Assembly: GCA_025928185.1 (NCBI GenBank)
Contig: JAICKA010000010.1
Location: 1-61,577, forward strand
Length of the DNA stretch: 61,577 nt
Reading direction: 5' to 3'
Source: Gemmatimonadaceae bacterium
GTDB taxonomy: Bacteria; Gemmatimonadota; Gemmatimonadetes; Gemmatimonadales; Gemmatimonadaceae
Part shown: positions 1-61,577 of the stretch, in pieces
Layout: every line of letters begins with the position of its first letter
Position numbering within the stretch: the first letter of the stretch is position 1
Position numbers and translations under genes: made by a program
Notes under the pieces: generated by a model
The model's input: the letters and a program-made list of their open reading frames with translations, nothing else
Databases searched by the model: none
What the model was told of the DNA's origin: nothing

Positions 1-126
1 AGCCGGCCGAGCCGCCTCGGTGGCGCGATGGTCTCTCGCGCCACGAAAGCCCAACGGAGCGGTGGAGTGGGCGGAGGGCGGAGCTGACCAGGACGCCTCC
101 ACCGCAAAGTTCGGGTCTTCTGGCCT

Positions 127-227
127 GGCGCACGGAGCTCCGTGCGCCACTCGGACCGAATTCGCGCCTCGTTCGCCAGTTTCCGCCAGATCCGCGTCCC
201 CAAGTCAGTCCAACCCGATTCGGCGCG
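127..227. repeat. Dispersed palindromic repeat, copy A
   Basis: This segment recurs in the same orientation at about 47906-48006 with only scattered substitutions over roughly 100 bases. It opens with a perfect 22-base palindrome (127-148, centre GGAGCTCC) and ends near an AACCCGATTCGGCGCG string. Both copies lie in gene-free DNA. Function is unknown; a REP-like intergenic element is one possibility. Confidence 0.8.
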
Positions 228-253
228 CCGCACTCACCCCGCGCGACAACGAC

Positions 254-278
254 GGACCACGGACCACGGACCACGGAC
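254..278. repeat. Heptamer tandem repeat (GGACCAC)n
   Basis: Three full copies of GGACCAC and a partial fourth. The unit is the reverse complement of GTGGTCC, which is repeated at 6951-7004, so the same heptamer family occurs at two places in opposite orientation. Confidence 0.85.
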
Positions 279-415
279 GCCGCACTGTGACTCTCCCGCG
301 AGTGCCCGGGTCGACTTAGCCGGATGCCCGAGCAGTGTGCCGGGCTCCTTAGGTCGAGCACAGGCTCGGCCGGCGATCGGCGCCGGCTGATTGCCCTACC
401 CCAGGAGGCACCCCC

Positions 416-775
416 ATGAAGCGCATGTCCCTGTTCGCCGCCGCCGCGCTGCTGTTCGCCGGCGCGCAACTCCACGCCCAGGCTCAGCAGGCTGGCAAGG
501 CGGACACCACGCACAAGCACGTCGCGTCGACGGCGAAGCCGGCGACCAAGTCCGTAGCCAAGTCCGCGAAGGCGGCCGCGAAGTCCGAGGCCAAGAGCCC
601 GGCGAAAGCCGACGCCAAGGTGAAGACCGCCGCGGCCGCCAAGAGCACCACCGCGAGCACCAAGGCCAAGGCGTCGAGCAAGCCAGCGGCGAAGTCGCAC
701 GCGAAGTCGCACTCGTCCAAGGCGAAATCGAGCAAGGCGAAGGCGGCGAAGCAGGATTCGACCAGCACGCTGTAA
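416..775 (+). CDS. Secreted Lys/Ala/Ser-rich low-complexity protein
   Basis: A 119-residue protein. Residues 1-22 look like a Sec signal peptide (MKRMSLFAAAALLFAGAQL, then Ala-rich). From about residue 28 it is almost entirely Lys, Ala, Ser and Thr, with repeated AKS, AKA and SKAK units resembling the tails of histone H1-like proteins, and it ends in QDSTSTL. An AGGAGG about 10 bases upstream supports the start. It converges on the zinc-ribbon gene, whose stop is 10 bases beyond. No catalytic domain is visible. A secreted polycation binding acidic envelope polymers or DNA would fit, but that is a guess. Confidence 0.7.
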   Translation: MKRMSLFAAAALLFAGAQLHAQAQQAGKADTTHKHVASTAKPATKSVAKSAKAAAKSEAKSPAKADAKVKTAAAAKSTTASTKAKASSKPAAKSHAKSHSSKAKSSKAKAAKQDSTSTL

Positions 776-785
776 CGCGCTGCGA

Positions 786-1277
786 TCAGGCAGCCAGCCG
801 GTCGCCGCAGCTCACGCAATAACGCGCGTCCGGCGCGTCGACAGGTGCGCCGCACGCGGCGCACCTGTCGCGCAGATAGCGTCCGCACGTCGAGCAGTAG
901 ATCGCGTCGAGCTCGGGTCGCGGTCCGCAGGTGGGACAGGCCGCGTGCTGTGCGCGATAAGCTCGCACCACTGCTTCGAGGTCCGCGTCGCTCAACGCAG
1001 TCACGCCAGCCGGAGGCGCAGCATCCTCGCGCCGCATCGCGTCGATCGCTTGCTGCGTGTACCGCGCCTTGAGCTGCGCATAGTCGGCGTCGGACAGCTT
1101 GCCGGTCTCGCGATCGAACTCGATCTCGCGAAGCGCGACGACGGCGGACTCACGCTCGTTCTCGCGCGCCGGCGGTGGCGCGACGGTCGGCCGGCGCGCG
1201 ACGCCAAAGAACACCGGGTAGAGCACGAACGTGAGCGCGCCAATCGCGAGCGCCGTGCCGATCACCAGCGCGATCAT
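786..1277 (-). CDS. CcmI-like membrane protein with double zinc ribbon
   Basis: 163 residues. One N-terminal membrane helix (about 2-24) is followed by a stretch around 49-73 (ALREIEFDRETGKLSDADY) that resembles the start of the CcmI/CycH periplasmic domain. The C-terminus carries four CxxC pairs (114/117, 128/131, 139/142, 154/157), forming a double zinc ribbon. Its ATG overlaps the stop of ccmH by four bases (ATGA), so it is the last gene of the ccm run. Position and N-terminal motif suggest a role in apocytochrome handling. The zinc ribbons replace the TPR domain of classical CcmI, so the mechanism may differ. Confidence 0.75.
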   Translation of the reverse strand: MIALVIGTALAIGALTFVLYPVFFGVARRPTVAPPPARENERESAVVALREIEFDRETGKLSDADYAQLKARYTQQAIDAMRREDAAPPAGVTALSDADLEAVVRAYRAQHAACPTCGPRPELDAIYCSTCGRYLRDRCAACGAPVDAPDARYCVSCGDRLAA

Positions 1278-1900
1278 GCGTCGCCGTCGCCTCGCACCGC
1301 GGCTTCGAGTCGACGCAGCTCGTCGGGTGTCGCATCCACCGTCGGCGCAATGGCGGCGCCCGGCGCGGGATGTTCACCAGCTTTGCCCCACCGGCGAATC
1401 AGCCAGCCAACGACGACCGCGCCGACGGCCAACGCGACACCCGGCGCGAACCAGCCTACGAGATTGAATCCCGATTTGCGCGGCGACATCAGCACGCGCT
1501 CGCCATACGCGCCGACGAACGCATTGATGATCTCCTGCGCGCTGTAGCCGCCGTCGACCAGCGACATGACGTCGCGGTGCATCGCCGGCGAGACCTGGCA
1601 GGAAAAGTCGGTAGTGCGACACGTGAACACGTCGAGGGTGCACCCGCACTGACAGCGGATGCGCCGCTCGAGATCGTCGCGCTGGAGCGTCGTCATCGAT
1701 GGCTTGGCGCCCGGTTTCGGCGGCAATCGCACGGGCCGCGCGGCCATCTGGTTCATCGCGAACAGATTGGTCGTGTCGGTCACCGGCACGAGACTCGAAT
1801 CGTGCACGGGCCCCTGCTGCTGCGCGCCGAGGCGCGCGCCGAATACCACCGCGCCGGTTGCCGAGGCGAGGAGCGTCAGAAAGTCTCTGCGCGACGTCAT
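1274..1900 (-). CDS. ccmH: Cytochrome c maturation protein CcmH (Cys-rich variant)
   Basis: 208 residues. The start at 1900 overlaps the ccmF stop by four bases (ATGA). A twin-arginine type signal opens the protein (TSRRDFLTLLAS, residues 2-13). The CcmH core follows: a Cys motif RCQCGC (Cys83, 85, 87) with further Cys94 and Cys101, the helical YSAQEIINAFVGAYGERVL region and one membrane segment (about 147-170). CcmH normally reduces the haem-binding cysteines of apocytochrome c and has LRCxxC. The extra cysteines and the Tat-like signal are unusual compared with the proteobacterial family. Confidence 0.85.
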   Translation of the reverse strand: MTSRRDFLTLLASATGAVVFGARLGAQQQGPVHDSSLVPVTDTTNLFAMNQMAARPVRLPPKPGAKPSMTTLQRDDLERRIRCQCGCTLDVFTCRTTDFSCQVSPAMHRDVMSLVDGGYSAQEIINAFVGAYGERVLMSPRKSGFNLVGWFAPGVALAVGAVVVGWLIRRWGKAGEHPAPGAAIAPTVDATPDELRRLEAAVRGDGDA

Positions 1901-3963
1901 ACCGGAACGGCGATTTCGGCGGCGCCGGCGCGCGCGGGCGGCATCACGGCGGCGTATCCGGCCTGCGTCCGGCGACGCTCCGCCTGTGGCCACATCACGA
2001 TCAATCCGCCGATCAGCATGATGTAACCACCCGTCCAGACCCACATCACGAGCGGGTTGAAGGTGACGCGTAGCGTCGCCTCGTTGTCGCCCGCGGCCGA
2101 ACCCGTGTTCTGTACGCCCGCGAGCACGACGTAGGTGTCGAGCTTGGGCGTCGTGCGGATGCCGGCTGCGGTCAGAGGATTGAACAGCGGATTCCGCTGC
2201 GAATCGAAGTACTGCCGCTTCTCGCTGGTGATGAAGCCCATCGGCTTGTTGTCGCGGAACGTCTGGAGCGTGATGCCGATGGTTTCGCGGTCGCGAGTCT
2301 CCGAGGTCGACACGCCCTGGCTGATGAACCGCCACTTGTGGCCGTACGGATCGCGCACGTCGAACTCCTGGCCGGTCCGCAGCGTGACCTCGTTATCGGT
2401 CTTGAAGGCCAGACCGGCGAACGCCGAGAACAGCAGCACGATACCGACGTGCACGATGTAGCCGCCGTACCGCCGGCGGTTGCGGCCGATGAGATGCAGG
2501 AACGCCGGAATCAGAGATTCCTCATGGATCGTCCGCCGAGCGCGGACGCCCTTGTAGAACTCCTGCGTGATCGTGCCGATCACGAATCCGCCGAGCGCGT
2601 AGGCCATCGTGGCGTAGAACGAGCGCATGCCGGCGATCACGAGCGCGATGCCGACGATGAGCCCGAAGATCGCCGGACCGGCGAACTGGCGCTTGAGGTT
2701 CGAGACCGACGCCTTGCGCCACGCGATGAGCGGGCCGACGCCGGTGAGCGCCAGCAGCAGCAGGGCGAGCGGCACGTTGACCGCGTTGAAGAACGGCGGA
2801 CCGACGGTGATCTTCGTGCCCCGCACCCACTCGGAGATGATCGGGAACACGGTACCCCAGAACACCGCGAACGCGATGCCGATGAGCAGGAGGTTGTTGT
2901 ACAGGAATGCGGCCTCGCGACTCACCATGCTCTCCAGCTCCGCCGTCGCCTCGAGATCCTTGAGTCGTGTGCCGACGAGATACACGGTGACGCCGACGCA
3001 CAGGAAGAAGAACGCGCCGAACCAGGTCCCGACCGGCGATTGCGCAAACGAGTGGACGCTCTCCACGACGCCGCTACGCGTGATGAAGGTGCCGAAGATC
3101 GAGAGCAGGAAGCTCAGCACGACCAGCACGACGTTCCACTTCCGCAGCATGCCGCGCTTTTCCTGAATCATGATCGAATGCAGGAATGCGGTGTCCGTCA
3201 GCCAGGGCAGGAACGACGAGTTCTCGACCGGATCCCAGGCCCAGTAGCCGCCCCAGCCGAGCTCGAGATATGCCCACCACATGCCGAGGATGATGCCGAC
3301 GGTGAGAAAGAACCACGAGATGAGTGTCCAGCGGCGCACCACGCCAAGCCACTCGGCGTTCAGGCGGCGCGTGAACAGCGCCGCGATGGCGAACGCAAAC
3401 GGAACCGCCGTGGCGACGTAGCCCAGATACAGATTGGGCGGATGGATCGCCATCGCCGGACTCTGCAACTGCGGATTCATTCCGCTGCCGTCGAGCGGAA
3501 TGAAGTCGAGCCGAACGAACGGGTTCGCCTTGAAGCAGTTGGTGGCAAGGAAGAACAGCAGGATGGCCGACAGCGTGCCCGTCGCCCACGGAATCAGCTC
3601 ACGGTTGCGCGAACGGCTCGTGGCGATGGCAATCGTCGAGTACATCGACAGAATCAGCGCCCAGAACAGCATCGATCCCTGCTGCCCGCTCCAGAACGCC
3701 GTGAAGACGTACAGGTTCGGCATGTTCGCGCTGATGTGCGTCGCGACGTAGGCGACCGAGAAATCTCGCGTCAGCAGCGCGGTCCAGAGTCCGATGGACG
3801 CCAGCACGATCATGGCGAATGTCGCGTACAGTCCGCGCACGCCGCTGTCCACCAGATCGTCACGGTGCAACGCACCGCCGGCGAACGAGACGGTCGTCGA
3901 CCATGCCGCCATGAGCAGGCCGACCCACAGCGACAACTCACCGATAAGTGTCAATGAATTCAT
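1897..3963 (-). CDS. ccmF: Haem lyase subunit CcmF
   Basis: 688 residues, multi-spanning, close to the usual CcmF length. It has the Trp-rich haem-handling (WWD) signature around residues 220-245 (MWWAYLELGWGGYWAWDPVE, then NSSFLPWL). CcmF takes haem from holo-CcmE and attaches it to the CxxCH cysteines of apocytochrome c, working with CcmH at the periplasmic face. It overlaps ccmE upstream and ccmH downstream by ATGA in each case, so translation is probably coupled. The ccmABCD and ccmG genes are not in this window. Confidence 0.95.
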   Translation of the reverse strand: MNSLTLIGELSLWVGLLMAAWSTTVSFAGGALHRDDLVDSGVRGLYATFAMIVLASIGLWTALLTRDFSVAYVATHISANMPNLYVFTAFWSGQQGSMLFWALILSMYSTIAIATSRSRNRELIPWATGTLSAILLFFLATNCFKANPFVRLDFIPLDGSGMNPQLQSPAMAIHPPNLYLGYVATAVPFAFAIAALFTRRLNAEWLGVVRRWTLISWFFLTVGIILGMWWAYLELGWGGYWAWDPVENSSFLPWLTDTAFLHSIMIQEKRGMLRKWNVVLVVLSFLLSIFGTFITRSGVVESVHSFAQSPVGTWFGAFFFLCVGVTVYLVGTRLKDLEATAELESMVSREAAFLYNNLLLIGIAFAVFWGTVFPIISEWVRGTKITVGPPFFNAVNVPLALLLLALTGVGPLIAWRKASVSNLKRQFAGPAIFGLIVGIALVIAGMRSFYATMAYALGGFVIGTITQEFYKGVRARRTIHEESLIPAFLHLIGRNRRRYGGYIVHVGIVLLFSAFAGLAFKTDNEVTLRTGQEFDVRDPYGHKWRFISQGVSTSETRDRETIGITLQTFRDNKPMGFITSEKRQYFDSQRNPLFNPLTAAGIRTTPKLDTYVVLAGVQNTGSAAGDNEATLRVTFNPLVMWVWTGGYIMLIGGLIVMWPQAERRRTQAGYAAVMPPARAGAAEIAVPV

Positions 3964-4412
3964 GCGTGGCTCGCCGCGGCTTTATAGCCGGCGGTGCTCT
4001 TGTATTTTTGTCCGCCCGGCGCGTTGTCGTAGCGCGACGCGCATTTGGCCAGCAGCTCGGTCGCGTGGAAGGTGCCGTCGGCACCCATGCGTCCGCCGAC
4101 GACGACGTCGACGCTGTCGGTGAACGTGTCCGGCGCGATACCGCGGTACAGGACCGGTACCGTACGCGTACCGTCGGTGACGCGAAACGCGTACTCGGTG
4201 CCGCCTGCCATTCGCTGAATGGATCCGGGCACCACGCGCGCACCGACTTTCACACCGGTGTTCACGAAGCCCGGATCGGCCGCGATGCGCGTCGACAGCT
4301 CGGTCGGGGTGAGATAGTAGACGCCGGTCTGCTCGATCGACGTCGCCATCAGATAGGCGGCAACGCCGAGGACCACGGCGCCGCCGATGAGAAACTTGGT
4401 ACGAGGCTTCAT
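3960..4412 (-). CDS. ccmE: Haem chaperone CcmE, CxxxY type
   Basis: 150 residues. One N-terminal membrane anchor (about 7-25) precedes the beta-barrel OB-like domain. The haem-binding motif reads CASRY (Cys124, Tyr128) where most bacterial CcmE proteins have HxxxY. A CxxxY form is known from archaea and Desulfovibrio, so this looks like that variant rather than a damaged copy; the rest of the fold is intact. Its stop overlaps the ccmF start. A TATATATT sequence lies about 65 bases upstream and could be a promoter -10 region for the ccm operon. Confidence 0.92.
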   Translation of the reverse strand: MKPRTKFLIGGAVVLGVAAYLMATSIEQTGVYYLTPTELSTRIAADPGFVNTGVKVGARVVPGSIQRMAGGTEYAFRVTDGTRTVPVLYRGIAPDTFTDSVDVVVGGRMGADGTFHATELLAKCASRYDNAPGGQKYKSTAGYKAAASHA

Positions 4413-4488
4413 CTTGTCGTGCCCTGGAAGGCGAACGGCGAGGAGTACGCGGAGCGTCTCCCAGCCGATTCAATATATAGCGCGCCGA

Positions 4489-4806
4489 CTAGCGTGGCGT
4501 GCGATGCAGCAGCACTCCGGCAGCCAGCATTCCGCCAGCGTCCCAGGTCAGATCCTTGAGACTCGGGTCGCCGCCGGTGCGCGCGTCGTACAATTCCTTA
4601 CCGACACCTACGGCGGCGGTCGTGATCGTCGCGCCGACCAGCGATGCATTCCGGCCCAGCCCGGCAGTCCGGAAACCGCTGAACGTTACCGACTGCACGA
4701 ATGCCGCCATGAAGAAGTGTTTCGCCTTGTCAGCGCCAAACCATCGATCCGCAGCGACGCCGCCGTTGCCAAAGTGCAGCGTAAAGATCAAGGCGAACGC
4801 CCGCAT
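4489..4806 (-). CDS. YfiM/DUF2279-like small protein
   Basis: 105 residues. It carries the DKAKHF motif (26-31), two hydrophobic helices, KELYD (70-74) and a DLTWDAGG ending (85-92). This pattern is typical of YfiM/DUF2279 proteins, a membrane-associated family of unknown function related to VanZ-type folds. Its ATG overlaps the glycosylase stop by one base (TGATG), so the two genes are probably co-translated. Confidence 0.7.
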   Translation of the reverse strand: MRAFALIFTLHFGNGGVAADRWFGADKAKHFFMAAFVQSVTFSGFRTAGLGRNASLVGATITTAAVGVGKELYDARTGGDPSLKDLTWDAGGMLAAGVLLHRTPR

Positions 4807-5444
4807 CAGGCCACGCTCCGCGTCGATGAGTCAGCCGTCACTCCCAGGCGCCGCAGCTCGGGCGCGATCAGCCCGAGCGCTCGCTCGAGCAACTGCTGGT
4901 GATCGTCCTGATGAATCCAACTGCTTGCTCCAGACGGATGCGGCAACGGAATCGCGAGCGACGTGCCACCTGCGTGCTCGACCTGGTGCGATTGACCAAT
5001 CAGCTCGTCCAGCGGTTGGTTCGGCAAAAAGCGCGTGATCGCCAGGCGTCCGACGGGAATGAGCAGCGCCGGACGAATGATCCGAAGCTCGGCGTCGAGC
5101 CACACCGCGCACGCGTCGCGCTCCGCGGGCGACGGAACGCGATCGCCGCGACCGCTCGGGCTTCGGCCCGGATAGCAGCGCGTGATGGCGGCGATGTAGA
5201 TGCTGCGGCGCGCGATCTCTTCGCTCACGCCGGCACGGGCAATCCAGCGAAACAGCGTCGCGCCGGCGCGGCCGGCGAACGGCTTGCCGCTCGAGATCTC
5301 GACCTTGCCCGGCGCCTGACCGACCAGCATGACTTTGGGCGACACGGCGTGCGACACGATCGGTCGCACTTCGCTCGCGTGGCCGCACATGCGACAATCC
5401 GCCAGTGACGCGCAGTGCGTCGCGAGTCGCGAGGATTTGCTCAT
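4806..5444 (-). CDS. Uracil-DNA glycosylase family protein (family 4/5 type)
   Basis: 212 residues. The family motif VGQAPGKVE (41-49) is followed by GKPFAGRAG (53-61), and the C-terminal motif PHPSGAS contains His169. Four cysteines (17, 20, 90, 112) are spaced as expected for the 4Fe-4S cluster of the family 4/5 enzymes. These proteins excise uracil or related damaged bases from DNA. The Gln in GQAPG differs from the Glu of many family 4 members, so exact substrate is uncertain. The start overlaps the glpK stop (ATGA). Confidence 0.85.
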   Translation of the reverse strand: MSKSSRLATHCASLADCRMCGHASEVRPIVSHAVSPKVMLVGQAPGKVEISSGKPFAGRAGATLFRWIARAGVSEEIARRSIYIAAITRCYPGRSPSGRGDRVPSPAERDACAVWLDAELRIIRPALLIPVGRLAITRFLPNQPLDELIGQSHQVEHAGGTSLAIPLPHPSGASSWIHQDDHQQLLERALGLIAPELRRLGVTADSSTRSVA

Positions 5445-6937
5445 CGCGTCGTCCTTTCATCGTCGCGACCCCACGCGACGGTGGCGCGCACGGCACGCCG
5501 CCAGCCGGAGAGCAACGCGCCCGCATCGCCCCGGCTCATGCGCGGCTCGAACGTCGTGAAGTGTCGCGTGGCCAGAAATTGCTCGGCGTCGCTCCACACC
5601 CCGGCAGCCAGCCCGGCGAGACCGGCGGCACCGAGCGCCGTGGTCTCGATCATGTCCGGCCGCTCCACGGGGACGCCGAGAATGTCGGCCTGAAATTGCA
5701 TGAGCCAGTCATTGTTCGTCGCGCCGCCGTCGACGCGCAATCGCCCGAAACGCGCACCGCTCGCCTCGCACATGCTCTCGAGCACGTCCGCCGTGCCATA
5801 CGCCATCGCCTCGATTGCGGCGCGCGCGAGGTGCGCACGACCCGTTCCGCGCGTGAGGCCGACGATTGTGCCGCGGGCGGACGGCTCCCACGACGGCGCG
5901 CCGAGCCCCGTGAGCGCCGGGACGAAGTACACGCCATCCGTCGATTCGATCGAGCGCGCGAGCTGCTCGGTCTCGTCCGCGCGCTGAATGATGCCGAGTC
6001 CGTCGCGCAGCCACTGCACGGCGGCGCCGGCGATGAAGATCGCGGCTTCGAGGGCATACACCGGTTCACCCCGCGCGCCGCAGCCGATGGTCGTGAGCAG
6101 ACCGCCGGCGTTCCCGTGCGCGGGACGCGGCCGCTCCGCCCCGGCATTCATCAGCAGAAAGGCTCCGGTGCCGTAGGTGTTCTTGCCGGAGCCGCGCGCG
6201 TAGCAGCCCTGGCCGAACAGCGCTGCCTGTTGATCGCCAGCGATTCCAGCGATCGGCACTTCGACGCCGAACATCTCGCGCCGGCACACGCCGAAGTCGC
6301 CGCTCGACGGTCGCACCTCGGCGAGCAATGCGCGCGGCACGCCGAACAGCGCACACAGCTCGTCGCTCCAGGCGCGCCGATTGATGTCGTACAACATCGT
6401 TCGCGACGCGTTCGTTGGCTCCGTGGCGTGCACGCGGCCGCCCGTGAGTTGCCAGACCAACCAGGTATCGATGGTACCGGCCGCGAGTTGCTCGGGATTG
6501 TAGCGCTCGAGCAGACGCTGCTCGCGGAGCAGCCATTCCAGCTTGGTCGCCGAGAAATACGGATCGGGCACGAGCCCGGTGAGCTCGGCGATGCGCGGCG
6601 CCATTGGCGCGAGCTCGCGACACCGCTCGGTCGTGCGCCGGTCCTGCCAGACGATCGCCCGATGCACCGGCTGTCCGGACGTCCGCTCCCAGATGGCGAC
6701 GGTCTCGCGCTGATTCGTGATGCCGATCGCGACCGGCGGCTTGCCGGCGGCATCGATTGCATCGCGCGCCGCACCGCGAACGCATTCGAGAATTTGCAAT
6801 GCGTCGTGCTCGACCAATCCGGGAGCGGGAAAGTACTGCGGAATCTCGCGGTAGCCGCGGCCGATGACGCGCCCGTCGGGCGCGATCATGAGGGCGGTGG
6901 CGCCGGTGGTGCCGGCATCGAGAGCGAGAATGGACAA
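5441..6937 (-). CDS. glpK: Glycerol kinase
   Basis: FGGY-family kinase, about 498 residues from the TTG at 6937 (SILALDAGTTGATA). It phosphorylates glycerol to glycerol 3-phosphate. It shows the N-terminal DAGTTG phosphate loop, GITNQRE, the GDQQAALFGQG loop and GSGKNTYGTGAF. The frame stays open to an ATG at 6994, but those extra 19 residues (MDHGPWTMDHGP and on) are encoded by a heptamer repeat, so I prefer the TTG; neither has a clear ribosome site. Its stop overlaps the glycosylase start. Confidence 0.9.
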   Translation of the reverse strand: MSILALDAGTTGATALMIAPDGRVIGRGYREIPQYFPAPGLVEHDALQILECVRGAARDAIDAAGKPPVAIGITNQRETVAIWERTSGQPVHRAIVWQDRRTTERCRELAPMAPRIAELTGLVPDPYFSATKLEWLLREQRLLERYNPEQLAAGTIDTWLVWQLTGGRVHATEPTNASRTMLYDINRRAWSDELCALFGVPRALLAEVRPSSGDFGVCRREMFGVEVPIAGIAGDQQAALFGQGCYARGSGKNTYGTGAFLLMNAGAERPRPAHGNAGGLLTTIGCGARGEPVYALEAAIFIAGAAVQWLRDGLGIIQRADETEQLARSIESTDGVYFVPALTGLGAPSWEPSARGTIVGLTRGTGRAHLARAAIEAMAYGTADVLESMCEASGARFGRLRVDGGATNNDWLMQFQADILGVPVERPDMIETTALGAAGLAGLAAGVWSDAEQFLATRHFTTFEPRMSRGDAGALLSGWRRAVRATVAWGRDDERTTR

Positions 6938-6950
6938 GGAGAGGGCGTCC

Positions 6951-7004
6951 GTGGTCCGTGGTCCGTGGTCCATGGTCCATGGTCCATGGTCCATGGTCCA
7001 TGGT
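6951..7004. repeat. Heptamer tandem repeat (GTGGTCC/ATGGTCC)n
   Basis: Three copies of GTGGTCC followed by four of ATGGTCC and a partial eighth. It sits immediately upstream of glpK (minus strand), and on that strand it supplies in-frame ATG codons for glpK. A gain or loss of one 7-bp unit would shift that frame. Confidence 0.95.
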
Positions 7005-7078
7005 GAACGTAAGCGATGAAATATGGGGCGAGGACCGGGCGACGTGGGATGACTGAGCCGCCGAGACAGCGCCGCAAA

Positions 7079-8152
7079 TCAGCGCGCGTCGCGAGACGTG
7101 CGGCGGCGTTCGGGAAAGTGGCGATCGAGAAATGCGATCAAGGCGCGCTCTTCCGGTGAGTGCGCCTGGCCGCGATTCGCCGCCGAACGCCGCGCGCGCG
7201 GCAGCGGGATCGTTTCGCCGTCATCGAGATAGCGCGCGACGACGATTGGATGCACGTACGATTTGCGGCAGATCGTCGGCGTGTTGCCGAGCTCCGACGA
7301 AACGAGTCGCATGGCCAGCGCCACATTGCGTTTCGCCTCGGTCGGTGTGCGCGCTGGTCCAATCTCCGCCAGCACGGTCGCGGCGCGCAGCGTGCCGCCC
7401 CACGTGCGAAAATCCTTCGCGCTGTAGCGTCCGAGCCGGCGGTGCAGATAGTCGTTCACGTCGCGCGCCGAGATGACCGCCCAGTGCTCGTTCTCGCGGT
7501 ATTGAAAGAGTCGCGCGCCGGGTGTGTCGAGCTGGCGTCGCACGAGCCGGACGAGCGCCGGATCGCTCACGACCTGCTGCTGCCGGATGTTCCCCTTGCC
7601 GCGGTAGACGAAGCGCGCAATCCCGCTCTCCACCTCGACGTGCGACTTGCGGAGCGTCGTGATGCCGAACGTGCCGTTCTCGCGCGCGTACCGTTCACCG
7701 CCGATGCGGCAGAACGTTTCGCTGATCAGGCGCAGCACTGTTGCGGCCACCGCATCGGCGTCGAGCGACGCCGCGCGCCCGGTCGGACGCGCATCTTCGT
7801 GGAGCGCACGGCGGATGCGCGGCAGGTCCTTCGCGAGCTGCCGTACGCGGTGATACTTGCGCAGATCGCGACGTTCGACGGCTCGCTCGTTGTAGCGATA
7901 CTGCTTGCGTCCGCGCGCATCGAAGCCCCACGCCTGAATCGCCGATCGCGGCGACGATGCGATGTGCACGTCGCGCCACGCCGGCGGTACGCGCAGCGCG
8001 TCAATGCGCGCCAGGGTACGCGTGTCCCGAATGACGCGGCCATGTGGATCCGCGTAGCGAAATCCCGCGCGCTTGGAGCCGAGTCGCCGAATCCAAGTTC
8101 CTGACGCGGAGCTTCCCTTCGATCTTGCCGAACCTCCCGGTGTCGATGCCAT
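7079..8152 (-). CDS. DNA topoisomerase IB (poxvirus-like)
   Basis: 357 residues from the ATG at 8152. It has the N-terminal topoisomerase IB domain (about 20-105) and the catalytic domain. Visible active-site residues are Lys186 (RGKGNIRQQ), Arg249 (KDFRTWGGT) and the Tyr299 nucleophile (CRKSYVHP). The enzyme relaxes supercoils through a 3'-phosphotyrosyl intermediate, and bacterial members are usually of this small size. It is divergent from the enoyl-CoA hydratase gene, separated by a repeat. Confidence 0.93.
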   Translation of the reverse strand: MASTPGGSARSKGSSASGTWIRRLGSKRAGFRYADPHGRVIRDTRTLARIDALRVPPAWRDVHIASSPRSAIQAWGFDARGRKQYRYNERAVERRDLRKYHRVRQLAKDLPRIRRALHEDARPTGRAASLDADAVAATVLRLISETFCRIGGERYARENGTFGITTLRKSHVEVESGIARFVYRGKGNIRQQQVVSDPALVRLVRRQLDTPGARLFQYRENEHWAVISARDVNDYLHRRLGRYSAKDFRTWGGTLRAATVLAEIGPARTPTEAKRNVALAMRLVSSELGNTPTICRKSYVHPIVVARYLDDGETIPLPRARRSAANRGQAHSPEERALIAFLDRHFPERRRTSRDAR

Positions 8153-8193
8153 CACTCGTGGAAATCGGCAAATTCCGCTCCGCTGCCGTCGGT

Positions 8194-8279
8194 TGACGTC
8201 TGACGTCTGACGTCTGTGCATCTGGCGTCTGAGCAGTTGCTCTCCTCTCTCCTCTCTCCCCTCTCCCCTCTCGTGTCTA
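8194..8279. repeat. Composite heptamer repeat (TGACGTC)n + (TCCCCTC)n
   Basis: Three TGACGTC units (8194-8214), a short linker containing GCAGTTGC, then a C/T tract built of TCCCCTC-like units up to about 8279, ending in GTCTAG. The same order of parts occurs at 43750-43826. It ends about 10 bases before the ATG of the hydratase gene, leaving no ordinary ribosome site there. Confidence 0.85.
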
Positions 8280-8289
8280 GATTCACTCC

Positions 8290-9069
8290 ATGCCCTACGA
8301 CACCATCACGTTCGCGCTCACCGATCGGATCGCGACGATCACCGTCAATCGTCCGGACAAACTCAACGCGCTCAACGATCGTGTGATCGCCGAGTTGGGC
8401 GAGGCGATCGATTCGGCGCGCGCGAACCCCGAAGTCGGCGGCGTGCTGCTCACCGGTGCTGGCCGCGCCTTCGTGGCCGGCGCCGACATCGTGGAGCTCG
8501 AGCAGCACGGAGCGGTGTCCGCCAAGGCGCTCGCGCAGCGCGGCCAGGACGTGTTTCGACGATTCGAAACGTCGCCCAAGCCCACTATTGCCGCGGTGAA
8601 CGGGTTCGCGCTGGGTGGCGGCTGCGAGCTGGCGATGGCCTGTCACATTCGCATCGCGTCGGAATCCGCCAAGTTCGGGCAACCCGAAGTCAAGCTCGGA
8701 TTGCTGCCGGGCTACGGCGGTACGCAACGTCTGCCGCGCCTCGTCGGAAAGGGGCGCGCGCTGCAGCTCCTGCTCACCGGCGAGATGATCGATGCCGCGG
8801 AAGCGTATCGCATCGGGCTGGTGAATCGCATCGTGCCCGCGGGCGATCTGCTTTCGGCGGCAACGACGATGCTGCAGTCGATCCTCGCCAACGGTCCGCT
8901 CGCGGTGGCGCACTGCATCGAGGCCGTGAACCGCGGCTACGACGTGACGCTCGATGAGGCACTCGCGCTCGAAGCGACCGCATTCGGCCTGCTCGCCGCG
9001 ACCGCCGACAAGCGCGAGGGAACGCGCGCCTTCGTCGAGAAGCGCGCCGCGAAGTTCAGCGGCGCCTGA
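8290..9069 (+). CDS. Enoyl-CoA hydratase/isomerase family protein
   Basis: 259 residues, full-length crotonase fold. The oxyanion-hole segment AGRAFVAGADI and both catalytic glutamates (GGGCELAMAC and FGQPEVKLG) are present, so it is likely a true enoyl-CoA hydratase acting in beta-oxidation or a related acyl-CoA pathway. It precedes recF by 46 bases on the same strand. The acyl-CoA synthetase at 30 kb could act in the same pathway but is not linked. Confidence 0.9.
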   Translation: MPYDTITFALTDRIATITVNRPDKLNALNDRVIAELGEAIDSARANPEVGGVLLTGAGRAFVAGADIVELEQHGAVSAKALAQRGQDVFRRFETSPKPTIAAVNGFALGGGCELAMACHIRIASESAKFGQPEVKLGLLPGYGGTQRLPRLVGKGRALQLLLTGEMIDAAEAYRIGLVNRIVPAGDLLSAATTMLQSILANGPLAVAHCIEAVNRGYDVTLDEALALEATAFGLLAATADKREGTRAFVEKRAAKFSGA

Positions 9070-9115
9070 GCGCTCGCCGCGCGTGAGCACGACGTGACAG
9101 GCGCGTGAGGATCAC

Positions 9116-10237
9116 GTGAGCGCCGCGCGCGCGCGTCTGACGCGTCTGTCGGTCCGCGACTTTCGAAATCTCGAACACGTCGAGCTCGCGCCGGCGCGCG
9201 AAGGCTTCGTCGTCGTCGGCGAGAATGGTCACGGCAAGACGAACCTGCTGGAGTCGATTCATTACCTCGAGATCCTGCGTTCGGCGCGCGGCGCGCGCGA
9301 TCAGGATCTGGTCCGATTCGGCGCCTCCGGCTTCCACATCGGCGCGTCCGTCGAGACCGATGCGCCGCACGAGATCGGCGTCGGATTCGAGCGCAGCGGC
9401 AAGCGAAAGCGCGCGCGCATCGACGGCGTGGTGCCGGAACGGCTGAGCGACGCGCTCGGCGCGTTGCCATCGGTGATGTTCTCGCCGGCGGACGTCGAGC
9501 TGATCGCCGGAGCGCCGAGCGCGCGGCGGCGATACCTCGACATCATGCTCGCGCTCACCTCGGCTGCCTACCTTCGCGCGTTGCAGGCATACCGCGGCGC
9601 GCTGGTGCGGCGGAACGCGGCGCTGCGCGACGCGGCTCGCGGCGGACGCGACGCCGCGGCGCGCGTTGCCGTGTGGGAGCCCGCGCTGGCCGATCACGGC
9701 GCCGTGCTGATCGCCGAGCGGCGGCGGTGGGTCGGATGCGTCGAGGAACGCTTCGAGGAACGCTGCCGGTCGATCGGCGAAGCCGGACGCGTTCGGCTGC
9801 GCTATTCGAGCACCATGACGCCTGAACAGGATGGCGCGGACGCGTTGCGCACGGTGCTGGCCGACAAGCGCGCACTCGACCTGCGGCGAGGCATGACACA
9901 CGCCGGTCCGCATCGCGACGATCTCGCGATCACGCTCGACGGACGCGATCTGCGCACCTTCGGCTCCGCCGGGCAGCAACGCACCGCGGCGATTGCGCTG
10001 CGCATGCTCGAGGCAGAAACGTTCACGGAGCGTACCGGTCGGGCGCCGCTGTTCCTGCTCGACGACCCATTCGCCGAGCTCGACGCCCGGCGTGCAGCGC
10101 GCATTCTCGAGTTGTTGGCAGGCGCCGGACTCGGCCAGACGATGTTGGCTGTGCCTCGCGAGACGGAAATTCCGGCTGCGCTCACGTCACTCGACCGCCT
10201 GCATATTGCCGGCGGCGCGATCACGAGCGTTCGTTGA
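9116..10237 (+). CDS. recF: DNA replication and repair protein RecF
   Basis: 373 residues from a GTG preceded by GTGAGG. The Walker A motif is GENGHGKTN near residue 40; the C-terminal signature (SAGQQRTAAIALRM) and Walker B (FLLDDPFAELD) are present. RecF loads RecA at gaps with RecO and RecR. It forms a block with dciA and gyrB, as near many replication origins, but dnaA and dnaN are absent and a hydratase lies upstream. Confidence 0.95.
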   Translation: MSAARARLTRLSVRDFRNLEHVELAPAREGFVVVGENGHGKTNLLESIHYLEILRSARGARDQDLVRFGASGFHIGASVETDAPHEIGVGFERSGKRKRARIDGVVPERLSDALGALPSVMFSPADVELIAGAPSARRRYLDIMLALTSAAYLRALQAYRGALVRRNAALRDAARGGRDAAARVAVWEPALADHGAVLIAERRRWVGCVEERFEERCRSIGEAGRVRLRYSSTMTPEQDGADALRTVLADKRALDLRRGMTHAGPHRDDLAITLDGRDLRTFGSAGQQRTAAIALRMLEAETFTERTGRAPLFLLDDPFAELDARRAARILELLAGAGLGQTMLAVPRETEIPAALTSLDRLHIAGGAITSVR

Positions 10238-10239
10238 GC

Positions 10240-10548
10240 ATGACGGAACGGAAGAAAAAACCGGAAGCCATCGGCGATGTGGTCGCCAATTGGCTGGGCT
10301 CGCGCGGCCTGGCTGAACGCGTCGAGCAGGCGACCGTGATACCGGAATGGTCGCGGCTGGTCGGGCCGCAGATCGCCGCGGTGACGAAGCCGCAATCGAT
10401 CACCAGCAATGGAACGCTGTTCGTGAACGTGACGACGAACTCGTGGATGAACGAGCTGTCGCTGCTCGAGCCGGAGTTGCTGCGGTCGTTGAACGTGAAG
10501 GAAGGACGGAAGCCGATTCGGCGTATCCGGTGGGTTCTGGGCGGATGA
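10240..10548 (+). CDS. dciA: DciA family protein (DUF721), helicase-loader type
   Basis: 102 residues from the ATG at 10240, which is 3 bases past the recF stop; a TTG at 10234 overlapping recF is the alternative start. The DUF721 core is clear: IPEWSRLVGPQIAAVTKP, then TLFVNVTTNSWMNELS and a basic end. DciA is the ancestral loader or operator of the replicative helicase DnaB in bacteria lacking DnaC. Its place after recF is typical. Confidence 0.88.
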   Translation: MTERKKKPEAIGDVVANWLGSRGLAERVEQATVIPEWSRLVGPQIAAVTKPQSITSNGTLFVNVTTNSWMNELSLLEPELLRSLNVKEGRKPIRRIRWVLGG

Positions 10549-10593
10549 GCGGTAACTTATTGCCGTTGTTGTATTTGCCGAGCACAGAGAGTG

Positions 10594-10622
10594 TTGCGTT
10601 CACCATGAGCAGGCACTAAATT
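10594..10622 (+). promoter_or_regulatory. Probable gyrB promoter
   Basis: A TTGCGT (-35) at 10594-10599 and TAAATT (-10) at 10617-10622 are separated by 17 bases. Transcription would start near 10630, about 50 bases before the gyrB ATG. Confidence 0.55.
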
Positions 10623-10678
10623 TCGAGTGTTGGCCCGAGCAGTGTTTTCGGGTTTTCTGCGGGCCTCTTTTCGGGTGA

Positions 10679-12631
<1,953 letters not shown>

Positions 12632-12647
12632 CGCGGCATCGCGAGCG

Positions 12648-12694
12648 GAACGCACGACGGGCCCGGGGGACACTCCCGGGCCCGTCGTGCGTTC
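12648..12694 (+). terminator. Perfect 20-bp hairpin after gyrB
   Basis: Arms 12648-12667 and 12675-12694 are perfectly complementary over 20 bp with a 7-base loop, starting 16 bases after the gyrB stop. There is no T-run after it, so it may act as a stabilising 3' hairpin or a terminator without a U-tract. Confidence 0.75.
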
Positions 12695-12713
12695 GGGCGG
12701 CCGTCGCACCGGC

Positions 12714-12733
12714 TGTCCCCCATTCGAGGGACG
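12714..12733. promoter_or_regulatory. Candidate operator dyad, matching the LuxR-gene dyad
   Basis: TGTCCCCCATTCGAGGGACG lies about 130 bases upstream of the HAF lipoprotein gene. It matches 16 of 20 positions of TATCCCCCATTTGGGGGACA at 15589-15608, and all four differences are transitions. Shared dyad symmetry suggests a binding site for the same regulator. Confidence 0.5.
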
Positions 12734-12859
12734 GCGGGCGCATTTCGGAAATCCTATTCTCCGCCACTCGAAATCCGGCGGCGGTGACTGTTCACATCGC
12801 GCGCCGGCGACTGCGCGGCGCGACGATCGCGCTGCGGCATCAACTCAACCGGAGCGATC

Positions 12860-14653
12860 GTGCACGAATCTCTGAAGACTCTCGCCCTCGCCGCCGCGCT
12901 TTGCGCTCTCGCGGCGTGCGAGGAACCAGCGCGGCTGACGTCGGCGCCGCCTCCACCGTCGCAATCGCCGGCAGTCCGGGACCTCGGGCTCGGCGGCACC
13001 ACGTATCTCGGCACGCTCGGCGGGCGCCAGATGGTGGTTGCCTCGATCAACAACAATGACGTCGCCCTCGGTTACGCTGATGATCCGAACGGCAACTGGT
13101 CGGCCTGGACGTCGACCGACGGCGCGCCGATGGTCGCTGGCCCGTCTTATCTCCAGGGGATCGGATTGGCTGACGTATACGCGATCAACGACGCCGGCGA
13201 TATCGTTGGCTTGAGATACCGTTTGGGAGCGCCGGCCAGCGCGTTCATCGCCCATCATGACGGCACGATCATCGATGTTCCGGCTCCGTCCGCCCCCACG
13301 GATCCCCTGGACGTCGGGAGCCAGGCATTCGCAATCAATTCTCGAGGTGACGTCGCCGGGGCTTATGTCGACGCCGCTGGTACCATGCACGCGGCCCTGT
13401 GGCGAAACGGAACGACGCTCGAGGAGCTCGGCGCGTTGCCCGGCATGGCCTGTGAGGCGCGCGGAATCAACGATGCGGACGAGGTAGTCGGGACCTGTAC
13501 GTCCGAACCCGACGGCGACGAGCAGCGGCCATTCTACTGGAGCGAAGCGACCGGGATGAAGGACCTGGGGCTGCTCGGTGCGGCAGTCGACATCAACAAT
13601 GCCGGCGTCGTGACAGGGTACGCCGTCTACGACTCGCGCAACGAGTCAGAGACGTTCCTGTGGACGCGAGCCGACGGCACGACGATGGTGGCGCCGCCGA
13701 CCGGCTACGATCAGATGCTGCCCGAAGCAATCAACGACAACGGTCTGTTCGTCGGCTGGTGTCTGACGAGTGCCGGTGCGGGACGCGCGTGCGCTGGATC
13801 CGCTGACGCGGGGACGTGGATCGTGAGCGACTTCGGTGAACAAGCCAGCAACATTCTTTCCGTCAATAACGCCGGTGTTGGCCTTGGTTTCATCCGCATG
13901 CCGGACGCGCCGGCACGTGCCGTCGAATGGCACCTGGTGCCACCGGGTACGACCGACGCAACGTCGCCGGTGATCACACCAACAATCACAGGCATGCTTG
14001 GTCTCGGCGGCTGGTACACGTCGAACGTCTCGCTCAGCTGGGCCGAGTCCGATCCCGAATCCGGCGTTTCGAGCACGAGCGGCTGCGACAACGTGGTGGT
14101 CGATCAGGACACGCCGAGCACGACGTTCACCTGCTCGGCGACGAACGGCGCAGGCCTCACCGGCCAGGGAACGGCGAACATCATGCGCGACGCCACGGCG
14201 CCGACGATCACGTTCACGGGCAATGCCGGGACGTACACGGTGGATCAACACATCTCGATCACATGCGCGGCGAGCGATGCAACGTCGGGGCTCGCGAACA
14301 GCACCTGCGAGGATGTGTCGGCGGACGCGTATACGCTCGCACTGGGCACGAACACCATCTCCGCCACGGCGAGCGACGTCGCCGGCAATGTCGCGCGCGC
14401 GACCACGAGCTTCGACGTGCAAGTGACCTTTGCCAGCCTCGCCGCGCTGACGGACCAGTGGGTATCGAACGCGGGCGTCGCCAGTGCGCTCGATGCGAAG
14501 TTGAGCGCCGCGGCGGCAGCGGCGGCATCAGGCAACCAGCACGCGGCAGCCGGTGAACTCGGCGCGTACGTGCATCAGCTCGAGGCGTTGACGGGCAAGA
14601 AGATCGACGCGGACAAAGCGGCGATTCTCGAGCGGTTGGTCGCGGCGCTCTAA
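12860..14653 (+). CDS. HAF-repeat lipoprotein
   Basis: 597 residues from a GTG with GGAG 5 bases upstream. It has a lipoprotein signal with lipobox LAAC (Cys20). Residues about 40-350 contain repeated HAF-type units (DLGLGGTTYLGTLGG, INNNDVALGY, INDAGDIVGL, DINNAGVVTGY), which form a beta-propeller-like extracellular array in known proteins. Two Ig-like, paired-cysteine segments follow (around 370-520), then a helical Ala-rich end (ALTDQWVSNAGVASALD onward). Likely anchored at the outer surface or in the periplasm; ligand unknown. A dyad like that at the LuxR gene lies upstream. Confidence 0.85.
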   Translation: MHESLKTLALAAALCALAACEEPARLTSAPPPPSQSPAVRDLGLGGTTYLGTLGGRQMVVASINNNDVALGYADDPNGNWSAWTSTDGAPMVAGPSYLQGIGLADVYAINDAGDIVGLRYRLGAPASAFIAHHDGTIIDVPAPSAPTDPLDVGSQAFAINSRGDVAGAYVDAAGTMHAALWRNGTTLEELGALPGMACEARGINDADEVVGTCTSEPDGDEQRPFYWSEATGMKDLGLLGAAVDINNAGVVTGYAVYDSRNESETFLWTRADGTTMVAPPTGYDQMLPEAINDNGLFVGWCLTSAGAGRACAGSADAGTWIVSDFGEQASNILSVNNAGVGLGFIRMPDAPARAVEWHLVPPGTTDATSPVITPTITGMLGLGGWYTSNVSLSWAESDPESGVSSTSGCDNVVVDQDTPSTTFTCSATNGAGLTGQGTANIMRDATAPTITFTGNAGTYTVDQHISITCAASDATSGLANSTCEDVSADAYTLALGTNTISATASDVAGNVARATTSFDVQVTFASLAALTDQWVSNAGVASALDAKLSAAAAAAASGNQHAAAGELGAYVHQLEALTGKKIDADKAAILERLVAAL

Positions 14654-14678
14654 GATCGATCGCACGCGAGTTGAAAGG

Positions 14679-14713
14679 AGAACGGGCAGCGGTGATTCAC
14701 CGCTGCCCGTTCT
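14679..14713. terminator. Bidirectional terminator hairpin
   Basis: Arms 14679-14695 and 14697-14713 are perfectly complementary over 17 bases; in practice the innermost pairs open to make the loop. It lies between the convergent HAF lipoprotein and DUF5602 lipoprotein genes and can serve both. Confidence 0.75.
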
Positions 14714-14732
14714 GCAGCATTCCGTTCCCGGG

Positions 14733-15500
14733 TTATCGATCCGTCAACGAATCGAGCGACACGCGCACCAGCCCCTTCGCCGCATCCGCTTTCACACTGT
14801 ACCACATCGGATATCTGCCAGGTTTCTGAAAGGCGTCCGGCTGCTTCACCGGCGACGTCACGTCCGGCGAGCTGGCGAGAAAAGTCTGCGTCACCATCGG
14901 TTCGACGAACGCCATCGTCCCCTTCGTGAAGCCGTAGATGAAGGTGTGGTCGAACGTCTGTCCGGTGAACTCCGCCGAGAGCGTGTCCACCCAGTGCACG
15001 CCCATGTTCGGAACCGACTCGACGCCGCTCATGTAGTCCTTTGGCACGTACTGCGCGGGAACCGTCACCGTGTCCGCACCTGGCGTGATGGCCGCCTGCA
15101 CGGCCGGGGTGATCATGTAGAAGTGAAAATCGAAGTGCGGCAGCATGTACGGCGCCGGCGGATGACCTTGCGCGTTCCAGTTGATCATCACGTGATCGAA
15201 TGGCGGCACCGACACACCCACGGGCAGCGGCAGCGTCCACTCCGCGTCGCTCGTCGGCAGACCTTGCAGCGCCGAATTCGACAGCGCGACCCCGAGCGAG
15301 GTCGCCGTGCCGTTGGTCGTCATCACGTAGGCCATCGCCGTTCCGTTGCCGACCTGGATCGGTATGCCGTCGAGCTCGTGCGGAGGCGTGGGGCCCGTGT
15401 CGGAGCCGCACGCGGCGAGCAGAATGAGCGCGCCCAGCGCCAACGGCGTGAGCAGACCAGAACGGCCCCGAGCGAGCGAGGCCGATGCAGCGACCAACAT
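14733..15500 (-). CDS. DUF5602-type lipoprotein
   Basis: 255 residues with a strong GGAGG 5 bases before the ATG. The signal ends in lipobox LLAAC (Cys31). The mature part resembles DUF5602 (TTHB210-like) secreted proteins: WNAQGHPPAPYMLPHFDFHF is a His/Pro-rich centre, followed by GVHWVDTLSAEF and FIYGF. The clustered His residues could bind metal, but no function is established. It is divergent from the LuxR-type regulator across a 122-base gap. Confidence 0.8.
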   Translation of the reverse strand: MLVAASASLARGRSGLLTPLALGALILLAACGSDTGPTPPHELDGIPIQVGNGTAMAYVMTTNGTATSLGVALSNSALQGLPTSDAEWTLPLPVGVSVPPFDHVMINWNAQGHPPAPYMLPHFDFHFYMITPAVQAAITPGADTVTVPAQYVPKDYMSGVESVPNMGVHWVDTLSAEFTGQTFDHTFIYGFTKGTMAFVEPMVTQTFLASSPDVTSPVKQPDAFQKPGRYPMWYSVKADAAKGLVRVSLDSLTDR

Positions 15501-15586
15501 ACGATCCTCCGATGATCATGATCGGTAATGCGCCGGCGCGGGCGTGCGCGGACGCTGGAGGAGGATCGGACTTGACGAAACTCTGT

Positions 15587-15610
15587 ACTATCCCCCATTT
15601 GGGGGACAGT
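15587..15610. promoter_or_regulatory. Dyad operator candidate upstream of LuxR-type gene
   Basis: Arms 15587-15597 and 15600-15610 pair at 10 of 11 positions around a TT centre (ACTATCCCCCA / TGGGGGACAGT). It ends 12 bases before the regulator ATG and lies just downstream of a TTGACG at 15572-15577, where a -10 box would be expected. This suggests autoregulation. Confidence 0.55.
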
Positions 15611-15622
15611 ATTGGAGCGCAT

Positions 15623-16693
15623 ATGGTGACGGAAACCGTTTATCGCAGTGTGAAGCGCCTGTGTTACGCGGGGCTGGACTCGATCTCGCTGAGGACACAG
15701 GCCATGGCGCGCATTGGCCGCGCCCTCGACTACGACTCGCATGCGTTCGGCACGACCGATCCCGACACCGGTCTGCTGAATCACTTCGTCGCGCGCGACA
15801 TGCCGGCGCCGCTGGCGCTCGCGTACGTGGACCGCATCTACCCGTGGTCGTCGGCACGGTACACGATCGACGCCGCACGCCGCGGAACGCCGGTGTTCCC
15901 CGCGGGCGCTGAGACGCCGGAGCTCGCGGATTTCCAGCGCGCCAACGGTCTGCGACACGGAATCGACGTCGTCTTCGCGACCGGCGATCGCCTCTGGGGC
16001 AAGTGGTGTCTGCTCCGCGAGCAACGAGGCGCGGAGGACATCGCCGCCGACGCAGGGCTGCTCCGCCGGCTGGCGCCGCACTTGAGCCGCGGCCTGCAGC
16101 AGGCGGCGCTCGTGGATGCCGCGAAGGGGGACGGTTGTCAGGATTTGGCGGCGGCGGGCGTCGTCGTGCTCGATCACGCCGGACGTCCGGCGCTGCGGAG
16201 CGCATCCGCCACGACGATGCTGGCCGACATCGCCGACATCGGCGTCGAGTTCGACGGCGGAATTCCGGTGGCGGTGCTCGCGATCGCCCTGCGCGTGCAG
16301 CGTGCCGCCCGCGAAGCCCCGGATGGCGTGGCGGTGACGGAGACGAATCGGGTGCGCGGCCGCTCGGGCCGATGGTACGTGGTGCAGGCGAATCTCGCCG
16401 AGCCGGACGCATCGGGCCGCTCGTCGACCGTGGTCGTGCTGCGGCCGCTCGCGCCGCGAGAGATGGCCCCGATGTTGTCGTCGTTGTACGGACTTTCGCC
16501 GCGCGAGCGCGAAATCGTGGCGGCGGTGGTGCGCGGCGATACCACGAAGGAAATCGCCGCGCGCCTCGCCATCGCGCCGGCCACCGTGAAGGAGCACCTC
16601 GACCGCGCGTGCGCCAAGACCGGCGCGCGTGGCCGGCGAGCGCTCATCGCGCGGCTATTTAGAGATGTCTACCAACCTGCGCTGATGGCCTGA
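15623..16693 (+). CDS. LuxR-type transcriptional regulator
   Basis: 356 residues from the ATG at 15623, with GGAG 6 bases upstream; longer open frame to 15485 would run through the dyad and is not favoured. The C-terminus is a LuxR/GerE helix-turn-helix (LSPREREIVAAVVRGDTTKE, then IAARLAIAPATVKEHLDRA). The first 280 residues are a sensor region without a recognised autoinducer domain; a PAS-like segment around 190-280 is possible. It sits between two lipoprotein genes it may control, given the shared dyads. Confidence 0.82.
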   Translation: MVTETVYRSVKRLCYAGLDSISLRTQAMARIGRALDYDSHAFGTTDPDTGLLNHFVARDMPAPLALAYVDRIYPWSSARYTIDAARRGTPVFPAGAETPELADFQRANGLRHGIDVVFATGDRLWGKWCLLREQRGAEDIAADAGLLRRLAPHLSRGLQQAALVDAAKGDGCQDLAAAGVVVLDHAGRPALRSASATTMLADIADIGVEFDGGIPVAVLAIALRVQRAAREAPDGVAVTETNRVRGRSGRWYVVQANLAEPDASGRSSTVVVLRPLAPREMAPMLSSLYGLSPREREIVAAVVRGDTTKEIAARLAIAPATVKEHLDRACAKTGARGRRALIARLFRDVYQPALMA

Positions 16694-16700
16694 GCTTCGA

Positions 16701-16722
16701 GCCGCGGGCGTCAGCCCGCGGC
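16701..16722. terminator. Terminator hairpin between convergent genes
   Basis: GCCGCGGGC (16701-16709) and GCCCGCGGC (16714-16722) form a perfect 9-bp stem with a GTCA loop. It starts 7 bases after the LuxR-type stop and includes the stop codon of the opposing membrane-protein gene. No T-run on either side. Confidence 0.55.
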
Positions 16723-17283
16723 CGTCTCGCCGGAAACCGCGGTGCCGCGCGACCGCGTGAGGCTGTACGCCACGCCGATCGCCATGCCGGCCACCAGCGT
16801 GCCGAGCGAATCGGTCAGGGCCGGCTTGAGCGTCATGACCACGACGACGCTCATCGCCAGGCCTGTGTTCGCCCAAGAGAGGGTGGAAATGAGCGGGTCG
16901 TGGGCCGGCGGCGCGGCCGCCGCGCCTCCCGGCTGCGACGCGAGCTGCTTCAGCTCGAGCCCGGCGCGCCGGGCCCGCGTGCCGATATAGCCGCCCACGC
17001 CGAGCAACAACACGCACGCGACGATGCCGGCGTCGATCCAGCCCGTGCTCCAGCTCCAGCCGCCGCCCGCGGTCACCATGTAGCTGCCGCTCGCAAACAG
17101 CAGGACGATGATGATCGGAAAGAATCTCGCCGCAGAGCCGGAGATCCGGTGCCACGGCACTGCCTCGCCGATCGTAGCCGCGCGCGAACCACGCGACTCG
17201 GCGAGATGTACGATCGCCGATACGGAACCGGCGGCGACGAGGGTGAGCAGGTGAATGACCAGCGCGACGTGATAACCGTCCAT
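16711..17283 (-). CDS. DUF2269-like integral membrane protein
   Basis: 190 residues from the ATG at 17283, preceded by GGAGG. Four to five hydrophobic helices are visible (about 5-25, 50-70, 82-100, 140-160, 164-180). The N-terminus (YHVALVIHLLTLVAAGSVSA) resembles small membrane proteins of the DUF2269 type. No catalytic motif. It lies 89 bases downstream of the M3 peptidase gene on the same strand. Confidence 0.65.
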   Translation of the reverse strand: MDGYHVALVIHLLTLVAAGSVSAIVHLAESRGSRAATIGEAVPWHRISGSAARFFPIIIVLLFASGSYMVTAGGGWSWSTGWIDAGIVACVLLLGVGGYIGTRARRAGLELKQLASQPGGAAAAPPAHDPLISTLSWANTGLAMSVVVVMTLKPALTDSLGTLVAGMAIGVAYSLTRSRGTAVSGETAAG

Positions 17284-17372
17284 CGCGATCCTCCAGGGTT
17301 CAGGCTTGGTGGGGGCGAGCGGCGCGCCGCATGTGGCGGCCGCGCGCTCAACCTGAGGCCTGGCGCCACGAT

Positions 17373-19493
17373 TCACAAGATCGGGGCGCTCACCAATCCA
17401 CGTTCGGCGAGCAGCGGCTCGGGCCGCGGGTCGCGTCCGCGGAACTCGCGATAGAGCACCGCGCCATCCTCCGTCGCGCCGCGAGACAGAATCATTTCGC
17501 GAAGCCGTTGTCCATTGGCCCGCGTGAGGCCGCCGTTTTCGGTGAACCAGGCGTACGCGTCGTGATCGAGCACTTCCGCCCACAGGTAGGCGTAATAGCT
17601 CGCGTTGTACCCGCCCTCCCAGATGTGGGCGAAGTACGTCGACCAGTATCGCGGCGGCACTTCGCGCATCGCAATCGCGTGCCGCTCCAATGCGGACGTC
17701 TCGAACTCGCGAACCGCCTGCTGCGGTGCGCCCGCCGGAAGCGTGTGCCATGCCATGTCGAGCACGGCCGCCGAGATGTACTCGGTCAGTGCGAAGCCCT
17801 GATTGAACGTGCGCGCCGCGCGAATGCGGTCCGCCAGCGCGCGCGGCATCGGCTCGCCGGTGGCATGGTGGCGCGCATAGTTGGAGAACACCTGAGGCTC
17901 GAGGGCCCAGTGCTCGTTGAACTGCGAGGGAAACTCGACGAAATCGCGCGGCACGTTCGTACCGGAGAGCATCGGGAACTCGACGTCGGAGAACATCCCA
18001 TGCAGCGCGTGGCCGAATTCGTGGAACATCATCGTCACGTCGTCGAAGCCGAGCAGCGCCGGCTGGCCCGCCGCCGGCCTGGTGAGATTGGCGACGTTGA
18101 CGATCACGGGACGTGATCCGAGCAGCCGCGACTGGTCGACGAGATTATCCATCCACGCGCCGCCATTCTTGTTGTCGCGCTTGAAATAATCGCACATGAA
18201 CAGCGCGAGCGGCTCGCCGGTCGACTCGAGCACCTCGAAGACGCGTACGTCGGAATGGTAGACGGGAATGTCGCTCCGCTCGACGAACGTGATGCCGAAC
18301 AGCTCGTGCGCGGCGAAGAACACGCCGTCGCGCAGCACGCGCTCCAGCTCGAAGTACGGCTTGATCTCCGCCTCGTCGAGGTCGTACTCGGCGCGGCGCA
18401 CCTGTTCGGCATAGAAGTGCCAATCCCACGGCTCGAGCGGCACGTCGCCGAGCTCGCGCTGCATCACGGCGCGCATCTGCGCCGCTTCAGCACGGGCCTT
18501 GTCGCTCGCCGGACCGGCAACGTCGTCGAGCAGCCGAATGGCGGCGGCAGGCGTCTTCGCCATCTGATCGTCCAGCGCGTACGCGGCCGCACTGGGATAG
18601 CCGAGCAGCGCGGAGTGTTCGGCGCGAAGCTGGGCAAGCCGCTGGATCACGGCGCGCGTGTCGTTCGCGTCGTCGTGCATCGCCCGATTCACCGAAGCGC
18701 CGAACAGCCGCTGGCGCACGTCGCGCCGCCGCAACGACTCCTGCGCCGGCTGCTGCGTCGTGTTGTGCAGTGCGATCACCCAGCCAGCGCTTCCCCGCTC
18801 CGCCGCCGTTTCCGCCGCCGCGGCAATATCCGACTCGCTCAGGCCGTCGAGCTCCGAACGATCCTGAATCACGAGCGCGCCGGCCTTCGTCGCGGCAAGC
18901 AGCCGGGTCTGGAACTCGTTGCTCAGCGTCGACTCCTCCTGATTGAGCGCGCGCAATCTCGATTTGTCGGCGTCGGACAGGTGCGCGCCGGCACGCACGA
19001 AATCGAGATGGTAGCGCTCGACGAGCCGCCGCTGCTCCGGCCCGAGCGCGAGCAGCTCCCGCCGGTCGTAGAGATCGCGCACGCGCCCGAACAGCCGATC
19101 ATTGAGCAGAATGGCATCGCTGTGCGCCGCGAGCCGCGGCGCGAGCTCGCGCTGCACCGCCTGCAACGTGTCGTTGGTATTGGCGCCAGTCACGGCGCCG
19201 AACGCCTTGAGCGCGCGCGTGAGGAGCTGGCCCGAGCGCTCGAGCGCCACGAGCGTGTTCTCGAACGTCGGCGCGCTGGGCTGATCCGCGATCTGCCCGA
19301 CCTCGGTCAGGTGTTGGCGCATGCCGGCTTCGATGGCCGGCAGATAATCCTCATCGCGAATGCGGTCGAACGGCGGCGTCTCGAACGGCAGCGCGCTGGG
19401 TTCGAAAAACGGATTGTCCGGTGAGAGGCCGGCGTCAACCGCGCTCTCGTGCGTCGTGGCCGCCACGTCAGATCTCGCGCGGCTCGTCTCCAT
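17373..19493 (-). CDS. M3 family metallopeptidase (oligopeptidase A / Dcp type)
   Basis: 706 residues, the usual length of the cytosolic M3 oligopeptidases. The zinc motif HEFGHALHG is at 491-499, and downstream YNASYYAYLWAEVLDHDAY matches the family substrate-binding region. No signal peptide is seen, so it probably degrades short peptides in the cytoplasm. It overlaps the small membrane-protein gene before it by 26 bases. It could process peptides imported by the transporters at 54-61 kb, though they are not linked. Confidence 0.93.
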   Translation of the reverse strand: METSRARSDVAATTHESAVDAGLSPDNPFFEPSALPFETPPFDRIRDEDYLPAIEAGMRQHLTEVGQIADQPSAPTFENTLVALERSGQLLTRALKAFGAVTGANTNDTLQAVQRELAPRLAAHSDAILLNDRLFGRVRDLYDRRELLALGPEQRRLVERYHLDFVRAGAHLSDADKSRLRALNQEESTLSNEFQTRLLAATKAGALVIQDRSELDGLSESDIAAAAETAAERGSAGWVIALHNTTQQPAQESLRRRDVRQRLFGASVNRAMHDDANDTRAVIQRLAQLRAEHSALLGYPSAAAYALDDQMAKTPAAAIRLLDDVAGPASDKARAEAAQMRAVMQRELGDVPLEPWDWHFYAEQVRRAEYDLDEAEIKPYFELERVLRDGVFFAAHELFGITFVERSDIPVYHSDVRVFEVLESTGEPLALFMCDYFKRDNKNGGAWMDNLVDQSRLLGSRPVIVNVANLTRPAAGQPALLGFDDVTMMFHEFGHALHGMFSDVEFPMLSGTNVPRDFVEFPSQFNEHWALEPQVFSNYARHHATGEPMPRALADRIRAARTFNQGFALTEYISAAVLDMAWHTLPAGAPQQAVREFETSALERHAIAMREVPPRYWSTYFAHIWEGGYNASYYAYLWAEVLDHDAYAWFTENGGLTRANGQRLREMILSRGATEDGAVLYREFRGRDPRPEPLLAERGLVSAPIL

Positions 19494-19713
19494 TCGCGAT
19501 GAAGAACAACTGCTTTGCCACGTACACGTGCACGCCGATGAGAGCGAGCGCGATCAGCCCCGTGGCGACCCACGCCACGACCGACATGATCGGCAGCATG
19601 CCGCCGAGCGAGGTGTGCCGGCTGAGCCACGCGACATAGGCCCAGATCACGATGAGCACGGCGCAGACGCCGAACGCGCCGAACGCGGCGAGCCGGGCAA
19701 TTTTTGGCGGCAT
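19468..19713 (-). CDS. Small two-helix membrane protein
   Basis: 81 residues from the ATG at 19713, which has GAGG upstream (AGAGGATTTG before ATG). Two membrane helices (about 8-30 and 41-66) and a short polar end. A longer version from a TTG at 19794 is possible. No family recognised. It lies between the pyrimidine phosphorylase and M3 peptidase genes, overlapping the latter. Confidence 0.6.
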   Translation of the reverse strand: MPPKIARLAAFGAFGVCAVLIVIWAYVAWLSRHTSLGGMLPIMSVVAWVATGLIALALIGVHVYVAKQLFFIANGDEPREI

Positions 19714-19790
19714 CAAATCCTCTAATCGTCGGGTGAAGAGCGAAACTTCTCCGAACGCGGTACGACACGCAACGGGCGCGCCGAAGCGGC

Positions 19791-21125
19791 TCAAACCTCG
19801 CCGAGCACCTCGACGCCGCGGTTCGTGACGCGATGCGACACGAGCGGAAGCGGCGGATCGGCTTCGTCCGCAATGTGAATCGCCAGACCGAGCGCGTGTC
19901 GGCCGGTATCCACCCCGGTGCGATCGCGAGCGAAGATGGTGGCGAGTGGTTCACCGACTTCCACCCAATCGCCGGGCCGCGCGGTGATCACGAAGCCGAC
20001 CGCGGGCTCCACGCGATCGTCGACCTTCGTGCGACCGCCGCCCATCTCGACGATGCCACGCCCGATCGCGCGCGGTTCCACCCGCGCCACGAAGCCCCGC
20101 CGCGGCGCCGCGAACAGCTCGCACTCGGCTGCCTGCGGGAGCACCGCCGGATCGTCGACGACACCCGGATTCCCTCCTTGGGCTTCGATGATTCTCTGAA
20201 AGTGTTCCGCGGCGCGCCCGGTGCCGATGGACTGTTCCATCGCGCGCCGCGCCGCGTCGTGATCGGCGACGGTGCCGGCGAGCACCAGCATCTCGGCGCC
20301 GAGTGCGTACGTCACCTCCAGCAGATCGGGCGGCCCTTCGCCCTTGAGCGCCGCGATCGACTCCTCCACCTCGAGGGCGTTGCCGCATGCGCGGCCAAGT
20401 GGACGGTCCATCGCGGTAAGCAGCGCGACCACAGGGCACCCATGATCCGCACCGATCGCGATCATGATCTCCGCCAACTCCAACTCGCGCGGCAGCTCGG
20501 GCAGGAACGAGCCGCTGCCTCGCTTCACGTCGAGCACGAGACCGGTGAGCCCTTCCGCGAGCTTCTTGCTCATGATGCTTGCCGCGATGAGCGGAATCGA
20601 ATCGACGGTCGCGGTTGCGTCGCGCAACGCGTACATCTTGCGGTCGGCCGGCGCGATCTCGGCGGTCTGGCCGATCAACGCGCAGTTGAGTCGCTCGAGC
20701 TGCGTTCGGGCCTCGGCCAGCGTGAGGTCGGTGCGAAAGCCGGGAATCGATTCGAGCTTGTCGAGCGTACCGCCAGTGTGCCCGAGCGACCGCCCCGACA
20801 TCATCGGCACGGCCACGCCGAGTGAGGCGATGAGCGGCGCGAGCACGAGCGAAACCTTGTCGCCGACGCCGCCGGTGGAGTGCTTGTCCACACGGGGCCG
20901 CCCGAGATCTGACAGGTCGAGCCGATCGCCGCTGGCGAGCATCGCCTCGGTGAGCGCGGCCGTCTCGCCCCGATCGAGGCCGCAGAGATAGCACGCCATG
21001 AGGAGCGCCGCCATCTGATAGTCCGGCACGTGCCCCGTCGCATACGCGAGGGCCAGCGCGCGCCACTCGCCCGCTTCGATCCGGCCGCCGTCGCGCTTCC
21101 GTTCGATCAGCCGATGTGCGAGCAT
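19791..21125 (-). CDS. deoA: Thymidine / pyrimidine-nucleoside phosphorylase
   Basis: 444 residues from the ATG at 21125. The family signature SGRSLGHTGGTLDKLES is present, with KHSTGGVGDK for phosphate binding and the C-terminal alpha/beta domain. The enzyme splits thymidine or uridine with phosphate to free base and (deoxy)ribose 1-phosphate. Thymidine kinase at 46.8 kb is the competing salvage route. Whether it is strictly thymidine-specific cannot be told from sequence alone. Confidence 0.92.
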   Translation of the reverse strand: MLAHRLIERKRDGGRIEAGEWRALALAYATGHVPDYQMAALLMACYLCGLDRGETAALTEAMLASGDRLDLSDLGRPRVDKHSTGGVGDKVSLVLAPLIASLGVAVPMMSGRSLGHTGGTLDKLESIPGFRTDLTLAEARTQLERLNCALIGQTAEIAPADRKMYALRDATATVDSIPLIAASIMSKKLAEGLTGLVLDVKRGSGSFLPELPRELELAEIMIAIGADHGCPVVALLTAMDRPLGRACGNALEVEESIAALKGEGPPDLLEVTYALGAEMLVLAGTVADHDAARRAMEQSIGTGRAAEHFQRIIEAQGGNPGVVDDPAVLPQAAECELFAAPRRGFVARVEPRAIGRGIVEMGGGRTKVDDRVEPAVGFVITARPGDWVEVGEPLATIFARDRTGVDTGRHALGLAIHIADEADPPLPLVSHRVTNRGVEVLGEV

Positions 21126-21176
21126 TGAGCTGTTCGGTGGTTCCCGCCGGTGTGTCCCGCTTCGCTGGAGTGTGCC

Positions 21177-21938
21177 ATGAGACTGCGCATCATTCTCGGT
21201 ACGGCGCTCGTGTGTTTCGCGCGCGCGGCCAGCGGACAGATGGCCGCCGAGCAGATCGCGTTGGGCGATCAGGATCACGCGGCGCTGCACATCGCCAGCG
21301 CGCTGTCACACTATCGAGCGGCGCTCGCGATCGACTCCACCAACTACGACGCACTCACCAAGGCCGCGCACGAGGCGGTCGATCTCGGCGAATTCAATCC
21401 GAGCCCCGACACGCGCGCAGAGTTGTATCGAAGCGCAGAACAGTACGCGCGGCGCGCCGTCGCGGCAAACCCGAACGATGCCGAGGGACATTTCGAGCTG
21501 GCACGCGCACTCGGGCGGAACGCGCAGACCAAAGGCACGCGCGAGAAGATCAAGTATGCGCGCGAGGTGCGCAGCGAGGCGCTGGCCACGCTCAAGCTCG
21601 CGCCGAATCACGCCGGGGCGCTGCATATCCTCGGCGAATGGAACGCCGAGGTGATGCGGTTGAGCGGCTTCTCGCGCATGATCGCGAAGAACTTCCTAGG
21701 CGGTCAGATCTTCGGCGAGGCGAGCTGGGACAACGCGCAGAAATACCTGGAGGCGGCGGTAGCGGCGGAGCCGGAGCGGATCACGCACCGGCTGGATCTC
21801 GGCGCCGTCTACGCCGATCGCGGCGAAAAGGCGAAGGCCATCGAACAGTACGAGTTCATCGCCAACGCCCCGGTCCGCGACTTCAACGATCCGTCTTACA
21901 AGGCCGAGGCCGCGGCGCGGCTTCAGAAGCTGCGCTGA
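21177..21938 (+). CDS. Secreted TPR-repeat protein
   Basis: 253 residues from the ATG at 21177 with GGAG 6 bases upstream. A signal peptide (1-20, ending ASGQ) is followed by TPR-like helical repeats: HYRAALAIDSTNYDALTKAA, YARRAVAANPNDAEGHFELA, LKLAPNHAGALHILGEWNAE, LEAAVAAEPERITHRLDLGA. The pattern resembles bacterial relatives of the RMD (regulator of microtubule dynamics) TPR family. It is divergent from deoA and overlaps the convergent YtxH-type gene by 56 bases. Confidence 0.78.
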   Translation: MRLRIILGTALVCFARAASGQMAAEQIALGDQDHAALHIASALSHYRAALAIDSTNYDALTKAAHEAVDLGEFNPSPDTRAELYRSAEQYARRAVAANPNDAEGHFELARALGRNAQTKGTREKIKYAREVRSEALATLKLAPNHAGALHILGEWNAEVMRLSGFSRMIAKNFLGGQIFGEASWDNAQKYLEAAVAAEPERITHRLDLGAVYADRGEKAKAIEQYEFIANAPVRDFNDPSYKAEAAARLQKLR

Positions 21939-22212
21939 GGCGGGCGGCGCGCCGGAATTCGTACCGCAAATCGGCCCAGGCATCGCGCCCGCGACGCTTG
22001 ATACGGCGGCGCAGCCGGCGACCGCGCCGAGCCAGGTCGTGCCTTGTGTCGGAGCCGCTCTGGGGCGCGAGCAGCAGCGTCGCTCCGGCGCCAACGGCTA
22101 GTCCGAGGACCACGCCGGCGGCGATCGTAGCGGTAGCGTGCCAATCCGTAGCAGGAAGTGGTCCCGGACGACGGTCCGGCCGACGCTTATTCACGGGTCC
22201 CGCATACGACAT
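21883..22212 (-). CDS. YtxH-domain small membrane protein
   Basis: 109 residues from the ATG at 22212 with GGGAG upstream. One membrane helix with the YtxH signature (GVVLGLAVGAGATLLLAPQS then GSDTRHDL), followed by a very basic tail (RRLRRRIKRRGRD). YtxH proteins are small envelope proteins often linked to stress; the role is undefined. Its 3' end overlaps the TPR gene on the other strand. Confidence 0.72.
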   Translation of the reverse strand: MSYAGPVNKRRPDRRPGPLPATDWHATATIAAGVVLGLAVGAGATLLLAPQSGSDTRHDLARRGRRLRRRIKRRGRDAWADLRYEFRRAARLSAASEAAPRPRPCKTDR

Positions 22213-22414
22213 CGCTGAGAGGCTCCCTGGCTGTGGTAAGGAAATTGCGGCGTAGCTCACAGATAAGGCTTGGAATTGCAGCATCCGGGAATGGGACATG
22301 ATCCAACTGTCACCGTTCGCCGAGGCACTGTGGCCACTTGTGCAGTCCGTCACCCCTGGCTCACCGCCCGCTCCAGGACTCGAGAGCTCCCGGATCGCCG
22401 GTGCAAGGACACGC

Positions 22415-22810
22415 ATGACCGCGAACGGAAAGACAGTTCTTCTCGTCGAAGACAACGAAGACAACCGCATCGTCTATTCCACGATTCTGCGTCACTTCGG
22501 CTACGCCGTAACCGAAGCGCTGAACGGGGAGGAGGGGATCGCGAAGGCTCGCTCGGAAAAGCCGGATCTGATCCTCATGGACATCTCGATCCCGGTGATC
22601 GACGGCTGGGAAGCGACGCAGGTGCTGAAGCACGATCCACAGACGCGCGAGATCCCGATCATCGCGCTCACCGCGCACGCCCTGGCGTCGGATCGCGAAA
22701 AAGCGATGGAGGTCGGCTGCGACGGCTATCTCGCCAAACCGTGCGAGCCGCGCGCCGTCGTCGCCGAGGTGCAACGCTTTCTCGGGAAGAATGATGGAAG
22801 TCCAGCGTGA
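22415..22810 (+). CDS. Single-domain response regulator (CheY-like / DivK-like)
   Basis: 131 residues from the ATG at 22415 with AAGGA upstream. A lone receiver domain: acidic pair VEDNED (11-16), phosphoacceptor Asp56 (LILMDISIP), Thr in ALTAHA, and LAKP lysine. The MDISIPVIDGWEAT form is typical of DivK-like regulators. It overlaps the following diguanylate cyclase gene by 20 bases, so both probably act in one phosphorelay. Confidence 0.9.
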   Translation: MTANGKTVLLVEDNEDNRIVYSTILRHFGYAVTEALNGEEGIAKARSEKPDLILMDISIPVIDGWEATQVLKHDPQTREIPIIALTAHALASDREKAMEVGCDGYLAKPCEPRAVVAEVQRFLGKNDGSPA

Positions 22811-23864
22811 CCCCGGGTCGTCGGCGTGCATTCTGATCGTCGACGACCATGAGGACAACGTCGAACTCCTCAGGGCGCGACTCGAGTCGTGGGGGTACAG
22901 GACCGATGCCGCGGCGGATGGCGCGGAGGCGCTTCACAAGGTCGACACCGCGCCGCCCGATCTGATTCTGCTCGACGTGATGATGCCGAAGATCGACGGC
23001 ATCGAGGTCGCACGGCGCGTCAAGGCGAACGAGTCCCTGCCGTTCATTCCGATCATCATGCAGACGGCGCTCGACGCCACCGAGAACAAGGTGGAGGGGC
23101 TCGAGGCCGGCGCCGACGACTACATCACCAAACCGATCGATTTCGCCGAGCTCAAGGCGCGGTTGAATTCGATGCTGCGCATCAAGCGGCTGCAGGAGGA
23201 GCTCGAGGAGCGCGAGCGGCAGCTGCTCGAGGCCAACGAGCGTCTGCGCCACATGTCGCAGACGGACGTGCTCACGGGGCTGGACAACCGGCGCTATCTC
23301 GAAGAGCGCATCGAGGAGATGTTCGAGCACGCCAAGCGGCTCAACGAGCCGTTCGCCTGCGTCATGTGCGATCTCGATCGGTTCAAGAGCGTGAACGACA
23401 CGTACGGTCACCAGGCCGGTGACGCGGTGCTCAAGCAGCTCGCGCGCATTCTCCGCCACGAGGTTCGGGAAATCGATCGGGCCGGCCGATTCGGCGGCGA
23501 GGAGTTCATGCTGCTGCTGCCGGGCACCGTGCTGGATGCCGCAGTCACCTTTGCGGAAAGGGTGCGGAAACAAATCGAGGCGCATACATTCACCTTCGAC
23601 GGAACCTCGATCCGCCGAACGGCGAGCTTCGGGGTGTCGGCCTGGCCGCATCCGCGCATTCCGAATTGCGATGTGTTGGTGCGCGCCGCCGACGACGCGA
23701 TGTACGTAGCGAAGGAGACCGGCCGGAACCGGGTCGTTCGCTTCGACAGCGACGAGTTCAACGAACACCTCGCGGCGGATGACGGATCAGACCAACCCGA
23801 ACGAGACGCTGTCTCCCATTCCCGGCTCCCCATCGCCGACGCCGGGGTCCGATGGGAGAGATGA
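22791..23864 (+). CDS. Response regulator with diguanylate cyclase (PleD-like)
   Basis: 357 residues. A receiver domain (about 13-130; phosphoacceptor Asp62, TKPID) is joined by a coiled linker (RLQEELEERERQLLEANERL) to a GGDEF domain. The active site is GGEEF (235-239) and the inhibitory site REID (226-229) lies five residues before it, so product inhibition by c-di-GMP is expected. It makes c-di-GMP when phosphorylated, by family analogy. It is flanked by overlapping receiver and GAF genes. Confidence 0.93.
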   Translation: MMEVQRDPGSSACILIVDDHEDNVELLRARLESWGYRTDAAADGAEALHKVDTAPPDLILLDVMMPKIDGIEVARRVKANESLPFIPIIMQTALDATENKVEGLEAGADDYITKPIDFAELKARLNSMLRIKRLQEELEERERQLLEANERLRHMSQTDVLTGLDNRRYLEERIEEMFEHAKRLNEPFACVMCDLDRFKSVNDTYGHQAGDAVLKQLARILRHEVREIDRAGRFGGEEFMLLLPGTVLDAAVTFAERVRKQIEAHTFTFDGTSIRRTASFGVSAWPHPRIPNCDVLVRAADDAMYVAKETGRNRVVRFDSDEFNEHLAADDGSDQPERDAVSHSRLPIADAGVRWER

Positions 23865-24618
23865 CGAACTGACGCGTCTCCGCGCGCGCGTGGCCGACCT
23901 GCAGCGCGAACGCGATCATCTCGTGGCCGTCGTCGACATTCTGCAGGAGATCTCATCCTCCCTGCACTTCGTCGATATCCTGCAGGGCATCGCCCGCAAG
24001 CTCGGCGACGCGTTCGGCCTCGATCGCTGCGCGATCTTTCTCTCCGGCGAACAGAACGAGGTGCGGCTCGTCGCCAGCTACGAGGATCCGGCGATCCGCA
24101 ATCTCGTCGTCGATCTCGCGCGGTATCCGGAGCTCAAGCGTGCGTTCGATTCCGGCGAGACGGTGTTCATTCCGGATGCCGCTACGGATCCGACGCTGCG
24201 CGGCATCAAGGCGACGCTGGACACCCGCAACGTGCGCTCGATCGTCGTCGTGCCGATCCAGTGGCAGGGCGCGGTGATCGGCGCAATCTTCCTCCGTACC
24301 GATCGCGATGCCGAGCCGTTCTCCGACGCCGACGTGCACTTCTGCCAGGTCGTCGCGTCGATCACGGCCAAGGCGCTCCGCAACGCGCATCGGTTCGAGG
24401 CGTTGCTCCGCGACCAGAAGGACGCCTCGCAGAGTCAGCGTCGGACCGATCTGCAGCGCGTTGCACTGATCGCGTTCATCCGCCGCCTGCTCGACCGCTA
24501 CACCAAGTCCGACGATCACGTCTGGGCCGAAACGCTGTTGCCGAAGGCGTCGGACGAAGAGCTGGAGCGGCTGGTGTCGGTCGCCATGCAGGTGATCGAC
24601 GAAGAGGCCAAGGGGTAG
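23779..24618 (+). CDS. GAF-domain signalling protein
   Basis: 279 residues. A disordered Pro-rich start and short coiled coil (DDELTRLRARVADLQRERDH) precede a GAF domain (about 55-205; LGDAFGLDRCAIFLSG, VVPIQWQGAVIGAIFLR). A helical tail follows. It overlaps the cyclase gene by 86 bases in another frame, the longest same-strand overlap here, which points to co-production. The ligand is unknown; it may sense small molecules or redox state and feed the c-di-GMP pathway. Confidence 0.85.
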   Translation: MTDQTNPNETLSPIPGSPSPTPGSDGRDDELTRLRARVADLQRERDHLVAVVDILQEISSSLHFVDILQGIARKLGDAFGLDRCAIFLSGEQNEVRLVASYEDPAIRNLVVDLARYPELKRAFDSGETVFIPDAATDPTLRGIKATLDTRNVRSIVVVPIQWQGAVIGAIFLRTDRDAEPFSDADVHFCQVVASITAKALRNAHRFEALLRDQKDASQSQRRTDLQRVALIAFIRRLLDRYTKSDDHVWAETLLPKASDEELERLVSVAMQVIDEEAKG

Positions 24619-26652
<2,034 letters not shown>

Positions 26653-26667
26653 CTCGAGGAGATTCTG

Positions 26668-27225
26668 ATGCCACATTCGATCGACCTGCCGGCGAACGGC
26701 TTCATCGCCCTCACGCGTGATGGAATGCTCGCGCTGCGCTCCGCGCTGTTCCGCGACATGGGCGCGAACGCCGCGGCGGCGCTACAGGAAGCCGGCTTCG
26801 CCGGCGGCGGTGCCGTGTTCGACGCCTTCGCGCGCTGGCTCGCCGCACACGGCTCGCCGTCGCCCGACGCGATGCCCGCCGCCGAATTCGGCGCGAGGGC
26901 CGGCGAATTCTTTCGAGATCTCGGATGGGGACAATTCGACGTCACGCCGCTCGACGGCGCAGCCGCGGTCGACACGTCGGACTGGGCCGAGGCCGATCCG
27001 GAGCATCCGCTGGAGTTTCCCGGCTGCTACTTCACCGCCGGCACGTTCGCGGAGTTCTTCGGCCGTCTCGCGGGCCAGCCGCTCGCCGTGATGGAAGTGG
27101 AATGTCGTTCCATGGGGGCGGAGCGCTGCCGCTTCCTCGTCGGCACCGCCGAAACGATGCAGCATGTCTACGAGGAGATGGGTCGCGGCGTGAGCTACGA
27201 GGACGCGCTGCAGGCGCCAGCGTGA
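26668..27225 (+). CDS. V4R-domain protein
   Basis: 185 residues with GAGGAGA before the ATG. The C-terminal half is a V4R (4-vinyl reductase) domain, recognised by AVMEVECRSMGAERCRFLVG with its paired cysteines. Such domains bind small hydrophobic ligands or metal and often sit in signalling proteins or regulators. It follows ligA by 15 bases and is the last gene of this block. Confidence 0.8.
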   Translation: MPHSIDLPANGFIALTRDGMLALRSALFRDMGANAAAALQEAGFAGGGAVFDAFARWLAAHGSPSPDAMPAAEFGARAGEFFRDLGWGQFDVTPLDGAAAVDTSDWAEADPEHPLEFPGCYFTAGTFAEFFGRLAGQPLAVMEVECRSMGAERCRFLVGTAETMQHVYEEMGRGVSYEDALQAPA

Positions 27226-27241
27226 CGACCGCGCGGCGCGC

Positions 27242-27775
27242 CTAGAGCGCGGCGCGCAGCGCGTCGGCGTAGAGCGGATTCGGCAGCAGCTCGCCGTCGA
27301 TCAGCACTTCGCGATCCCACGGCAGCACGATCGTGCTCTCGGTCGCCAGCGCACGAAAGTCCGGCGTGTAGGGACCGGTCTGGAACGCGACGGCGGTGCG
27401 CACCTCGCTCGCCCCCGCGTTCACCATCGCGGCCACTGCGAGACGGATGGTATCGCCGGTGTCGCACGTCTCGTCCACGACGAGCACGCGCCGGCCGCGC
27501 ACCGACGACGGCGCCGCGCTGAGCACGGCTGGCGTCTCGCGCACCGTCTCCGCGCCAAACCGGCGGCTCACGACCATCGAGTGGAATTCGCGATTCAGAA
27601 TCGCCGCGATCACCGCGCCTGGCACGACGCCGGCCGTCGCAATGCCGATGACCAGCTCGGGGTCATACTCGCGCGCGACCTTGAGCGCGAGTCCGCGCGA
27701 CAGCTCGCCGAACAGCGGCCACTCGACCTCGAAGACGCCCTTCGAAAGTTCGATCGTCGTGCGACGTGGTGTCAT
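27242..27775 (-). CDS. Type I phosphoribosyltransferase family protein
   Basis: 177 residues from the ATG at 27775. The PRPP-binding motif VLVVDETCDTGDT is clear, and the flexible-loop region with the hood domain is compact. The acceptor base cannot be read from the sequence; it resembles xanthine/hypoxanthine-type and uncharacterised ComF/PRT members. It converges on the V4R gene (16-base gap). No clear ribosome site is seen. Confidence 0.82.
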   Translation of the reverse strand: MTPRRTTIELSKGVFEVEWPLFGELSRGLALKVAREYDPELVIGIATAGVVPGAVIAAILNREFHSMVVSRRFGAETVRETPAVLSAAPSSVRGRRVLVVDETCDTGDTIRLAVAAMVNAGASEVRTAVAFQTGPYTPDFRALATESTIVLPWDREVLIDGELLPNPLYADALRAAL

Positions 27776-27961
27776 GCCGGAATGTACCCGTCGGGCGAGC
27801 AGCCACGAAGCGTGCCGCCACACCGCGAGCCCAGCGGTTTCCGAGGCAGACCATGCTGTTGCCGTGATTGAATTTACGTGGTAGCTTTGCCCAAGCCGCG
27901 TCGTTCCTCTGGCGAGCCTTGCGCAGGCTCTGTTTTGTCGTCCCGCACACCCCCGAGCCGC

Positions 27962-28411
27962 ATGTCCTGGTGGAGTCGCCTGATCGGCGGGAAGTCTGGT
28001 GCCGATGTGAAGCCCCAACGCCTGGATTATCTCAGCGAGGCGATGGCGCTCGAGCGACAGGGAGACTACGACGCCGCGCTGACGTCGTATCGGCTCGCGC
28101 TGCGCGACCGGCCAAACGACACGAAGATTCTCCAGAACATGGCGATCGCGTTCACCAAGACGAATCGGCCCGAAGAAGCGATTCGATGCTACCGCCACGC
28201 CCTGGAAATTGCGCCGTATCTCTCCGGCGCGCACTACGGCCTCGCCTTTCTGCTGCTCAAGCGCGGTGATCGCACCGGCGCCGAAAAGCATCTCGACGCG
28301 TTCCTCGCGAAGCCGCCCGTCGGGGCGGAATCCGAGCGGTGGATTCGCCACGCCGAGGAAACGATCGAAGCGCTGCGCAGCGAAGTCGTATCCGAGGACC
28401 CAGAGCAATAG
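27962..28411 (+). CDS. TPR-repeat protein
   Basis: 149 residues from the ATG at 27962. Two to three TPR units (MALERQGDYDAALTSYRLAL, MAIAFTKTNRPEEAIRCYRH, LAFLLLKRGDRTGAEKHLDA). The start MSWWSRLIGGK is an amphipathic, possibly membrane-touching segment. It is followed one base later by the ParA gene, so the two are probably a functional pair. Confidence 0.78.
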   Translation: MSWWSRLIGGKSGADVKPQRLDYLSEAMALERQGDYDAALTSYRLALRDRPNDTKILQNMAIAFTKTNRPEEAIRCYRHALEIAPYLSGAHYGLAFLLLKRGDRTGAEKHLDAFLAKPPVGAESERWIRHAEETIEALRSEVVSEDPEQ

Positions 28412-28412
28412 C

Positions 28413-29180
28413 GTGCCTCGCGTTCTCTCGGTCGTCAGCCAAAAAGGTGGAGTCGGCAAGACCACGACGGCGATCAATCTCGCCGCCGCGCTGGCGCGCA
28501 TCGGCATGAAGACGCTGCTCGTCGACGCCGATCCGCAGGGCTCGGTGCGCTACGGACTGGGCCTCAATTCCGGCACCACGCGCATCGGCCTGTCCGATTT
28601 CATCTCCGGCACGCTCGATCTCGCCGACGTCGTCCGCGCGACACCGCTGCCATGGCTCCGAGTGGTACCCGCCGGCGGCGTGACCGACAGCATGACGCAG
28701 GACACATATTACCGCGAGCTGGCCGAGTCGCCGCGCACGCGCGAGCTGTTCGACCGGGCGCGCGAGCGCGGCTACACGGTCATCGTGGACACGCCGCCTG
28801 GACTTGGCCCGGTCGTGCATCGTGTGCTCGCTTGCAGTCAGCGCGTGCTGGTGCCCCTTCAGTGCGAGCCGCTCGCGCTGCAGACGACGGCTCAAATTCT
28901 GCGCGGCATTCGCGGCGCGCTGGCCGAAAACCCGGAGCTCGTGATGGAGGGCATTCTGCTCACGATGATGGACGCGAACAATCCGGCGTCGGAGCGCGTG
29001 GCCAGCTACGTGCGGGAACAGTTGCCCGCCGGTCTGGTACTGGATGTCGCTGTGCCGCGTACCGCGGGATCGGTGGAAGCATTCGCGGCCGGACAACCGA
29101 TCGTATTGCGCGATCCGGAGGATCCCGCCGCGGTGGCCTATCGGGCGCTGGCCGAACGTCTCGCGCCGCATCTCGAATAA
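28413..29180 (+). CDS. ParA-family ATPase (orphan)
   Basis: 255 residues from a GTG one base after the TPR stop. It carries the deviant Walker A motif KGGVGKTT, the DADPQGSVRYGLG and VDTPPGLGP motifs, and no DNA-binding N-terminal extension. ParA-like ATPases position plasmids, chromosomes or protein complexes. No ParB gene or parS-like site was seen nearby, so positioning of a cellular complex together with the TPR partner is more likely than chromosome segregation. Confidence 0.9.
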   Translation: MPRVLSVVSQKGGVGKTTTAINLAAALARIGMKTLLVDADPQGSVRYGLGLNSGTTRIGLSDFISGTLDLADVVRATPLPWLRVVPAGGVTDSMTQDTYYRELAESPRTRELFDRARERGYTVIVDTPPGLGPVVHRVLACSQRVLVPLQCEPLALQTTAQILRGIRGALAENPELVMEGILLTMMDANNPASERVASYVREQLPAGLVLDVAVPRTAGSVEAFAAGQPIVLRDPEDPAAVAYRALAERLAPHLE

Positions 29181-29197
29181 CAGCCGGAGCGCGCCGG

Positions 29198-29974
29198 ATG
29201 CGCCGTTGCACCATGCTCGTCGCCAGTGTCGTCGTCGCGTTCGGTGCGGCGTGCATCGACATGTCGGCGCCGTCGGGCGGACCCGCGTCGATCTCGCTGC
29301 TGCAGCTGCCGGCGGGATTCGTCGTGGCCGGCGACGTGATGCGCGACAGCGCCGGCGATCCGGCGGGAATGAGCGTGATTGCGTACGACGGATCGGGCGA
29401 GCCGATCGCCGATGTGACACCGCAGTTCTTCGTTACCGACAGCAACGCCGCGGCGCACATCGAATCGGGAAATCTTCTGGTCGGCGACACCATCGGCAAC
29501 GTGCATGTGGTGGGTCAGGTGGGCAATCTGCAAACCGCGGTGATGACCGTCCCCGTCACGGTCGCGCCGACGACGCTCGTGGCGAACAGCATCGATACGC
29601 TCGTGGCGCCGCTCTCCGGTGACACGGCGGTGCACGGGACGAAGGCGGTCGGCTTCACGGTCACCGGCTCGTCGGGCGCGACCGTCCAAGGCGTGATCGT
29701 GCACTTCAGCCTGATCGACACGTTGCCGTCGACCGATGACGCGCGACCGTCGGCATATCTCGTCAACGATCAGGCGACCATGTCGGGAATCGACACGACC
29801 GATTCCGGCGGCAACGCATCGCGTACGCTGGTGGTCGTCGCGGCGCGGATTCCGCAGGGGACTCCGATGCCGACGACGCTCCGCGTGCAGGCGACCGCCA
29901 CCTATCGCGGCGTGCAGCTCGGCGGCTCTCCGGCGATCACGACGGTCCCGGTCATCACCCGGCTCACACCCTGA
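29198..29974 (+). CDS. Ig-like-domain lipoprotein
   Basis: 258 residues from the ATG at 29198 with GGAG 8 bases upstream. The signal ends at a lipobox-like FGAAC (Cys19). The mature part is Thr/Val-rich beta-strand sequence, with segments such as ISLLQLPAGFVVAGDVMRDS and GVIVHFSLID, typical of bacterial Ig-like (BIG) surface domains. It follows the ParA gene by 17 bases. Role unknown. Confidence 0.72.
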   Translation: MRRCTMLVASVVVAFGAACIDMSAPSGGPASISLLQLPAGFVVAGDVMRDSAGDPAGMSVIAYDGSGEPIADVTPQFFVTDSNAAAHIESGNLLVGDTIGNVHVVGQVGNLQTAVMTVPVTVAPTTLVANSIDTLVAPLSGDTAVHGTKAVGFTVTGSSGATVQGVIVHFSLIDTLPSTDDARPSAYLVNDQATMSGIDTTDSGGNASRTLVVVAARIPQGTPMPTTLRVQATATYRGVQLGGSPAITTVPVITRLTP

Positions 29975-30045
29975 GCGGCGTGGTTACCTCGCGCACCGGC
30001 GCGCGGTAAGTTGCGGCATACAACCGCTCCAGAGCGAGGACGTCG

Positions 30046-31914
30046 ATGATGACGACCGGTGGACCGCGCGTGGGCGGTCCGGGCACGCTGAACCAACTCT
30101 TCTTCGACGCGGTCGAGCGTTACGACAAACCGAATGCGCTGCAGGTCAAGCGCAACGGCCGCTACGAACCGATCTCTCACCGCACGGTGCTCGAGCGCGT
30201 GCGCCGCGTTGCGCTCGGGCTGCAGGAGCTCGGCGTGCGCGCCGGCGATCGCGTGGCGATTCTGTCGGAAAACCGCCCCGAGTGGGCCATCGCCGATTTT
30301 GCGTGCCTGTCGGTTGGCGTGACGGACGTGCCGATCTATCCCAACCTGCCGGCCGACCAGGCCGCGTACATGCTCCGCGACTCCGGCTGCGCGGCGATCT
30401 TCGTGTCGGACGCTGCGCAGGCGGCAAAGGTCGGCTCCGTGCGCGGAAACTGTCCGGCGCTGCGACAGGTCATCACCTTCGCCGATGCGGTGGCCAACGC
30501 CGATCTCACGCTCGCGTCGCTCGAAACCCGAGGCGCGGCCGTGGATCACGACGACCGCCGCCGCATCTACCGCGAACGCGCGCTGGCGGTCCGGCCGAAC
30601 GACGTCGCAACGATCATCTACACGTCGGGCACCACGGGCGAGCCAAAGGGCGTGATGCTCACCCACGACAACATCTTCTCGAATGTGCAGGCGGCGTGCA
30701 CGGCGATTCCATTCACCGGCGAGGACGTGGGCCTCAGCTTTCTGCCGCTGTCGCACATCTTCGAACGGATGGCCGGCCACTATCAGATGTTCGCGACGGG
30801 TACGAGCATCGCCTACGCGGAGTCGATGGACACCGTGCCGGAGAATCTCGTCGAGGTACGGCCGACGCTCGTCCTGTCGGTGCCGCGGCTGTATGAGAAG
30901 ATGTATGCGCGTGTGCTCGACACGGCGATGTCGGGCAGTGCGGTCAAGAAGCGGATCTTCATCTGGGCGCGCGACGTGGCAGATCAGTGGGCGAACGTCG
31001 TGCTGGCCGGCGGAACTCCGCGCGGTGCGCTGGCGATGCGCTATCGCATTGCCCAGCGGCTCGTGTTCTCCAAGCTGAAGGCGCGGACGGGCGGACGGCT
31101 GCGTTACTTCGTCTCCGGCGGCGCACCGCTCGCGCCCGAGATCAACAAGTTCTTCTACGCCGCGGGCCTCGTGATTCTCGAGGGCTACGGCCTCACCGAA
31201 ACATCGCCGGTCATTTCGGTCAACACGCCGTCGAATTTCCGGATCGGAACGGTCGGCAAGCCGATCGCCGGGGTGGAAGTGTCGATCGCACCCGACGGCG
31301 AGATCCTGGTGCGCGGCCCGAACGTGATGAAGGGCTACTTCAACAAGCCGGCGGCGACGGCGGAAGCCATCGATGCCGACGGCTGGTTCCATACCGGCGA
31401 CATCGGCGAGCTGCGCGACGACTTTCTCTCGATCACCGACCGCAAGAAGGATCTCATCGTCACCGCGGGCGGCAAGAACATCGCGCCGCAGCCGATCGAA
31501 AACCTCATCAAGACCAACAAGTACGTGAATCAGGTCGTGATGCTCGGCGACAAGCGGAAGTTCCCGATCGTGCTCGTCGTGCCGAACTGGGACACGCTCG
31601 GCGCATGGGCCGCGACCCAGCACATTCCGGCGACGAGTCACGCCGACCTGCTCGCCACACCTGCCGTTCGCGCCAAGATGGAAGCGGAAGTGATGGGAAC
31701 GGTGCAGCATCTCGCGCATTTCGAGATGCCGAAGAAGATCGGGCTGCTCGAGCACGAGTTCTCGATCGAGCGCGGCGACCTTACGCCCACGCTCAAGGTG
31801 AAGCGCCGTGTCGTCGATCGCACGTACAAATCGCTGATCGACTCGCTGTACGCCGAGCCGGTGCCGGGCGGTCGGGCTACGAGCGCCGGCGCAGCGGCTG
31901 AATCGGCGGACTGA
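30046..31914 (+). CDS. Long-chain acyl-CoA synthetase (AMP-binding)
   Basis: 622 residues with GAGG upstream. The AMP-binding signature IIYTSGTTGEPKGVMLTHDN, the YGLTETSPV motif and the C-terminal hinge motif GWFHTGDIGELRDD plus GGKNIAPQPIE are all present. It activates fatty acids to acyl-CoA using ATP, in the cytoplasm or at the membrane. It overlaps the convergent Trm112-like gene by 38 bases. Confidence 0.93.
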   Translation: MMTTGGPRVGGPGTLNQLFFDAVERYDKPNALQVKRNGRYEPISHRTVLERVRRVALGLQELGVRAGDRVAILSENRPEWAIADFACLSVGVTDVPIYPNLPADQAAYMLRDSGCAAIFVSDAAQAAKVGSVRGNCPALRQVITFADAVANADLTLASLETRGAAVDHDDRRRIYRERALAVRPNDVATIIYTSGTTGEPKGVMLTHDNIFSNVQAACTAIPFTGEDVGLSFLPLSHIFERMAGHYQMFATGTSIAYAESMDTVPENLVEVRPTLVLSVPRLYEKMYARVLDTAMSGSAVKKRIFIWARDVADQWANVVLAGGTPRGALAMRYRIAQRLVFSKLKARTGGRLRYFVSGGAPLAPEINKFFYAAGLVILEGYGLTETSPVISVNTPSNFRIGTVGKPIAGVEVSIAPDGEILVRGPNVMKGYFNKPAATAEAIDADGWFHTGDIGELRDDFLSITDRKKDLIVTAGGKNIAPQPIENLIKTNKYVNQVVMLGDKRKFPIVLVVPNWDTLGAWAATQHIPATSHADLLATPAVRAKMEAEVMGTVQHLAHFEMPKKIGLLEHEFSIERGDLTPTLKVKRRVVDRTYKSLIDSLYAEPVPGGRATSAGAAAESAD

Positions 31915-32503
31915 CGACGCCTGCCGGCGCTTCGGCCACCCAGACCTCGCCATCGCGCACGAGCTCCGTCAGATCCTCCGGCATGCCGACGTCGAGCGGC
32001 GCCAGCATCCGGCCGCGCGGCTGCAGCGCACGCCGCAGCGACGCGCGCATGGCGCTGCTCGCCGCGGCGTCCATCGCCACGGCATTTGCCGAGGCGCTCG
32101 CGAACGGCGCAACTTCAGCGAGCACGATCGAGATGCCGTCACCGGCTTCCACGCCTTCCGGTGGATTCACGAGCAGCAGTCGTGACGGCGAAAGTCCGCG
32201 AACGATCGTCGCGTGGGCACCCCATGCGCCGTGCAGCACCGCGATGGTACGCGGCTCGGTGAGCTCGAGCGCCGCAGCCAGCCGCATCGCGTCCTGGTCG
32301 GACGGATCGCGCCACGCCATTCGCGGCGCGTGTTCGCTGAAGTACACGATGCCCTCGCGCACCGGATATTCCGCCGAGCAGATCGGACAGCCGATCGTGC
32401 CGGTCATGATCTGACGGGCTTCCACGCGGTCCATTTGCGCGACGAGCCAGGTGTCCTCGTGCGGATTGGGACAGCGCAGCAGATCGACCAGCTCGATGAA
32501 CAT
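31877..32503 (-). CDS. Trm112-like zinc domain fused to a methyltransferase-like domain
   Basis: 208 residues. The first 55 are a Trm112-type zinc domain (LLRCPNPHED with Cys11 and His15; GCPICSAEYPVREGIVYF with Cys39 and Cys42). The rest (TIAVLHGAWGAHATIVRGLS, SRLLLVNPP, ALQPRGRMLAPLD) resembles a reduced Rossmann methyltransferase without a clear SAM-binding GxGxG. It is the third gene of the pterin-operon run, 7 bases after the SDR stop. Function unknown. Confidence 0.7.
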   Translation of the reverse strand: MFIELVDLLRCPNPHEDTWLVAQMDRVEARQIMTGTIGCPICSAEYPVREGIVYFSEHAPRMAWRDPSDQDAMRLAAALELTEPRTIAVLHGAWGAHATIVRGLSPSRLLLVNPPEGVEAGDGISIVLAEVAPFASASANAVAMDAAASSAMRASLRRALQPRGRMLAPLDVGMPEDLTELVRDGEVWVAEAPAGVVSPPIQPLRRRS

Positions 32504-32510
32504 CCGTCCG

Positions 32511-33236
32511 TCAGCTATGCGAGAGCCGCAGCTCGTCGATGTTGACCGCCGCCGGTTGCATCACCACGTAGCGCACGGCCTCGGCGACGGCGGACGCGGA
32601 CAGCATCTCGCGCCGCGGCGTGAATCCCGGACGCGTATCGGGGTCGATCTCGTCCCACAGCGCCGTATCGACCGGCCCGGGCGAAACGAGCGACGCACGC
32701 ACGCCGCTGCCGCGTAATTCCATGCGCAAGGTCTCGTGCATGGCGCGCGCGCCGAACTTGCTCGCGGCGTACGCCGCGTTCTCCGGGAACACGGCGCGAT
32801 CGGCAATCGACCCGATCGTCACGATGTGGCCGCTCGCCCGCGCGCGCATGTCGGCGAGGAACGCGCGCACGATGAGAAACGGCGCGACGAGATTCACGTC
32901 GAGCGCGCGTCGAAACGCGTCGGCGCTCGTCTGTTCGACCGGCGCGAGTTGAAAGACGCCCGCGCAATTGACGATCACGTCCGGCGAACCGGCAAAGGCA
33001 CCCCGCACCGTTCGCGCAGCCTGCTCGACCGCGTCCGCGTTTCCGACGTCGCACGGTACGGCGATCGCGCGCTCACCGATTTTCGCCGCCGCGGCGCGCA
33101 ATGCGCCTTCCGACCGCGCCAGCATCGCCACACGCATGCCCTCCGCCGCGAGCACGCGCGCCACCTCGAGGCCGATGCCGCGCGACGCGCCGGTCACCAG
33201 CGCGGCACGACCGCCGAGCTGCGGCGCCCCGGTCAC
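32511..33236 (-). CDS. SDR oxidoreductase, candidate sepiapterin reductase
   Basis: 241 residues from a GTG at 33236 that overlaps the pterin synthase stop (GTGA). Classical short-chain dehydrogenase: cofactor loop TGASRGIG (15-22), NADP-favouring Arg near the second strand, and catalytic Ser143, Tyr156 and Lys160 (YAASK). By family it is an NADP-dependent carbonyl reductase. Its coupling to 6-pyruvoyl-tetrahydropterin synthase makes sepiapterin reductase, the last step of tetrahydrobiopterin synthesis, a natural candidate. Many SDRs look alike, so this is inference. Confidence 0.85.
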   Translation of the reverse strand: MTGAPQLGGRAALVTGASRGIGLEVARVLAAEGMRVAMLARSEGALRAAAAKIGERAIAVPCDVGNADAVEQAARTVRGAFAGSPDVIVNCAGVFQLAPVEQTSADAFRRALDVNLVAPFLIVRAFLADMRARASGHIVTIGSIADRAVFPENAAYAASKFGARAMHETLRMELRGSGVRASLVSPGPVDTALWDEIDPDTRPGFTPRREMLSASAVAEAVRYVVMQPAAVNIDELRLSHS

Positions 33237-33646
33237 TTGCCGTCGTACTCCACGTAGTTGTTTGGCGTTTCCCAGAGCACCAGCCGCGTCAACCGCGCCG
33301 GCCGGATCGCCGGCTCGAGCACGCGCCACATTCCGACGACGATGTTCTCCGTCGTCGGGATCACACCGTGCATGAAGTCGACCTCGAGATTGAAATTGCG
33401 ATGATCGACCTTGTCGATCACCTCACGCTCGACGATGCCCTTCAACCGTCCGAGATCGATCACGTAGCCAGTGCGCTCCTCCACCGGACCGGTCACCGAC
33501 ACGTCCAGCGTGTAGTTGTGGCCGTGCCAGTTCGGGTTGTTGCACTTGCCGAAGGTGGCCGCGTTCTCCTCATCGGACAGCGCGGGATTGTGCACGCGGT
33601 GTGCGGCGTTGAAGTACAGCCGGCGAGTGATCGTGACCTGTGGCAT
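33233..33646 (-). CDS. 6-pyruvoyl-tetrahydropterin synthase / QueD family
   Basis: 137 residues. Zinc ligands His16, His41 and His43 and catalytic Cys35 are visible, in the form CNNPNWHGHNY. Five residues separate Cys from HGH, as in animal-type 6-pyruvoyl-tetrahydropterin synthase; E. coli QueD has three. The catalytic Asp/His (DKVDHRN) and Glu (PTTEN, WETPNNY) are present. It would convert dihydroneopterin triphosphate to 6-pyruvoyl-tetrahydropterin; a QueD role is the alternative. It follows a terminated leader. Confidence 0.88.
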   Translation of the reverse strand: MPQVTITRRLYFNAAHRVHNPALSDEENAATFGKCNNPNWHGHNYTLDVSVTGPVEERTGYVIDLGRLKGIVEREVIDKVDHRNFNLEVDFMHGVIPTTENIVVGMWRVLEPAIRPARLTRLVLWETPNNYVEYDGK

Positions 33647-33671
33647 GACGAACGATAGCCGGAGTGGCGGA

Positions 33672-33708
33672 CGAAAGAACGAGCCCCGTGGCGTGAACCA
33701 CGGGGCTC
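33672..33708 (-). terminator. Intrinsic terminator in front of the pterin synthase gene
   Basis: Arms 33681-33691 and 33698-33708 form a perfect 11-bp stem (GAGCCCCGTGG and its complement) with a 6-base loop. On the minus strand it is followed by GTTCTTTCG, a U-rich run. It ends 25 bases upstream of the ATG at 33646, so it terminates or attenuates the leader transcript. Confidence 0.78.
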
Positions 33709-33890
33709 GAAGATTCGGTCCGGAGAGGGTTTTGTGAAGCCCAGTCGAATAATGAGGTCCTCACCATGAACCTTCCGCCTTCCCCCGCACTGGGGGCATG
33801 ACGTCAGTGATGGATTATCGAACCCACTCGGTGGACTTGTTGGCTCAAAAACGGAGTTCTCCGAGCCGAGTGTTGCATCTGCTCTGTCGC
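33672..33890 (-). ncRNA. Structured leader or small RNA upstream of pterin operon
   Basis: No coding frame of note. A promoter-like pair lies just upstream and an intrinsic terminator ends it, giving a transcript of about 220 nt. It can form several nested helices: CACTCGG with CCGAGTG, CCCCC with GGGGG around AGTGC, and a CGGA-GAAC-TCCG hairpin followed by TTTTT. A GGGCTTC segment (33736-33742) could pair with the terminator's first arm. It fits no RNA family I recognise; 6S RNA size is similar but motifs do not match. Confidence 0.45.
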
Positions 33891-33896
33891 AAAGCA

Positions 33897-33924
33897 ATTT
33901 AAGGACCAGTCAGGAATGCGTCAA
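33897..33924 (-). promoter_or_regulatory. Probable promoter of the leader/pterin operon
   Basis: On the minus strand TTGACG (33924-33919) and TTAAAT (33902-33897) are 16 bases apart. This is one of the best sigma-70-like matches in the window and places a start near 33890. Confidence 0.6.
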
Positions 33925-33946
33925 TTCAAATTTCGGCGGACATCAC

Positions 33947-34114
33947 ATGGATCTCGGTCTCGGCATCGGCGTCGCGCTCATCGTCATCTGGGCCATCGTC
34001 GCCCTCGGCTTCAATGGGCCGGGATGGATTCACCTGCTGCTCACCGTCGGTGTGTTCATCGTCATCTGGCGCATCGTCGTGCGGGGCGACCGACGACATC
34101 CAGTTCCGAAGTGA
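33947..34114 (+). CDS. Lmo0937-type small membrane protein
   Basis: 55 residues, two membrane helices (GIGVALIVIWAIVALGF and HLLLTVGVFIVIWRIV) around a GPGWIH turn, and a basic tail. This matches the lmo0937 family of tiny membrane proteins, common and functionally undefined. It is divergent from the leader RNA promoter. A GGCGGA lies about 8 bases upstream of the ATG. Confidence 0.7.
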   Translation: MDLGLGIGVALIVIWAIVALGFNGPGWIHLLLTVGVFIVIWRIVVRGDRRHPVPK

Positions 34115-34156
34115 CGTCGTACCGCACGCGAGGGCGCGCGGTCGCGGCCGTCGCCG

Positions 34157-35389
34157 TCAGCCGCTGGTGAGCACGATCATCGCGATGCCCCAGCACAACG
34201 TGAGGATCGTGACCGGCACGCCGGCCTTGAGATAGTCGACGAATCCCAGCCGTTCGCCTTTCGCTTCCGCACGCTCGGCGACGATCAGATTCGCCATCGA
34301 GCCGAGCAGGGTGAGGTTGCCGGCGAACGTCGAGCTCATTGCCATCACCAGCCAGATGAAGTGTGGCGCCGCGAGCGTGGGCACGACCGGCAGCCACAGG
34401 ATCACCGCGGGAACGTTCGACACGAGATTCGACAGCGCGGTCATCGCGCCCGACGTGACGAGCGCATCGTGCAGCGGTGCTCCGCGCAGCGCCGCGGCCG
34501 CCACCGAGGTGAGCGAGGCGACGACCGGCAGATCGCGTGCACCGCGCATGACGACGAACAGCGCGGCGAAGAACACGAGCAGCGGCCAGTCCACGAGGCG
34601 AAAGGCAATCGCCGGATCGCGCCGCGCGATCAGCAACAGTACCGCCGCCGCGGCGATTGCCACGAGCGGCAGTGAAAGGCCGGCGAGCCAGCAAGCGAGC
34701 GCGCCGGCGAAGACGAGCGTCGAACGGCCGACGAGTCCGCGATCGAATGGAGACTCCGGCGCGGCGGCATGGCGTGCCATCGGCACGCGCAGCTGGCGGC
34801 GAAACACGACGCGCAGCACGCCGAGCACGATTGCCAGGCCGCCGAGCGATGGCAGCACGAGCGCCGCGACGAATTGCCGAAAGGTCAGGCCACTCGCCAC
34901 GGCAATGAGCATATTCTGAGGATTGCCCGTCGGCGTCATCGCGCTGCCGACGTTCGCGCTCAGCGCAATGGCGAGCAGAAAAGGCAGCGTGTCGAGCGCG
35001 AGCGGCCGAAGCACCGCGATCATGAGCGGCGTCAACATCAGACAAACCGTGTCGTTGACGAAGAACGCCGACAGCACGCCGCTCGCGATCACCACCGCGG
35101 TCAGCAGTGCCGCGGGCGACGTCGCGCGCGCCACGATGTGCCGCGCCGTCCACTCGAAGAACCCTCCGGCCTCGAGATATCCGGTGATCACGAGCACGCC
35201 GAGCAGAAAGACGATGACGTTCAGATCGATCGCGGCGAGCGCATCACCGAACGGCAGTCGTCCAACCGTCACCATCGCCACGGCGCCTGCGAGCGCCGCC
35301 GCGGGGCGATTGAGCCGCAGGTACGGCACCCGCGGAAACGCGATCAGCAGGTAGGTGACGACGACGATGACGAGCCGCGCCGTCGCCAC
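34157..35389 (-). CDS. SLC13/ArsB/NhaD-type ion transporter
   Basis: 410 residues, about 11 membrane helices. Family-like features are FFVNDTVCLMLTP and SANVGSAMTPTGNPQNMLI, repeated in the second half by SNVPAVILWLP and FAGNLTLLGSMANLI, the usual inverted-repeat signature. Members carry Na+/H+, arsenite, or dicarboxylate. No ars genes are nearby, so the substrate is open. It follows the lipoprotein gene by 6 bases. Confidence 0.85.
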   Translation of the reverse strand: MATARLVIVVVTYLLIAFPRVPYLRLNRPAAALAGAVAMVTVGRLPFGDALAAIDLNVIVFLLGVLVITGYLEAGGFFEWTARHIVARATSPAALLTAVVIASGVLSAFFVNDTVCLMLTPLMIAVLRPLALDTLPFLLAIALSANVGSAMTPTGNPQNMLIAVASGLTFRQFVAALVLPSLGGLAIVLGVLRVVFRRQLRVPMARHAAAPESPFDRGLVGRSTLVFAGALACWLAGLSLPLVAIAAAAVLLLIARRDPAIAFRLVDWPLLVFFAALFVVMRGARDLPVVASLTSVAAAALRGAPLHDALVTSGAMTALSNLVSNVPAVILWLPVVPTLAAPHFIWLVMAMSSTFAGNLTLLGSMANLIVAERAEAKGERLGFVDYLKAGVPVTILTLCWGIAMIVLTSG

Positions 35390-35395
35390 ACGTCG

Positions 35396-35791
35396 TCAGT
35401 ACGGGTCGTGGACGGTGACCGTGCTCTGGTTGAGCAGCGGCATGATGCGGAATTCCACGACCTGACCCGGCGACGGGCTCACTCCAGGAAAGGCGAGCGC
35501 ACGCCCGCCGCCGATCGGATCGCCGATCAGCTCCACGGGCGAGGTCGCCACGACCGACCACGCCACGCTGAACTTTCCGCTGCTGTTCCCGACGACGGTG
35601 CCGAGCCGTCGCGAATAGCCGTTCGTCGACAGCCGGACGTCCATGTCGAGATAATTCTCATTTCTCACGAGCACCGTAATCGGCGGCGGCGGCACGTACG
35701 GTTCTTCGTTCTTCTTGTTGTGCGCGCAGCCGGCAACGATCGCCAGGAGGAGCGTGGCCGCGCCGATGTTCATCCTGGGTGCCTGTCGCAT
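35396..35791 (-). CDS. Small lipoprotein
   Basis: 131 residues from the ATG at 35791, chosen because GGAGAG lies just upstream; a further ATG is 30 bases upstream at 35821. Lipobox IVAGC gives Cys22. The mature part begins with a Lys/Glu/Pro-rich linker and continues as beta-rich sequence (ITVLVRNENYLDMDVRLSTN). No family recognised. It is likely co-transcribed with the transporter gene. Confidence 0.7.
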   Translation of the reverse strand: MRQAPRMNIGAATLLLAIVAGCAHNKKNEEPYVPPPPITVLVRNENYLDMDVRLSTNGYSRRLGTVVGNSSGKFSVAWSVVATSPVELIGDPIGGGRALAFPGVSPSPGQVVEFRIMPLLNQSTVTVHDPY

Positions 35792-35822
35792 TGGATCTCT
35801 CCACCGGTGAAGGTGCGCCACC

Positions 35823-36794
35823 TCAGATCTCCCAGTTGGACAACACCATTCCCTGCCGCGGGCGTTGCTCCTCGTACCCCGCCACCGCCATTCGAAGATC
35901 CGTCCAGCGCACGTGGCCGCCCATCGCGATCACCTGCGCATACGCGCGATCGAATTCGCCCTGCATGCGCAGCGCGACGCGCCGAGTACCGCTCCGGCGG
36001 GCGAAATCCGACACCGCGCGCACGAGCTCCAGAAACCGGGTCTCGTCCTCGACGACGAGCTTGAGCACACGTAACTCTTCGCGCGTGCGCCCTTCGACCA
36101 GCGAGGCGGTGTGCGCCAGCGCGAAGCCGGCCAGTCGATCGCGGTCGTACAACAGTACGGTGTCACCCAATCCGAGTTCCGCGGTCAGACTGATCTCCCG
36201 CGTGTAGTCGTAGCCTGGCGACAGACGCTGCACCAACGCCTGGCATTCCGCGATCGCGTCGCTGCGACCGCGCCCCGACGTCCGGCTGAGCAGCCGCGCC
36301 GGCTCGGTTCCATACGCCGCATCCACGGTCGTGGTGATGGTCAGTCGGCCCGGCGCGAAGCCGAGCCGCGAATAGAATCCGATGTTGTCCATCGTGCGCG
36401 GCATCGTCTCGAGGCCGATGACGCGCGCCCCCTGCGATTTCAGCCACTCCACACCGCGCGTGACGATCTCCTTTCCGGTGCCGCTGCCCTGCATCTCGGT
36501 GCGCACCGCGAGGGGGCCCATCCATCCTTCAGCGCCGGAGCGATGGACCATGTTGAAGGCGACGATCCGACCGCGCTCGTCGCGCCACAGCATCGCGCCG
36601 TCGGCGGCATCCTCGATGGCGTAGCGCCAGATCGCCGGATTGAGATAGGGCACGCGGACACCCACCATGCCGTCGCGACGATAGCGTTCCGTGAACGCTT
36701 CGCTGAACACCTGGTTCAACTCGGCGACTTCCTCGAGGCGCGCGCGATGCGGACCGTCGACGGTATGCTGGCGCCACGAGCGCGACACGGCCAT
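35823..36794 (-). CDS. GNAT-family acetyltransferase
   Basis: 323 residues. The first half is a GNAT domain with the acetyl-CoA segment LAVRTEMQGSGTGKEIVTRG, followed by ARVIGLETMPRTMDNIGFYS. The second half (about 190-310) looks like a second, degenerate GNAT fold. The target is unknown. Its ATG overlaps the sbcC stop by one base (TGATG), so it is expressed with the DNA-end processing genes. Confidence 0.8.
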   Translation of the reverse strand: MAVSRSWRQHTVDGPHRARLEEVAELNQVFSEAFTERYRRDGMVGVRVPYLNPAIWRYAIEDAADGAMLWRDERGRIVAFNMVHRSGAEGWMGPLAVRTEMQGSGTGKEIVTRGVEWLKSQGARVIGLETMPRTMDNIGFYSRLGFAPGRLTITTTVDAAYGTEPARLLSRTSGRGRSDAIAECQALVQRLSPGYDYTREISLTAELGLGDTVLLYDRDRLAGFALAHTASLVEGRTREELRVLKLVVEDETRFLELVRAVSDFARRSGTRRVALRMQGEFDRAYAQVIAMGGHVRWTDLRMAVAGYEEQRPRQGMVLSNWEI

Positions 36795-39235
36795 CAGTCC
36801 GCCGCTCCCGCTTGCACGTCGAGCGGCTCGCCGGCGCCGGACTCCGTCTCCACGCGCGAGGTGCCCGACTCCTCGTCGTAGCGCACCGTGACGACACGGT
36901 CGAGACCCTCGCGAACCGACTCGATGTGCGTGATGAGGATCACCTGCTCGAAACGGTCCTGCAGCCGCCGAAGCAGATCGACGACGTTGTGCCGCCGGGC
37001 TTCGTCGAGTGAACCAAACACTTCATCGAGAATGAGCAAGGAAAACGCCTGACCGGCACGTTCGGCGATCATCTCGGAAATCGCCAGTCGGAGCACCAGG
37101 TTCGCCAGATCCTCTTCGCCGCCGGAGATCACCGGCTTGGGGATCGCGTCCTCGAGCACGATGATGTTGTACTGATCGTCCAGCTCGATTTCGGAGTATC
37201 GACCGTCGGTGAGCTCCCGAATATACCGGCTGGCGAGATCGGACAACTCCGGCCGGAGCGCCTGATTCAAATCGGTGCGCAGGTCCGTGAACGCGCGATC
37301 CAGCTCCTCGTGCAACCGGCGGTCGGCGACGAGCACACCCAGTTGCGCCTCGTTGCGCGACAACTCGGCGCGTGCCTGGTCCGCCGCTTCGAGCGCCGCG
37401 CGCGCCGACGTGAGCTCCGCGTCTGCCGACACGGCGCCCAGCTCCGACGATCGCAGCTCGGCCGCCGCCGTCTCGTACGATTCGCGCATGGAGGCAAACG
37501 ACTGCTCGGAGAACGCGAGCGCATCGCGCCGTGCAGACAGCTCGGCGGTCCGCGCCTGGATCTGCTCGAGCGTCGCGCGCACCCGATCGCGTTCCGCGGT
37601 CAACTCCGCCGCGCGCTCGAGCTGCACGGTGAGCTTCGACACCTGCGCCGCCATCGGCTCGAGTCGCTGCACGAGCCGGCGAACCTCTGCATGGCGCGCA
37701 GCGTCGTACTGCACCGAGATGCTCGCCAGCTCCTTGGCGAGCGCCGCGGCGCGCTGCTGCTTGGCCTCCACGTCCTGCGTGAGTGTGTTCAGCTCGATGA
37801 CTGCGGCCTGCACCTTCGCCATGCGCCGCTCGAGCTTTCCAACCGTTTCGAACAACGCACGCCGGCGCTCGTCGCACGACTGCACCTGCGGCGGAATGGC
37901 CTCGAGCTGCTCGATGCGGGCGCGATAGTACTTGCCGTCCACCGTGATCGTGTCGATCTGCGTGTCGAGCACCTCGAGCACGGTGCGGAAGTGCGTGCCG
38001 AGCGGGCGCGCGCAGATCGGACACGTCCCGCTCTCGCCGAGCTCCACGATCTGCTCGCGTTGATGATTCACGTCGCGCAGCTGATCGAGCAACGCCTGGC
38101 GTTTGGTTTCGGCCTCCTGACGATCGCGCACCCACTCGGTCTGCGCCGTCTCGAACTGCGCCTGCGCCTGCTCGAGCTCCGTACGCGCCTGCACGAGCGC
38201 AGCAGCGGCTTCCGCTTCGAGAGCGGGAGCCGTTTCGATCTTGCCGAGCCGGTCGCGCAACCGCGCGAGCTCCTCGCCGAGCGAGCGTTCGGTGTCGGCG
38301 AGCGTCTGTCGGCGGCGATCCTCGTTGCAACTCTTTTCCAGCTCGCGCAACTCCGCCTGCAATGCGGCAAACGGCACCAGCTCCGCCGACAGCCGCTCGA
38401 TTTCGTCGCGGGCGCGGGCCGCTTCCTCCAGGCCGCGGTCGATGCGCGTCCCGTCGCGCTCCGCCGCGATCCGCTCGCTCTCCACGACCCGCAATTCGGC
38501 GGCGAGCGCCTGCAGCGCGTCGCGCTCGCGCTGCAGCGCTTCCCACCTGGGCGCGAGCGCATCGAGTGCCGCACGCGCCGCGGAGCGCCGCGACGCCGAT
38601 CGCGCCGCGCGTTCGCCTGCTTCGGCGACATGACGCTCGGCCTCGGCCAGCGCGCGATTGACGACTTCGGGATCGGTCATCGCCGAACGCAGCCCACTGG
38701 CTTCCGCCACGATCGTCTTGCGGCGCTCACGCACCAGTCCCTGCGCCGTGCGCAGCCGCTCGTAGCCCAGCACGCGCGACAGGAACTGTGCGCGCTCGGC
38801 TGGACCCATCGCGGCCATGACGCTCAGCTCTTTCTGGCCGGTGAAATACGTATTGAAGAACTCATCATGGCTCATTCCGAGCCGCCGGCGCAGCACGTCC
38901 GTGACGCCGGTGATGGACGTCGCGATCGGCACGGGCGCGCCGTCGAGATACAGCTCGGCCGTGGTGAGGCCGCGCGTAACGAGATAACGATGGCCGCCGA
39001 GCTCGAATTCCAGCTCGACCTTGACCGAGGCGCGTGCCGCGGCGCGGTAGGAACGGATCGAGTCGCGAGTGCCGCGCGCGGCCGGATTCCCGTACAGTGC
39101 CCAGGCGATCGCCTCGAGAATCGTCGACTTGCCGGAACCGTTGGGGCCGATGATGCCCGTGATGCCCGTGTCGAAGTCGATCCGGGTATCGATGTGCTGG
39201 CGGAAGTTGCAGAGACGCAGCCGATTGATCCGCAT
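36794..39235 (-). CDS. sbcC: SMC-type exonuclease subunit SbcC (Rad50-like)
   Basis: 813 residues, shorter than E. coli SbcC and close to archaeal Rad50. Walker A GPNGSGKST (30-38), long coiled coils broken by a zinc hook CPIC (405-408), signature SGGEEDLANLVLRLAI and Walker B LLILDEVFGSLDE. It is the ATPase of the SbcCD/Mre11-Rad50 nuclease that opens hairpins and processes DNA ends. It follows sbcD with no gap (TGAATG). Confidence 0.95.
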   Translation of the reverse strand: MRINRLRLCNFRQHIDTRIDFDTGITGIIGPNGSGKSTILEAIAWALYGNPAARGTRDSIRSYRAAARASVKVELEFELGGHRYLVTRGLTTAELYLDGAPVPIATSITGVTDVLRRRLGMSHDEFFNTYFTGQKELSVMAAMGPAERAQFLSRVLGYERLRTAQGLVRERRKTIVAEASGLRSAMTDPEVVNRALAEAERHVAEAGERAARSASRRSAARAALDALAPRWEALQRERDALQALAAELRVVESERIAAERDGTRIDRGLEEAARARDEIERLSAELVPFAALQAELRELEKSCNEDRRRQTLADTERSLGEELARLRDRLGKIETAPALEAEAAAALVQARTELEQAQAQFETAQTEWVRDRQEAETKRQALLDQLRDVNHQREQIVELGESGTCPICARPLGTHFRTVLEVLDTQIDTITVDGKYYRARIEQLEAIPPQVQSCDERRRALFETVGKLERRMAKVQAAVIELNTLTQDVEAKQQRAAALAKELASISVQYDAARHAEVRRLVQRLEPMAAQVSKLTVQLERAAELTAERDRVRATLEQIQARTAELSARRDALAFSEQSFASMRESYETAAAELRSSELGAVSADAELTSARAALEAADQARAELSRNEAQLGVLVADRRLHEELDRAFTDLRTDLNQALRPELSDLASRYIRELTDGRYSEIELDDQYNIIVLEDAIPKPVISGGEEDLANLVLRLAISEMIAERAGQAFSLLILDEVFGSLDEARRHNVVDLLRRLQDRFEQVILITHIESVREGLDRVVTVRYDEESGTSRVETESGAGEPLDVQAGAAD

Positions 39236-40426
39236 TCAGCTCTCGACCAGCGCGGGTGTCGGCGCAGCAACGAGTTGCGCTTCGTCGAGATAAGCCAGCG
39301 CGCGCTGCACGAGCGTCTCGCGATCGATGCCAGCGTCGATCGGGCGCACGAGCAGCTTCTCGCGCACGATCTCGTTCAGCGACGGACGCCGACCCGGCGC
39401 TCCCGTGCCGTGCAGGCGCAGCGGTTCCGGGCGGCGTTCGGTGATCTGGAAGTTGAGCGCCCGGCGCTTCATCTCGCGAATCGCCTTGTGATCGAGCTCG
39501 CGGGCGACGTGCCGCGGCAGATCGCGGATCGTGAGCCGCACGATCTTGTCGTCGATGCCGCCGTCGCAGGCCTCGACCGTGGTGCGAATTCGTTCGTCGA
39601 GGTCGGGCGCGGTGAGTCCGCGGGCGCTGATCGGGGGCAGATCGATCAACGGCCGGGACGGCGGCAGCGGATGGAAGGTCTGTCGTCCCGTCTCGAGATC
39701 GCGCTCGACGAACCCCTTGCCCGGCAATCCCGCGATGCGCTCCTCGTACAGCTCACCCCACGGATTCGCGCTCGTATAATCGATCGATCCGCTGTAGAAG
39801 GCGTTCGGTGCGATCTCGCGGTACACGTGGTAGTGGCCGAGCGCGACATAATCCCAGCGGGCGGCGCCGAGCTCTTCGTGCGAGATCTCTAATGCGGCGC
39901 GGTCGGCGGCAGCCGCGCTCGCCGGCAGCATGCCCTGCACCTCGCCATGCAGCACGAGCACGTTGCGCCGTGCGTCGCGATCGGGGACGAGCGCCGGGCG
40001 CACCAGGCCCGGCACATCGGGCACGGCCAGCACCGACAACCCCCGCTCCGGAAAAACGAGACGCCGCGCTTCACGGTCGACCACGTGCAGCCCGAGCTGC
40101 GCGAAGAGCTGGAGGATGCCGCCCGTTTCCGCCGAGCGTGGCGTGTCGTGGTTGCCGGCGACGAGCACGACGATGCTGTCCGGCAATGTCTGGACGAGGC
40201 GGCCGAACTGAATGAAGGCGTGCAGAATCGCCTGATTGGTCGGCCGTACGGTGTGGAAGACGTCGCCGGCAATGACGATCAGCTCGGGCGCGAGCGCGAT
40301 GACGCAGTCGATCGTCGCGCGGAACGTCGCGGCGACGTCCGCCTCGCGCTGATTGACTCCGCCGGGCGTGAGCCGCTGGTATTGCCGGTAGCCGAGGTGA
40401 AGATCGGAGAGGTGAACCAGGCGCAT
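39236..40426 (-). CDS. sbcD: Exonuclease subunit SbcD (Mre11-like)
   Basis: 396 residues from the ATG at 40426. Phosphoesterase motifs run in order: HLSDLHLG (Asp8, His10), VIAGDVFH, AGNHDTPRS, VLHGEVQG and LGHYHVYREI. The two-metal nuclease acts with SbcC on double-strand ends and hairpins. A C-terminal region (about 300-396) probably docks to SbcC. It is separated from the HerA-like gene by one secreted-protein gene. Confidence 0.95.
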   Translation of the reverse strand: MRLVHLSDLHLGYRQYQRLTPGGVNQREADVAATFRATIDCVIALAPELIVIAGDVFHTVRPTNQAILHAFIQFGRLVQTLPDSIVVLVAGNHDTPRSAETGGILQLFAQLGLHVVDREARRLVFPERGLSVLAVPDVPGLVRPALVPDRDARRNVLVLHGEVQGMLPASAAAADRAALEISHEELGAARWDYVALGHYHVYREIAPNAFYSGSIDYTSANPWGELYEERIAGLPGKGFVERDLETGRQTFHPLPPSRPLIDLPPISARGLTAPDLDERIRTTVEACDGGIDDKIVRLTIRDLPRHVARELDHKAIREMKRRALNFQITERRPEPLRLHGTGAPGRRPSLNEIVREKLLVRPIDAGIDRETLVQRALAYLDEAQLVAAPTPALVES

Positions 40427-40452
40427 GCGGCGGAGGTGGCGTTCCGGGAAAT

Positions 40453-41325
40453 CTAACGTCGCGGCATGGTCAACATGTGCTGGGTAATGCGCATCTGGAC
40501 GTGCATGGACACGATGCCCGTCGACGGGGGCGGCGTCACCATCGAGTTCACGACGATGGTGAATCGGGACTCGGTGAGCCAGCCGCGCTTCTGGTCGATG
40601 AGCATGACTCCGTCGACCAGCCCATTCTCGAGCACCGCTCCCGACGCCGCGCCCGGTCCCGTGGCCGGCCGCATGGTGCCATGCATGGAGACGTATGCGA
40701 GCCCGTTGTGGTGCGTGACGGAATCCAGGCGAAAGGTCACGTGCAGGCGTCCCGAGAGTTGCGCACCGAGCTGCGTGCCGGACGGCAGCGGCATGTCTCG
40801 CGTCCACGCTTCGCCTACGGCGATGGGCGTGCGCGGGAACGCGGCCGGCATCAGCGATACGGCCTGCGCGACTTCGCCGTGACCGGCGCTGTCCGGCTGT
40901 TCATCGCCGTTCGGCTGGAGCATGCTGACCGTTCCGTCGGGGGCCACGCGAAATCGAACGCGCTGTCCGCGCAGCTGTGCCTCGGCCTGAGCCGCGAGTG
41001 CATCCGATGCATCATCGCTCGTCGAGAGTTGCACCGAGTCGGTGACCGCGAGCACGGTGCGACCCTCGTCCGTTCCGCCCTCGACGATGGCGCGCGAGAA
41101 CATGTGCATCGTGTTCACCATCATCGCGCTCGACTCGGAAGTGCGCGTGCGGCGAACGCCGGTCATTTCACTTTCCTGATCCAGCCGCATGCGCAGCGTG
41201 TCCCCGACATGCGGCTTGATCTCGAGGCGAATCCGTTGCGCGTGCGCGCGGGGCGCCATCAACCCGACCGCCAGCAGCACCATTGCCGAACCGCGCATCG
41301 ACCGCATCGGGATCAAAATCGGCAT
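40453..41325 (-). CDS. Secreted protein of DUF6263-like type
   Basis: 290 residues from the ATG at 41325, which overlaps the HerA-like stop (TGATG); ATGs at 41307 and 41298 would give a more usual signal peptide. The signal ends APRAHAQ. The mature part is a beta-rich protein with repeated motifs (GDTLRMRLDQESEMTGVR, RVAPDGTVSML, GEAWTRDMPLPSG), as in DUF6263 envelope proteins. It has no obvious DNA role, so its place within a DNA-repair run is odd. Confidence 0.72.
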   Translation of the reverse strand: MPILIPMRSMRGSAMVLLAVGLMAPRAHAQRIRLEIKPHVGDTLRMRLDQESEMTGVRRTRTSESSAMMVNTMHMFSRAIVEGGTDEGRTVLAVTDSVQLSTSDDASDALAAQAEAQLRGQRVRFRVAPDGTVSMLQPNGDEQPDSAGHGEVAQAVSLMPAAFPRTPIAVGEAWTRDMPLPSGTQLGAQLSGRLHVTFRLDSVTHHNGLAYVSMHGTMRPATGPGAASGAVLENGLVDGVMLIDQKRGWLTESRFTIVVNSMVTPPPSTGIVSMHVQMRITQHMLTMPRR

Positions 41326-43307
41326 CAAAAGCCGTACGGATCGTCGGCGGGAGCCGACCGCACCGGCGAGGCCGCTGTACGTACCATCGTTTGCGCCGCG
41401 ACGACCGGCTTCAGCTGCGCCAGGAAGAACTTTCGCACGTCGGAAGGACGCTCCCGCAGCGTCGCGTTGCGCGCCCGGATGATCTCGTCCTCGTCGCGGA
41501 TGCCCACAGCGTCCTGCACCCAGCCCATGGTGATCGACGGATCGAGCGTCCGGAGACTCCGCAGCACCGCCGCATCGAGGTCCACGTCGACCGCCTGCGG
41601 ATATCGCTCGGCGCCATCGCGGCCGCGCATCACCGCGGGCCGCGGAAAGCGCACGAAGATCGGTTGCGTGAAGTGCGGATGCCGCACCATGAGCTGTCCC
41701 TTCTCCAGCGTTGCGAGTTTGGTCTTCACGGCCGGGCTGAGCACCGCATAGCCGGGCGTCGCCAGCTCGTCCCCGTCCATGCGGCCGTAGAGCGCCGTTC
41801 CCGAGTTGCCGACGACGCGGCGGTGTACCTGCGATCGAAACTGCTGCGCGCTGAACAGCACGAGGCCGAGATAGCGGCCCCGCTCCGCGAGATCGAGCAG
41901 CATTTTCCGGACATAGGTATCCTGACCGTCGTTCGGCGCGTACTTGTTCAACTCGTCGACGAACACGACCACGTGATTGACGCCGAGCTCGCGTTTTTCG
42001 AGCTGCTCGCGAAGCTTGGTGACCACGCGCGCGAAGATCAGATCCTGCGCCGCTTCCTCGAGGGAGGCGACGTCGATGACATACACCGTGCGATCCTGAA
42101 AGCTCCCGAACGGCAGATCGCTCACGGCGCCGTCGTCGGTGACGAGGCCCGCGCAGCGCGTCGAGATGTTGGAGAGCCGATTTCGCACCTTGCGAATCGT
42201 CGCGACGTGGTGCGTGCGCCATCCGTCGCTGTTCTTCCCTTCCAACGCCGACAGCACGTCGCGAAACCATTCGTCCAGGTCGGCGAACGAGCGCACCAGG
42301 TAGTGCTTCGACCCGAGCAGCTGATCGCTGAAGTCGCGGTCGACCACGCGCTCGCGGATGAAATCGATCAGCGCGTCCGCCTTGGCGTCGACGTCGTCCT
42401 TGTTGAGCAGCACTTCGGCGTACTGCAGCACTTCGCGCAGTCCCCAGGTGAGCGGGGACACGTTGTCGAGGAGCGCCTCGTTGGAACGGAGCGTGTTAAG
42501 CGAGAAGCCGTCGGGCTTGAAGGGCGCGAAGTACTGCACGTGCTCGAACGGCGCGGCGGGCACGCCGCAGGTGCGGTAGAGCGATTCGTCGGCCGCGTCG
42601 ATCGTGCCGGGCTGATCGAGAAAACAGAGATCAGGCCCTTTCACGTTGAAGCACACCGCCGCGACGGATCCCTTGCGCTCGGGGAAATGCGCGAAGATGG
42701 ACGACAGGATCCACTCGATCGCGCTCGTCTTCGTCGCCAGGCCCGACACGCCGCTGATGTTCAGATGCGCCGCCTCCGGGCCGATGAGGAAATCAGCATC
42801 GAGATAGATCGGCGCCTCCGTGCCGCCGGCGCGATACACGCCGATCGGAATGCCAGTCCGCGCGCCCTCCTTGAGATAGCCGTCCATACGCAACGCGACG
42901 GCGACGTCGTCGTTGTCGGCGAGATACACCTGGCCCATCGGCACCGGTTGCAGCGGCTCTTCGGGCACCTGTCGCAATACCGCCGCGGTGTAGAGCCGGA
43001 TCTCCGTGCGCTCGGTTGCCGCCGTGGACGCCGAAGCCGGCGAGCCGTCATGGCCGAGCACATCGTGCAGCGGCGACAGCAGATCCGTGTAGCTGAATCC
43101 TTCGACGACGATGCCGTAGATGCGCGGAATGTGTCCATTCACCGGCTCCCGCCCTTCCACGCGTACGATCGTTCCGATCCCGACCGGCGAATCGAGGGCG
43201 GTCCAGAAGTGGAACTCGTGCGGCGTGTTCGGGCGGCGCTCGGTGGCGACAATGCGGCCGAGAGGGGAGAGGGGAGCGGGGAGCGGGGAGGACAGCGAAT
43301 CGATCAT
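41325..43307 (-). CDS. HerA-like FtsK/VirB4-superfamily ATPase
   Basis: About 660 residues from the ATG at 43307 (an ATG at 43361 is an alternative). An N-terminal HAS-barrel-like region (LGRIVATERRPNTPHEFHFW) is followed by the ATPase core: Walker A-like GVSGLATKTS (186-195) and Walker B VVVFVDELNK (Asp451, Glu452). HerA is a hexameric translocase that works with the NurA nuclease on DNA ends. The NurA-like gene lies upstream on the same strand. The first residues come from a heptamer repeat. Confidence 0.83.
   Translation of the reverse strand: MIDSLSSPLPAPLSPLGRIVATERRPNTPHEFHFWTALDSPVGIGTIVRVEGREPVNGHIPRIYGIVVEGFSYTDLLSPLHDVLGHDGSPASASTAATERTEIRLYTAAVLRQVPEEPLQPVPMGQVYLADNDDVAVALRMDGYLKEGARTGIPIGVYRAGGTEAPIYLDADFLIGPEAAHLNISGVSGLATKTSAIEWILSSIFAHFPERKGSVAAVCFNVKGPDLCFLDQPGTIDAADESLYRTCGVPAAPFEHVQYFAPFKPDGFSLNTLRSNEALLDNVSPLTWGLREVLQYAEVLLNKDDVDAKADALIDFIRERVVDRDFSDQLLGSKHYLVRSFADLDEWFRDVLSALEGKNSDGWRTHHVATIRKVRNRLSNISTRCAGLVTDDGAVSDLPFGSFQDRTVYVIDVASLEEAAQDLIFARVVTKLREQLEKRELGVNHVVVFVDELNKYAPNDGQDTYVRKMLLDLAERGRYLGLVLFSAQQFRSQVHRRVVGNSGTALYGRMDGDELATPGYAVLSPAVKTKLATLEKGQLMVRHPHFTQPIFVRFPRPAVMRGRDGAERYPQAVDVDLDAAVLRSLRTLDPSITMGWVQDAVGIRDEDEIIRARNATLRERPSDVRKFFLAQLKPVVAAQTMVRTAASPVRSAPADDPYGF
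43261..43291. repeat. Heptamer repeat inside the HerA-like N-terminus
   Basis: A GAGAGGG/GAGCGGG array, the reverse complement of the TCCCCTC units at 43797-43824. It encodes the SSPLPAPLSPLG segment near the HerA-like start, an example of an intergenic repeat captured into a gene end. Confidence 0.65.
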
Positions 43308-43359
43308 CGGTGCGGCAAAATGGTTGTCCAATTCGAGTTCGGCATGACAACATGGGCCC

Positions 43360-43731
43360 ATGCCGGGCGCATCCTATCGCGATCTCCTCGTGTGGCAGAA
43401 GGCGATCCAGCTCGTGCTCGAGTGCTACGCCATCACGGAATCACTGCCCGCGACCGAGCGATACGGCCTCAGCGCTCAGATCCGGCGCGCAGCCGTTTCA
43501 ATCGCATCAAATATCGCTGAAGGCCACCGGCGAGGCTCGCCGGGCATGTTCATTCAGTTCCTCTCCATCGCCAGAGGTTCGGTGGCAGAGGTCGAAACGC
43601 AGCTCGAGATCGTCACCCGACTCGGCTTGGCAGTTCCCGAGCTCCTCGAGCGTCCGCTGAAGCTATGCGACGAGATCAGCCGAATGGCGAGCGCGCTCCA
43701 GCGCGCGAACCGGCAGCGTCGCGGAATTTGA
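43360..43731 (+). CDS. Four-helix-bundle (S23 IVP-like) protein
   Basis: 123 residues. It has the family pattern YRDLLVWQKAIQLVLECYAI, SAQIRRAAVSIASNIAEGHR and FLSIARGSVAEVETQL. These four-helix proteins were first seen in 23S rRNA insertions but occur widely as free-standing genes of unknown function. Divergent from the HerA-like gene and convergent with the NurA-like gene, so it sits within the repair cluster on the other strand. Confidence 0.88.
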   Translation: MPGASYRDLLVWQKAIQLVLECYAITESLPATERYGLSAQIRRAAVSIASNIAEGHRRGSPGMFIQFLSIARGSVAEVETQLEIVTRLGLAVPELLERPLKLCDEISRMASALQRANRQRRGI

Positions 43732-43749
43732 GCCCTGATGTCCCGTCTC

Positions 43750-43826
43750 TGACCTCTGACCTCTGACGTCTGATGTCTGATGTCTCGGTAGTTCCCTCCC
43801 CTCTCCCCTCTCCCCTCTCCCCTCTA
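43750..43826. repeat. Composite heptamer repeat, second copy
   Basis: Five TGACNTC/TGATGTC units (43750-43784), a GTAGTTC linker, then four TCCCCTC units (43797-43824), ending at the NurA-like stop (TAG on the minus strand, 43826-43824). Same architecture as 8194-8279. Confidence 0.85.
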
Positions 43827-44879
43827 GCTCCTCAACACTTCCTCACAATCCCTCACCCCATACACCATCTTGTCCCACCGCCCATCCGGCAACGCGAGCG
43901 GACTCACCTCCGCCAGCACCCACCGCGAAATCTCATCGGCGCGCTCCGTGATCGCCGCGGCCGTCGCGCCGCGCGGCTCGGCCGTCTCCACGCGCACCAG
44001 CCCCCACATCGGATCGCGGCCCGTCCAGTCGCGCAAGCGGAGATACCAGCTCGCGACCGTCGTGCGGCGCTTGGCCGACGTGATCCGGAACACCGTGCTT
44101 CGCTCGCCGGCATCGAGCCTGAGCACGCGCTGCAAGTCGGCGCCGCTCGCGTAGAGCGTGCGATGGCTCTTCACCACCCCGGCCAGACAATCCTGTGACG
44201 CAGTGCGCTCACTCCCGCCGATGCCGCCATCCACGAACAGCGGACCCGACATCACGTTGCACCATTGTGCGGCCAGCTCCTGCTCCAGCCGCTCGCGATC
44301 GCGCTGCACGAAGTGTCGCGCTGCGTCGGCCACCGCGAACGGATGCTCGACGGACGGCGCATCGGTCGATTCGGCGGCTGTCGTGTCGACCACCGGCATC
44401 ACCGGCTCGAGCGCACTGAGCGCGGCGTTCATCGAGGCGCTGAGCAGTCGTCGCGGTGCGTAGACCCGCGCGCTACGATGCAACCGCCACGTCGCCATGC
44501 GGCGATTCTTTCGAACGCGGATGACCGCGGCCACCGTACCGTGCACGATCGGCATGCCGCCGTCGTACCAGGCAACGCGGCTCGTCTGCGTTCCGTCGAG
44601 AAAGGCGACGAATCCCGCCGCGGGTGCGCCAGGCACCCGCACCGCGCGCAGACTCCCGCCTTCGATCACCTCGGCCTCGATCAATCGCGGCAGCTCTGGC
44701 GATTCCGACGTGAGCTCGAGCGACAGGCCGCTGGCACAGCGACTCCAGTCGACGGACGCCGGAAGGTGCGCCGCGAGGTGACGATGCAGCGTCCGCAAGC
44801 TCGTATCCGGCACGGCACCAGCTGCGACGGCCGGCTCGATGGCCGAGCCGGCGACGCCGTCGCGCACGTCCAGCGTCAT
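43824..44879 (-). CDS. NurA-like nuclease domain protein
   Basis: 351 residues from the ATG at 44879, overlapping the RAM-protein stop (ATGA). NurA-type features: first acidic motif FLDGTQTSR (Asp95), second GPLFVDGGIGG (Asp217), then CLAGVVKSHRTLYAS (Lys237). NurA is a metal-dependent 5'-3' nuclease that partners HerA at DNA ends. The HerA-like gene follows on the same strand, which strongly supports the call. Overall similarity is judged by eye only. Confidence 0.7.
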   Translation of the reverse strand: MTLDVRDGVAGSAIEPAVAAGAVPDTSLRTLHRHLAAHLPASVDWSRCASGLSLELTSESPELPRLIEAEVIEGGSLRAVRVPGAPAAGFVAFLDGTQTSRVAWYDGGMPIVHGTVAAVIRVRKNRRMATWRLHRSARVYAPRRLLSASMNAALSALEPVMPVVDTTAAESTDAPSVEHPFAVADAARHFVQRDRERLEQELAAQWCNVMSGPLFVDGGIGGSERTASQDCLAGVVKSHRTLYASGADLQRVLRLDAGERSTVFRITSAKRRTTVASWYLRLRDWTGRDPMWGLVRVETAEPRGATAAAITERADEISRWVLAEVSPLALPDGRWDKMVYGVRDCEEVLRS

Positions 44880-45154
44880 TCCACCCCGATGTCCCAGGCT
44901 TGCTGAAGATCCTTGCGCGAATAGGCACGGAATGCCGTCAGCGTCTGTGTGCGCTGCAAGCCGGGCACGGTGGGAAAGACCTCCGTCACCACCTGCGCGA
45001 TCTGGTCGTATTTCGGAACGCGAACGATCGCGACGAGATCCCAATCGCCCGAGACCGAATACACCTCGGTCACGCCGTCGACACCGGCGAGCATGTTGGC
45101 CGCGGTCGGGATGAGCGACGGCTCGACACGGATGAGCACGATGGTGGTGATCAC
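44876..45154 (-). CDS. Stand-alone Lrp/AsnC ligand-binding (RAM) domain protein
   Basis: 92 residues from a GTG. A single alpha/beta RAM fold (TTIVLIRVEPSLIPTAANML, GDWDLVAIVRVPKYDQIAQV) without the helix-turn-helix of Lrp. Such orphan domains bind amino acids and assemble as oligomers; function here unknown. It leads the NurA/HerA/SbcDC run, overlapping the NurA-like start. Confidence 0.88.
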   Translation of the reverse strand: MITTIVLIRVEPSLIPTAANMLAGVDGVTEVYSVSGDWDLVAIVRVPKYDQIAQVVTEVFPTVPGLQRTQTLTAFRAYSRKDLQQAWDIGVE

Positions 45155-45268
45155 GGGCCGACGGGAAAGAGAAGGTCGTAGAGGCGTGGAGTGCGCTGAC
45201 TCAGCTAAGATATACGCGCCGCGCCGGACCGCCGCATCCCTGCGCCAGCTGCACGCGTCTCCCGGCGA

Positions 45269-45298
45269 TTGGAGCCGCCGACGATCGCGGACTATACT
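45269..45298 (+). promoter_or_regulatory. Probable promoter of the helicase-like/tdk pair
   Basis: TTGGAG (45269-45274) and TATACT (45293-45298) are separated by 18 bases. It lies about 80 bases upstream of the helicase-like start. Confidence 0.55.
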
Positions 45299-45379
45299 TC
45301 ACCGCGATCGTGGAACCGCCGTCGAAGAACGAAGTCGACGAGCGACCCCGCGAACTAACGTCGTTGACGGGGGGATTTG

Positions 45380-46843
45380 GTGGAACAGGACGGTCAGGCA
45401 GCCGGATCGGTGTCGCGCAGTCAGAACGTGGTGTACGTCCTGCCGCACGACTGGACCTCGATGTCGCAGTTCCTCGGGCCAATGCTCGACCGGGTGGATG
45501 ATGCATCGCAGAGCGTGCAGCTGCTCGTGCTCACCGCCGATGCGGAAGCCGCCGCCGCGGTGATGGCAGCATCGGTTCGCCTCACCGAGGGACGGTCCAT
45601 CGGGCTGCTCGCCGCGACCTCGTCCGCACGGGCCGCACGACTGATCCGAATCCGACCGGCGCAGGTGCTCGCGGGCACCCCCGACACGATCGTCGACCTG
45701 GTCCGGTCCACGGCGCTCAAGCTGGATGCCGTGAAAGGCATCTGCATCGCCTGGACGGACGAGCTGATCGCGCAGGGCGGCGCGCCGGCGCTGGAAACTC
45801 TCATGGCCGAGCTGCCGAAGGACTCCGCGCGCACGATCGTGACCGCGGAGCTTTCGCCCGAGGTCGAGGCGCTCGTCGAGCGCTACGCACGGCGTGCCCG
45901 TCGCGTCGTTGCCGCGCCGAACGAAACGGACCAGCCGATCGCCGTCGAATATCTCGCCACGTCGAGCAATGCCCGGCTGGCCGCGCTGCGTCGCGTGCTC
46001 GATGCAATTGACCCGAAGTCCGCAGTCGTGTTCGTGCGCGACGAGAACAGCAACCGCGAGGTGCGCGACATGCTGCGCTCGCTGGGCTACTCGGGCGCCG
46101 ATGCCAGTATACGCGTCGAGCTCGCCGCGCCGCCGGACACGGCGCTGGCGATTCTCTTCGATCTGCCGGCCTCGCGCGCCGAGCTTCGCGAAGCGGCTGC
46201 CGGCGCCCAGCGTGCGATCGCGCTGATACAGCCGCGCCAGCTGAGCAGCTTGCGCGCGCTCGCCGCCGGCGGCGACGTCAAGCCGTTCGCCCTTCCCGAA
46301 TCGGGAGATCGAGCGCGCGCCGCCGAGCTCCGGATGCGAGAGCAGATCCGCGACACGCTGGCGAATGGCAATTTCGCGCGCGAACTGCTCGCGCTCGAGC
46401 CACTGCTCGACGAATACGACGGAATCGAGATCGCGGCGGCGGTGCTGCAGCTGCTCGGCCGTGAGCGTTCGGCGCGCGCCGCTGTCGTCGGCGCGGCGAC
46501 GACGCCGGCGCCGGCGTCGTCCGGCACGATGGCTCGCCTGTTCGTGAACGTCGGTGCGCGCGACAACATCCGCCCCGGCGATTTGGTCGGAGCGATCACC
46601 AATCAGGGCGGACTTTCGAGCGCTCAGATTGGCAAGGTGGATGTGCGCGAGTCGCATTCGCTCGTCGAGGTCGATGCCAGCACGACGGCGTCGGTCATCG
46701 ACCGATTGACCGGATCGATGATCCGCGGCCGTCGCGCGGTGGTGCGGCTGGACGAGGGACGCGCGCCCCGTCCGGCCGGCGGCGGCGGCGGCGATCGCCG
46801 CGAGCGAGTATCCGCTCGGCCGCGGCGCGGGGAGCGCGAGTGA
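45380..46843 (+). CDS. Degenerate DEAD-box helicase-like protein with DbpA RNA-binding domain
   Basis: 487 residues from a GTG (a TTG three bases earlier is possible), after GGGGGG. The two RecA-like folds of a DEAD-box helicase can be traced ([13 protein letters not shown] for motif Ib, [11 protein letters not shown] for motif [11 protein letters not shown] for motif III), but Walker A is absent and DEAD reads TDEL. The C-terminus keeps a DbpA-type RNA-binding domain ([20 protein letters not shown]). It probably binds structured RNA without unwinding it by ATP hydrolysis. It overlaps the thymidine kinase start. Confidence 0.8.
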
Positions 46844-47460
46844 TCTCCGACGGCTACTACTCGAACGGCACGTCGGGCTGGATCGAGGTGATCTGCGGCG
46901 TGATGTTCAGCGGCAAGAGCGAGGAGCTTATTCGGCGCGTGCGCCGTGCGATCATCGCGCGGAAGAAGGTGCAGGTATTCAAGTCGCATCTCGACGAGCG
47001 CTACGCGGGCATCTACCACATCTCGAGCCACGACGGCCGGACGGTGGAAGCCGTACCGGTCGACACGCCCGAGCAGATCGCCCAGCTGATCGAGCCCGAC
47101 ACACAGGTTGTGGCAATCGACGAGGCCCAATTCCTCGCGCCGACGGTGGTCGACCTCGCGACGTCGCTGGCCAATCGCGGCACGCGGGTGATCGTTGCCG
47201 GCACGGACAGCGACTTCCGCGGAGAGCCGTTCGGCGCGATGCCGCAACTGCTCGCGGTCGCGGAAGTCGTCGACAAGCTGCACGCGATCTGTGTGATCTG
47301 CGGCAGCCCGGCGAGCCGCAACCAGCGGCTGATCGGCGGCAAGCCGGCCCGCTACGACTCGCCGACGATCATGGTGGGCAGCACGGAAGCCTACGAGGCC
47401 CGATGCCGCGCCTGCCACTCCGTGCCGCGCCGCGACGAAGACCAGGTGCGGCTGCTATAG
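46840..47460 (+). CDS. tdk: Thymidine kinase
   Basis: 206 residues from a GTG overlapping the previous stop (GTGA). Type II thymidine kinase: P-loop [19 protein letters not shown], the lasso-loop region [11 protein letters not shown] and zinc cysteines ([15 protein letters not shown]). It phosphorylates thymidine with ATP for DNA synthesis. A composite repeat begins right after its stop. Confidence 0.96.
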
Positions 47461-47870
47461 ACGGTGGAACGGTGGAACGCTGGAGCGGTGGGCCGGGGCC
47501 GTCGCGCCACACCCAAAACGGCACTCGCCTTTAAATCCGTTCTATGCGTCCCATCCGTGTCATCGCTGTTCAACCTGTTGCGGCTGGGTCAGCGTCATTG
47601 CTTCGGAGAGAGTCGCGAAGCTGCGGAGAACCGCGGAGAACCGCAGAGCACTGCGGAGAATGACTGAGAGGACTTCAATTGTGAGGTCTTGAGGAAGCCA
47701 TCGGCGACCGCAGGTTGCCCGTCGCTAGCGCCATGAGGATCTCGAGCGTCATTCGTGGTGCAGTTGTCCATCATGCCTCAACACCTCCCGCCAACGCCGT
47801 CTCCGCGCCTTTCCGCAGTTCTCCGCGACCCCTTTCCTGTCCCCGAGATGTAGCCGGCCGCGCCACAGAG
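47461..47870. repeat. Composite dispersed repeat, copy 1
   Basis: Starts on the base after the tdk stop with degenerate ACGGTGGA octamers (47461-47492). It then matches the 61.1-61.5 kb region in several blocks: CCATCCGTGTCATC, TTGCGGCTGG, GAGAGTCGCGAAGC, ACTTCAATTGTGAGG, GGTGCAGTTGTCCATCAT, CCGCAGTTCTCCGC, and TGTAGCCGGCC at the end. No gene seen in this stretch. Confidence 0.85.
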
Positions 47871-47905
47871 GCCGCAACGGAACTAAGGTCTTGGCTTCGT
47901 CACTC

Positions 47906-48006
47906 GGCGCGCGGAGCTCCGTGCGCCACTCCGACCGCATTCGCGCCTCGTTCGCCGGTTTCCACCAGATCCGCGTCCCAAAGACAGTCCAACCCGATTC
48001 GGCGCG
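47906..48006. repeat. Dispersed palindromic repeat, copy B
   Basis: Same orientation and high similarity to 127-227, including the palindrome (here with one changed position) and the AACCCGATTCGGCGCG end. It follows the composite repeat and precedes the folE stop at 48036. Confidence 0.8.
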
Positions 48007-48035
48007 ACCGGCTCGCCGCCCACAAGCAACGTCAT

Positions 48036-48644
48036 CTAGCCCGTCGACCGTTGCCCGTGCGCGAGGGTTAGAAATTCGTCGCGGGTGCGTGAGTCGGACC
48101 GGAACAGGCCGCGCACGGCGCTCGTGATCGTGCGAGAATTCTGCTTCTCGACGCCGCGCATCATCATGCAGAGGTGATACGCCTCGATCACCACGCCCAC
48201 GCCTTGCGGGTGCAACGCTTCGTCGATCGCGCCGGCGATCTGCTCGGTGAGTCGCTCCTGCACTTGCAGCCGCCGGGCAAACACTTCGACGATGCGCGGC
48301 AGCTTGGACAAGCCGACGATCTTGCCGTCGGGGATGTACGCGATGTGCGCCTTGCCGAAGAATGGCAGCATGTGGTGCTCGCACAGGCTGTACAACTCGA
48401 TGTCGCGCACCATCACCATGTTGGTGGCGCCTTCCGAATCGAACAGCGCGCCGTTGATCACCTGATGCACGTCGAGCTCATAGCCGCGCGTGAGCCACGC
48501 GAGCGAGGTCGCCACCCGCTGGGGCGTGCGCAGGAGGCCCTCCCGATCCGGATCCTCGCCGATCAGCTCGAGCTGACGGCGCACCGTCTCGCGAAACTCC
48601 TCGTCGGCGCTCTCGGCCAGCCGCCCTGGTGCCAGTTCATCCAC
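48036..48644 (-). CDS. folE: GTP cyclohydrolase I
   Basis: 202 residues from the GTG at 48644, chosen because GGAGG lies 8 bases upstream; an ATG at 48737 would run back across the promoter region. Zinc ligands Cys88, His91 (SLCEHHML) and Cys159 (YHLCMMMRG) are present. It converts GTP to dihydroneopterin triphosphate, the precursor of folate, tetrahydrobiopterin and queuosine. This is the substrate of the pterin synthase at 33.2 kb. Confidence 0.95.
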
Positions 48645-48702
48645 GCTCAAGTCCTCCACGATTAAATTAGCGACGTATAAAGGGTAACCCGGGCGTCCGT
48701 CG

Positions 48703-48731
48703 TTGACGATCCTGGGCCATGGCCGTAGGTT
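48703..48731 (+). promoter_or_regulatory. Probable coaE promoter
   Basis: TTGACG (48703-48708), 17-base spacer, TAGGTT (48726-48731). It lies about 40 bases before the coaE ATG at 48773 and supports that start over a longer frame. Confidence 0.55.
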
Positions 48732-48772
48732 GGGCACGCCTCAACGACCCCACGCCATACCACGAATCCCGC

Positions 48773-49402
48773 ATGCTCCTGGTTGGACTCACGGGCAACA
48801 TCGGCAGCGGCAAATCGACGGTTTCGCGGATGTTGGCGGCGCGGGGCGCCACGATCATCGACGCCGACGTCCTCGCCAGGCGTGCCGTGGAGCTGGGAAC
48901 GGTGGCGTTCGACCGGATCGTGGCCCGCTGGGGCGAGACCGTTCGCGCGCCGGACGGACATCTCGACCGCGCGGCGCTCCGCCAGGTCGTGTTCGCCGAT
49001 CAGGAGCAGCTCGATGAGCTGAACGCGATCGTGCACCCGGAGGTCGAGCGGCTCCGGAAGCGTCTGGTCGAGCAGGCGCGCGGACGCGGCGACCGCGTCG
49101 TCATCTGCGACATTCCGCTGTTGTTCGAGCGGCACATGGTGGAACGGTTCGACCGAATCATCCTCGTCGACGCGAACCGCGCACTTCGGCTGGAGCGACT
49201 GGTCAAGGATCGCGGCCTGCGAGAAACGGAAGCGATGGACATGATCGCCGCGCAGATGCCCGCCGAGCTCAAACGCGCCCGCGCCGATTTTCTGATCGAG
49301 AACGACGGCACGCTCGCGCAGCTCGAGCGTCGGGTGCAGGACGTGTGGGCGGCGCTGCTACGCGACACGGAATCGCCACGGAGTGCCGCCGCGCTTCCTT
49401 GA
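48773..49402 (+). CDS. coaE: Dephospho-CoA kinase
   Basis: 209 residues from the ATG at 48773. P-loop GNIGSGKST (8-16), DADVLARRAV, and the lid region (ICDIPLLFE, RLVKDRGLRETEAMDMI). It phosphorylates dephospho-CoA in the last step of CoA synthesis. It is divergent from folE and 65 bases before gcvH. Confidence 0.95.
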   Translation: MLLVGLTGNIGSGKSTVSRMLAARGATIIDADVLARRAVELGTVAFDRIVARWGETVRAPDGHLDRAALRQVVFADQEQLDELNAIVHPEVERLRKRLVEQARGRGDRVVICDIPLLFERHMVERFDRIILVDANRALRLERLVKDRGLRETEAMDMIAAQMPAELKRARADFLIENDGTLAQLERRVQDVWAALLRDTESPRSAAALP

Positions 49403-49467
49403 CACCGATTTTCGCCCCGGATAGACTCCGCGCGCACGACCGACATCTATCGAACTTGGAGCGCGCA

Positions 49468-49857
49468 GTGGCCGAAATCCCGAAGGACCTGCTCTACACC
49501 GAAGACCACGAGTACGTGAAGCAAACCGACGATCCGAACGTGGTCGCCGTCGGGATCACCGATTACGCGCAGGGCGAGCTCGGGGACATCGTCTACATCG
49601 AGCTGCCGAAGGTCGGCACGACGATCGGCGCCCACGACGTGTTCGGCACCGTCGAGGCAGTGAAAGCGGTCTCCGAGCTGTACGCACCGCTCGCCGGCGA
49701 AGTTGTCGCCGTCAACGACCGTCTCGACAAGGAGCCGGCGCTCGTCAACTCGTCACCGTACGGCGACGGCTGGATGATCCGGCTTCGGCTGAAGAATGCC
49801 GACGATAAGAAATCGCTGATGAACGCGAGCGCCTACGGCGCGCACGTCGGCGGCTGA
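49468..49857 (+). CDS. gcvH: Glycine cleavage system H protein
   Basis: 129 residues from a GTG with GGAG 7 bases upstream. The lipoyl-lysine motif GTVEAVKAVSELYAP carries Lys66. H protein shuttles the aminomethyl group between P, T and L proteins. The lipoate/octanoate ligase at 52.9 kb could modify Lys66. It converges on gcvP; T and L proteins are not in the window. Confidence 0.95.
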   Translation: MAEIPKDLLYTEDHEYVKQTDDPNVVAVGITDYAQGELGDIVYIELPKVGTTIGAHDVFGTVEAVKAVSELYAPLAGEVVAVNDRLDKEPALVNSSPYGDGWMIRLRLKNADDKKSLMNASAYGAHVGG

Positions 49858-49880
49858 CCGTCAGCCAGCTTCAGCCGCCG
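49848..49880. terminator. Hairpin between convergent gcvH and gcvP
   Basis: CGGCGGCTGA (49848-49857) pairs perfectly with TCAGCCGCCG (49871-49880). The arms contain the stop codons of both genes. A shorter alternative hairpin (GGCTGA with TCAGCC) lies inside. No T-run. Confidence 0.5.
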
Positions 49881-52774
49881 ATCGGCGCGGTATCGTAGGC
49901 TTCGATCGGCGGACAGGCGCACACCAGATTCCGGTCGCCGAACGCACTCTCCACGCGGCCAACGGCCGGCCAGAACTTCGACTGACGCGCCCACGGCACC
50001 GGGAACGCGGCACGCTCCCGACCGTACGCGTGGTCCCACGCGTCGCTCACCACGCGCGCCATCGGGTGCGGCGCGTGCTTGAGCGGGTTGTCCTGCCGGT
50101 CAGCCACACCTAATTCGATATCTCTGATTTCCTGGCGGATCGAGATCAGCGCGTCGCAGAACCGGTCCAGCTCCGCCTTCGATTCGCTCTCCGTCGGCTC
50201 GATCATCAGCGTGCCGGCCACCGGGAACGAGACCGTCGGCGCGTGGAATCCGTAGTCCATCAGACGCTTCGCGATGTCCTCCACTTCGATGCCGGCCGAC
50301 GCCTTGAGCGAGCGCGGGTCGACGATGCACTCGTGCGCGATCGTGCCGTGCGTCCCCTTGTACAGCACCGGATACGACTCGTCCAGCCGCTTCGCGATGT
50401 AATTGGCATTCAGGATTGCGATCTTCGTCGCGCGGGTGAGTCCCTCGCCGCCCATCATGTCGATGTACATCATCGAGATCGGCAGGATGCTCGCGCTGCC
50501 CCACGGCGCCGCCGAAACCGAGCCCACGGCGTGCGAGCCGCCGACCGGCACCACCGGGTTGCCCGGCAGGAAGTCGACGAGATGCTTCGCCACGCCGATC
50601 GGTCCCATCCCCGGGCCGCCGCCGCCGTGCGGGATGCAGAACGTCTTGTGCAGGTTGAGATGACACACGTCGCCGCCGATGTCGCCCGGGCGCGCCAGGC
50701 CGACCATCGCGTTCATGTTCGCGCCGTCCAGATACACCTGGCCGCCGTGCTCGTGCACGATGCGGCAGATGTCGGTGATCGCCTCCTCGAACACGCCGTG
50801 CGTCGACGGATACGTCACCATCAGCGCCGCCAGCTTGTCGGCGTTCGCCGTGGCCTTCGCTTCGAGATCGCCGACGTCGATGTTCCCGGCGTCGTCGGTC
50901 TTCACCACGACGACGTTCATGCCCGCCATCACGGCGCTCGCCGGGTTGGTCCCGTGCGCCGACTGCGGAATGAGGCAGACGTTGCGATGCGTGTCGCCGC
51001 GCGATTCGTGGTACTGCCGGATCACCAGCAGCCCCGCGTACTCGCCCTGCGATCCCGCGTTCGGCTGCAGCGACACCGCCGCGAAGCCGGTGATCTCGCA
51101 CAGCGCCTTCTCGAGACGCGTGAACAGCTCTCGATAGCCCTGCGTCTGCTCCGCCGGCGCGAACGGATGAATCTTGCCGAACTCGGGCCACGTGATCGGA
51201 TACATCTCCGCCGTGGCGTTCAGCTTCATCGTGCACGAGCCGAGCGGAATCATCGACGTGGTGAGCGAGAGATCCTTCGCTTGCAGCCGGTGCAGATACC
51301 GCAGCATCTCCGTCTCGGAGTGATAGCTGTTGAACACCGGGTGCGCGAGGAACGGCGTGGTGCGCGCGAACCGTTCGTCGTACCGCGCGTCCACGGCCGA
51401 CGCGAGCGCGTCGACCGTCGGCGCCTGCGCGCCTTTCGGCGTGAACGCGGCCAGCACATCGTTCACGTCGGCGGCGGTCGTCGTCTCGTCCAGGGCGACG
51501 ACGACGCGCGAGTCGCCCGCCGCGCGCAAGTTGATTCCGCGCCCGCGCGCCGCATCGATGACGTCCGACGCCTTGCGGCCGCCGACATCGACGGCGACGG
51601 TGTCGAAGTAGTCCTGCGAGGCGAGCGTGTACCCGAGTCGCTCGACGCCGGCGGCAAGCGTCACGGCCAATCCATGAATGCGGCGCGCGATCGCCGTCAG
51701 GCGTTCCGGCCCGTGATAGACCGCGTACATGCCGGCAATCACCGCGAGGAGCACCTGTGCCGTGCACACGTTGCTCGTCGCCTTCTCGCGGCGGATGTGC
51801 TGCTCGCGCGTCTGGAGCGCCATGCGCAGCGCGGGATTGCCGTCGGCGTCGCGAGACACGCCGATGATGCGCCCGGGCAGCTGTCGCTTGAACTCGTCCT
51901 TCGTGGCGAAGAACGCGGCATGCGGACCGCCGAAGCCGAGCGGCACGCCAAAGCGCTGCGAGTTGCCGACGCAGACGTCGGCGCCCCACTCGCCCGGCGG
52001 CGTGAGGAGCGTCAAGCTCATGAGGTCCGTCGCCGCCGTGACGAGCGCATTCACCGCGTGCGCGCGCTCGCAGAACTGGCGGTAGTCGTACACGGCGCCG
52101 TTCGTCGCCGGATACTGGATCAGCACGCCGAACACGTCGTCGCCGATCGGCGCCGTGCGCCAGTTGCCGACCACGACTTTCACGCCGCGCGCGTGCGCCC
52201 GCGTCTTCACCACGTCGATCGTCTGCGGGTGACACTCGTCGGAGACGAAGAACGTCTGCTTGCCCGGCTTGCCGCGCACCGCATACGACATCGCCATCGA
52301 TTCCGCCGCGGCAGTCCCCTCGTCGAGCAGCGACGCGTTGGCAATCTCCAGCCCAGTCAGATCGATGACCATCGTCTGGAAGTTGAGCAGCGCCTCGAGG
52401 CGCCCCTGCGCAATCTCCGCCTGGTATGGCGTGTACGCCGTGTACCAGCCGGGATTCTCCAGCACGTTGCGCTGGATCACGGGCGGCGTGAGACAATCGT
52501 AATAGCCAAGTCCGAGATACGAGCGGAAGATCCGGTTCTTTTGCGCGATCGTCCGCATGTTCGCCAGCGCTTCGTGCTCGGTCATCGGCGCGTGAATCGC
52601 GAGCGGCTGCCGCATGCGGATGCCGCGCGGCACGGTGTTGTCGATCAGCGCGTCGAGCGAGTCGTAGCCGAGCAGGTCGAGCATCGCCGCCACGTCCGCG
52701 TCGGACGGGCCGATATGGCGCGGAATGAAGCTCGTCGCGTCGGCGGCGGACATCTCGTCACTCTGTGTGGGCAT
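49871..52774 (-). CDS. gcvP: Glycine dehydrogenase (decarboxylating), P protein
   Basis: 967 residues, the full-length fused form. The PLP-binding region [18 protein letters not shown] is present, as is the N-terminal half with [17 protein letters not shown] at its start. It decarboxylates glycine and passes the aminomethyl group to lipoyl-GcvH. It is divergent from the lipoate ligase gene, separated by a 109-base gap. Confidence 0.97.
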
Positions 52775-52883
52775 GTAATCCTCAGGGGCCCAGGGCGGCC
52801 CGGATCAGCGGTTGGAGTGCCTTGAATTTATGTTAGGGGCGAAGCCTCCGTGCAGATCTTCCACCCCCCGTGCGCGCAGCCAC

Positions 52884-53663
52884 ATGTCCGGAGTTCACTG
52901 GCGCCTGTTCATCGATTCGCCGGCTTCCGGCGCGGAGAATATGGCGCGCGATCACGCCCTGATGGAACGGGCGGCGGCGAGCGGTGAATGGATGCTCCGC
53001 GTCTACGCCTGGCGCGCGCCCACCATCTCCCTCGGCCGCAACCAGACGGCACGCGGCCTGTACGATCTCGAACGCATTCGCGCGCGCGGCATCGGCGTGG
53101 TGCGCCGACCGACTGGCGGCCGCGCGATTCTGCACCATCGGGAAATCACCTACAGCGTCACTGCGCCCACGGAGGCCGCGGGCGACCTGCACGCGTCCTA
53201 CAAGCGCATCAACCGTCTGCTGGTTCACGCGCTGCGCGGCCTGGGCGTGGACGCGCGCATCGCCGCGCCGACGAGTCGCGCCGCCTCCCCGGGGCTCGCG
53301 CCCTGCTTCGACGAACCCGCCGCGGGCGAGCTCACCGTGAACGATCGGAAGCTGGCCGGCAGCGCACAGTGGCGGGCCGACGGCGCGCTCCTTCAGCACG
53401 GGTCCATCCTGATCGCCGATGATCAGAGTCTCCTGAACCAGCTCACGATCGCCGAGCAGCCGCGGATTCCGACGCCCGCTACGCTCGGCGAGGCGATGGG
53501 CCGCGCGCCCGAATTCCGCGAGATCGCCGGTGCGCTCACGGAAGCCGTCAGACAGCTGGAAGATCCCGCTGCCGAACCGTTCACCGCCAACGAAGGATTC
53601 CGTGCCCGGACGTCGGCTCTCGTCGTCCGTTACAAGGACGACGCCTGGACGTGGAGGCGCTAA
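52884..53663 (+). CDS. Lipoate-protein ligase / octanoyltransferase (LplA/LipM type)
   Basis: 259 residues from the ATG at 52884. BPL/LplA domain: RRPTGGRAILHH (74-85), conserved Lys156 (NDRKLAGSAQWR) and Cys141 in GLAPCFDEP. The Cys lies just before the Lys motif, where LipM-type octanoyltransferases carry their nucleophile, so transfer from acyl carrier protein is possible as well as ATP-dependent ligation. Neighbouring gcvH and gcvP suggest GcvH as the target. Confidence 0.82.
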   Translation: MSGVHWRLFIDSPASGAENMARDHALMERAAASGEWMLRVYAWRAPTISLGRNQTARGLYDLERIRARGIGVVRRPTGGRAILHHREITYSVTAPTEAAGDLHASYKRINRLLVHALRGLGVDARIAAPTSRAASPGLAPCFDEPAAGELTVNDRKLAGSAQWRADGALLQHGSILIADDQSLLNQLTIAEQPRIPTPATLGEAMGRAPEFREIAGALTEAVRQLEDPAAEPFTANEGFRARTSALVVRYKDDAWTWRR

Positions 53664-53719
53664 TCCTCTGCTCATCCGCGGCTCCTCCTCCCTCCCACCT
53701 CCCCTCTCCTCTCTCGACC

Positions 53720-55393
53720 ATGCGCTTCCCGGTTCTCCTCCTCGGATCAGCCGTACTGCTGTCGGCGTGTACGTCGAATGAAACGTCGCGGGCGAGCGCG
53801 GGACCGGACGGCGGCACGCTGGTGATCGACGTGCCGGGCGACGCCGGCACGCTATTCCCGCCGCTCGTGTCGGAGGAAGTCGGACGCATGATCACCGACC
53901 AGCTGTTCGATCGGCTGGCGGAGATCGACTCGAGTCTCGACGTGATCGGCGACAAGGGATTCGCGCCGCGGCTGGCGAAAAGCTGGACATGGGCGCCGGA
54001 TTCGATGTCGATCGCGTTCTCGATCGACCCCAAGGCGCGGTGGCACGACGGCAAGCCGGTGACGGCATCGGACGTCGTCTACACGTTCCACGCGTTTACT
54101 GATCCGAAGCTTTCATCGCCCTCGATGACGCTGCTCTCGAACATCGACTCGGTATCGGTCCGCGATTCGCTCACCCCGGTGTTCTGGTTCAAGAAGCATA
54201 CGCCCACCGAGTTCTACGACGTCGCGTATCAGCTCGTGATCATTCCGGAGCACGTGTATGGCGCGGTGCCGTTCGACAAGCTGGCGACGTCGGACGTCGT
54301 GCGGCATCCGATCGGTACGGGGCGATTCCGCTTCGTGCGCTGGGATGCGGGGAGCCGCATCGAGCTGATCTCGGACACGGCGAATTATCGCGGTCGCGCG
54401 AAGGTGGATCGCGTGATCTACACGCCGGCCAGTCCGGCAACGGAGATGACGCAGGTGCTCACTGGCAACGCCGACTTCATGGAAGCGTTCCCGAGCGATC
54501 AAGTAGCGAAGCTCGATAGCAGCACCGTCGCGCGACCCATCGTGATGCCGCTGCTCGCATACACGTACATGGCCATGAACATGCGCGATCCGGCGGCGAA
54601 GAGCCGGCCGCATCCGATCTTCTCGGACGTTCGCGTCCGGCGCGCGTTGTCGATGGCGGTGGACCGCGTCGGCATGCTGCACAACGTGTTCGGGAACAAC
54701 GGCAGTCTGGGTTACGGTCCATTCCCGGCGACTCTGTCGTTCGCCGACACCACGCTTCCGGTGCCGCCGTACGACACCGCGGCCGCGGCCGCACTGCTCG
54801 ACTCGGCTGGGTGGCGACGGCCGGCATCGGGTGCGGTGCGACAGAAGAATGGCCGGCCGTTGCGCTTCACGCTGCTCGTCCCCTCGAGCAGCCTGTCGCG
54901 CCGGCGGTACGCGGTGCTGATCCAGGAACAGCTCCGGCGGATCGGCGCGCAGGTGGATATCGACGAGCTCGATCCACAAACGATGAATACGCGCATGGTG
55001 AATGGAAACTTCGACGCCGTGCTGAACCTTTTCGGCACCGATCCGGCCGTCGGCGGCACTGAGCAGGCATGGGCGACGTCCGGTATCGGTCCGATGGGGC
55101 AGAACCACATCCACTACTCGAATCCGGCAGTCGACGCACTGCTCGACAGCGCGTCCGCGTCGTTCGATCCGGCCAAGAGCAACGCGTACGCCAGGCGCGC
55201 GTTCGCGACGATCATCGCCGATGCCCCGGCGATCTGGCTGTACGACTGGACGAACGTCAACGCGATCAACCGCCGCATCACGACGGCCACCATGCGTCCC
55301 GACGAGTGGTGGGCGAATCTCGCCGACTGGTCGATTCCCGCCGACAAGCGCATCGCGCGCGACCGCATCGGGCTCGCCGCCGCCGCGCCCTGA
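53720..55393 (+). CDS. Peptide ABC transporter substrate-binding lipoprotein
   Basis: 557 residues from the ATG at 53720. Lipobox LLSAC (Cys17), then a DppA/OppA-type binding protein (SBP family 5) with ARWHDGKPVTASDVVYTFHA near the family signature and FSDVRVRRALSMAVDR in the second lobe. It captures peptides or similar solutes in the periplasm. It starts an operon of five ABC genes, 3 bases before the first permease. A C/T-rich stretch (53664-53719) precedes it. Confidence 0.92.
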   Translation: MRFPVLLLGSAVLLSACTSNETSRASAGPDGGTLVIDVPGDAGTLFPPLVSEEVGRMITDQLFDRLAEIDSSLDVIGDKGFAPRLAKSWTWAPDSMSIAFSIDPKARWHDGKPVTASDVVYTFHAFTDPKLSSPSMTLLSNIDSVSVRDSLTPVFWFKKHTPTEFYDVAYQLVIIPEHVYGAVPFDKLATSDVVRHPIGTGRFRFVRWDAGSRIELISDTANYRGRAKVDRVIYTPASPATEMTQVLTGNADFMEAFPSDQVAKLDSSTVARPIVMPLLAYTYMAMNMRDPAAKSRPHPIFSDVRVRRALSMAVDRVGMLHNVFGNNGSLGYGPFPATLSFADTTLPVPPYDTAAAAALLDSAGWRRPASGAVRQKNGRPLRFTLLVPSSSLSRRRYAVLIQEQLRRIGAQVDIDELDPQTMNTRMVNGNFDAVLNLFGTDPAVGGTEQAWATSGIGPMGQNHIHYSNPAVDALLDSASASFDPAKSNAYARRAFATIIADAPAIWLYDWTNVNAINRRITTATMRPDEWWANLADWSIPADKRIARDRIGLAAAAP

Positions 55394-55396
55394 CCC

Positions 55397-56359
55397 GTGC
55401 GGCGACAGCTCGCCGCCAGGCTCGTCCAGTCGCTGGTCGTCGTGTTCATCGTCACGACGATCAGCTTCATCGTCATTCGCCTCGCGCCCGGCGATCCGTT
55501 CTCGTACGAGTCGTCGCGGGTCACGCCCGAGGTGCGTGCACACTGGCGCGCCCAGTTCGGCTACGATCGTCCGATCCCAGAGCAGTTCGTGCGTTACGTC
55601 GCCAGCGCGGCGCACGGCCAGTTCGGTTACTCGTTCTCGATGCACGAGCCGGTGTCCACCGCGCTTGCCCAGGGCGTGCCGCGTACGCTGCTGCTCACCG
55701 GCATCTCGCTCGGACTGAGCTTCCTGCTCGGGCTCGTGATCGGCGTGACCCAGGCGGCGCGCCGCGGCAGCTGGTTCGACCGCGCGAGCGGTGCTGTCCT
55801 GCTGCTCTTCTATTCGCTCCCGGACTTCTGGCTCGCGCTCATGGCGCTGCTCGCGTTCGCCTACTGGTGGCCGGTGCTGCCGGCCGGCGGGATCGTCGAT
55901 CCGGTGTTGCACGAGTACATGAGCGGCGGCGCAGCCGCCATCGATCGATTACGACATCTCATATTGCCGGCGCTGACGCTCACCCTGCTCACGGCGGCCG
56001 CCGTCGCGCGCTATCAGCGCACCGCCATGCTCGAGATCCTGCCGTCGGACTACATCCGTACCGCCCGCGCCAAAGGCGTTCCCGAACGACAGGTCATCTG
56101 GCGACACGCGCTGCGCACGGCACTGACTCCGCTCATCACGCTCCTCGGACTCACGCTGCCCGTGCTGCTCGGCGGCGCGCTGTTCGTCGAGAAGGTCTTC
56201 TCGTGGCCGGGCATGGGCATGATCGCCGCCGACGCGATCGGCTCCCGCGACTACGATCTCGTCACCGCGACGGTGATCGTCGGCTCGCTGCTCGTCGTCG
56301 CCGGCAACCTGGCGGCCGATCTGCTCCAGATGGCGGTCGACCCGCGCGTTCGTGAATGA
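55397..56359 (+). CDS. Peptide ABC transporter permease (DppB type)
   Basis: 320 residues from a GTG. Six membrane helices; N-terminal RLVQSLVVVFIVTTISFIVI and the cytoplasmic EAA-like loop DYIRTARAKGVPERQVIWRH. It forms one half of the channel. It overlaps the next permease gene by 8 bases. Confidence 0.94.
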   Translation: MRRQLAARLVQSLVVVFIVTTISFIVIRLAPGDPFSYESSRVTPEVRAHWRAQFGYDRPIPEQFVRYVASAAHGQFGYSFSMHEPVSTALAQGVPRTLLLTGISLGLSFLLGLVIGVTQAARRGSWFDRASGAVLLLFYSLPDFWLALMALLAFAYWWPVLPAGGIVDPVLHEYMSGGAAAIDRLRHLILPALTLTLLTAAAVARYQRTAMLEILPSDYIRTARAKGVPERQVIWRHALRTALTPLITLLGLTLPVLLGGALFVEKVFSWPGMGMIAADAIGSRDYDLVTATVIVGSLLVVAGNLAADLLQMAVDPRVRE

Positions 56360-57257
56360 GATGACGCGCGCCACGTCGGTCTGGTCGCGTCTCATTCGAC
56401 ATCGGTCGGCGCGATGGGCGCTCGCCATCATCGCCATTCTGGTCGTGAGCGCGGTGATTGGTCCGATGCTCGTGTCGTACGGCGGCAGCCAGCAGCTCGA
56501 CATCGTGCGGCTTCAGAATCGTCCGCCATCGTGGGCACATCCCTTCGGCACCGACCAGTACAGTCGCGATCTGCTCACCCGCGTGCTGCTCGGCGCGCGC
56601 ATCTCGCTGCTCATCGCCAGCCTCGCCGTGCTGCTGTCGATGACGATCGGCACCGCGTACGGACTCGTCGCGGGATACGCTGGCGGCGCGATCGACGATA
56701 TCATGATGCGCGTGCTCGACGGATTCCTGTCCATTCCACGCGTGCTGCTCCTCATCGCCATCCTCACGCTGTGGAACCCGGTACCGCTCGCCGGACTCAT
56801 CGTGCTGCTCGGCGTAACCGGCTGGTTCGGCGTGTCGCGGCTGGTGCGCGCCGAAACGCTCGCCGCGCGCACGCTCGATTACGTCGACGCCGCGCGCGCG
56901 CTCGGCGCGGAGGACGCCCGAATACTCTGGCGGCATCTGCTGCCGAACGTCATCTCACCCGTGATCGTCGCGGCCACGCTGTCGGTCGGCAACGTAATCG
57001 TGCTCGAGGCCGGTCTGTCGTTCCTCGGGGTCGGCGCGCGCGAGCCAACGCCGAGCTGGGGCTCAATCTTCATCGACGGCGTCGATTTCTTCGCCGGCAA
57101 CTGGTGGGTCGTGCTGTTCCCCGGCATCGCGATCGTCGCCACCGTGCTGGCCTTCAACGTGCTTGGGGACGCCTTGCGCGACGTCCTCGATCCGCGGCAG
57201 CTTGACGGAGCGCGGCCGGCGCACGATCCCGCGATCGCGACCATCGACCAGGATTGA
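56352..57257 (+). CDS. Peptide ABC transporter permease (DppC type)
   Basis: 301 residues from a GTG (ATG at 56361 is an alternative). N-terminal membrane helix, HPFGTDQYSRDLLTRVLLGA and EAA loop DYVDAARALGAEDARILWRH are typical of DppC/OppC. It partners the preceding permease. Confidence 0.94.
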   Translation: MNEMTRATSVWSRLIRHRSARWALAIIAILVVSAVIGPMLVSYGGSQQLDIVRLQNRPPSWAHPFGTDQYSRDLLTRVLLGARISLLIASLAVLLSMTIGTAYGLVAGYAGGAIDDIMMRVLDGFLSIPRVLLLIAILTLWNPVPLAGLIVLLGVTGWFGVSRLVRAETLAARTLDYVDAARALGAEDARILWRHLLPNVISPVIVAATLSVGNVIVLEAGLSFLGVGAREPTPSWGSIFIDGVDFFAGNWWVVLFPGIAIVATVLAFNVLGDALRDVLDPRQLDGARPAHDPAIATIDQD

Positions 57258-57266
57258 ACACACTGA

Positions 57267-58358
57267 ATGGCTGAGCCGCTGCTGCGCGTCCGCGACCTTC
57301 GCACGTACTTCTATACCGGCAACGGCGTCGCGCGGTCGGTGGACGGCGTGAGCTTCGAGATCGCCGGCGGCGAAACGGTCGGGCTCGTCGGCGAATCTGG
57401 CTGCGGCAAGTCGGTGACCGCGCTTTCGCTGCTGCGGCTCATTCGCCCGCCCGGCCGCATCGAGCCGGGCAGCGAGATCCTGTTCGACGGAGAGGACCTC
57501 GCGACGATCGGCGAGTCCGAGATGCGCGCCATTCGCGGCGAGCGGATGGCGATGGTCTTCCAGGAGCCGATGACCGCGCTCAACCCGGTGTTCAAGATCG
57601 GCGATCAGATCGCCGAGGTGGTGCGCGTACATCACGGAGGCTCGCGGCAGGAAGCGAACGAGCGCGCGGTGAAGATGCTGGAGACTGTCGGCATTCCCTC
57701 GCCCGAGCAGCGCGCGAACGAATATCCGCACCAGCTCTCCGGAGGCATGCGGCAGCGCGTCGTGATCGCCATGGCGTTGGTGATGAACCCCGCTCTGGTG
57801 ATCGCCGACGAGCCGACGACGGCGCTCGACGTCACCATCCAGGCGCAGATCCTCGAGCTGCTGCGCGAGCTTCAACAGAAATTCGGAACATCGATCCTCC
57901 TCATCACGCACGACCTCGGCGTCGTCGCCGAAACGGTGTCGCGAGTCATCGTGATGTACGGCGGCGAGATCGTGGAGCAGGCGCCGGTCGAGGAGCTGTT
58001 CGCGCACGCGCATCACCCATACACCGAAGGTTTGCTGAAAGCGATGCCGCAGGTCGGGCAGGCGCGCGAGCGGCTGGCGACGATTCCGGGCGCCGTGCCG
58101 CCGCCGACGAGCTGGCCGACGGGCTGCCGGTTTCACGATCGCTGCCCGTACGCCTGGGAGCGGTGCCGCGCCGAACATCCGCCGCTGTATGAGATTGCTC
58201 ATGGCCACGTGTCGCGCTGTCACCTGGCCGACGAGCCGCAGCGTCGGGCCGACAAGCACGAGCCGCTGGTCGTGCAGCGCGCCGGCGATGGCGGAGTGGC
58301 ACGCGTGGCCAGCCTCGGCGAACGCGAGAACGCTGATGAGAGGAAGGCGATCTCATGA
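57267..58358 (+). CDS. Peptide ABC transporter ATPase (DppD type)
   Basis: 363 residues. Walker A GESGCGKS, signature LSGGMRQRV, Walker [13 protein letters not shown]. The C-terminal Cys cluster ([20 protein letters not shown]) is the iron-sulfur type motif seen in OppD/DppD. Its stop overlaps the next ATPase start (ATGA). Confidence 0.95.
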
Positions 58359-59431
58359 CACTGTCCTCTCCCAACTCTCCTCTGCTCTCCGTCCGCGATC
58401 TGACCAAGTTTTTCCCGATCAAGAAAGGCCTGTTCGGCAAGACGGCAGGCGCGGTGCGCGCTGTCGATCATGTCTCGTTCGACGTCATGCCCGGCGAAAC
58501 GCTCGGCCTCGTCGGCGAGTCGGGCTGCGGCAAGTCGACGACGGGGCGCATGATTCTTCGGCTGATCGAGCCGACCGCCGGCTCGGTCGAGTTCGAGGGC
58601 ATCAACCTGCTGTCGCTCGACCGCAAGGCGCTTCGCAAGCTGCGTCGCAAGATCCAGGTCATCTTTCAGGATCCGTTCTCGTCGCTGAATCCGCGCATGA
58701 CCGTCGGCGCGATCATCCGCGAGGGGCTCACGATCCACAAGCTCGCCGAGGGCGCCGCCGCCGATGCGCGCGTGCGCCAGCTGCTCGACGAGGTGGGGCT
58801 GCGCGCCGAATACATGACGCGCTATCCACACGAATTCTCCGGCGGCCAGCGCCAGCGCATCGGGATCGCGCGTGCGCTCGCGGTCGAGCCGACCTTCATC
58901 GTCTGCGATGAACCGGTGTCGGCGCTCGACGTGTCTGTGCAGGCGCAGGTGATCAATCTGATGCAAGATCTGCAGCGCGACCGCGGACTCGCCTATCTGT
59001 TCATCGCCCACGATCTCTCGGTCGTCGAGCACATCGCCGACCGCGTGGCGGTGATGTACCTCGGCAAGATCGTCGAGCTGGCGAAGTCGGAGGATCTGTA
59101 TCGCGAGCCGCTGATGCCGTACACGCAGGCGCTGCTCTCGGCCGTGCCGGTGCCGGATCCCACCGTGAAGAAATCGCGCGTCGTGCTGCACGGCGATGTG
59201 CCGTCGCCGGCGAATCCACCGTCAGGGTGCGTGTTCCATCCGCGCTGTCAGCATCCGGCGAAGGACGCCGCGTGCGCCGAGATCGTTCCGCCGCTCGAGG
59301 AAAAAGCGCCGGGACATTGGGCCGCCTGCATCAAACAGCCGCCGACGGGGGTAGACTGGAAAGTTCAGCAGGCGGCCGGCGGAACGAAGCCACCGGTGCG
59401 TTCGCTGCCCGTGCTCACTCCCACCGCGTAG
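58355..59431 (+). CDS. Peptide ABC transporter ATPase (DppF type)
   Basis: 358 residues. Walker [10 protein letters not shown], signature [15 protein letters not shown], Walker [13 protein letters not shown], and the C-terminal cysteine motif ([18 protein letters not shown]). It pairs with the DppD-type ATPase to drive import. Confidence 0.95.
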
Positions 59432-59476
59432 CTCCCGGTCGTACGCCGGTTCGCAGTTCCCTCCAACTCGCCCGCC

Positions 59477-61045
59477 ATGTCGACGACGATCGATATCGCC
59501 ACGACCGCCACCGATCGTCCGCCTGAGCTCGACGACCGCGCGTTGTTCGGCCACCCGCGAGGACTCGGACTGCTCTTCATCACCGAGATGTGGGAGCGCT
59601 TCTCGTACTACGGGATGCGCGCAATCCTCGTCCTGTATCTCGTCGACCGGCTCAAGTGGGATACGGCGCGAGCGACGAATCTCTACGGCACGTACACGAT
59701 GCTCGTGTACCTCACGCCCGTCATCGGCGGCTACCTCGCCGATCGAATCATCGGGACCCGTCGCTCACTCGTGATCGGCAGCATCGTCATCTCGCTCGGC
59801 CATTTCACGCTTGCCATGCCCGGCATGACGGCGTTCTACGCCGGCTTGACGCTCATCATCATCGGCACGGGCTTTTTCAAATCGAACGCGTCGACGATGG
59901 TCGGTCAGATCTATCGCGACGACGACGCGCGCCGTGACGCCGGATTCACGGTGTTCTACATGGGCATCAACCTCGGCGGATTTCTCGGCCCGCTCGTGTG
60001 CGGCGGCCTGGCGCAGAGCCAGCGCTTCGGCTGGCATTGGGGTTTTGCGGCAGCGGGCGTCGGCATGCTGCTCGGCCTCGTCGGCTACCTGTGGGGACGC
60101 GACAAGTATCTGCCAGGCATCGGCGTGCGGCCCACGCGCCCGAGCTCGACGGTGTTGCCCGACGACACACGCACCCGCGCCGCGCGCGGACCTGACGGCA
60201 ATTCGCTCGTGCACGGCGGCATTGGGGCGGTCGTCGGCGCCGTCATCGGCTGGCTCCTCGGCAGCGGCAACATTCAAGCGGTGCTCATGGGCATCGTCGT
60301 CGGCGCCGCGCTTGGCGTGGCGCTGCTCGGGACGCGCGGCGAAGAACGCAAGCGAGTGATTGCGCTGTGCATCGTCGTGTTCTTCGTGATCTTCTTCTGG
60401 GCGGCGTACGAGCAGGCAGGCAGCTCGATGAACCTCTTCGCCGACAAGAACACGAATCTTCAGGCCGGATCGTTCAGCATTCCGTCGAGCTGGTTCCAAT
60501 CAGTGAACTCGTTCGAGATCCTGATCTTTGCGCCGATGTTCGCCGCGCTGTGGACGTCGCTCGGCCGCCGTCACTGGGAGCCGTCGACCGCCCTGAAGAT
60601 GGTTCTCGGGCTCGCACTGCTCGGCGGCGGATTCGTATTCATGGTGATCGGCGGCGCGCACGTTGATCGCGGAGTGCTCGTGAGTCCGTTCTGGCTCGTC
60701 GCCGCGTACACGTTCCACACCTGGGGCGAGCTGTGTCTTTCACCGGTCGGCCTGTCGTACGTGACGAAGATTGCGCCGGTGAAGTTTGCCTCGCTGCTGA
60801 TGGGCGTCTGGTTCCTCGCCAACGCCGTGGCCGACAAGATCGCCGGCGCACTCGCCGGCTTCACCCCAACACCGGGCGAAGTCCACGCCGGCGCGACGAG
60901 CGGCATCGCCGCATTTCTCCAATCAGTGAGCGGCACCTACCACGGCTTCTACACGATCTTCCTCGTCGCCAGCTTCGGCGCCGCCGCCGTTATGCTCCTG
61001 TTCGTCCCGCTGCTGAAGAGACTGACTGCGAGTGTGAAAGCCTGA
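59477..61045 (+). CDS. POT-family proton-coupled oligopeptide transporter
   Basis: 522 residues, about 14 membrane helices. The POT motif EMWERFSYYGMRAILVLYL (ExxERFxYYG) and GYLADRIIGTRRSLVIGSI are clear, with FYMGINLGGFLGPLV in the fifth helix. It imports di- and tripeptides with protons. Following the ABC importer by 45 bases, it may be co-transcribed, giving two peptide uptake routes. A repeat starts right after the stop. Confidence 0.95.
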   Translation: MSTTIDIATTATDRPPELDDRALFGHPRGLGLLFITEMWERFSYYGMRAILVLYLVDRLKWDTARATNLYGTYTMLVYLTPVIGGYLADRIIGTRRSLVIGSIVISLGHFTLAMPGMTAFYAGLTLIIIGTGFFKSNASTMVGQIYRDDDARRDAGFTVFYMGINLGGFLGPLVCGGLAQSQRFGWHWGFAAAGVGMLLGLVGYLWGRDKYLPGIGVRPTRPSSTVLPDDTRTRAARGPDGNSLVHGGIGAVVGAVIGWLLGSGNIQAVLMGIVVGAALGVALLGTRGEERKRVIALCIVVFFVIFFWAAYEQAGSSMNLFADKNTNLQAGSFSIPSSWFQSVNSFEILIFAPMFAALWTSLGRRHWEPSTALKMVLGLALLGGGFVFMVIGGAHVDRGVLVSPFWLVAAYTFHTWGELCLSPVGLSYVTKIAPVKFASLLMGVWFLANAVADKIAGALAGFTPTPGEVHAGATSGIAAFLQSVSGTYHGFYTIFLVASFGAAAVMLLFVPLLKRLTASVKA

Positions 61046-61046
61046 A

Positions 61047-61118
61047 ACGGTGGAACGGTGGAACGGTGGAACGGTGGAACGGTGGAACGGCGGAACGGCG
61101 GAACGGCGGAACGGCGGA
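61047..61118. repeat. Octamer tandem repeat (ACGGTGGA/ACGGCGGA)n
   Basis: Five perfect ACGGTGGA units followed by four ACGGCGGA units, nine octamers in a row, beginning one base after the POT transporter stop. Confidence 0.97.
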
Positions 61119-61129
61119 GCGCTCGAGCG

Positions 61130-61540
61130 CATCCGTTCAATCCGTGCCATTCGTGTCATCCGTGTTTTGAGTCAGTTGCGGCTGGACCAGCATCATTTCG
61201 ATGCAGAGAGTCGCGAAGCCGCGGAGAATGGCGGAGCACTGCGGAGAACGACGGAGAGGGCTTCAATTGTGAGGTGTTGAGGCAGCTATCCTCGACAAAG
61301 GATTGCACTTCCGAGAACGCGCCAGGAATCTCGAGTTTCAGGTGCGGTGCAGTTGTTCATCATTCATCACACCTACGGCAACGCCCCTTCGCGCCTGCTC
61401 CGCAGTTCTCCGCAGTTCTCCGCAGTTCTCCGCAGTTCTCCGCAGTTCTCCGCAGTTCTCCGCAGTTCTCCGCAGTTCTCCGCAGTTCTCCGCAGCCTCT
61501 ACCCTCTCCGTGCGAGGTAGCTGGTGTAGCCGGCCCCGCC
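61130..61540. repeat. Composite dispersed repeat, copy 2
   Basis: Matches 47461-47870 in order and orientation after the octamers. It carries inverted arms: ACTGCGGAGAAC at 61238-61249 is the exact complement of GTTCTCCGCAGT within the decamer array, so it could fold back. No gene seen. Confidence 0.85.
61401..61490. repeat. Decamer tandem repeat (CGCAGTTCTC)n
   Basis: Nine perfect CGCAGTTCTC copies, then one degenerate copy at 61491. The other composite copy has one unit (near 47816), so this array has expanded or contracted. Confidence 0.97.
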
Positions 61541-61542
61541 GC

Positions 61543-61577
61543 TCACCCGTTCATCCGCTTCTTGAGCTCCTCCAGCC
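61543..61577 (-). CDS. C-terminal end of a gene leaving the window
   Basis: On the minus strand the last bases read LEELKKRMNG followed by TGA at 61545-61543. The charged helical end looks like a real C-terminus, but the fragment is too short to identify. Confidence 0.4.
   Translation of the reverse strand, partial: LEELKKRMNG

Follow-up and report, generated by a model that had tools for sequence, protein, structure and literature searches.

A structured non-coding stretch lies directly upstream of a 6-pyruvoyl tetrahydropterin synthase family (PTPS) gene in a Gemmatimonadaceae bacterium. It is very probably a separate, divergent 6S RNA gene (ssrS) with its own promoter and terminator, and not a switch of the pterin genes. 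The window is the whole stretch of DNA analysed, 61,577 nucleotides long (GenBank assembly GCA_025928185.1, contig JAICKA010000010.1). The homology, structure, distribution, promoter and terminator signals and syntenic position behind this assignment are all established at the level of sequence. 6S RNA is a global transcription regulator reported from nearly all bacteria.

The preliminary description of this DNA had offered an attenuator or riboswitch and, alternatively, an independent small RNA. The latter held and can now be named as 6S RNA, and the former was not supported. The statement that no described family was recognisable also had to give way to 6S RNA, and it is understandable because Rfam scores the window copy far below its cut-off. 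A literature search, outside the scope of which lay the main 6S survey (Wehner et al. 2014), returned no paper in which 6S RNA is mentioned along with Gemmatimonadetes, Gemmatimonas or Gemmatimonadota.

The 6S RNA locus in the window

On the minus strand, the elements described earlier were confirmed: a promoter, some 220 nt of non-coding DNA and a terminator, all before the PTPS gene. Two covariance models of the RNA were used, R1 from 24 relatives, including the window copy, and R2 from 95 sequences, all from Gemmatimonadota. The features of the locus are as follows.

33896-33924, minus strand: promoter of the RNA by promoter scan (TTGACG 33924-33919, 17-nt spacer, TAAATT 33901-33896)
33705-33877, minus strand: 6S RNA body matched by R1 (159.1 bits) and R2 (132.6 bits), the window copy itself being among the sequences of both models
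33858-33870, minus strand: closing stem P1, 5' strand CTCGGCTCGGAGA, supported by covariation and permutation
33842-33852, minus strand: helix P2, 5' strand GTTTTTGAGCC, supported by covariation, with TGAGCC common to E. coli ssrS
33839-33852, minus strand: predicted pRNA template by comparison with E. coli ssrS (pRNA 5'-GUUGGCUCAAAAAC, first template base C at 33839)
33826-33841, minus strand: central bubble, 5' strand AACAAGTCCACCGAGT
33832-33838, minus strand: possible collapse helix, 5' side AAGTCCA (partner TGGGCTT, 33743-33737)
33755-33825, minus strand: apical arm with four further modelled helices (3 to 6) and a CCCC/GGGG tip
33742-33754, minus strand: central bubble, 3' strand CATTATTCGACTG
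33737-33743, minus strand: possible collapse helix, 3' side TGGGCTT (partner AAGTCCA)
33729-33741, minus strand: helix P2, 3' strand GGCTTCACAAAAC, supported by covariation, containing most of GGGCTTC
33715-33726, minus strand: closing stem P1, 3' strand TCTCCGGACCGA, supported by covariation and permutation
33673-33709, minus strand: intrinsic terminator of the RNA, from a scan and from terminators in relatives
33233-33646, minus strand: PTPS gene (PF01242, E 2.2e-32), the downstream neighbour, outside the RNA

The RNA promoter was the sole promoter-like site that the scan found in 32500-35000 (mean of 0.2 in shuffles). Its −10 element, TAAATT, lies one base off the TTAAAT first proposed, and transcription would be expected to start near 33889. 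The terminator hairpin (33709-33680, minus strand) reads CGAGCCCCGTGG-TTCACG-CCACGGGGCTCG; the scan gave it 13 pairs, compared with the 11 bp noted before. A T-rich run, TTCTTT (33679-33674), follows the hairpin, and 27 nt separate it from the PTPS ATG at 33646. Taken by itself, the terminator scan at this place was not above chance (1 hit against a shuffle mean of 1.3). Folding of the 221 nt spanning 33890-33670 gave −90.2 kcal/mol (z = −3.8), a value equalled by none of 200 shuffles.

The same signals recurred in relatives, where short or cut-off bodies, duplicate RNAs and two loci (L160 and L167) were left out of the counts. Of 149 distinct loci, 87 had a promoter of the form TTGA[CTA]-N17-20-TANNNT ahead of the RNA, where shuffles would give 1.0 and the reverse strand gave 0. 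Of 151 loci, 113 had a hairpin and T run behind it (14.4 expected). These signals in relatives point to a free-standing gene with its own promoter.

Two further observations concern the surroundings. An SDR gene comes directly after the PTPS gene in the window (33257-33233); in locus L032 the two are separated by folE, which encodes GTP cyclohydrolase I. A small divergent open reading frame (33947-34114, plus strand) encodes a 55-aa membrane-like peptide (MDLGLGIGVALIVIWAIVALGFNGPGW...) that had no Pfam match, and its relatives were present upstream of the RNA at most loci of the window's family.

Structure of the RNA

The modelled fold is the rod known from E. coli ssrS and RF00013, with a closing stem, P2, a large central bubble and an apical arm. 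All 10 modelled pairs of P1 showed two-sided changes across relatives. In an alignment-free duplex test, P1 strands paired with their own partner at a mean of −23.2 kcal/mol, compared with −17.6 kcal/mol for a relative's partner, and the own-partner sum was reached by 0 of 10,000 permutations (27 sequences; kinship ignored).

Unguided RNAalifold on the MAFFT alignment A1 yielded neither P1 nor P2 and preferred an alternative helix. The closing stem is misplaced in A1 because the length of the P1-P2 spacer varies; P1 and P2 were missed because this stem is out of register and the alternative helix shares its 3' strand. Therefore, the duplex permutation and model-fitted alignments were used. Alignment A2 (99 sources, 93 distinct rows) showed two-sided changes at 22 of 38 pairs with 94.4% of cells paired; alignment A3 (95 sources and rows, without the divergent type-B copies and those of families f10 and f11) showed them at 33 of 38 pairs with 91.9% of cells paired. 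Both were fitted to a P1/P2 structure supplied by the analysts, which biases them in favour of that structure. This concern is reduced by the permutation and by the controls on A3, in which 78.1% of cells were paired after shuffling and at most 56.7% when partners were slid.

For the 6S RNAs of B. subtilis and Aquifex, published work infers a "central bubble collapse helix" (PMC8876501). As in B. subtilis 6S-1, a helix between the distal 5' bubble strand and the P2 3' strand would be possible in the window RNA (PMC8876501). In contrast to 6S-1, the family of the window showed no excess of such pairing over shuffled controls (0 of 30 sequences at 0.05). Two other groups supported it, as AAGTCC/GGGCTT or GAAGCC/GGCTTC (16 of 35 and 16 of 30 sequences).

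Distribution across Gemmatimonadota

A DNA search with the 261-nt window stretch matched 26 of 40 genomes, including the window's own, and the best-kept part was the core at about 33851-33721. Two of the loci found (L027 and L029) lacked the bubble/P2 filter motif and were left out of the alignments. Scanning the GTDB collection with a motif pattern yielded 100 stretches, of which 97 have a Gemmatimonad- title. The other three were titled "unidentified bacterium" (L052), "bacterium" (L054) and Candidatus Kuenenia stuttgartiensis (L117). The last, a contig of a MAG labelled Kuenenia that bears the Gemmatimonadota RNA motif, probably comes from a mislabelled or mixed MAG. Contigs without a family code were grouped by eye from title and motif; the totals do not depend on this grouping.

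Across a sample of 298 genomes from the phylum, most of the relatives being draft genomes, R1 matched 278 (240 of the 256 of good quality) and R2 matched 286 (245 of 256), with two R2 matches in 9 of the 286; many source sequences of both models stem from these same 298 genomes. The RNA is thus near-universal and usually single-copy in the sample, as expected of a 6S RNA.

Seven divergent copies, termed type B (L021, L023, L028, L166, L182, L185 and L247), have a 5' bubble strand with a GAAGCC-type segment and do not adjoin pterin genes. Two genomes (G002 and G235) contain two RNA copies. The phylum may therefore hold paralogues like 6S-1 and 6S-2. Separately, inverted repeats in L015 (1700-1951) that lie by the RNA matched several eukaryotic Rfam families below the cut-offs, likely a low-complexity artefact.

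Relationship to known 6S RNAs

At curated cut-offs, no Rfam family matched the whole window. At a permissive setting, the Rfam 6S model (RF00013) aligned along 33851-33731 with 15.9 bits (E 0.43), far from its gathering score of 46.4 bits, and the whole-genome 6S search reported no match for genome G000. In the first 40 genomes, this model gave no place above the cut-off and 12 weak places. Nine of these were at loci that the DNA search had also found; the other 3 were not and had E-values of 3.6 to 6.4. The same loose setting also produced a match in an archaeal control genome; together with the 3 stray places, this means that weak Rfam matches alone prove little. Matches to RAGATH-25, sX12, sodF, ClpQY and snR75 in 33600-34000 (E 0.12 to 6.6) were far below their cut-offs and were rejected as chance.

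Over all 298 genomes, the Rfam 6S model found 26 places. Twenty-four coincided with an R1 match on the same strand, and the 25th (L167) coincided with an R2 match. The model scored above its cut-off in three genomes, at L160, L161 and L162. L161 (Rfam 56.6 bits, R1 60.4 bits) and L162 (Rfam 53.3 bits, R1 36.7 bits) were recognised by both models and thereby link the window RNA to curated 6S RNA. The 26th place, L160 (G300:C266), looked canonical (62.5 bits by Rfam) and had neither an R1 nor an R2 match. It lies on a short contig of G300, a genome whose own divergent RNA sits on another contig; L160 is a probable contaminant and was left out of all counts.

Recognition also worked in the opposite direction, from the Gemmatimonadota model to a proven 6S RNA. 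The best match of R2 in the E. coli locus spanned 1988-2162, its ends within 4 nt of the annotated ssrS (1984-2166), and scored a modest 18.7 bits (E 0.0065, a rough value). The next best match in that locus had 7.8 bits, and what looked like noise in the search scored up to 13.8 bits. Moreover, the TGAGCCGATA of E. coli ssrS recurs in those relatives that carry GATA at the predicted pRNA start.

A related possibility is an RNA like Ms1 of Actinobacteria, which is structurally related to 6S RNA and associated with RNA polymerase but binds the core enzyme without the primary sigma factor (PMC9130861). A binding partner is not readable from sequence, through which the Gemmatimonadota RNA is known here. 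However, the two-way model match with 6S RNA, the position behind zapA described below and the common TGAGCCGATA make a core-binding RNA of the Ms1 kind highly improbable, and assignment to 6S RNA is preferred.

Gene neighbourhood: zapA and pterin genes

In E. coli, the gene order is zapA-ssrS-fau. The position after zapA was shared by deep lineages of Gemmatimonadota (families f8, f10 and f11), where zapA precedes the RNA by 38 to 140 nt in L161, L162, L163, L167 and L215. In L206, a member of f8, the RNA as modelled begins with 99 nt (1574-1672, minus strand) that it shares with the 3' end of zapA. In all six of these loci, pheT precedes zapA. Downstream of the RNA, RNase Y was found in L163, L167 and L215, and ymdB was close in L162 and L206 and 1.2 kb off in L161. 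Pfam supported zapA in L163 and L206, ymdB in L162 and L206, and RNase Y in L163; pheT in L206 was separately supported, and the remaining neighbour calls come from tblastn only. These six loci had no pterin gene downstream, and the window itself has no adjoining zapA. Synteny of 6S RNA with zapA and a folate gene is frequent and not universal, and it was recovered here through zapA in the six loci.

Unlike E. coli, where fau follows, most Gemmatimonadota loci have PTPS or folE downstream of the RNA. Loci with less than 500 nt downstream, short or cut-off bodies and duplicates were left out of the following counts, and distances were measured to tblastn matches, not to annotated starts. A PTPS match was found at most 400 nt downstream in 96 of the 133 loci with room, namely 51 of 64 (f1 and named relatives), 23 of 39 (mainly f2 and f3) and 22 of 30 (f4-f9). 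PTPS or folE on the same strand occurred within this distance in 110 of 133 (54, 32 and 24 by group), including loci with folE after the RNA and no detected PTPS (L009, L011 and L099). In a further 15 loci, the nearest PTPS or folE lay 0.6 to 1.7 kb downstream, and at 8 of 133 neither was found in the flank examined. The same was true of 6 of 6 type-B copies and 4 of 4 loci of f10 and f11. In L239, the model end and the PTPS match lie only 13 nt apart. In L057, L061 and L220, the longest mechanical ORF between the RNA and the pterin gene lies on the opposite strand.

Riboswitches of the THF, THF-II and preQ1 classes occur before folate or queuosine genes, and the window resembles them in having a structured leader and a terminator before a pterin-type gene. 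In such a reading, the leader would act in cis on the pterin operon as an attenuator or riboswitch, sensing a pterin or GTP and using the GGGCTTC segment to disrupt the terminator. The proximity of PTPS or folE at most loci and the terminator usually lying between the RNA and the pterin gene favour such an arrangement. The proposed pairing of GGGCTTC with the terminator arm is available in the window and, among relatives, only in part: GGGCUUC can pair over at least 6 bases with the 5' arm in 49 of 113 loci, compared with about 10% for shuffled arms, and it did so in 30 of 80 near hairpins vs 2 of 19 distant ones, which are few cases. However, the 3' arm, used as the control, reaches such pairing in still more loci (57 of 113), and GGGCTTC belongs to the 3' strand of P2. 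In addition, the RNA is not restricted to positions upstream of the genes it would control. It is kept behind zapA or elsewhere without a pterin gene in the flank and, in the 15 loci with a wide gap, at a distance from that gene. No riboswitch, whether of the THF, THF-II or preQ1 class or of another, was among the 6 Rfam matches obtained for 33600-34000 with E up to 10. Considering also the homology to 6S RNA, a pterin switch is very improbable, and the earlier proposal to this effect was not upheld.

The 6S RNA could still be coupled to the pterin operon in cis if part of its transcripts read through the terminator. This is compatible with a 6S RNA and seems rather unlikely on balance. Families f1-f9 retain the adjacency, whether PTPS or folE heads the operon, and the short gap in L239 fits such coupling. 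Similarly, ssrS of E. coli precedes fau, a folate gene, and the folate gene ygfA adjoins the 6S gene in alpha- and gamma-proteobacteria and some other groups (PMC9130861). On the other hand, read-through is opposed by the frequent terminators and by the other DNA between RNA and pterin gene in 15 loci. A TANNNT box ending 9 nt before PTPS in 11 of 96 starts suggests a separate PTPS promoter in some lineages. An RNA acting purely in trans would not need so close a linkage to pterin genes. The linkage would be explained by a change of neighbourhood, from zapA to pterin genes, that later lineages inherited; given how tight it is, a functional tie between RNA and pterin operon is possible.

The predicted pRNA and its alternating start

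The pRNA of E. coli ssrS starts at U44 (PMC8876501). The reported pRNAs begin with 5'-AUCGGCUCAGGGGACU in E. coli and 5'-GUUCGGUCAAAACUA for 6S-1 of B. subtilis (PMC12005410). The state at the predicted pRNA start (window region 33839-33841) was readable in 153 of 156 distinct RNAs (all but L040, L213 and L228) and was AACA in 86, GATA in 49 and another in 18. L167 and L248 were left out, the latter being unconvincing as the same RNA, as were duplicate, short or cut-off RNAs in the motif and tree counts. The predicted pRNA would begin with 5'-GUUGGCUC in the AACA type and 5'-AUCGGCUC in the GATA type. The window belongs to the AACA type, whose predicted GUU-started pRNA with an A run resembles 5'-GUUCGGUCAAAACUA of B. 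subtilis 6S-1 (PMC12005410). For GATA types, the predicted pRNA is 5'-AUCGGCUCA, which matches the E. coli pRNA over its first nine letters. The alternation thus suggests GTP-started and ATP-started pRNAs, respectively.

The first and third letters of the motif were coupled (A..C 91, G..T 49, G..C 9 and A..T 1; Fisher p 5e-29, kinship ignored). At least 13 to 16 changes per position were counted on two trees, one of the RNA and one of PTPS, the latter without short matches or matches with stops or X. On well supported branches, the RNA tree held 6 change pairs, 5.3 of which on average went the same way (median sign-test p 0.06), and the PTPS tree held 4, with 3.9 going the same way (median sign-test p 0.125). 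With so few independent pairs, the coupled toggle is a lead that falls short of significance. The best mutual information of the toggle with other columns was 0.33 bits in A2 and 0.27 bits in A3. Different states were found even within a genus (L001-L004 vs L005).

If 6S RNA has switched repeatedly between AUC (ATP, as in E. coli) and GUU (GTP, as in Bacillus) starts and its gene has become the head of the pterin operon, 6S release and pterin supply might share a nucleotide pool, because the first step of the operon, GTP cyclohydrolase, consumes GTP. We regard this idea as speculative and rather doubtful.

Proposed function and implications

To RNA polymerase carrying the primary sigma factor, 6S RNA looks like an open promoter; the enzyme binds it and lets it go when it copies a short pRNA from the bubble and P2 (PMC8876501). 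By analogy, ssrS in the window would be transcribed from the promoter near 33924-33896 and end at its own terminator, giving a rod-shaped RNA with a core of about 170 nt. By homology, this RNA would act as an open-promoter mimic that occupies the RNA polymerase/primary sigma holoenzyme as growth slows. With the bubble and the P2 5' strand as template, the polymerase would then make the short pRNA, predicted as 5'-GUUGGCUCAAAAAC; opening of P2 would let the RNA refold and the enzyme be released. We infer expression, polymerase binding, inhibition, pRNA synthesis and release in this scheme from established 6S biology.

Rfam-based annotation likely misses the 6S gene of Gemmatimonadota or lets it pass for a riboswitch. 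The phylum holds many natural variants of the possible collapse helix, and its natural variants of the pRNA start make it testable whether the initiating nucleotide tunes 6S release. It also becomes testable whether the neighbourhood of 6S RNA and folate or pterin genes, as in E. coli, is more than inherited order.
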